Source: a virus
Strand: one strand, 5' to 3'
IMG/VR virus record: IMGVR_UViG_3300025413_000099
Coordinates: 1 to 28,616 of that record
Length of the DNA stretch: 28,616 nt
This document shows positions 1-28,616 of the stretch, in pieces. The notes under the pieces were generated by a model. That model saw only the letters and a list, made by a program, of their open reading frames with translations. It made no database searches and was not told the DNA's origin. How positions within the stretch are numbered: position 1 is the first letter of the stretch; every line of letters begins with the position of its first letter. Position numbers and translations under genes: made by a program.

Positions 1-1322
1 GCATTTGTGGTATCATCTACATCTGCCATTTTAGAAAATTTATCTTTTAAATCACTTGAGTCTAAACCTAATTCGCTAAAAAATTGCCATGCTGTTTGCC
101 CTTGTGGACCTAATTGTAGTTTGCCATCTGGTAAATCTTCGACTGCTGTTTTCAATGTTTCAATTTCATCATCAGTTAATTTGCCTTGCTCAGTTGCGTC
201 GGCCCATTCTTCAAATGCGTCAATATCTTCTTTGACTTGTTCGTCATCACATTCACATGGGGCTTTGTGACATGTATCACACTCCTCATCTTTTTCTTCT
301 TTTACATAATCTTCAAGATCAACAGTATTTGTTTCACTCATAATTCTATGTAGAAGTGGAAAATATTGTGTTAGTTCTTCTTCAAATTTTGTTTGTGTGA
401 ATTTTTGTTTGTATTCTTCCATTGTCACGCTGTCAAGTTCCATCATGGTGCTGGCATCTTGATCAGCTTCAAAAGTCTCCATCCATTTTTCGTAATGGTT
501 TCTTTTTCCCAAACATTCCACTTGCGCCTTCAATTCATTTAGTCGGCCTAAGGCACGTTCTTTGATGCCAGTGGCATCATCGTGTAGCGTTGCGCTGTGG
601 ACTTTACGTTGGAATTCGCCTAATTGAGCTATCTGCTCACTCATTTTAATAATTGCTTTGCCTGCTTCATCATGTGGGATTCCACCGTGATCTACGTGCT
701 GTGCCATGGCAAACGCACCGGCTGGGTGAATAAATGGATATTTAAAACGTTCGCCGTCTGCGTTTTGAATAAAAATTGCCTTAATATTTTTACGTTGTGA
801 ACGACTGCCCGCATATTCTTCATCTACTGGACGAGCATGTCGTACAATAACTTCTGTGCGTCCTTGAACAGCACGACTGGTTTTTTTAGAACTTTTGCTG
901 TTCCATCTAGATTCGTTCATAGTTGTCATTTCTTGTTCCTTGGGGCCTTGTGTCTGGGCCAAATGTTGAAAATCGTTTTTATCAAGATTTGTTTTGGCAA
1001 TGTCACGTGTGTCAAAACGTAGCAATCTACGCATGGCAAAAAATCTCATTTCTTTTAAAAAATGGAACCACTGTTGTTTGATTGGATCATCTTGATTTTC
1101 AGTAATACCTTGGCTGTAATAAACTTTTAAACTACCTAGGTCGTTTAGACTAATGCTAACACGGCCCATGTTATTGCCTTCGATAACAAAGTCAAAATCA
1201 AAGAAACGTGCTTCTGCAGGATCAATAGTCACTGCGCCAGTTTCATCGCCCATTTCTAAATTTGAGAAACGGCTACGAACTTTGTCGAATAAATCTTGGC
1301 TAATAATTTGAATAGGTTTCAT
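1..1322 (-). CDS. Conserved phage protein of unknown function (3' end outside window)
   Basis: An open frame runs from an ATG at 1322 to the left edge without a stop, giving at least 440 residues, so the C-terminus is missing. I do not recognise a named family. The N-terminal 100 residues look folded and mixed (start MKPIQIISQDLFDKV, then a stretch of alternating hydrophobic residues around FFDFDFVIEGN and a WFHFLKEMRFFAMRRLL helix). The middle is rich in charged helices. Near residues 345-360 is a cysteine cluster, CDTCHKAPCEC, inside a very acidic stretch, which may bind a metal. The gene lies 14 bases downstream of the large terminase on the same strand, so it is probably transcribed with it late in infection. 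A virion or head-assembly role is an inference from position only. Confidence 0.75.
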   Translation of the reverse strand, partial: MKPIQIISQDLFDKVRSRFSNLEMGDETGAVTIDPAEARFFDFDFVIEGNNMGRVSISLNDLGSLKVYYSQGITENQDDPIKQQWFHFLKEMRFFAMRRLLRFDTRDIAKTNLDKNDFQHLAQTQGPKEQEMTTMNESRWNSKSSKKTSRAVQGRTEVIVRHARPVDEEYAGSRSQRKNIKAIFIQNADGERFKYPFIHPAGAFAMAQHVDHGGIPHDEAGKAIIKMSEQIAQLGEFQRKVHSATLHDDATGIKERALGRLNELKAQVECLGKRNHYEKWMETFEADQDASTMMELDSVTMEEYKQKFTQTKFEEELTQYFPLLHRIMSETNTVDLEDYVKEEKDEECDTCHKAPCECDDEQVKEDIDAFEEWADATEQGKLTDDEIETLKTAVEDLPDGKLQLGPQGQTAWQFFSELGLDSSDLKDKFSKMADVDDTTN

Positions 1323-1336
1323 ATCCAGTATTTATA

Positions 1337-2926
1337 TCAATATGTGGATATGTAAATAGGCATGGGCAAGTCATGTTCCTCCAAGCCCTCCTGATCACGC
1401 ATTTTGTCGTAGATTGCTGGATCCCAATCCTGTAGGGTCATGATCATTCTAATGGCCAAAAGTAAGCTGGAAACCAAATCATCGTGCTGGCCGCCTTTGG
1501 CTTTGAATGTCACGCCTTCACCTATGAAGGTTTTTAATTCACTAATTAATGCCTTGCTACGAATTTTAAGTTTTTTAGTTTCAATTAATTGTTTTAACTT
1601 GGCACAAGCGGATATTTTACTGCCGTGCGTTGTATTAAATCCTCTTCTAAACTTACGAACATGCCCACGTTTGACTGGCTCGCTCAAAAATAGTCCTGGA
1701 AAACTTTCTTCACCCAGCGCTTCTATGGCCATTAGGGCACTTTCCCCTAATGTGTTATTTTCAACACTGTAATAAATGCTGGGGGTTACATTGGCACTCT
1801 TACATTTTTCGTCAATATGTAATAGCATGTCGCGCATGATTCTAACCTGTGCTTGAACAGGGGTTAGATTATGATGCCATTCTGCCACTTGATCCATACT
1901 GGGTATTTCTATTATTTCAATTGCGCCATAGTCACCACCGGTACCTAAACTGGGATCTAGACTACAGATATAGGTGCTTGACGGATTGATCTTTTTGTAC
2001 CAACGAGCTTGGCCCATTTTCATTTTAGGCTCTTCACCTTCCAAATTTGACAAACACATTGAGCTGATCAACGTCTCATCAAAGATCAAGAATTTACATT
2101 CATGCTCACGTTCGAATCTTTCAGGGCCTAACTGACTACGCATTTCGTCAGCCCATACCTTGTCTCGATCTGGATGTTGATTCCAAATAGCCATATAAGG
2201 ATAGTAGCCGTTGCGTCCTAATTCTGTGCTATTACCGTATTCATCAATGCGTTTGTTTGCTTCATTCCAAATTTGTGCGAATTGGTCTTCATCACTATTT
2301 GGTGTTGATGTAATAATAGCCTTACCACCAGTTGCCAGTGTAGGAGCGATAGAAGTCCAGAATTCGCTGGCAATATTAGGAGCAACATAGGCAAACTCGT
2401 CACAGTATAGCAGGGATATAGACATACCACGACCTGTTGTTTCTGTGGTTGTTTGTGCCACAATGCGCGAACCGTTCTCAAATTCAATACTTTGTTTATT
2501 GTAACTGGTAACACCAGCACGTATCCAGTCAGGACAAGTTTCATAGGCATAGCGTAGGCGTTGCATAATTTCCTGAGCACCAGAGAACTTGTGAGCACAA
2601 ATTAAAATAGTGCTATCCGCATTAAACATGGCATACCATAATAGGTAACCCACCGCAGTGGTAGTTTTGCCCATCTGTCGTCCCAGCATGTTTACACTGA
2701 AACGATGTGTATGATAACTTTCTAACAGTTCGTCTTGATATTCAAAGGCATCGTATTTTATCTGCCCTCTGGTAGCATGTTGAATATAGAAAAAGTTTTT
2801 TAAAAAATACTTAGGACCTTCAACAGGATCTTGACATAGCATCAAATCCTGAATATCTTTTTCAGTCCATTTTTGTGTTGTATTCGCTTTTTTTATTAAA
2901 ACGCCATCGAGATTCTTTGAGCCCAT
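1337..2926 (-). CDS. 17: Terminase large subunit, T4 gp17-like packaging ATPase/nuclease
   Basis: This is the motor that pumps DNA into the prohead and cuts the concatemer. It has 529 residues, against 610 in T4 gp17. The ATPase domain shows a Walker A motif GRQMGKTTT at 82-90, a Walker B SLLYCDEFAY at 171-180 with D176 and E177, and the coupling motif TSTPN at 206-210. The C-terminal RNase H-like nuclease shows D324 in CSLDPSLGTGGDYGA, E389 in SVENN, and D482/D483 in HDDL, matching the three acidic metal ligands of gp17. There is no visible Shine-Dalgarno; a GTAAATA box ends 5 bases before the ATG, just downstream of a terminator. In this phage gp17 is separated from gp16 by two other genes, unlike in T4. 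Confidence 0.97.
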   Translation of the reverse strand: MGSKNLDGVLIKKANTTQKWTEKDIQDLMLCQDPVEGPKYFLKNFFYIQHATRGQIKYDAFEYQDELLESYHTHRFSVNMLGRQMGKTTTAVGYLLWYAMFNADSTILICAHKFSGAQEIMQRLRYAYETCPDWIRAGVTSYNKQSIEFENGSRIVAQTTTETTGRGMSISLLYCDEFAYVAPNIASEFWTSIAPTLATGGKAIITSTPNSDEDQFAQIWNEANKRIDEYGNSTELGRNGYYPYMAIWNQHPDRDKVWADEMRSQLGPERFEREHECKFLIFDETLISSMCLSNLEGEEPKMKMGQARWYKKINPSSTYICSLDPSLGTGGDYGAIEIIEIPSMDQVAEWHHNLTPVQAQVRIMRDMLLHIDEKCKSANVTPSIYYSVENNTLGESALMAIEALGEESFPGLFLSEPVKRGHVRKFRRGFNTTHGSKISACAKLKQLIETKKLKIRSKALISELKTFIGEGVTFKAKGGQHDDLVSSLLLAIRMIMTLQDWDPAIYDKMRDQEGLEEHDLPMPIYISTY

Positions 2927-2931
2927 AATGT

Positions 2932-2938
2932 TATTTAC
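2932..2938 (-). promoter_or_regulatory. Putative T4-type late promoter box before terminase
   Basis: The minus strand reads GTAAATA, then ACATT, then the ATG of the terminase. It resembles the T4 late -10 element TATAAATA. It sits between the terminator at 2946-2967 and the start codon. With the usual T4 late spacing the transcript would begin at or next to the ATG. The call rests on sequence resemblance only. Confidence 0.4.
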
Positions 2939-2945
2939 TGAAAAA

Positions 2946-2967
2946 AATAGCCTCCAAAGAGGCTATT
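2946..2967 (-). terminator. Intrinsic terminator after the acidic protein gene
   Basis: A perfect 9-bp stem (AATAGCCTC with GAGGCTATT) closes a 4-base loop. On the minus strand the stem is followed by a run of T. It lies 22 bases past the stop codon at 2990 and would end minus-strand transcription before the terminase gene. Confidence 0.85.
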
Positions 2968-2989
2968 GGGATTATATCCTAAAGTATGA

Positions 2990-4060
2990 TTATGGAGCAA
3001 GATATCCATGAGCATTTTCTAGATCATACCAAGCACAAGGTTGACCTTGGCACATTGCTATAAGTACGGGAAAAGCATCATCGTTAATTGAATCTACTGC
3101 CTTACCTTTTTTCTTAAGAAAGTTTACAAACATTTTTTGAGCTTTATCAAAATCTTCTTCGTCACGACCTGTAAAGTTTGGTTCATTTCCGTTAGTAAAA
3201 CTATCAATATCTAATTCTTCGCCTTCCATTGTGCCTGTTTTGCTGTCTTCTTTACTCATGTCTGGAAACTGTCTCATAATAGTGCTACCATCTAAATTTC
3301 CAGCACTTGCTGGATAGATCGTCATAAATGGTGGATGTACAAATGTATTTTTTGCCTTAGTATTTGCAATAATTTCTTCCGCTCTTTCTTTGCTAATTGG
3401 TTTGGTTCTTCTTACTATAGCTCGGCCCGAACGGTTGAAGTCAACAATACAAGCTACATATTCTTCGCTGTCCATATTTTCAGTCATGAACTGTTTGTAT
3501 TCATCAAACAAATTGGCTGTGATTTCTTCCATTGTAGCAGTTGGTTGATTGCGTACACGGCTACGAGTATCATGATTTTTAGCAGTATCGCCACCCATTG
3601 CTGGATTCTTATCTAAGTCGCCGTGATCAGTAAAGGCATTTGGACCTTCGACTTCTTCATCAGGGCTGTTGTCAAACATACGGTCTGCGATACCTTCGTC
3701 TGTTTCCTCTTCGCTATCTTCTGGATTTAATTTATCCAATACGCTACGCATGTCATCACCTGCGGAAGGCATAACACCCACACTTGGCTCAGCTGTCATG
3801 ATTGCTGGCTCATGTTCCACGCCCATGTGTTCGTCGCCGACTTTCTCTACACCAGCAAGTTTCATGATAGCAGCCAACATACCACTCAATTCTTCACCAC
3901 TGCCAGCAGTAATGTTGATAGTAGCAGGAGTTTTAGGAGCTTCTGGAGAACTCATCATTCCCATTGGGCCACATTCTTCAACGGCCTGTGATTCTTTAAT
4001 TATATTTGGATTATTTGCGTCTAGTTCGGCCAAACGCTTTAGTACGTCGATCATTTGCAT
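2990..4060 (-). CDS. Acidic protein of unknown function, possible head-associated protein
   Basis: I do not recognise a named family. I place the start at the ATG at 4060 (356 residues), because AAGGAAG lies 7 bases upstream; an in-frame ATG at 4081 would add 7 residues but overlap the preceding gene. The N-terminus MQMIDVLKRLAELDANNP predicts a helix. Residues about 40-175 are acidic, rich in Gly, Pro, Ser and Met, and probably disordered. Residues about 190-270 look folded (VACIVDFNRSGRAIVRR). The C-terminus contains MCQGQPCAWYDLENAHG. Several L/I-x-E sites near the N-terminus (LAE, IKE) fit the cleavage preference of the T4 prohead protease gp21. The gene starts right after the stop of the capsid-targeting-like gene, so the two are probably translated as a pair. 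A packaged or core protein is an inference. Confidence 0.7.
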   Translation of the reverse strand: MQMIDVLKRLAELDANNPNIIKESQAVEECGPMGMMSSPEAPKTPATINITAGSGEELSGMLAAIMKLAGVEKVGDEHMGVEHEPAIMTAEPSVGVMPSAGDDMRSVLDKLNPEDSEEETDEGIADRMFDNSPDEEVEGPNAFTDHGDLDKNPAMGGDTAKNHDTRSRVRNQPTATMEEITANLFDEYKQFMTENMDSEEYVACIVDFNRSGRAIVRRTKPISKERAEEIIANTKAKNTFVHPPFMTIYPASAGNLDGSTIMRQFPDMSKEDSKTGTMEGEELDIDSFTNGNEPNFTGRDEEDFDKAQKMFVNFLKKKGKAVDSINDDAFPVLIAMCQGQPCAWYDLENAHGYLAP

Positions 4061-4061
4061 A

Positions 4062-4661
4062 TTATTTCTTCCTTGGATCATAGTCCGTTTGTGCGATTGG
4101 ACTGTGCGATGGCTGTTCTTCGTTACTCATGATAGGACTGACTTCACCTTCAGGAATAACTTCTCCACGAACTTTGCGTTGTAATTTTAAAAGGTCATTC
4201 AATTCTTTTACAAATCCACTATTGTATTTGCTACCATAGTAGTCGTCAAAATTTGGATTGCCGGCTTCTTTGTAATCAGGATCATGTAGCAAAGCAGTAG
4301 TGCGTTCTACTACGGGTTCTTGATATTGCTCGCTAGGTTCGCCTGGACGAACCACAGCCAACATTTTTGGATTAATCTGTAAACCAGAACTTAGATATTC
4401 TCTAAGTTCCTGTTGCGTTGTTGGATAATCCAATGTAACTTCAAAAATTGTAACTTCACAGTTACGTACTTGCGGGAAGTCTAGTGGAAGACTTTGGACG
4501 GGGGTAGTTTTTAATTTTTTAAAAGCATCTACTTGGAAACGTTCAAGCATTGATTTTAATTTTGATTCTTGATCCGCGCTAAATTCTCCAGCCACCTTAA
4601 CACGAAATTCGTGTTTGCGTGTAGCAACAGATTCAGATAGATATTCTTTAAAAGTTTTCAT
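4062..4661 (-). CDS. Putative internal head protein with T4 capsid-targeting-like N-terminus
   Basis: This is a 199-residue protein of unknown function. Its first ten residues, MKTFKEYLSE, closely resemble the capsid-targeting sequence of T4 internal proteins (IPIII begins MKTYQEFIAE). In T4 that peptide directs proteins into the prohead core and gp21 removes it after an L/I-x-E motif; here LSE at 8-10 would be the cut site. The rest is soluble and mixed alpha/beta, with a possible alternating-strand region around NCEVTIFEVTLDYP (residues 68-81), an acidic Tyr-rich segment NFDDYYGSKYNSGF, and a basic tail DPRKK. It lies between gp16 and the acidic protein. Its stop codon is one base before the preferred start of the next gene. 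Packaging with the DNA is an inference from the N-terminus. Confidence 0.75.
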   Translation of the reverse strand: MKTFKEYLSESVATRKHEFRVKVAGEFSADQESKLKSMLERFQVDAFKKLKTTPVQSLPLDFPQVRNCEVTIFEVTLDYPTTQQELREYLSSGLQINPKMLAVVRPGEPSEQYQEPVVERTTALLHDPDYKEAGNPNFDDYYGSKYNSGFVKELNDLLKLQRKVRGEVIPEGEVSPIMSNEEQPSHSPIAQTDYDPRKK

Positions 4662-4667
4662 AGTAAT

Positions 4668-5147
4668 TTATTTATTCATATTTTTGATTTTTTCTAGGAT
4701 GCTGTTGCGATCTGTAAGTATATAACCCTCACCTTCAACTGTTTCCCCACTCTCATTCCCGTGTTTCTTATCAATTGCCAGCTTTTTGAGCTGCAGATCT
4801 ACCATCTTTAACTTCTTTTCTATTTTATTGGTTTTAGCTGTGATAGCGGCATTCATCATGTTAGCGGCTACTTCAAACATACGAGCTCCGTAACGTGCTT
4901 CAACATTCATGCCCAAGTCCATTAGGTCATCATAGGCCTGTTCTGCTTTTGCGGCCAAGGCATCTAATTCCGAATCGCTGATGTCGCCTAAGCCCTTTAC
5001 TCGAGGCAAGGCGGCAGCAATTTTATCAAACTCTTCTAGTTTTTCTTCTAGATTAATAACCTGTGTGTTTGTTGGACCCGATGGCGGCTCAATAACAGGA
5101 CCATTGTCTTCGGGTAAATCAAATATTTCTTCTAGTTTCTTTGTCAT
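4668..5147 (-). CDS. 16: Terminase small subunit, T4 gp16-like
   Basis: It has 159 residues, close to the 164 of T4 gp16, and a T4-type layout: an acidic N-terminus with a short leading helix (KKLEEIFDLPED), a long central helical region around 60-130 suited to the coiled coil of the small terminase ring (RMFEVAANMMNAAITAKT, then a Lys/Leu-rich helix), and a flexible C-terminus. The protein recognises DNA and stimulates gp17. No DNA-binding motif is obvious by eye; the call rests on size, architecture and position between gp4 and gp17. It begins 8 bases after the gp4 stop, with a weak AAGAG ribosome site. A different small coiled-coil head protein remains possible. Confidence 0.72.
   Translation of the reverse strand: MTKKLEEIFDLPEDNGPVIEPPSGPTNTQVINLEEKLEEFDKIAAALPRVKGLGDISDSELDALAAKAEQAYDDLMDLGMNVEARYGARMFEVAANMMNAAITAKTNKIEKKLKMVDLQLKKLAIDKKHGNESGETVEGEGYILTDRNSILEKIKNMNK
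4669..4676 (-). promoter_or_regulatory. Putative T4-type late promoter box
   Basis: The minus strand reads AATAAATA, ending 7 bases before the ATG at 4661. It overlaps the stop codon of the small terminase. No Shine-Dalgarno is visible. The sequence TAAATA-AATTACT-ATG is nearly identical to the one before the HNH remnant at 13624. AT-rich chance matches are possible. Confidence 0.3.
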
Positions 5148-5155
5148 ACTCTTAC

Positions 5156-5593
5156 TTATTTCACTTTCTTAGTATTTTGATAGATATCGGTTTCATTCAA
5201 TATTCTAAATTTGATTCCTTGACTTCGACACCATGCGCTGGCAGCTTCCCACTTGGCCATGTTCTTAACATACTGAGCTTGATTATAGGGATTTTTTCCA
5301 ACTTTTTCAGCTAGTGTTTGATTTGAAGGTTTTATCTCAATAAGTTCAACATGTTTCTTTAATTTTTTATCCACATAGCTGATTAAAAAATCAGGAATAT
5401 AAATTGTATTTTTTCCTGTCAGCGGATCCCTGTAGGGAATTTTAACACTTTCACTGGACCACTGCTGTATACTAGGATTATTATCACAAAATGTCATAAA
5501 GGTATATTCCCAGCCACTACGATATGTAGGAGCCTTATTACCCATATATTTTTCAGGGTTCTTTACCTGATATACACCTTGACTAAATTTCAT
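5156..5593 (-). CDS. 4: Head completion protein, T4 gp4-like (TnsA-like nuclease fold)
   Basis: It has 145 residues; T4 gp4 has about 150. The family joins late in head maturation and is needed so that filled heads can accept tails. The conserved pattern is clear: NPEKYMGNKAPTYRSGWEYT at 12-31, the WSSE motif at 45-48, PDF at 67-69, and EIKP at 86-89. E29, D68, E86 and K88 form an arrangement like a restriction-endonuclease or TnsA-type active site, as noted for gp4 relatives. The ATG overlaps the stop codon of the upstream gene (ATGA), pointing to translational coupling. The small terminase follows after 8 bases. Confidence 0.88.
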   Translation of the reverse strand: MKFSQGVYQVKNPEKYMGNKAPTYRSGWEYTFMTFCDNNPSIQQWSSESVKIPYRDPLTGKNTIYIPDFLISYVDKKLKKHVELIEIKPSNQTLAEKVGKNPYNQAQYVKNMAKWEAASAWCRSQGIKFRILNETDIYQNTKKVK

Positions 5594-5967
5594 GCTAAAA
5601 TATTACGTGCTACTTCTGGATTGGTAACAAATGCCAAAGCATATCCAAGGAAACTGGATTTATATCTATTGTAGTTTAGGATTTCAGTGACCAGTGCGCT
5701 GATCTGTGCTGAATCATAGCCTGAAATAGTATCCAAAATAGTCATTGGATTGTAATTGTCTTTTTTGGCCTGTTTGATAATTATCACAGCTATTGATTGT
5801 GCGGCTTGTGGATCGAATCCTCTCTTGGTAAAGAATGCCGTCACAGCATTTAGTACTCCTGAATTTAATTCAACAGGCTTACTATAATAGCTGTCAAAAG
5901 ACTGTACTGTACTGTTTGAACTGAGTACCGATTCAAAGGGTATATTATTATATGTGGTATTTGCCAT
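5590..5967 (-). CDS. Small conserved phage protein, probably structural
   Basis: It has 125 residues, mostly helical, and I cannot give it a T4 number. The N-terminus is Ser/Asn-rich. Residues about 36-100 form a compact helical domain (VLNAVTAFFTKRGFDPQAAQ, then IIIKQAKKDNYNPMTILDTI). The end LNYNRYKSSFLGY...NPEVARNIL has a pattern I associate with small tail or baseplate-region proteins of marine T4-like phages, but I cannot name one. It starts 2 bases after the upstream stop and its own stop overlaps the gp4 start, so the three genes form a tightly coupled group. A tail or neck assembly role is an inference from position. Confidence 0.75.
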   Translation of the reverse strand: MANTTYNNIPFESVLSSNSTVQSFDSYYSKPVELNSGVLNAVTAFFTKRGFDPQAAQSIAVIIIKQAKKDNYNPMTILDTISGYDSAQISALVTEILNYNRYKSSFLGYALAFVTNPEVARNILA

Positions 5968-5969
5968 TA

Positions 5970-7199
5970 TTATTTTCGTGTGTTAACTGGTGAAGCTACA
6001 ATATTTCCATTTACGCTGGAATTATTTGAACCTGAAAAGAATATTGCCGCGCCTGGATTAGTTTGACTAATTGCCGCAGCCGCTTGACTTCCAATACCAC
6101 CTGGTTGATTTCCACCACTTGCTATGCTGTTCAATGCTCCATTGGCTATACTATAACCTTCTGATACTAAACTTGACTTGGTGATATTTGCCGCATTTTT
6201 AAGTAAGGTAACAGTTTGAAGTGCGGCCCCTAGATAATTTCCTTCTGCGATTGCGCCATTTTCACCAAATATTGCTTCAGTACCAGCGACAATACCACCA
6301 GGGCCAAACAATGAATTAGATCCTTTACCACCAATGCTTAATGGACTAGGGGTGGTATCATAATAATAATTTGTGAACGCACCAGAATCTGAACCCTTGG
6401 TAATTTTTCCAGATTGATAAAACACATTTTCGTAGGTCACTGTCATTCGATTATGTAAAATCTTGCCGCCCTGGTCTTGATCTAAATTGTCGTGTGCCCA
6501 TTCTGTTATCAGTGGATTTACTAGTGTAAACTGTGTAAATTTGTGTTGGTGTAACACATAGATATCTATGCTACTAAAAAACGGATCTTTTTGGAAACTG
6601 CTCAACCCATAGAGATAATTTGAAGAACTAAATTTTGTATCACTATATGCTTGACTCATAGCTGGTTTAGCTGTAGATCCTTTATTCTTTTTACTGCCAG
6701 GAGCGCTCAACCCGCCAAATAGTTGTTTTACAACACTTGATTTTGCTGGAGAGCTAGCCACTGTAAAATCATTAGATCCGCCATAAGTACTATCTGTGTA
6801 ATAATACTTGTAATAATTTCTCCAAAGCCCACTAGTAAGGTTACTGTTATCATCATGAAATTCAATATTAATAGGTTCGTAGTCTAACTTAGTTTGTATC
6901 TTGGTTTTTCTATTGTATTGATTTAACGTATCAGTGGAAATTTTAAATCTAGGGAGATCCACTTTTTTAGCCAATAGTCCAACATCTGTTTCGCCTGTCT
7001 TGGCCCAGGCGGCATCTCTTACAACATTTTGATTGTAGTTAAAAGATAAAAAATATAGAAATCCTAACTTTGGTGCTCTAGCATACGTGTTGGCAACATA
7101 TAAATTGCTGGCATGTACACGGTCTTTCATAGTAGGCGATGGATTGCCTAAAAACCCGTCAGTTACATTTCCTAGAAAATTAGTGAACGCATTACTCAT
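5970..7199 (-). CDS. Tail-tube/baseplate protein, probably gp54/gp48-like
   Basis: It has 409 residues. The region MKDRVHASNLYVANTYARAP at 24-43, followed by LGFLYFLSFNYN, and the segment LPRFKISTDTLNQYNRKTKI (about 82-101) followed by Tyr-rich WRNYYKYYYTD resemble baseplate tail-tube proteins of cyanophage-type T4-like phages. Those proteins start the tail tube and share the tube fold of gp19. The last 150 residues are Gly/Ala/Ser/Asn-rich and probably flexible, longer than in T4 gp54 (320 residues). No Shine-Dalgarno precedes the ATG; a CTAAATA box ends 5 bases upstream, just past the gp19 terminator. Being next to gp19 fits a tail-tube role. Whether it matches gp54, gp48 or gp3 is uncertain. 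Confidence 0.6.
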   Translation of the reverse strand: MSNAFTNFLGNVTDGFLGNPSPTMKDRVHASNLYVANTYARAPKLGFLYFLSFNYNQNVVRDAAWAKTGETDVGLLAKKVDLPRFKISTDTLNQYNRKTKIQTKLDYEPINIEFHDDNSNLTSGLWRNYYKYYYTDSTYGGSNDFTVASSPAKSSVVKQLFGGLSAPGSKKNKGSTAKPAMSQAYSDTKFSSSNYLYGLSSFQKDPFFSSIDIYVLHQHKFTQFTLVNPLITEWAHDNLDQDQGGKILHNRMTVTYENVFYQSGKITKGSDSGAFTNYYYDTTPSPLSIGGKGSNSLFGPGGIVAGTEAIFGENGAIAEGNYLGAALQTVTLLKNAANITKSSLVSEGYSIANGALNSIASGGNQPGGIGSQAAAAISQTNPGAAIFFSGSNNSSVNGNIVASPVNTRK

Positions 7200-7204
7200 A
7201 AAAT

Positions 7205-7211
7205 TATTTAG
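7205..7211 (-). promoter_or_regulatory. Putative T4-type late promoter box
   Basis: The minus strand reads CTAAATA, then ATTTT, then ATG. Spacing and context (terminator, box, start codon without a Shine-Dalgarno) match the site in front of the terminase gene at 2932-2938. The same CTAAATA also occurs upstream of the sheath gene. Confidence 0.4.
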
Positions 7212-7220
7212 TCAATAAAA

Positions 7221-7247
7221 AAAGCCAGGATTTTTACTCCTGGCTTT
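7221..7247 (-). terminator. Intrinsic terminator after tail tube gene
   Basis: A perfect 10-bp stem (AAAGCCAGGA with TCCTGGCTTT) closes a 7-base loop. On the minus strand it continues into a T-run. It lies 17 bases beyond the stop of gp19 and would end the sheath/tube message. Confidence 0.88.
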
Positions 7248-7264
7248 GCCTGCTTTAGTTAAAA

Positions 7265-7897
7265 TTAACCACCTATGGCTAGAGTACGTGCTGTACGTCC
7301 AATATTTACGCCTAGACCAGTTACGTTTCCTGCTCCATCAACTTGTGTAGCATTATCGTAACAAATTGTCATAGCAATATCTAATGGATCATTGTTTGTG
7401 TAATCCCCACCTTGGTATGTAACAGTTTTAATCCAGCATCCGTCCAATTGGAATGTTTCCAATACATTTGGAGTAAAGCTACCGTTACCACCATCTAATA
7501 TTTCAATTAGTGTGGCAAACTTGTAGTCAATACCTGAAGCTGCACTGGCTTGTTCAAAGAAATCAAATTGTTTTTGCATTTGTTCAGCAACTTTTTTACT
7601 AACAGCATTAGTAACATCATCACGAACATTTAGTTTAATATCAGCAAAACTATGACGTCCTGCTAATTTTACTGTGCTGTTATAAACAGCCACTTTAATT
7701 TCTTCAAAACTAACTTCTGGACGAGTCACGTTCATGACTTGTTTGGTTAATTCTGTTGTAGGATTACCAGCCACGCCAAAGCCATTTAAAGTAACGCGAA
7801 AACGATACCTTAGTTTTGGCATCAACAAACCTTGGGAACTTGATCCCGCGTTGTTTGCTAACGGTACTGAAAAATTACTTAAACTTGAAACTGGCAT
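7265..7897 (-). CDS. 19: Tail tube protein, T4 gp19-like
   Basis: This is the subunit of the inner tail tube, through which DNA passes. It has 210 residues, against 163 in T4 gp19. The tube-fold pattern is visible: LRYRFRVTLNGFG at 29-41, VMNVTRPEVSFEEIKVAVYN at 50-69, a helix around 90-115, and the strand FQLDGCWIKTVTYQGGDYTN (about 144-163) followed by PLDIAMTICYDNA. A good Shine-Dalgarno, AAGGAG, precedes the ATG. The gene follows the sheath gene after 22 bases and ends in a terminator, the usual gp18-gp19 order. The gp19 fold is shared with gp48 and gp54, but size and position favour the main tube protein. Confidence 0.92.
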   Translation of the reverse strand: MPVSSLSNFSVPLANNAGSSSQGLLMPKLRYRFRVTLNGFGVAGNPTTELTKQVMNVTRPEVSFEEIKVAVYNSTVKLAGRHSFADIKLNVRDDVTNAVSKKVAEQMQKQFDFFEQASAASGIDYKFATLIEILDGGNGSFTPNVLETFQLDGCWIKTVTYQGGDYTNNDPLDIAMTICYDNATQVDGAGNVTGLGVNIGRTARTLAIGG

Positions 7898-7919
7898 GTT
7901 AAATGCTCCTTATTCTTAA

Positions 7920-10900
7920 TTATTTGCTTCCAGAGCCAGGAAATCCTGCCCCAAGGTTACCAGCCGCAATCGCACCAGTGTTAAGGATACGTAGCGGTAT
8001 GTAAATGAATTCAACTGCTTTAACTGGTTCAATAGCAATGTCTACATGCAATTCATTTCTATCAATAGTAGCAGGTGTGTTGTTACTTGTATCACATACT
8101 ACAATGAAGTCATTCAAAGCACGTTGACCAACCAATTCTAATAGCAAACTTTCAACAGCATTTTTAACTTCACCACGTGTTTGATTGTCATTTGGCTCAA
8201 ACAAATATGGTTTAGATAATATGCTTAACTGTCTACGTAGGTAACCTACTAAGCGAGCTACGTTGATACGATCTAATGCGCTAGAAACCTTTGAACGTGT
8301 GTATTGACCCATGTTAACAATGCCAGCACCTTTTAGTGTTGCGATTGGATTAACTTTAACACTGGCCATTATATCACGTAGGCTTTCATATAGGCTTACT
8401 GTTTGGAATTCGCCTGTAGTACTATCAATGTAGCCTACTGAAGTAGCATTGATAATTCCACCGCGATTTAAACCAGCTGGAGCAAACCACTCATAGCTTA
8501 CGGCATCACTGTTAACGATTGTGCTTAACATCATGTGACTTGGCGGAACAACAATTTTGTTACCAGTATTGTCATTGGTCAACCCACTTGGATAGAAGAA
8601 TGCCAAATAGTCATCATATGTTACCGCACCTTGATCACCGTTATCTGCGGCAAGTGCAGCGTTGCTACCCCAGTTATTCAATGAGTTAGAATCTGCCGGT
8701 AAACGGAATGGTGTATCACCAATGACAAATGCTGTGTTACCAACATCTGTATTATAGTTAACTAGGTTTTGTACTACTTCAGGATATCCTGGGCAGGCAA
8801 TCAAGTTAAATGTCAATGTTTCAGTATCACGGATTGCTGTGTTTGTATCAATTGTTGCTTTTAGTGATTCAACAATAATACTGCGTTGTGCTAAACGACC
8901 AAATTGGCCTTGACCAAGCGCATTATTAGGGCTAACAGAAACCCAACGATCACCCACATCACCTTCAACTCCGGTGATATAGTTCATCATGTATTTCTTA
9001 ACATTGTTACCACTCCAACGTAGGTTATACAAACGTGTACCCTTTGGATATAGTAATGGACTTACACAGTCGCTATCAACATAGTTGCTGTTTAATAGTG
9101 CTGAAATTGTAGCTGGTTGATAATTAGTATCAACTCCTGATGTCCAGCGAGCATCTGCGTAAACCCAACCATTTGGGGTATGATGGTCGGTGGTATCTTG
9201 TAATACCCAGCCACCAGTTACGCTGTTGTAAACATAAATTACTTGACCATAATTGTCAATGACTGCTGTACTGATCCAAATATCACCAGTTACCAATGCG
9301 TTACCATTGCTCTGTGTTGTTGGAGCTAGTGCTGACACAATTGGACCGTTTGGATCTGTACTTGGGAAAGCGTTTAAATAACCAACCCAAGCACTGCCGT
9401 TGTTGTATAGAATATCAACTGAACTGATACTGCTGTCAAACCATAGTGTACCATCTGCTGGAGCAGTACTTGGTGCTACAGCGGATGCTTCGTAAACCAA
9501 TGGAGCCCAGTTACTGGCAATAAATGTATAAGGAGGATTTCCTGATACTGTGGTTAAATCAGCCATAGGAGCTGTGTACAAATTAGGAGTTCCAGTAGCT
9601 GTCATTGTTGCTGAATCGTAGCTGTAAGCACTAAATCCAACATCGGCCAACGGAGTACCTGCGTAGTCATACAATTCAAAATCACCACCCAATGCGTGGG
9701 TAATAGTTAATTTGTTTGTAAGTGTATTGTAACTAGCACTGACATTAGTCATACCAGATACGTTAATTGCTGTAGCAATGTTAGCCGCCAATGTGTTTAC
9801 AAAATCTGACGGAACAGTGATAGTTGCTGTATTGGCCCACTGTGCTGAACCTTGTAATGTTTCTCTGATAACAAAAGTTTTGTTAGTTAATGTGCTCTTG
9901 AAGGTAGTTGCTGGACTAACAATAGAAGTTGGACCATTACTTGTGTATCTCTTAACTTTGAATTCAGCAACCGCTGTTGTAGCAGTTGTTATTCCATAAT
10001 GATCAGGATCAGTTTCAACATAGGTTGTACCTACAGCGATGTTTGATCCGCCACCGGCAAAATCATAATTATATAGAGCTTGTAGGTTGCTGTTGTATAA
10101 TGGGGCTGTTACACTAGTCCAACTAGATGTAGCACCATTGTAATATTTTACCACCCAATTTGCGCCCATACCAGGAGTAGTTGTTTTAATCCATACACTA
10201 CCAGTATCTGCGCTTGATCCAGTTGATGTGGTAAAATCTGGGTAACTTGTGTGTGGTCCAATTACTAATTGTTTTCCACCATCAAAACCATATTCTACTT
10301 CTACCCAAGCATTGCTGTTTGCTGATGTCTTGTAATATAAAGCATCAGGAGTCATTGTTGCGCCGTTGTCTGATGTAACAATCATAGCATAGTCGCCTGG
10401 TTTGCCAAAACTATCAGCTGGAAGACCTGCTACTGTAGTAGTTGCGTCAAAATTATCATTGTCAATGATTAATGGAGTTATTACACTAAAACTCTGTGTT
10501 GAACTACTCCATTGGTTAATACCAAATGAGCTAGTTACTGGATTCACCCAGTAAGTGCCTGCTACTGGCGTACCTTCTGGAGCAGTAGTTGTAGGAACAA
10601 GTTGTCCTAGGTCAATATCAGCACGAACAACATAGGCTTTTGAACTAATACCTAATAAGCTGTATGCCGCTTGTAATCCATATTCGTTTAATTCGTCGCC
10701 GTTAATAGGATTGCTTGACGCATCTGTGTAAAAACGCGGTGTACCAAATGTATCGGTTAAGTTGCGTTGACTTGATAGCACATACACGTTACCAGCATTG
10801 GAACTTAAAGTACCCTGTGCTGTGCCTGTTGCGCTGGCGTTTTGTTTGTTCGCCGCGGTAGCAACGAAAATAACTGGAGTGCTGCCAGGGGCTGCCGGTG

Positions 10901-10961
10901 TGTAGAAACTCTCGTCTACTACCGTTACGCTTACGCCTGGGGAACCTAATACTGTAGCCAT
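7920..10961 (-). CDS. 18: Contractile tail sheath protein, T4 gp18-like, with large insertion
   Basis: This is the sheath subunit that contracts to drive the tube into the cell. It has 1013 residues, far longer than the 659 of T4 gp18. The N-terminal arm (SPGVSVTVVDESF at 7-19) and the C-terminal core are typical, the latter with KGAGIVNMGQYTRSKVSSAL, then RRQLSILSKPYLFEPND, and a final strand VEFIYIPLRI. Between about residues 122 and 610 lies a long insertion made of degenerate modules of the form G-x-x-W-(I/F/V)...Y...G..W, at about 135-151, 189-219, 254-281, 504-525 and 559-585. These would sit on the outside of the sheath. A strong AAGGAGA ribosome site precedes the ATG, with a GCTAAATA late-promoter box upstream. 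Confidence 0.95.
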   Translation of the reverse strand: MATVLGSPGVSVTVVDESFYTPAAPGSTPVIFVATAANKQNASATGTAQGTLSSNAGNVYVLSSQRNLTDTFGTPRFYTDASSNPINGDELNEYGLQAAYSLLGISSKAYVVRADIDLGQLVPTTTAPEGTPVAGTYWVNPVTSSFGINQWSSSTQSFSVITPLIIDNDNFDATTTVAGLPADSFGKPGDYAMIVTSDNGATMTPDALYYKTSANSNAWVEVEYGFDGGKQLVIGPHTSYPDFTTSTGSSADTGSVWIKTTTPGMGANWVVKYYNGATSSWTSVTAPLYNSNLQALYNYDFAGGGSNIAVGTTYVETDPDHYGITTATTAVAEFKVKRYTSNGPTSIVSPATTFKSTLTNKTFVIRETLQGSAQWANTATITVPSDFVNTLAANIATAINVSGMTNVSASYNTLTNKLTITHALGGDFELYDYAGTPLADVGFSAYSYDSATMTATGTPNLYTAPMADLTTVSGNPPYTFIASNWAPLVYEASAVAPSTAPADGTLWFDSSISSVDILYNNGSAWVGYLNAFPSTDPNGPIVSALAPTTQSNGNALVTGDIWISTAVIDNYGQVIYVYNSVTGGWVLQDTTDHHTPNGWVYADARWTSGVDTNYQPATISALLNSNYVDSDCVSPLLYPKGTRLYNLRWSGNNVKKYMMNYITGVEGDVGDRWVSVSPNNALGQGQFGRLAQRSIIVESLKATIDTNTAIRDTETLTFNLIACPGYPEVVQNLVNYNTDVGNTAFVIGDTPFRLPADSNSLNNWGSNAALAADNGDQGAVTYDDYLAFFYPSGLTNDNTGNKIVVPPSHMMLSTIVNSDAVSYEWFAPAGLNRGGIINATSVGYIDSTTGEFQTVSLYESLRDIMASVKVNPIATLKGAGIVNMGQYTRSKVSSALDRINVARLVGYLRRQLSILSKPYLFEPNDNQTRGEVKNAVESLLLELVGQRALNDFIVVCDTSNNTPATIDRNELHVDIAIEPVKAVEFIYIPLRILNTGAIAAGNLGAGFPGSGSK

Positions 10962-10994
10962 GTTTTAAATCTCCTTAATTGGATTACTTTGTTT

Positions 10995-11002
10995 TATTTA
11001 GC
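10995..11002 (-). promoter_or_regulatory. Putative late promoter of the sheath-tube operon
   Basis: The minus strand reads GCTAAATA, about 33 bases before the gp18 ATG, with AAGGAGA between. This is the most conventional arrangement of a late promoter, leader and ribosome site in the window. The call is by resemblance to TATAAATA. Confidence 0.45.
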
Positions 11003-11024
11003 TGTATATTAGAAAAAAACCAGG

Positions 11025-11031
11025 GTAAATA
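11025..11031 (+). promoter_or_regulatory. Putative late promoter of the HNH gene
   Basis: The plus strand reads GTAAATA, 30 bases before the ATG of the HNH endonuclease. A GGGCGGG stretch precedes that ATG and may act as the ribosome site. The region 10962-11061 thus looks like a divergent promoter region; nothing else is visible in it. Confidence 0.3.
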
Positions 11032-11061
11032 CCATGACAAAAGGGCACGAAAAGGGCGGGT

Positions 11062-11397
11062 ATGAGAAATTTATGTAAGATATGTCGACAAAGACCAGTA
11101 GCAGTCAACTACTATAAAGAAGGAAGACCTTATTATAGGTCTAAGTGTGATCACTGTAGCCGAAGCCGTGAACAAGGAAACCCGTTATGGGCTCTAGCAG
11201 GCTATAAAAAGAAGAATGCCTGTGATAAATGTGGATTCAGTAGCAAACATATGGAACAGTTTGATGTGTTCCATATTGATGGAAATTTAATGAACAACAG
11301 CGTCTTGAATCTTAAGACGGTGTGTGCCAATTGTCAACGAGTCCTACATAAAGAGGGCGTTCGCTGGCGTCAAGGGGCTCTAACTCCGGACTTTTAA
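11062..11397 (+). CDS. HNH-type endonuclease with multiple zinc-binding cysteine pairs
   Basis: It has 111 residues. Four CxxC pairs are visible at 5/8, 29/32, 54/57 and 88/91, and an HNH-like core HIDGN at 71-75 is followed by N79, N83 and VCANCQ. Small proteins of this type are common in marine T4-like phages and are annotated as HNH endonucleases. They may be free-standing homing endonucleases that spread between phage genomes, or may process DNA during packaging. The gene stands alone on the plus strand between the minus-strand sheath and gp1 genes. Its last 86 bases overlap the end of gp1 on the other strand, suggesting insertion at the gp1 3' end or genome compaction. Activity is not shown by sequence. 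Confidence 0.85.
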   Translation: MRNLCKICRQRPVAVNYYKEGRPYYRSKCDHCSRSREQGNPLWALAGYKKKNACDKCGFSSKHMEQFDVFHIDGNLMNNSVLNLKTVCANCQRVLHKEGVRWRQGALTPDF

Positions 11398-12019
11398 TCA
11401 ATGATCTAACCTGAGCATATAAATTGTCTATACTGCTGTCATTTTCTAAAACATGATCAAATTTGGTACCTACCCAAGCAGTCTCTGACGCATGTATGCC
11501 CAACTGTCTCATTCGATTTGAAGCAAGTGCCCAATTTATACAGTGATCTCCGGCATTCATGTCTGCGGCATCTCGATACCAGTCAGGCTCTGGGCCACGC
11601 TTTACCCGAATAACAATACCGCCCGCATCACGGATTGATTTAATTTCGTTAGGGAATCGACAATCACTGATAACAACATCGTCCTTACTGTTGCGTAGTT
11701 TGTTTTCCAGAGCAGAAATCCAAATATCATCATGAAAACCATTGCGACAAACTTCTGTGCCCCAATATTGTAATACCCAACGTGGGGTTAGGTGTGGCAT
11801 GTCTAACCGTTCAGCCCACCAAGTGTCCACTTGTTCTCGCCATTCACGGGCAGAATTAGTTCGACCTTCTAACATAGTTCGATCCCAACCAAACACTTGT
11901 GCTACTGCGTCCTTTAAACTACCGGCAAAACTTTCTCTTCGAAAACCATGAAAATTTGTCAAATAGTCAGCAATAGTATCTTTACCTGACCCAATAAAAC
12001 CACACACACCAATGATCAT
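11312..12019 (-). CDS. 1: Deoxynucleoside monophosphate kinase, T4 gp1-like
   Basis: This enzyme phosphorylates dNMPs to dNDPs with ATP for phage DNA synthesis. It has 235 residues; T4 gp1 has 241. The P-loop GFIGSGKDT is at 7-15. Other family marks are WREQVDTWWAERL (residues about 60-72), LQYWGTEVCRNGFHDDIWI (about 84-102) and the nucleotide-binding stretch VVISDCRFPNE (about 114-124). The start has a GGGGGA ribosome site. The C-terminal 28 codons overlap the convergent HNH gene. In T4, gene 1 also lies near head and tail genes, so its place in a structural region is not odd. Confidence 0.95.
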   Translation of the reverse strand: MIIGVCGFIGSGKDTIADYLTNFHGFRRESFAGSLKDAVAQVFGWDRTMLEGRTNSAREWREQVDTWWAERLDMPHLTPRWVLQYWGTEVCRNGFHDDIWISALENKLRNSKDDVVISDCRFPNEIKSIRDAGGIVIRVKRGPEPDWYRDAADMNAGDHCINWALASNRMRQLGIHASETAWVGTKFDHVLENDSSIDNLYAQVRSLIKSPELEPLDASERPLYVGLVDNWHTPS

Positions 12020-12069
12020 ATAGTATCCCCCAGTTAATAATTTATTTTATTACAGAAATGTTAAACCAG

Positions 12070-12810
12070 TCAAGGATTTTTTTTCAGTAAATTTTCCAGG
12101 AAACAATAATCATCGTGATGATCGGTTTCAGTATCTACAATGAACTGTGTTGACGGATCTGTTAATTTGATCCAGTGTTCGTAATAATATCTGCCAGAAT
12201 CGTTACCTGCTAGTGGATCTGGTAGTGTGCGTATATGACTTGCCTTGGACCACCAAAAATTACCGCTAACTGTATTATTTTCATCAGAGCGCAGATCCTT
12301 AATTCCCACAAGATCACAATTTTCTAACATTTTGATACAAGTGGGCCACTCAGTTACACAGTAGTGATTTAATATTTCTCGCCAGCAGGCCACTTGTGGA
12401 GTAGCACTGACCACACCCTTGGTATGTAGGTATAATACATCAAAATCATCTGTTTGAGATTTAAGCCATAGTAGATGGAGCGTCTGCCCTTCGAATATAT
12501 TGACTTCACCGGTATCTCTAAAGTCAATAATTTCAACCCACGGATATCGAACACTGACGTATTCTCGTAGTTTTGAAATAAATGTCACCGCTGAAGATTT
12601 ATTGCGGTTCAATCTAAATGGAATGCCAGTACCAGGAGAAATTTCTCCATAATGCTGTGGCATGGTCACCGCCATACTGACCTTACGGGCTATGGTGTGT
12701 AATTTGCTTTGCTGGATTAGCTGTAGTTGCTGATCAATCCACCAATTCCACATGGTGTATCTAGTATCAGCGGGAATAAAAACATGGTAAAATAGTTCAA
12801 TAGGTTTCAT
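12070..12810 (-). CDS. Glycosyltransferase-like protein
   Basis: It has 246 residues. Two motifs mark a glycosyltransferase-like family found in phages, giant viruses and polysaccharide loci: YLHTKG at 127-132 and SGNFWWSKASHIRTLP at 182-197. The N-terminus (IELFYHVFIPAD) looks like the first strand of a Rossmann-type fold. No clear DxD motif is seen, though D123, D125, D173 and D177 are candidates. The acceptor is unknown; a host surface polysaccharide, modified DNA or a virion protein are all possible. It lies between gp1 and gp13 on the same strand, with no good Shine-Dalgarno. Membrane segments and a signal peptide are absent, so the protein should be cytoplasmic. Family placement is from motif memory, so the precise reaction is unknown. 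Confidence 0.7.
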   Translation of the reverse strand: MKPIELFYHVFIPADTRYTMWNWWIDQQLQLIQQSKLHTIARKVSMAVTMPQHYGEISPGTGIPFRLNRNKSSAVTFISKLREYVSVRYPWVEIIDFRDTGEVNIFEGQTLHLLWLKSQTDDFDVLYLHTKGVVSATPQVACWREILNHYCVTEWPTCIKMLENCDLVGIKDLRSDENNTVSGNFWWSKASHIRTLPDPLAGNDSGRYYYEHWIKLTDPSTQFIVDTETDHHDDYCFLENLLKKNP

Positions 12811-12825
12811 TGAACTAGTATAGCA

Positions 12826-13611
12826 TTAGCCGGTTACCCATGTCAACGGTGTTCCGCCTTCTTTGTAGTTAATTAGATCTTGCTCTAAAACTTCTAATTC
12901 AGCTTTGCCTTCATTTTTAAGAGCAGTGCCGTTTAGTTGAATACCGCCTTGTGGACTGGCAATAGTGGCAAATTTTTCACGAGCCTCGCCTAATATAATT
13001 TTAGAACTGGCCAGGGCAAAGTCCTTGATCCATTGTCCAGCAAAATTATCCGCTAAAATGTCAAAATCTGGACGATAGTTGTACATCCAAACCAGTACTT
13101 CTTCTTCAGACTGCGGACGTTGCATAATAGTCAATACTTTATTGGTCCTATTGTAGGTAAAATTGATATCACTACCAAACATTTTACCAACTTGTTTTTG
13201 GTAACTAGCAAATGCGTAATAAGTAGCCAAGCCGCCCATGTTGGTTGATGCCAATAGATAGGTGTTGGAATAGGCCAAGTTAAAGGGCTCGAACAAACTG
13301 CCGCCATCGCCACCACCGCTTCTACTACCAATACTACGTCTAAATAGCTGTCGAATTTCTGTTACTTCTTTGGGCATGGTGTAATCATTCTGATTAACCT
13401 GTAGCGTTAGGAATCCAAAACTTTCTTCTTGAGCATTACTGCTTCTCTGACGATATTTGGCAAGAGCTCGATCTATAGCAACATTATAGTGCTTGGGATC
13501 CAGTTCTACATCAACCATCCCATCACCTAGGAAAGTCTTAATGTAATCTATAACTTGTTGGCGGGCGTTTTCATTTTCGTTCATGATAATATTTAGCCGT
13601 GTGCTAGCCAT
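12826..13611 (-). CDS. 13: Neck protein, probably T4 gp13-like
   Basis: It has 261 residues; T4 gp13 has 309. The N-terminal helix-loop pattern VIDYIKTFLGDGMVDVELDP (residues about 20-39), then YNVAIDRALAKYRQRSS, matches the start of gp13-type neck proteins, which form the ring at the portal vertex that joins head to tail. The C-terminal half has KVLTIMQRPQSEEEVLVWMY and a helical end with FALASSKIILGEAREKFATI. A second ATG at codon 10 is possible; neither start has a convincing Shine-Dalgarno. The gene is transcribed away from gp14, and the two starts lie only 13 bases apart (13611 and 13624), so the divergent promoters overlap coding ends. In T4 the two genes run in the same direction. Confidence 0.7.
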   Translation of the reverse strand: MASTRLNIIMNENENARQQVIDYIKTFLGDGMVDVELDPKHYNVAIDRALAKYRQRSSNAQEESFGFLTLQVNQNDYTMPKEVTEIRQLFRRSIGSRSGGGDGGSLFEPFNLAYSNTYLLASTNMGGLATYYAFASYQKQVGKMFGSDINFTYNRTNKVLTIMQRPQSEEEVLVWMYNYRPDFDILADNFAGQWIKDFALASSKIILGEAREKFATIASPQGGIQLNGTALKNEGKAELEVLEQDLINYKEGGTPLTWVTG

Positions 13612-13616
13612 AAATA
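13609..13616 (+). promoter_or_regulatory. Putative late promoter of the gp14-halogenase operon
   Basis: The plus strand reads CATAAATA, one base off the T4 late consensus TATAAATA. It ends 7 bases before the ATG of the HNH remnant and overlaps the start of gp13 on the other strand. It is the best candidate to drive gp14, gp15, NUDIX and halogenase. Confidence 0.5.
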
Positions 13617-13623
13617 CATTACT

Positions 13624-13779
13624 ATGCCAATACTAAATTCATTTTTGACCAACAAGTACACTCGCTGGTATTATGCAATTGTTGCCAACGCACAGAGCAG
13701 AATAACCAGCGATTACACAGAAAAACATCATATTGATAATTGCAAGGTTGTCAAAGGAGAATTAAAATTCCTCGTCTAA
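13624..13779 (+). pseudogene. Truncated HNH homing-endonuclease remnant (51 codons)
   Basis: An ATG at 13624 opens a 51-codon frame that ends at TAA 13777-13779. Its residues NKYTRWYYAIVANAQ (10-24) and YTEKHHI (31-37) match the N-terminus of a common phage HNH homing-endonuclease type, in which EKHHI holds the first histidines of the active site and is normally followed by IPRSLGG and a further 100 or more residues. Here the match stops right after HHI, and unrelated codons lead into the ribosome site of gp14. The body of the nuclease is therefore missing. The fragment may still be translated as a leader, since its stop lies 10 bases past the probable gp14 start. No other function is visible. 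Confidence 0.65.
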
Positions 13780-14984
13780 GTTTATACAAACCCGAAAAGG
13801 GCAATGATTTTAGATTCCTTGATAGAATTATCAATGAAGAATTCCAAGTTGGTGGGACTGATGTATTTGTTCACAAATATCTAGGACCTGTAAATCCAGC
13901 AGAGGGGACTGCTACCCCGGCAGTTCCAGATACTAGTGCTAATCCTATTCCTGAATTAAGTATCCAAGATGTGCTTTTAATGGAAAATAGAGATAGAAAC
14001 TATGCTCCTGACATTTATGTTATCCGTGGAATCTATACCATGCAGGATTTGGATTTTAATCTAAGTCAGTTTGGTATGTTTTTAAGTAACGATAATATTT
14101 TTATCATGTTTCACCTACGCGGCACTGTAGATGCGCTGTCTAGAAAAATTATGCCTGGCGATGTCATTGAATTACCTCACTTAAAAGACGAGTATGGACT
14201 AGACGAATCGTTGGTGGCCTTAAAAAGATTTTATGTTGTTCAAGACGTTACTCGTCCAGCGGCTGGATATAGCCCTACATGGTACCCGCACTTACTACGT
14301 GCTAAATGTGTACCTCTAGTAGATAGTCAAGAATACAAACAAATCTTTGATCAAGATGCTGGTAATGGAGACGGCAGCACATTGCGAGACCTACTGAGTA
14401 CATATCAACAAAGTGTTGATATTAATAATCAAATTATCGCCCAAGCAACACTGGATGCGCCACAAAGTGGATTTGACACTACCCCTTTGTACATCGTACC
14501 TCTTACAGATGCTGGGCTATTAGACGTTGCCGACGCATCAACAATGGATCAAGATGCTAGTATTGAACAACCTGCCTATGATGCCAGTATTGTGCTACAT
14601 AGTCCCAGCAAGATTGAATATGTTTCTTATCCCAACGGAGGTGGTACTCAACCTCCTGATGGCGCACCATTTAGCGCTGGTATTGAATTTCCAGGCGGAG
14701 CAGTGGTAGGTCAATTCTTTTTAAGAACAGACTATTTGCCAAATGTACTTTATAGATTTGATGGTAAACATTGGATACAATGGCAAAAAGATGTTAGAAT
14801 GACCATGAATAATTTCAGTAGCAGTGATGTTGCGCCAGGTACAGTGTTTGCTGGACAACAAGTTAGACTAACAGAAAAAACTGGATTCATTAATAATACT
14901 GCTACTATAACACTGAATGATGGATTAACATATCCACAACGTCAACCATTGAGTAAAGTATTAAAACCTAAAGCGGATCTCTAA
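13767..14984 (+). CDS. 14: Neck protein, T4 gp14-like, with probable ATT start
   Basis: This protein joins the head to the tail together with gp13. The family signature is clear: FRFLDRIINEEFQVGGTDVF near the start, then MENRDRNYAPDIYVIRGIYT, DFNLSQFGMFL, IMPGDVIELPHLKDEY, and WYPHLLRAKC with PLVDSQEY. The length of about 405 residues exceeds T4 gp14 (256). The extra C-terminal part has a W-rich module, GQFFLRT...YRFDGKHW at about 315-336, like those in the sheath insertion. No in-frame ATG exists near the start. AGGAG at 13755-13759 lies 7 bases before an ATT codon at 13767, which would give the N-terminus (M)PRLSLYKPEKG. The only conventional alternative is TTG at 13740, adding nine residues without a ribosome site. 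Confidence 0.9.
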   Translation: MPRLSLYKPEKGNDFRFLDRIINEEFQVGGTDVFVHKYLGPVNPAEGTATPAVPDTSANPIPELSIQDVLLMENRDRNYAPDIYVIRGIYTMQDLDFNLSQFGMFLSNDNIFIMFHLRGTVDALSRKIMPGDVIELPHLKDEYGLDESLVALKRFYVVQDVTRPAAGYSPTWYPHLLRAKCVPLVDSQEYKQIFDQDAGNGDGSTLRDLLSTYQQSVDINNQIIAQATLDAPQSGFDTTPLYIVPLTDAGLLDVADASTMDQDASIEQPAYDASIVLHSPSKIEYVSYPNGGGTQPPDGAPFSAGIEFPGGAVVGQFFLRTDYLPNVLYRFDGKHWIQWQKDVRMTMNNFSSSDVAPGTVFAGQQVRLTEKTGFINNTATITLNDGLTYPQRQPLSKVLKPKADL

Positions 14985-14997
14985 AAATATGTATATC

Positions 14998-15005
14998 TAT
15001 AAATT
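14998..15005 (+). promoter_or_regulatory. Putative late promoter box before gp15
   Basis: The plus strand reads TATAAATT, one base off the T4 late consensus. It lies in the 53-base gap between gp14 and gp15, just before the AAAGGAGG ribosome site. If it is used, the transcript would start very close to or inside that ribosome site, so it may matter less than the upstream promoter. Confidence 0.35.
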
Positions 15006-15006
15006 T

Positions 15007-15037
15007 AAAGGAGGCTACGGCTTAACGCCGTTGTAAT
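15007..15037 (+). promoter_or_regulatory. Shine-Dalgarno, hairpin and minicistron in the gp15 leader
   Basis: AAAGGAGG at 15007-15014 is the strongest ribosome site in the window, yet no ATG follows at the normal distance. A 5-bp hairpin (ACGGC 15017-15021 with GCCGT 15027-15031, loop TTAAC) lies just downstream. With the hairpin folded, the effective spacing to ATT at 15038 becomes 8 bases. T4 genes 25 and 38 are known cases where a leader hairpin brings a distant ribosome site close to the start. A 15-codon frame, MYIYKFKGGYGLTPL, runs from 14989 to its TAA at 15034-15036 across this region; it has no clear ribosome site of its own. Confidence 0.5.
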
Positions 15038-16405
15038 ATTATTCAATATTTTTATGATGGCCAACTGCGCCGATATATCACTCAATTTATTCGACTGATG
15101 AGTAATTTCAGTTATAAAGATGCCACAGGTAAAATTACACAGGTACCAGTACGTTACGGCGACCTAAGTAGACAAGTGGGTCAAATACTGAGAAAGAACA
15201 GTGAAAATACAGTGCCCAGCGCACCTTTGATTGCCTGCTACATCAAGGATATGAAGTATGATCGCACTAGACTACAGGATCCAACATTTGTCAGTACAGT
15301 CAATCTGCAACAACGTGCTATTGATGCCAATGGGAATTTGCTAAACACACAGGGTAATAATTACACTGTGGAAAGAATCATGCCCAGTCCCTATAAGGTA
15401 ACTTTTGCCGCAGATATCTGGACCAGTAATACTGATCAAAAATTTCAAATAATTGAACAAATTGCCATGGTGTTCAATCCTAGTTTAAATTTACAAACTA
15501 CCGATAACTATGTGGACTGGACCAGTCTTATCACGTTAACATTGACTGATCAAGGTAATTGGTCCAGCAGACAAATTCCTCAAGGACTGGAACAAGATAT
15601 TGATATATCATCATTGGTTTTTGAAAGCCCTATATGGATTTCACCCCCAGCCAATGTCACACAACTAAACATTGTTACACAAATTATTTCCAATGTATTT
15701 GATGATACACAGGGATTGATATCTGGACTAGAAGCAGGTTATGGTGCTCAAATATTTGGCACCCCAGATGTCAGTGTGGTCGTTACACCAACTGATTACA
15801 ACTTGCTGGTTTTAGATGGTGTTGCTACTTTGCAGGCCAACACATTTACTAATTTAGATATAAATGCCAATCAGCCGCCAATTTCTTGGAACGCAGTATT
15901 AGGCTTGTATCCAGGAAAATTTACAGCAGGGTTGAGTCAACTAAGATTAAAGAAACCCAACGGTTTAGAAATTGTGGCATTCATGACTCTAAGTCCAACA
16001 GATGAAACAAAGATGATATTAAATTTTGATGCAGCCACCATACCTGAAAATACTATTATTGATGGAAGAGGTTCAGTGGATGCTGTTATTAATCCAGATA
16101 CATTTAACCCCAGTGTCAAAGTAGCAGGCACTAGATATCTAATTTTAGAGGATATACACTCTGTGCCTGTGATAGGTCCGTCAGCATGGTTAAACAGTGA
16201 TGGGTCAGGATTTGTTGCTCATGCCAATGACATTATACAGTGGAATGGATCATCATGGAGTGTTATATTCAATTCTGCTGCCAGCACTACTGTAACATAC
16301 ATAACTAATGCTTATACGGGTATACAATACATGTGGAACGGCACCGAGTGGGGCAAGAGTTACGATGGTGTATACGATAAGGCATCATGGCGGTTAATCC
16401 TTTAA
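15038..16405 (+). CDS. 15: Tail sheath terminator / proximal tail protein, T4 gp15-like
   Basis: gp15 caps the finished tail and binds the neck. The first in-frame ATG (15098) leaves 435 residues, but the frame stays open upstream to a TAA at 15023. The extra codons read YFYDGQLRRYITQFIRL, which aligns with the start of T4 gp15 (MFGYFYNSSFRRY). The true start is therefore upstream, most likely ATT at 15038 (455 residues) or 15041. Conserved parts include QVPVRYGDLSRQV, SAPLIACYIKDMKYDRTRLQ, YTVERIMPSPYKVTFAADIW, NTDQKFQIIEQIAMVFNPSL and FESPIWISPPANV. The C-terminal 80 residues hold two NG-x-x-W modules. T4 gp15 has 272 residues, so the protein is extended. Its last 19 bases overlap the NUDIX gene. 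Confidence 0.88.
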   Translation: MIQYFYDGQLRRYITQFIRLMSNFSYKDATGKITQVPVRYGDLSRQVGQILRKNSENTVPSAPLIACYIKDMKYDRTRLQDPTFVSTVNLQQRAIDANGNLLNTQGNNYTVERIMPSPYKVTFAADIWTSNTDQKFQIIEQIAMVFNPSLNLQTTDNYVDWTSLITLTLTDQGNWSSRQIPQGLEQDIDISSLVFESPIWISPPANVTQLNIVTQIISNVFDDTQGLISGLEAGYGAQIFGTPDVSVVVTPTDYNLLVLDGVATLQANTFTNLDINANQPPISWNAVLGLYPGKFTAGLSQLRLKKPNGLEIVAFMTLSPTDETKMILNFDAATIPENTIIDGRGSVDAVINPDTFNPSVKVAGTRYLILEDIHSVPVIGPSAWLNSDGSGFVAHANDIIQWNGSSWSVIFNSAASTTVTYITNAYTGIQYMWNGTEWGKSYDGVYDKASWRLIL

Positions 16406-16827
16406 ATCAAATTATTTGTAGTGGCGGACTATTCCTTGCTGAGGACACCAAAAGGTTTCTATTACTGTTAAGAAATCAAGGTAAAACATCTGGTACTTGG
16501 GGACTAGTTGGTGGCAAAAAAGAACCCACCGATGTCACTGCTGTTGATGCGCTACATAGAGAAATATTGGAAGAAGTGGGCAAACCCCCTAAAATAAAAA
16601 AAATAGTTCCGTTAGAATTATTTGTGTCCAGCGATGATAATTTTCAATACAATACCTATGTGTTGATTGTTGAAAAGGAGTTTATTCCTGTACTAAATGA
16701 CGAACATACTAGCTATGCTTGGTGTAGTTACAGTGCGTGGCCCAAACCCTTGCATTCGGGGGTAAAAAACAGTCTCAACAATCGAGTGGTCAAGGCCAAA
16801 TTAGAATTGCTCTTGGACTTAATTTAA
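16387..16827 (+). CDS. NUDIX hydrolase
   Basis: It has 146 residues. NUDIX enzymes hydrolyse nucleoside diphosphates linked to another moiety, such as damaged dNTPs, ADP-ribose or capped RNA. The NUDIX box spans about 43-65: GG at 42-43, then R58 E59 and E62 E63 in HREILEEVGK, the metal ligands. The box is slightly unusual: the glutamate expected between G and RE is an aspartate (D49), and one extra residue separates it from RE. The typical strand before the box is present (TSGTWGLVGGKKEP). Substrate cannot be told. It overlaps the gp15 end by 19 bases and lies 13 bases before the halogenase-like gene, so the two are probably co-expressed. Confidence 0.88.
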   Translation: MAVNPLNQIICSGGLFLAEDTKRFLLLLRNQGKTSGTWGLVGGKKEPTDVTAVDALHREILEEVGKPPKIKKIVPLELFVSSDDNFQYNTYVLIVEKEFIPVLNDEHTSYAWCSYSAWPKPLHSGVKNSLNNRVVKAKLELLLDLI

Positions 16828-16840
16828 TTTATAATTAACT

Positions 16841-18028
16841 ATGAAAAAAAGAATGTTAGTAATTGGAGTAGGCTCTGCTGGTATTTTGACACTGAGTCAA
16901 ATGCTAGAAGGGTTGGGTGACGATTGGGAAATACATTCTGTACATGATCCAAAAATACCAATCTTAGGGGTTGGTGAAGCAACCAGTACTCTTGCGCCCA
17001 ATGCTCTATTCAAAGGCACAGATTTTATTATTGCTAGGGACAGTCATCATTTAGATGCCACGGTAAAATTCAGTGTCAAATATTCAAATTGGCGTGAGCA
17101 TAGTTTTCATAGTTGGTTAATCCCCCAGGCCTATGCGTTGCATTTTGATAATACACGTCTTAAAGATTTTGCCTTCATGAGGTTTAAAGAAAAGTATCCT
17201 ACTAGATTTGTTATTCATGAAGGTACTGTGGATTATTTTAAAAACACTGAACGATCTGTTGAAGTTTCCATCAATAATCAAATAAGTCAATACGATTATG
17301 TTATTGACTGCGGTGGGTTCCCCAAAGACTATAAGGGGTATACCATGATTGATCTACCGCTGAATAGCGCACTGGTCACTGCTATACAGAAGCCTGGAGA
17401 TTGGAACTACACACATCATTGGGCACACAAACATGGATGGATGTTTGGCATCCCACTTCAATCTAGACAAGGGTGGGGATATATGTACAACAGCGACATA
17501 ACATCTAAGAATGATGCTATTGAAGACGTTTGTGATATTTTACAATTAGATCCTGAAGAAACTAATTTTAGAGAGTACGCATTCAATCCTTATTATGCCA
17601 CTGATAATTTGATAGATGGTAGAATATTAAAAAATGGCAATAGATTTATGTTCTTTGAACCCATGGAAGCTATGTCAATGGAATATTACACTAGCCTAAA
17701 CATGAGATATCTATTGATGATTAATGGCAAAGTATCCAAAAAAGCCTTGATAAAATACACTAGAGAAGATATGGAATCATTGATTATGTTTTATCGATTC
17801 ATATATCACGGTGGGTCTACTTATGATACCAAATTTTGGCAAACAACCAAAGAAAAAACATCTTATTATTTAAAGAACACACCCCAATTTCAAACAGCCG
17901 TCGATTACTACAAAAATAATTATGAAGATTTAAAAAGACAAGGCGGTAATATGATCATTGCGCCATTTGATGTCTATGTATGGCGAATATTTGATCGAGA
18001 ATTAGGATATAATTATTTTGACAAATAA
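16841..18028 (+). CDS. Flavin-dependent tryptophan-halogenase-like protein
   Basis: It has 395 residues. Such enzymes use FADH2, oxygen and halide to halogenate aromatic substrates. The FAD site GVGSAG is at 9-14, and GVGEATSTLAPN at 43-54 matches the second family motif. LDATVKFSVKYSNW at 71-84 matches the stretch with the catalytic lysine of PrnA-type enzymes, with K76 or its near neighbour in that role. YDYVIDCGGFP at 151-161 is the conserved flavin-fold strand. GWMFGIP at 199-205 corresponds to the WxWxIP motif with the second Trp replaced by Phe. FEPMEAMSM at 272-280 matches EPLEST, keeping the glutamate but with Ala for Ser. The protein is shorter than PrnA (about 538). VirX1 of cyanophage Syn10 is a published viral relative. 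A strong terminator follows directly. Substrate is unknown. Confidence 0.85.
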   Translation: MKKRMLVIGVGSAGILTLSQMLEGLGDDWEIHSVHDPKIPILGVGEATSTLAPNALFKGTDFIIARDSHHLDATVKFSVKYSNWREHSFHSWLIPQAYALHFDNTRLKDFAFMRFKEKYPTRFVIHEGTVDYFKNTERSVEVSINNQISQYDYVIDCGGFPKDYKGYTMIDLPLNSALVTAIQKPGDWNYTHHWAHKHGWMFGIPLQSRQGWGYMYNSDITSKNDAIEDVCDILQLDPEETNFREYAFNPYYATDNLIDGRILKNGNRFMFFEPMEAMSMEYYTSLNMRYLLMINGKVSKKALIKYTREDMESLIMFYRFIYHGGSTYDTKFWQTTKEKTSYYLKNTPQFQTAVDYYKNNYEDLKRQGGNMIIAPFDVYVWRIFDRELGYNYFDK

Positions 18029-18054
18029 AAAAGCCCCAATGAATGGGGCTTTTT
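18028..18054. terminator. Bidirectional intrinsic terminator between convergent units
   Basis: A perfect 11-bp stem (AAAAAGCCCCA with TGGGGCTTTTT) closes a 5-base loop. It has a T-run on both strands, so it can end the halogenase operon on the plus strand and the tail-fibre unit on the minus strand. Confidence 0.92.
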
Positions 18055-18074
18055 AGTTTTCAGTCAATCACTGA

Positions 18075-18290
18075 TTAGTTAACAACTTTGCTACCCAATG
18101 GACCTTGAGGAGCATCAGCATTTGGGGCCATGCCCATTGCGCCACCTTGTTGTTGAACTTGTGGTTGTGCCTGACGAGCTAGTTCGTCGATTACACGACG
18201 GCTTAGTTTGTGAGGCATTTCATCCAAACCTTGGATGATAATGTTAAATGTGTTGATGTCAACACTTAATTCGATCATTTGATCATTCAT
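18075..18290 (-). CDS. Small protein of unknown function downstream of tail fibres
   Basis: It has 71 residues and I do not recognise it. The N-terminal 45 residues are a probable helical domain (IELSVDINTFNIIIQGLDEM, then LSRRVIDELARQAQ). The rest is Gln/Pro/Gly/Met-rich and probably disordered (QVQQQGGAMGMAPNADAPQG). The strong AAGGAGA ribosome site just before the ATG supports it as a real gene. It is the last gene of the minus-strand fibre unit and ends 21 bases before the bidirectional terminator. A role in fibre assembly or attachment is possible but is inferred from position only. Confidence 0.7.
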   Translation of the reverse strand: MNDQMIELSVDINTFNIIIQGLDEMPHKLSRRVIDELARQAQPQVQQQGGAMGMAPNADAPQGPLGSKVVN

Positions 18291-18303
18291 ACCTTTTTCT
18301 CCT

Positions 18304-18317
18304 TATTTTGCAAAATA
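18304..18317. repeat. 14-bp perfect palindrome
   Basis: TATTTTGCAAAATA lies in the leader of the 71-residue protein gene, overlapping its AAGGAGA ribosome site. It could be an operator or a small hairpin that hides the ribosome site. Being AT-rich, it could also be chance. The rest of the gap 18291-18367 shows nothing else. Confidence 0.4.
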
Positions 18318-18367
18318 GGTAACAATACTTATACTTTAGGATTGGCCAGATTTAATATCTTGAGTTA

Positions 18368-18778
18368 TCAAACTGGAGGAGGAGCAACTGTAGATGTACT
18401 TGCCCATGGCAATGTTGGTTCAGCAGTGGCATTAACTTTTTCATCTAAGGCTTTAAAAATTTGCTCTTGGATGTGTTCGGCATAACTGCCAACTACTATA
18501 TCTTTAACCCAACTCAATACAGTATCTTCATCTAGATCACTGAATTGAATGAACGGATCTGGAGATCCAATGCTGGTAAATGGTGTTGCTCCGCGGAAAC
18601 TGCCTTCATTTCCGTGTTGATCAGTAGCAGTTAGATTCCACTGAGCATGAATTACAGAATTGGTATTAGTACCTTCTGTTTTGGTTTTTAATGTGTGAAC
18701 AGACCAACTGTACGTAACGGTGCTGGTTGACCCGTCAGTGAAAGTTAATACTGTTGATGATGGAATATCAGTTGCCAT
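18368..18778 (-). CDS. Small conserved phage protein, tail-fibre region
   Basis: It has 136 residues. It resembles small proteins found near tail fibres in cyanophage-type myoviruses: an N-terminal beta part with TYSWSVHTLKTKTEGTNTNS and VIHAQWNLTATDQHGNEGSF, then FIQFSDLDEDTVLSWVKDIV and a helical part with YAEHIQEQIFKALDEKV, and a proline-rich end that includes LPW. I know this as a family of unknown function. The start has a good TAGGAG ribosome site. It is the middle of three small genes between the giant fibre and the terminator. A role as a fibre chaperone or connector would fit its place, but nothing in the sequence proves it. Confidence 0.75.
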   Translation of the reverse strand: MATDIPSSTVLTFTDGSTSTVTYSWSVHTLKTKTEGTNTNSVIHAQWNLTATDQHGNEGSFRGATPFTSIGSPDPFIQFSDLDEDTVLSWVKDIVVGSYAEHIQEQIFKALDEKVNATAEPTLPWASTSTVAPPPV

Positions 18779-18815
18779 TATTTGTCTCCTAAAGATATGT
18801 TGGCTTATTATTGTT

Positions 18816-18823
18816 TATTTATG
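18816..18823 (-). promoter_or_regulatory. Putative late promoter box
   Basis: The minus strand reads CATAAATA, 38 bases before the ATG of the 136-residue protein gene, with TAGGAG in between. It overlaps the stop codon of the upstream gene and would serve the two last genes of the unit. Confidence 0.4.
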
Positions 18824-19163
18824 TAGATGTAGTTATGTTGGTAACTGTGTTTGTAGCACTGGTTGCCGCAGCCAAAGCTGCCGCTGCCGCCAAGGCAATT
18901 GCCGCTTGTTCTTGTGCTGTATCCGCAAAAAATATACCCCAAACAGCTTGAGTTACAGTGGATTCACTGGAAATATCACTGTTTGCTTTCAATCTATTTG
19001 ATACTAGCTGTGTTGTTGTAACATTGGTATCAGAGTCCGTATAACTAACTAGACTATCTACAAAAAATACATCTTCTTTTTCAGCAACCAAGCCTATTGT
19101 AGGCTGTGTTGATGCAGCGTGGAATCTAATACCCACTACTTCTGAAGTTTTAGTAATCGCCAT
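18819..19163 (-). CDS. Small protein of unknown function next to the giant fibre
   Basis: It has 114 residues and is not recognised. The N-terminal 75 residues are probably beta-rich (VVGIRFHAASTQPTIGLVAE, then DVFFVDSLVSYTDSDTNVTT). Residues about 83-105 form an alanine-rich helix (TAQEQAAIALAAAAALAAAT), and the end is Thr/Asn-rich. The alanine-rich helix could be a coiled-coil or trimerisation element, since a single membrane helix would be less polar at its start. The ATG follows the fibre stop by 3 bases, and AAAGGA, formed by the last codons of the fibre, serves as ribosome site. Translational coupling to the fibre suggests a partner protein, an inference from context. Confidence 0.72.
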   Translation of the reverse strand: MAITKTSEVVGIRFHAASTQPTIGLVAEKEDVFFVDSLVSYTDSDTNVTTTQLVSNRLKANSDISSESTVTQAVWGIFFADTAQEQAAIALAAAAALAAATSATNTVTNITTST

Positions 19164-19166
19164 TTG

Positions 19167-22100
19167 TTAATTTCCTTTAAGCATATTTAACTCAGATCGC
19201 AGATCCTCAATTTCTTTCTTCAAATCTTTGATAGCTTCAATGAAAAGTCCAGCCAAGTTACCGTAGTTAACTCCATATCTATCAGTATTTTTAGAGTATG
19301 AAACTACTTCTGGAACTGTCGCCATTATTTCTTGAGCAATAACACCTAATTCTCTAGAATTTAGAGTACTAGTGTATCCTGATTCTTCGCCCTCTGGTCG
19401 ATCAGTTCTGTTGTAGTATACCCCGCGAAGTTGTGTAACTTTTCCTAGAGCATTATCAATTGTGATAATATTTTCTTTACTACGAGCATCAGAATAAGCA
19501 TACACGTTACTGGTGGCATATACTGTACCGTTGACAAATAACGCATAGCTACTGTTGTTACCACCATTAATACCCACAGTGGAATTACCGGGTTGTCCGT
19601 AGATTGCCCAGCCGCCGCCGGCATTATAGATACCCCATGTACCGCCATTACCCATGAATGTGGTATTACCATACTGGATATTATAGCCTTGCCAGCCGTT
19701 TACTCCACCGCCGTATGTGGATACATTACCATAACTTCCATAGCCGTTGACTGATACTAGCCCATAACCATAACTTTGGAAGTACAGTCCAGTCTGTCCC
19801 TGTGGTCTAAACCAGTTGTCTGCCAAAACATAACTTAACTGGCTAGTGCTATTTGGGTCAATATAATAACCACTGTTATTATTATCGTAACCAATGGTAA
19901 AATAGATGCTGCCATAGCTGTTATAGCCCGTATAGTTGCCACTGTTTAAGTAGTAGACCCAACCACTCCAGTTACCGTTACTAACGTTACGCTGTGCCAG
20001 TCTATTGGCGTTATCTTCCCAACCCCATGCTACCTGTGTGCCCCAATAGCCGCCGCCGTTGGTATGACGATAGTTGGTATTGAACCACCATGTATTGCCT
20101 GGGTTGGCTGTGCCGCCTGGAATATCTCCCACATAGCTATAGCGTTCAGCAGTAGTGTTGTAGAAATCACTGTAGTAGTTGTAAGCACCGCCATAGGATC
20201 CCGCAAGCTGTGCTCCGCTGGAAGTTGGCCCACCCAAGGCGTTGGCATTAATATAATTTAATCTGCTATTACCGTTAGGGTCGCAGAAGTAACCACTATC
20301 ATTGGTGTCATACATGATAGTGGCATATATCTGATTGGCACTATACATATAGTTGTTGGCCTGTATGTAAGAGAACACACTAGTACCACGTGGCTGCATA
20401 TAGTAGCCAGTATTATTAATATCGTAGTAGATGTTGGCACGAATTTGGTTGTCAATGGCAAAGTTAGTACCGCTGGCATACATCCAGCTGTTACCATAGT
20501 TAGGACCATCTAGATCCAATACTGTGGCATTACCACGTAGTCGCAGACCATAGTAGCTGGCCACTTGTACCATACCAGCGCCAATCCAACCACCCACGTT
20601 GCTTTGACCTATACCGTACCATGGTGCGCCACTGACTCTGTCACCTTGACTACTGGCAAAGCGAACACCACCACCGGAAAATATTGAATACATGTAGCTG
20701 TCACCGGCTGGTTGTACGTAATAGCTTGTGTTGTTGTAGTCATAGTGGGCACCGTACATGAATAAACTACTTTGTATACGCACGTTGTCATCACCACCTC
20801 CAATCCACATCATTCTTGTACCAGTGGCTATGTTCCAGAAACTGGTGCCAGAGTCATAAGCATGGTGACTGTAGTGTCTTATACCAGTATAAAACTGGAT
20901 GTATAAGGGCTGTGTCCAACCACCCGTGGGTTTGAAGATCGCGTAGTTGGTGTCGTTGCCGTTATAGCCCAAGCCCACCAAGTTGTAGGTACTGATGGAG
21001 CCTTCGTCTGAGTAACCTAGATATATACCCATAGCACCACTGCGTGTAGATAGATAACTTAATACAGATTGTCCGCTGGCCTTTAGGTAATATCCAGTGT
21101 TGGCATAGTCGTAATAGTAACCACTTACGTAGTGACTTCCGTTGGTATATGAACTGCCCCCGTTCTGCATACTGTTGGCAATACTGAGATAACCGTTGGA
21201 GCTGGCGTTCATGCCTATGGGGTTCCAGCTGTTGGCGTTGTCACCGGCAAACAAACTTCCGTCTACTTGGACAGACAGTTGCCCAGGACCCGAACTGAAT
21301 GTGAACAATTGACTTCCACTTCCGCCATTGTAGCCAATACCAGTTACAGAGTTATTCCCACCTACGTTTCCACCCCATTGGTTACCAAAGTAGAAGTTAC
21401 CACCGCCACCGTTGCTACTGGCTGGGATAAAGTTACCCTGCATATATAACGTACTGAAGTTTGAAGTACCAGCTGGAGAACAATAATATCCACTATTGTT
21501 ATAATCATAGAATACACCGTGGAATACGTTGTTGTTGAAGTAGAATGGAGCACTGTTAGAGTAAATGTGTGCGTAGCTACCGTTAGCAGGACCAAATTCA
21601 ATCCAACCGTAGGGAGTATTATGTCTCCATCCCCAATCACCGCTGGCAAAATAGTAACCACTGTTACCGTAGTCGATACTGCTTAAACGGCTACGGCTAT
21701 TAGGATCTACAAAATAAGTACTATCGTTGGCATCGTAGAAAATAGGACTTGTTGTACTAGTACCAGCATATAATCTACCGTTGAAGTAGGCCTCACCGTT
21801 GTTGGTAATACTGGCCACGTTGGCATTTGTACTTGCGTTGTAGAATACCCAAGCACGACCACTAGTATCCATACTAAAGTATGTACCATAGCCATCTGAC
21901 TGATAACCGTGTGTACCGTTTAAGTATGGACCGTATTTGAAAGCCATGTAACTGGTACTTGCGCCAGCACTGGTCCAGAAACTAATACCACCATAATATC
22001 GAGTACTGTTATTACCGTTAGGGTTAGTTACAATATCAGCATAGTTGTAATGAGTAACAGTGTACAATACGTTAAGGTTACTAGTACCCCTGGGAACAAC

Positions 22101-25100
22101 ATAATAACCAGTGTTATTGTTATCGTAAATTGTACCGTTAGCGTAAATTGTACCCATTAAGTATATAGGACCATTACGATAGTAGTTTAAGTATGTACCA
22201 TAACTACTACTTAAACTTTCTAAGTGTAGGTTACCACTAGTAGCCGCAATTTGCGCATAACTACCGTCAATACCGTTTCCACCAATCAATAAGTATTGTC
22301 CCCACGAACTGTTTGGACCAAACTGCCAACGGCCGTTGCTGTTTACACTACCAGAGTTGATAGTTAACGCATTAAAGACAGACGTACCACTTGGGATTGC
22401 ATAGTAACCAGTGTTGTTCCAGTCATAGAATATTGGACTTCTAAAACTGTTGTTGTACATGGCGCCAGCAAAACCTGTGTTTTGACCAGTCATGTAAAAA
22501 TACATGCTACCGTAGTTTGTGGCCAATGTTGGGGTATTGCCTGTCAGCGGGCTCATCCAAATCCAGTTACTTGCGTTGTTGTCCTGAATCTGTAGCGCAC
22601 TGGTCCAAGCACCTGGATATGATCCCAAATTCAACAGAGAAGTATTACTACGTTTAATGGTCAATGTTTGACCCATTGAGTTACTACTACCTGTCGAGCT
22701 ACTGCCGTTAGGTGTGTTAATAACCATGGAAGTTTGACGGTTTACACGTAGGACTTTCCATCCGCTGATATAAGTTGTTCCGCCACCAGTATAATTGAAC
22801 AATGCCTGTGGTGTCCAATATTTTGCGCCAGTTTTAAATGTACCGTAAGTACTACTGCTGAATCCAGTGATATATCCGTAGTATTTTGTCCAGCTAGAGC
22901 CGGGGTTATTACCAACCATAACCCAATAACCGTAACTACCTGGGTTACCGCCTAGGTTACCAAAACTTTCGTTGTAATCAATAGAACCCATATAGTGGCC
23001 GTTACTGCCGCTAACGTTTCTGATCCAAACTTCCATGTAGAACATATCGTCCACACTGTCAATTGGAATCATTGGGAAGCCAGAACCGTAGGTATTTGAA
23101 CCCACGTTGACTCCACCCACAATACTGATAGCATATCCGCCTGGTGCTGTGCTGTCTGCTACCCAGCTGACATTGCTGTTACCAAAATACGTTTGAAGTT
23201 CAGTGTTGTCCCAAGTTGGATCAAGACTCCATACTAGATCACCATCACTGTGATAGCTTACTGGGTATGCTTCGCCGGTGTTGTATCTGTTGTGTCTCTT
23301 TAAGAACTCGTATGTGTATAACGTACTGAGGTTGCTGGTACCACTGGGTTTTAGATAATAAGCAGAGTTAGAGTTATCATATAGCGTGCCAGTCAAGTAG
23401 GCATTGTTCGTACTTAATATCAATGGTTGATAACTGCCGTTGCCCGTGATAAATGTAGTATAGTTACCAGTTGACTGCATAACCATGCCGGCGTTACTTG
23501 CTCCATAACCACCGTTTGCGTTACTCCATGCTACATAACCTCTAGTGGTACCCTGTGTAGCAAACACGATTTCTGGATATGTATTGGCATCAATGATAAT
23601 ACCGTCTTCAGTATTGCCTGTATATATGTGTAATTTGTGTGTAGGGGCGGTGTTATTAATACCAACGTTGCCAATACGTCCGCTACGACCACTCCATGTC
23701 ATTACATCGTTAGTCCATGAAGGACCCGCATATAATACGTCTACACTAGTGGCTAAGCCGTCACCGTAGTCCACACTAGAAAATCTGCTGCCGTAAGCCC
23801 AACCAGTGCCGTCCGTGTTTGATGCGCCTGCTTGAATGATAGTACTACTACCACGTATCCAACTGGCGCCGCTTGTACCAGGGGTTATGCCAGGTACGTT
23901 TTTGTAACTGGTTGGTACAGCCAATCCGCTGCCGTTAACCTGTAGCACTGTGGATGCTTGTAAGTATCCAGCAAAATAACCAATATTTAGGTTACTGGTG
24001 CTACTGGGTTTGACATAGTATGCGGCATTTTGATAATCATACATTGTACCGTAGACATAGCTATTACCTGTTGATACATATAAACCGCCGGTGGGAATAG
24101 TTACGTTTGGTGTCGTGCTAATTTGTAGAGCATCTGTACTATTAGCACGAATAGCAAACGCACCGCCGTTGGTTCCGCTAGGATAAACCAAATGTGTAAA
24201 TTGCCCAGAAGTTTGGCCACTTCCACTGGTGTCTGCTGCCATGGCAATACTAACATAACTGTTAGCACTACTACGAACTAGTCGCATGTTTTCATTATAA
24301 TTTGAACCAGAAGTTGGACCAAACTGTACAGTGCCACCAAAGTTAGCGGCATTTAACACAGAAGTTCCACTAGGCACTACATAATAACCATTGTTATTAC
24401 TATCGTAAAATCTTGGGCCATAAAAGTTTTGCGGGAATGTTACGTTACCGCTGTTATTAGCAGTTAAAAATGTAGCGTTTACAGCAACTAATTTAATAGA
24501 TGACCCTACTGCTAAATCATTGTTAAAATAAAAGTTACTGCTATTGGCATTTAAAACCATGTTGCCTGAACTATCAACACGCTGAGTTCCTAGTAAAGAA
24601 CCATTGTAAGTCCAAACAATGTGTGACTGACTGCCTGTAGGGTTATCTAATCTTAGTTGTGCATTACCTACGTTGGCATAGGTAGAAATAACAGTGCTGT
24701 TATTAAAACTAATATCTAACTGACCAGTAATTGTGCCGCCAGAAGTACCAATAGCATAGCTACCAACATTACCGCTGGTTAACACAGCATAAGCAGTGCC
24801 ACCTTTGACCCAAACAGGACTGTTAGGATAACCACTAGTTCCACCGTTGTATAAGTAAACGCCGCTGGGGGTGCCACCAATATAAATGCCGTATGTGGGA
24901 TTGTAACCTAATGTATCTGTGCTGGCCGCAGTGCTTAAAATTGTTCCAGTGGCTGCGTTAAGATTTAGATAATAAGCAGAGTTGCTGGATGAATAAAATG
25001 TAGGAGCACGGAAACTGGTGTTAGCATAAACGTTACCACTAAGATCAGTGTAAAAATATATACTGGATCTTGTGGCATTAATACCACCACTTGTTCCACC

Positions 25101-25625
25101 AAACCATAAGTTATTGCTGGTATCGATACCTATACCCATACCAACGCTTGATTGTCTTGTTAAACCATAATATGAATAGTTAGCGCCGGTACCACGAGTA
25201 ACTGCAATTAAACCATAAGGATCATGTGTGCTAGTTTCAGTGCCTAAAGCACTAATTGCCTGTACGTGGCTAGTACCTGCTGATGTAATGTAATAAGCTC
25301 CACTACCCAGGGTATCATAATATACCGGCGCATACATGGCTGTGCTAGCACCAGCAGTACCTGTCACAGTAAGTGTGTAAGACCCCGATGTAGCTGTGCT
25401 ACCAATTGCTACTTTTTGCGTAGCAGTATCAGTAATAGCCATCGCAGGGTTACCTGTGGTATTACCTAAAAATCCCAGTATACCAGTAGTACCATTATTG
25501 AATACCTGTAGTGTTATCGAAGCACTATTACTGGCATCTGCTCCCACAAAGTTAATTGTGGATGGCGTTGTGGCAGATGCGCCTTTATTGGGGGTTATTA
25601 CAATGTCTTTATCGGTCAGTGCCAT
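19167..25625 (-). CDS. Giant tail fibre protein with C-terminal S74 intramolecular chaperone
   Basis: It has 2152 residues, rich in Gly, Asn, Ser and Tyr and poor in Lys and Cys, as in trimeric beta-fibres. About 14 copies of a short motif, YD-x-N-N-(T/S)-G-Y-Y-x-x-P-x-G-T-S-x-x-x-x-L, run through it, spaced from roughly 110 to 950 bases apart, with variable sequence between. A few structural repeats of the type VGIN...APTHKLHIYTG also occur. The last 108 residues (about 2045-2152, bases 19170-19493) are a peptidase S74 chaperone: SDARSKENI, LRGVYYNRTD, ELGVIAQEIMATVPEVV, then a coiled coil. In the family, the chaperone trimerises the fibre and cuts itself off at the Ser, here S2045. The fibre most likely binds the host surface. 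The start ATG at 25625 has a modest GGAA site. Confidence 0.95.
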   Translation of the reverse strand: MALTDKDIVITPNKGASATTPSTINFVGADASNSASITLQVFNNGTTGILGFLGNTTGNPAMAITDTATQKVAIGSTATSGSYTLTVTGTAGASTAMYAPVYYDTLGSGAYYITSAGTSHVQAISALGTETSTHDPYGLIAVTRGTGANYSYYGLTRQSSVGMGIGIDTSNNLWFGGTSGGINATRSSIYFYTDLSGNVYANTSFRAPTFYSSSNSAYYLNLNAATGTILSTAASTDTLGYNPTYGIYIGGTPSGVYLYNGGTSGYPNSPVWVKGGTAYAVLTSGNVGSYAIGTSGGTITGQLDISFNNSTVISTYANVGNAQLRLDNPTGSQSHIVWTYNGSLLGTQRVDSSGNMVLNANSSNFYFNNDLAVGSSIKLVAVNATFLTANNSGNVTFPQNFYGPRFYDSNNNGYYVVPSGTSVLNAANFGGTVQFGPTSGSNYNENMRLVRSSANSYVSIAMAADTSGSGQTSGQFTHLVYPSGTNGGAFAIRANSTDALQISTTPNVTIPTGGLYVSTGNSYVYGTMYDYQNAAYYVKPSSTSNLNIGYFAGYLQASTVLQVNGSGLAVPTSYKNVPGITPGTSGASWIRGSSTIIQAGASNTDGTGWAYGSRFSSVDYGDGLATSVDVLYAGPSWTNDVMTWSGRSGRIGNVGINNTAPTHKLHIYTGNTEDGIIIDANTYPEIVFATQGTTRGYVAWSNANGGYGASNAGMVMQSTGNYTTFITGNGSYQPLILSTNNAYLTGTLYDNSNSAYYLKPSGTSNLSTLYTYEFLKRHNRYNTGEAYPVSYHSDGDLVWSLDPTWDNTELQTYFGNSNVSWVADSTAPGGYAISIVGGVNVGSNTYGSGFPMIPIDSVDDMFYMEVWIRNVSGSNGHYMGSIDYNESFGNLGGNPGSYGYWVMVGNNPGSSWTKYYGYITGFSSSTYGTFKTGAKYWTPQALFNYTGGGTTYISGWKVLRVNRQTSMVINTPNGSSSTGSSNSMGQTLTIKRSNTSLLNLGSYPGAWTSALQIQDNNASNWIWMSPLTGNTPTLATNYGSMYFYMTGQNTGFAGAMYNNSFRSPIFYDWNNTGYYAIPSGTSVFNALTINSGSVNSNGRWQFGPNSSWGQYLLIGGNGIDGSYAQIAATSGNLHLESLSSSYGTYLNYYRNGPIYLMGTIYANGTIYDNNNTGYYVVPRGTSNLNVLYTVTHYNYADIVTNPNGNNSTRYYGGISFWTSAGASTSYMAFKYGPYLNGTHGYQSDGYGTYFSMDTSGRAWVFYNASTNANVASITNNGEAYFNGRLYAGTSTTSPIFYDANDSTYFVDPNSRSRLSSIDYGNSGYYFASGDWGWRHNTPYGWIEFGPANGSYAHIYSNSAPFYFNNNVFHGVFYDYNNSGYYCSPAGTSNFSTLYMQGNFIPASSNGGGGNFYFGNQWGGNVGGNNSVTGIGYNGGSGSQLFTFSSGPGQLSVQVDGSLFAGDNANSWNPIGMNASSNGYLSIANSMQNGGSSYTNGSHYVSGYYYDYANTGYYLKASGQSVLSYLSTRSGAMGIYLGYSDEGSISTYNLVGLGYNGNDTNYAIFKPTGGWTQPLYIQFYTGIRHYSHHAYDSGTSFWNIATGTRMMWIGGGDDNVRIQSSLFMYGAHYDYNNTSYYVQPAGDSYMYSIFSGGGVRFASSQGDRVSGAPWYGIGQSNVGGWIGAGMVQVASYYGLRLRGNATVLDLDGPNYGNSWMYASGTNFAIDNQIRANIYYDINNTGYYMQPRGTSVFSYIQANNYMYSANQIYATIMYDTNDSGYFCDPNGNSRLNYINANALGGPTSSGAQLAGSYGGAYNYYSDFYNTTAERYSYVGDIPGGTANPGNTWWFNTNYRHTNGGGYWGTQVAWGWEDNANRLAQRNVSNGNWSGWVYYLNSGNYTGYNSYGSIYFTIGYDNNNSGYYIDPNSTSQLSYVLADNWFRPQGQTGLYFQSYGYGLVSVNGYGSYGNVSTYGGGVNGWQGYNIQYGNTTFMGNGGTWGIYNAGGGWAIYGQPGNSTVGINGGNNSSYALFVNGTVYATSNVYAYSDARSKENIITIDNALGKVTQLRGVYYNRTDRPEGEESGYTSTLNSRELGVIAQEIMATVPEVVSYSKNTDRYGVNYGNLAGLFIEAIKDLKKEIEDLRSELNMLKGN
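19830..25325 (-). repeat. About 14 dispersed YY-P motif repeats within the giant fibre
   Basis: The motif, typified by YDNNNTGYYVVPRGTSNL, is encoded at roughly 25285-25325, 24955-25010, 24360-24415, 23990-24050, 23330-23390, 22380-22440, 22080-22140, 21675-21740, 21460-21520, 21060-21120, 20690-20755, 20375-20435, 20265-20325 and 19830-19890. The first two are degenerate. Flanking sequences differ, so each motif probably marks a joint between distinct fibre segments. Boundaries are approximate. Confidence 0.8.
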
Positions 25626-25647
25626 TTGTTAATTCCATATTGTCTTA

Positions 25648-25654
25648 TATTTAC
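25648..25654 (-). promoter_or_regulatory. Putative late promoter of the giant fibre gene
   Basis: The minus strand reads GTAAATA, 22 bases before the ATG at 25625. The 36-base gap between the two fibre genes shows no terminator, so read-through from the upstream fibre gene is also likely. Confidence 0.35.
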
Positions 25655-25661
25655 CATAAAG

Positions 25662-28616
25662 TTAAACTTGTGGTTTTTGGATTTCAACTACCAGTTTTTC
25701 AACATCACAGCGTTCGCCAAACACTGTGTAGAAGCAGTCTACAGTTTTACCAAACAAGTTATCATTACCTATGATAATCACATTGTCTTTAATTTCTTCA
25801 ACATATAATTTTTGATGTTTGCCTACTGGGGTCAAGTTTACAGTAATTGAGTCAGGATCGACTAATTTAGTCCAGTATTCTGGAAGTTCAATCCTATTGC
25901 CCTTTAGTCTGCCGCGTACATAAACACCGTTTTCTGGTCCTTCTAAACTACCATAACGTAGGTCGTATCCTGGACGTGTTGGATGTTCAATTACGAAAGA
26001 TTTGGTTGAAGCCGCAAAACTGCCAACAACCTGTAGTGTGTAACTTCCAGGAGTGGCTGTACCAATTAATACGCCACCGCCATAGGGCTGTAGTTGTATA
26101 CTACCCGCATTGCCACCAGACTGTACAGATTGTAGTTGATAGTTACCAGCTGACAATCTTCTCACATACATTTCATCACTGCTACTTGCGCCAACAGCAA
26201 TGGAAGGACTGCTACCTGCGCCTGCGTCATAGACTGTTAGAGCCGCTGTACCGCCAGTTGTATATGGGCTAGTAGTTCCTAAGGTTAATTGACCAGCACT
26301 AGTTAATCGTAAAACTTCAGTATTGCCATTGGTCCAATGATGAGCCGTAGCATAATATGTTAAATCAAAATACGCTGATGTGGATCTATTATAGGCCTGT
26401 ACGAATCCGCCGCTGTTAATACCACTAGTTGGGCTGATTTCTATACCAGCGGCACCAGCATTAGATACAACCAATTGATAACTTGGGTTAGTTATACCCA
26501 GACCCAAATACCCGCTGCCATTAAGGAACATAAAGGTAGATGCGCCATTACCCCATGCCTGCGTGCCTGCGTTAGGATATCGTTCGTGCCAAGTTAAACT
26601 TGTAGCAGGAGTAGTGAACGAAGCATCAACCCAAACTCCGTGGGTAATTTTTTCTGTTGTCCAATCTGTACCAGCACTAGCTCTAGTACGCCATTCTTGA
26701 AAGTACACATTGTTGCTAGTACCGCCACTTGCTTGCGTTGACAATACTGGAGTATAGTTGCCAGCAGTGCCACCCAATGCCTGAGTGGCATATACGTTTA
26801 ATGGCGAAACAAGATTACTAGTACCAATACCTATATAACCAGTACTTGGGTTGATAACATGGGTACTAGTAGTATATACTGACTGTGCTGATGGACTTGC
26901 GTTATTAGCACTAACAAACGTCAAGTAGTTAGTTGCGTTAGCGGCATTGGCCTGAGTTTGAACTTGACTGACACCGCCACTAAATGCGCCAACGAATGTT
27001 GTAGCAGTAACAATACTACTGAAATAACCACCACCTTGAACACTGAGTTTAGCGCCTTGTTGTGGTGCTGTCCAGTTGGCACTAATTTGTAGATTACCGC
27101 TGGTATCTAAATTCATCACAGTACCACCAGATATCTGTGTCTGCATACCCAAACCAGTAGTAACGTCAACGTAGGCAATACCTCCGCTGACACCCATACT
27201 CATACGGTTGCCAGCGCTGCCGTTCTGTCTCATGTATACGGGACCGTAGACGTCTAGTACATTATTGCCGCCGTAACTGTCAGTGTCCGCAGGCGCACTT
27301 GTACCAATACCAAACTTGTTACCAGTAGGAATATAAACTAATCCAGTTGGTCCGTTAGCTTCTAGTGTTGCCGAACCAGTTGATGTATTGGCAAATACCA
27401 TATATTGCGGTGTAGCGCCACTGGAAGTTTGTGTCAAGTTAACAGTTGACACGCTGATTGTGTTCCAAGAAGGAGATGCATTGCCGTTACTCATTAGGTA
27501 CTGACCAGCAGTTCCATAACCAGTTGTTGAAGTGAATGCAATACCACCAGTTGGCGTGATATATAATCTTGGTGTTAGCGCACCACCTGATGTGCCATTA
27601 CCAATTTCTAAAACACCAGTGACGTCCCAAATACCCCAATTATAGGTTCCGTCAACTAATAGATATCCACCGCCGTATGCGCCGTTAGCAACATGACCAA
27701 AACCTGCTGTACTAGCACCTGGGTTTGTAGCACCAGTTGTAGAATAGAAATTTGTAGAAGTTGTGGTTCCGTTAACATAAGCACCGCCATTTACACTGAG
27801 CAGTGCCCCTTGTTGTTGAGCATAACTGGTGGATGTTGGAGACATTGTGATGCCTCCAACAGCATTGATATTAAATGCAGCACCACTATATTGAACGAAT
27901 CCACCACTGCCGTTGTCTTTTATGTATTGACCGTTGGCAAAGTTTATTGGTGTAGGCTGTGTAAGACTCACAGTGCCGCCCACACTCAATGTTCCTGTTA
28001 CTGTTAGTGTGGTCCCGTTCCATGTTAAATTATTACTTCCGCTCAATAGGCCGCCTGTGCCAGCATAAGTAACTTGGTTGGCCGACAACCCTGTATCAGT
28101 AATGTTTGCAGCTTTTAATCCAGATGCCGCACTGCCACCAACTACCCAGTTGGCACTACCATCGTATAAGAATGATGCGTAAGGTGTACTTGTTGTACCA
28201 ACTTGTATTCCGCTGTTAGCCGCAGTGGCCGCACTAGCACTACTTGTGCTAAATGTTAAGGTAGCATCGCCTGTAGCTAAGTTTGTTTTATTAATGTAAG
28301 TTTGTTGTCCGTCAATATACAAATCACCAGCAATATAAATGCTATTTGTGGCGGCATTATATGAAAGGTTTGTTGTAGCATAAGCGGTTTGATTGCTACC
28401 AATTGTGCCAACCATCACAGGATATAAGGTGCCAGAAGCTGTGCTTGTAGCATTGATAATGTTGCTTGGTCCAGCACTACCTGAATAGCCAATGCTACCA
28501 GTATAACCTTGTGGTCCTTGTGGACCAATTGATCCGGTATAGCCTACACTACCTGAATAACCAACAGATCCGGCATACCCAATGCTACCTGTGTAACCCA
28601 CACTACCCCAATAACC
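25662..28616 (-). CDS. Tail fibre protein with collagen-like N-terminal repeats (5' end outside window)
   Basis: The open frame reaches the right edge without a start, so the N-terminus is missing; a GTG at 28601 is inside the repeats and is not a likely start. About 985 residues are visible. The first 48 are collagen-like (GYTGSIGYAGSVGYSGSVG pattern). The middle has beta-structural repeats of the type FGIGTSAP...LDVYG, at least five copies, and two copies of QQGA(K/L)LSV(Q/N)GG. The C-terminal 120 residues form a separate conserved domain: KSFVIEHPTRPGYDLRYGSL, then EGPENGVYVRGRL, LPEYWTKLVDPDSITVNLTP and a final FYTVFGERCDVEKL. This domain ends fibres in marine phages and some bacterial surface proteins and differs from S74. 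The role is probably adsorption, together with the giant fibre. Confidence 0.9.
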   Translation of the reverse strand, partial: GYWGSVGYTGSIGYAGSVGYSGSVGYTGSIGPQGPQGYTGSIGYSGSAGPSNIINATSTASGTLYPVMVGTIGSNQTAYATTNLSYNAATNSIYIAGDLYIDGQQTYINKTNLATGDATLTFSTSSASAATAANSGIQVGTTSTPYASFLYDGSANWVVGGSAASGLKAANITDTGLSANQVTYAGTGGLLSGSNNLTWNGTTLTVTGTLSVGGTVSLTQPTPINFANGQYIKDNGSGGFVQYSGAAFNINAVGGITMSPTSTSYAQQQGALLSVNGGAYVNGTTTSTNFYSTTGATNPGASTAGFGHVANGAYGGGYLLVDGTYNWGIWDVTGVLEIGNGTSGGALTPRLYITPTGGIAFTSTTGYGTAGQYLMSNGNASPSWNTISVSTVNLTQTSSGATPQYMVFANTSTGSATLEANGPTGLVYIPTGNKFGIGTSAPADTDSYGGNNVLDVYGPVYMRQNGSAGNRMSMGVSGGIAYVDVTTGLGMQTQISGGTVMNLDTSGNLQISANWTAPQQGAKLSVQGGGYFSSIVTATTFVGAFSGGVSQVQTQANAANATNYLTFVSANNASPSAQSVYTTSTHVINPSTGYIGIGTSNLVSPLNVYATQALGGTAGNYTPVLSTQASGGTSNNVYFQEWRTRASAGTDWTTEKITHGVWVDASFTTPATSLTWHERYPNAGTQAWGNGASTFMFLNGSGYLGLGITNPSYQLVVSNAGAAGIEISPTSGINSGGFVQAYNRSTSAYFDLTYYATAHHWTNGNTEVLRLTSAGQLTLGTTSPYTTGGTAALTVYDAGAGSSPSIAVGASSSDEMYVRRLSAGNYQLQSVQSGGNAGSIQLQPYGGGVLIGTATPGSYTLQVVGSFAASTKSFVIEHPTRPGYDLRYGSLEGPENGVYVRGRLKGNRIELPEYWTKLVDPDSITVNLTPVGKHQKLYVEEIKDNVIIIGNDNLFGKTVDCFYTVFGERCDVEKLVVEIQKPQV
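28471..28616 (-). repeat. Collagen-like Gly-x-y repeats
   Basis: The minus strand encodes tandem six-residue units of the form GY(T/S/A)GS(I/V), interrupted once by GPQGPQ. Each unit is 18 bases, so the DNA is a short tandem repeat prone to length change. Such repeats form triple helices in phage fibres. The array continues past the window edge. Confidence 0.85.

Follow-up and report, generated by a model that had tools for sequence, protein, structure and literature searches.

A short-form flavin-dependent halogenase gene of a virus and its clade, predicted to have an open active site

Introduction

Tryptophan-type halogenases normally attach chlorine or bromine to molecules. Since 2010 at the latest, phage genes annotated as "tryptophan halogenases" have appeared in lists of auxiliary metabolic genes, and the passages on them in PMC3037559 and PMC2984593 give no known natural substrate. 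A table in PMC3037559 lists cyanophage prnA genes with sizes of 1104-1167 bp, and, thus, genes of this kind are already known. For cyanophage prnA a role in the production of an antibiotic-like metabolite was suggested in the relevant sections of PMC2984593 and PMC9964418. Another viral halogenase is VirX1 of cyanophage Syn10 (530 aa, 6qgm), the wide scope of which is attributed to a missing helical lid in the part of PMC7948982 in which it is compared with Thal. In addition, a halogenase-carbamoyltransferase-2OG cluster is present in the jumbo cyanophage S-SSM6a, and in the section of PMC7824862 that deals with it the authors interpret it as a system for a metabolite or for the capsule. The halogenase of this cluster is a long form, judged from the near twin S-SSM7.

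The gene analyzed here is not new as such. What appears to be new, judged from the sequences, is a short lidless clade that is set apart from the VirX1 and PrnA types. In the open-licence PMC literature no paper was found that treats this short form as a group or that describes an assay of it.

Results

The halogenase gene and its surroundings

The window is the whole stretch of viral DNA that was analyzed, 28,616 nucleotides of the IMG/VR record IMGVR_UViG_3300025413_000099. The halogenase gene is an open frame without internal stop, and its features are summarized in Table 1. It closes a plus-strand run, in which it is preceded by a virion structural gene, a gp15-like gene, and a NUDIX gene. 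Profile scans revealed a head-tail adaptor-like gene (12826-13611) on the opposite strand. The virion-type and NUDIX genes that the initial annotation had placed upstream were verified by profile matches, and a terminator-like stem was indeed found directly after the halogenase gene. It has T-runs on both strands and, thus, the terminator would be bidirectional. The same 395-aa protein, with the same genes around it, is encoded by the 156-kb viral contig G003.

Table 1. Features of the halogenase gene and of the neighboring region of the window.
Feature	Position	Strand	Basis and remarks
Virion structural protein gene, exact start uncertain	13740..14984	+	phrog_11591, 7.3e-78; opens the plus-strand run
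gp15-like tail sheath stabiliser gene	15098..16405	+	PF16724, 4.2e-20
NUDIX hydrolase gene	16387..16827	+	PF00293, 1.4e-12; 13 nt 5' of the halogenase gene; overlaps the end of the gp15 gene
Short-form flavin-dependent halogenase CDS, 395 aa	16841..18028	+	translation, profiles, fold model, dN/dS
GxGxxG flavin-binding motif, G9-G14	16865..16882	+	G9, G11, G14 invariant, 74/74
K76, catalytic-type lysine	17066..17068	+	aligns with the RebH lysine (PrnA K79); invariant, 74/74
W200-P205, WMFGIP, Phe for the second Trp of WxWxIP	17438..17455	+	W200, F202 in 74/74
F271-S279, FFEPMEAMS, with E273-P274 and E276	17651..17677	+	E273/P274 in 74/74
Bidirectional terminator-like stem-loop, 11 pairs	18028..18054	both	consensus match only; convergent border with minus-strand genes

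The flavin reductase family PF01613 was found in none of eight phage records, several of which are fragments and one of which is the 156-kb record with the same gene. This agrees with the earlier observation that no flavin reductase is visible, and the reduced flavin is therefore probably supplied by the host. Among the window genes scanned by profiles no secondary-metabolite pathway gene was recognized, and neither a hydroxylase nor a carbamoyltransferase partner was found within 8 kb of the halogenase gene. The T4 late-promoter octamer TATAAATA occurs once in the window (1329-1336, minus strand) versus 3.3 expected occurrences, and its one-mismatch sites number 61 versus 69 expected. The octamer is not enriched and, therefore, the occurrence of TATAATTA at 16830-16837, directly 5' of the halogenase gene, is uninformative.

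Two observations concern other parts of the window. Positions 25662-28601 correspond to part of a fibre-like protein with collagen-like GYxG repeats (G003 66440-73747, 2435 aa, 42 GYxG motifs, 5.7% Tyr), and a second fibre-like GYxG protein is encoded at 128629-131706 of G003 (55 motifs). A plus-strand ORF of 111 aa (11062-11397), which overlaps the end of the deoxynucleotide monophosphate kinase gene on the other strand, has a weak similarity to HNH endonucleases (E 0.04, below the cut-off).

Family and fold

The profile PF04820 (Trp_halogenase) matched the 395-aa protein in hmmscan with an E-value of 2.6e-27 (96.2 bits versus a cut-off of 21), and phrog_2928, annotated as tryptophan halogenase, matched with 1.9e-70 (239 bits). 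None of the NCBIfam profiles came near its cut-off. Five of 14 control genomes, including E. coli, likewise contained matches above the cut-off of PF04820, and thus the Pfam match alone does not prove a halogenase and the fold was the discriminating test.

RebH was matched by sequence with an E-value of 9.2e-20. An AlphaFold2 model built from 50 aligned relatives had a pLDDT of 94.4 and a pTM of 0.92. When Foldseek was used with this model, all 50 matches listed were halogenases, and the best was a RebH variant (1.4e-26). VIA-align yielded Z values of 40.7 for SttH, 40.6 for AbeH, 38.1 for BrvH, 37.1 for the RebH variant, 36.4 for PrnA, and 30.8 for VirX1. In the alignments with SttH, the RebH variant, PrnA, and VirX1, 373-379 residues were superimposed at 2.8-3.0 A. 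The next matches, CndH (28.7) and CmlS (27.6), are also halogenases. In a viral structure library the best match carries no name, and the next one stems from an uncultured phage and is named "flavin-dependent halogenase". The initial annotation had named geranylgeranyl reductases as an example of another flavoprotein group to which the protein might belong. Flavoproteins of this type were absent from the 50 matches listed by each of Foldseek and VIA-align, among which weaker matches would not appear. Taken together, the proposed identity was borne out by profile, sequence, and fold, and, judged from sequence and model, the 395-aa protein is by fold and descent a flavin-dependent halogenase (FDH) of the tryptophan-halogenase type.

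Absence of the substrate insert and of the lid region

In the alignment with RebH, residues 86 and 97 of the protein are opposite to residues 109 and 186 of the RebH chain, and thus about 65 residues are absent. Each of the 16 short forms that were aligned has this internal gap. In addition, the model can be aligned with PrnA only up to residue 472-473 of 538. The tryptophan-binding loop and the lid of the bacterial enzymes are located in these absent stretches. The insert and the C-terminal lid that characterize the free-tryptophan halogenase subgroup (PrnA/RebH/PyrH) were thus not found in the window protein. Because both regions are absent, the active site is predicted to be open. Free tryptophan is thus an unlikely substrate, and the enzyme would more probably act on an aromatic group that is bulkier or exposed, e.g., on a protein.

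The C-terminus also differs between relatives. The halogenases of the loci L010, L011, L013, L014, and L015 have a conserved C-terminal tail that ends with IPGLLFG and that the window protein does not have. An interpretation of this tail as a sliding-clamp-binding peptide was considered and set aside: elsewhere in the contigs scanned only chance-like short ORFs fit the pattern, the gp33 proteins of S-SSM5 and S-MS29 have other C-termini, and a search of G001-G006 for a family-B polymerase was negative.

Motifs and catalytic residues

The motifs, the two residue differences (Trp to Phe and Ser to Ala), and the length that had been reported for the protein were all found in the translation. In addition to the motifs of Table 1, it contains G45-E46-A47-T48, A73-T74-V75-K76, and V154-I-D-C-G-G-F. 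An alignment had been proposed as a check of K76 and E276. It places K76 at the lysine of the ASYK stretch of RebH (K79 in the numbering of the PrnA chain) and E276 at the second Glu of EPLEST (PrnA E346).

Conservation was counted in an alignment of 77 distinct of 89 sequences, from which 74 short forms were counted and CP21, HTVC008M, and S-RIM44 were left out. Position 276 is variable (59 E, 10 S, 3 Q, 1 D, and 1 A). A277, in place of the Ser of EPLEST, is found in 70 of the 74 short forms, and S279, in place of the following Gly, in 69; the latter exchange is not among the differences that the initial annotation lists. This conservation indicates that the exchanges of Trp to Phe and of Ser to Ala are signatures of the clade and not oddities of the window gene.

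Two motifs that are used for the recognition of FDHs are thus altered. WxWxIP is replaced by WMFGIP, and, according to the motif section of PMC8407142, WxWxIP or variants of it are missing from some genuine FDHs. The motif Fx.Px.Sx.G, with variants at G, is said in the same section to occur in all active FDHs; the window protein deviates at two of the four positions, i.e., F271 and P274 are kept and A277 and S279 differ. A third motif quoted in that section, FX[DE]PX[EFL], is matched by FFEPME. The corresponding sequence is EPLEATS or EPLQATS in several long phage forms and EPLESTS in the solved chain 9luq, which is named tryptophan halogenase and has the same Gly-to-Ser exchange as the window protein. 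On the level of sequence, both would argue against equating the deviation from Fx.Px.Sx.G with inactivity.

Relatives, phylogeny, and selection

Among named phages 59 records matched, all with less than 60% identity, and the best were S-MS29 and S-SSM5 (42%). In IMG/VR viral contigs at least 574 related stretches were counted, of which the best 80 loci were fetched. To regard the gene as a rarity would thus be an overstatement. A scan of 84,980 cellular species with exact patterns, which distant cellular members can escape, yielded 36 matching stretches. One of these encodes a relative, which has 27% identity and is located on a 5.7-kb contig of an Actinomycetota MAG. A tblastn search against plasmids resulted in 31 records, and the 20 listed had identities of at most 27.7%. 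Within the limits of the cellular pattern scan, the short form appears to be carried by phages.

In a maximum-likelihood tree of 83 rows, all of which were phage proteins and none a bacterial FDH, 55 short forms were separated from 28 others, including VirX1, by a split of 100/99. CP21 (399 aa) and one neighbour of 411 aa fall on the long side. The window protein is outside of the VirX1 clade. It shares the fold, GxGxxG, the catalytic lysine, and the EP motif with VirX1, but the identity is only 21%, and VirX1 is a long form that has kept GWVWNIP and FIEPLESTG. VirX1, which had been invoked as a precedent, is therefore a loose parallel. The bacterial enzymes RebH, PrnA, Thal, and SttH are similar to the window protein with respect to the fold (Z 32-41), the lysine, and the second Glu of EPLE, but they have their own substrate insert and a longer C-terminus, and the identities are 20-24%. 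The short "tryptophan halogenases" of S-SSM5 and S-MS29 (388 aa) belong to the same short clade, with 42% identity over 99% of the query, and share the missing insert and WMFGIP with the window protein. These are marine Synechococcus phages, and their gene adjoins gp33, in contrast to the position after gp15-Nudix in the window.

The dN/dS ratio of the window gene was 0.02 versus L004 (99.5% identity), 0.08 versus L007 (93.7%), 0.12 versus L009 (75.4%, dS 1.4), 0.10 versus L014, and 0.17 versus L012; L010 was saturated. These low values indicate purifying selection and, thus, that the protein is in use.

Position of the gene in related loci

The order gp15-Nudix-halogenase, including the gap of 13 nt, was kept in all five close loci examined (L003, L004, L006, L007, L009). 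The Nudix gene is not followed by a same-strand halogenase in 13 loci that are more distant (Nudix identity 73-85%); 12 of them pass into opposite-strand genes, and in one case the contig ends. The window halogenase is therefore regarded as an accessory insert at the convergent border. On the other strand of this border region the distant Nudix relatives carry either a pair of carbamoyltransferases (L200, L211) or an FDH together with a 2OG gene (L205, L206, L213).

Other neighbours were found in sister loci. The halogenase gene directly follows a dCMP deaminase gene in L010, L011, L013, L014, L015, and L016, some of which are near-identical and two of which were profile-tested, and it directly follows NrdB in L012. 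In S-SSM5 and S-MS29 the gene before the short halogenase is gp33. A position in a virion operon is thus not a property of the family. The virion-gene operon of the initial annotation therefore holds for the nearest relatives, but not for the sister loci or for S-SSM5 and S-MS29, and the reading as a late virion gene was overstated.

2OG-Fe(II) oxygenase genes near short halogenases

Neighbours were counted in 46 representatives (<85% identity) of the 80 loci, with HMMs built from the neighbours of halogenases; counts and p values are uncorrected for shared ancestry. The 2OG-type set comprised PF13759, PF13640, a family with PF13640 just under the cut-off (26.1 versus 27 bits), and the phrog_2954 family. 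Genes of this set were found in 27 of the 46 short-form loci, and in 20 of these 27 one such gene is within 60 nt of the halogenase gene. Further FDH genes were present in 13 of the 46 loci (20 genes), and NolO-like carbamoyltransferases in 6.

The control loci were reduced as well (terminase from 56 to 30, Nudix from 21 to 13, dCMP deaminase from 80 to 47, and hydroxylase from 80 to 38). The terminase control (0/56 before the reduction) represents a core region and was too easy, and Nudix and dCMP-deaminase controls were added. 2OG-type genes were found in 0 of 30 terminase, 1 of 47 dCMP-deaminase, and 3 of 13 Nudix loci, and all three of the latter also carry an FDH. Fisher tests, calculated for two of the three controls without a correction for ancestry, gave p values of 4.5e-10 versus dCMP deaminase and of 1.6e-8 versus terminase. 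The reciprocal count revealed an FDH in only 3 of 38 hydroxylase loci, which weakens a general halogenase-hydroxylase partnership. None of the five loci of the window's own subclade (L002, L009, L010, L012, L014) has a 2OG-type neighbour, although the sequences of L009, L012, and L014 extend no more than 75, 833, and 173 nt farther downstream, respectively. G003 contains one 2OG gene, which is 40 kb away from the halogenase gene and has relatives at 8 loci.

In one contig a single fusion was found. L131:4001-5926 encodes a protein of 641 aa that consists of a short halogenase and a phrog_2954-type domain, for which the best fold match was the prolyl-4-hydroxylase 4j25 (E 3.4e-10). HxD and H are invariant in 11 aligned sequences of this domain type. 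In view of these residues and of the fold, the label "ferrochelatase" of phrog_2954, which applied to the L131 domain and to a neighbour in L048, was dropped in favor of 2OG-Fe(II) oxygenase. No Pfam 2OG hit was obtained for the phrog_2954-type family. Members of phrog_274, labeled "DNA endonuclease V", have weak 2OG-oxygenase features here, whereas the features are clear for phrog_2954, and both labels look wrong for these members.

In the hydroxylase loci (L294-L373) phrog_7759 was found in 33 and phrog_2954-type genes in 34 of the 38 non-redundant loci. The former family had been taken for a tail chaperone, but four of four members tested belong to phrog_7759, which is annotated as unknown function, and have no Pfam hit. 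The claim that hydroxylase islands adjoin a tail gene was therefore dropped. L048:10814-11266 (G006) matches PF16778 and tail fibre assembly families and is not a member of the phrog_7759 family.

Two islands may be described in addition. The island that contains the L131 fusion also carries six 2OG-type genes and a long halogenase. On G006 (IMGVR_UViG_3300032241_001390, 50,921 bp, loci L046-L048) five halogenases are encoded, of which one is short and four are long (488-515 aa, PF04820 scores of 301-360 bits). They are located among eight genes for 2OG-Fe(II) oxygenases that reach or exceed the Pfam cut-off. The contig also carries GroEL/GroES, gp15, Nudix, and the PF16778 gene of the tail fibre assembly type.

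Discussion

The reading that we prefer, and that we regard as rather probable, is that the FDH encoded by the window gene is catalytically competent, has an open active site, does not use free tryptophan, and receives FADH2 from the host. Halogenase activity itself is, on balance, to be expected from sequence and model. The enzyme would bind FADH2 made by a host reductase, the bound FADH2 would react with O2 to a C4a-hydroperoxide, and halide would be converted via this intermediate to hypohalous acid, which K76 and E276 would steer to an electron-rich carbon of the substrate. The deviation from Fx.Px.Sx.G, the Phe in WxWxIP, and the Ser at position 276 in 10 of 74 short forms are points against this reading.

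The motif changes (Trp to Phe, Ser to Ala, and Gly to Ser), together with the missing substrate module, could also indicate a repurposed or leaky FDH, which would release free HOX or H2O2 or oxygenate a substrate without specific halogenation. Leakage of free HOX is described for Thal in PMC7948982. However, K76 is invariant, purifying selection is strong, and the Gly-to-Ser exchange is seen also in the sequence of 9luq, and we consider this explanation rather unlikely.

A narrower version of the preferred reading is that the halogenase and 2OG-Fe(II) hydroxylases modify residues of phage proteins, e.g., of the tail or the fibre. This would fit the high frequency of 2OG-type genes in short-form loci compared to the controls, the L131 fusion, and the fibre of the window phage with its collagen-like Tyr repeats. 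In addition, the short form is located just 5' of structural and tail-fibre genes in S-RIM4 and S-ShM2, and MibH, an FDH titled lanthipeptide tryptophan 5-halogenase, has the same fold in VIA-align. On the other hand, 2OG neighbours are absent from the window's subclade, although three of its loci are cut shortly downstream, few hydroxylase loci carry an FDH, and the frequent companion of the hydroxylases, phrog_7759, gives no indication of a link to the tail. This narrower version is therefore unlikely for the window gene. That the phage-specific lidless halogenases and prolyl-hydroxylase-like 2OG enzymes together halogenate and hydroxylate the phage's own proteins, such as tail or fibre proteins, is a quite speculative extension.

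It is very improbable that the enzyme halogenates nucleotides or DNA bases. The gene directly follows dCMP deaminase in six sister loci and NrdB in L012, and a NUDIX gene precedes it in the window, but nucleotide genes are common in T4-like phages, only 1 of 47 dCMP-deaminase loci carries an FDH, and we know of no FDH that acts on nucleotides. Similarly improbable, and the least likely of these explanations, is a free-tryptophan halogenase that helps the infected host to make an antibiotic-like metabolite, as family name and fold would suggest, because the tryptophan-binding insert and the lid region are absent and no pathway gene was recognized among the window genes scanned.

With a competent, open-site FDH as the preferred reading, the short forms are a lidless clade that has so far been found almost only in phages, beside hydroxylases or fused to them. 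The question to be asked is thereby no longer which metabolite is modified, but which large or exposed substrate. If the preferred reading is true, a compact halogenase with an open site would be a useful biocatalyst, and, if the protein-modifying version is true, halogenation would be a viral protein modification.
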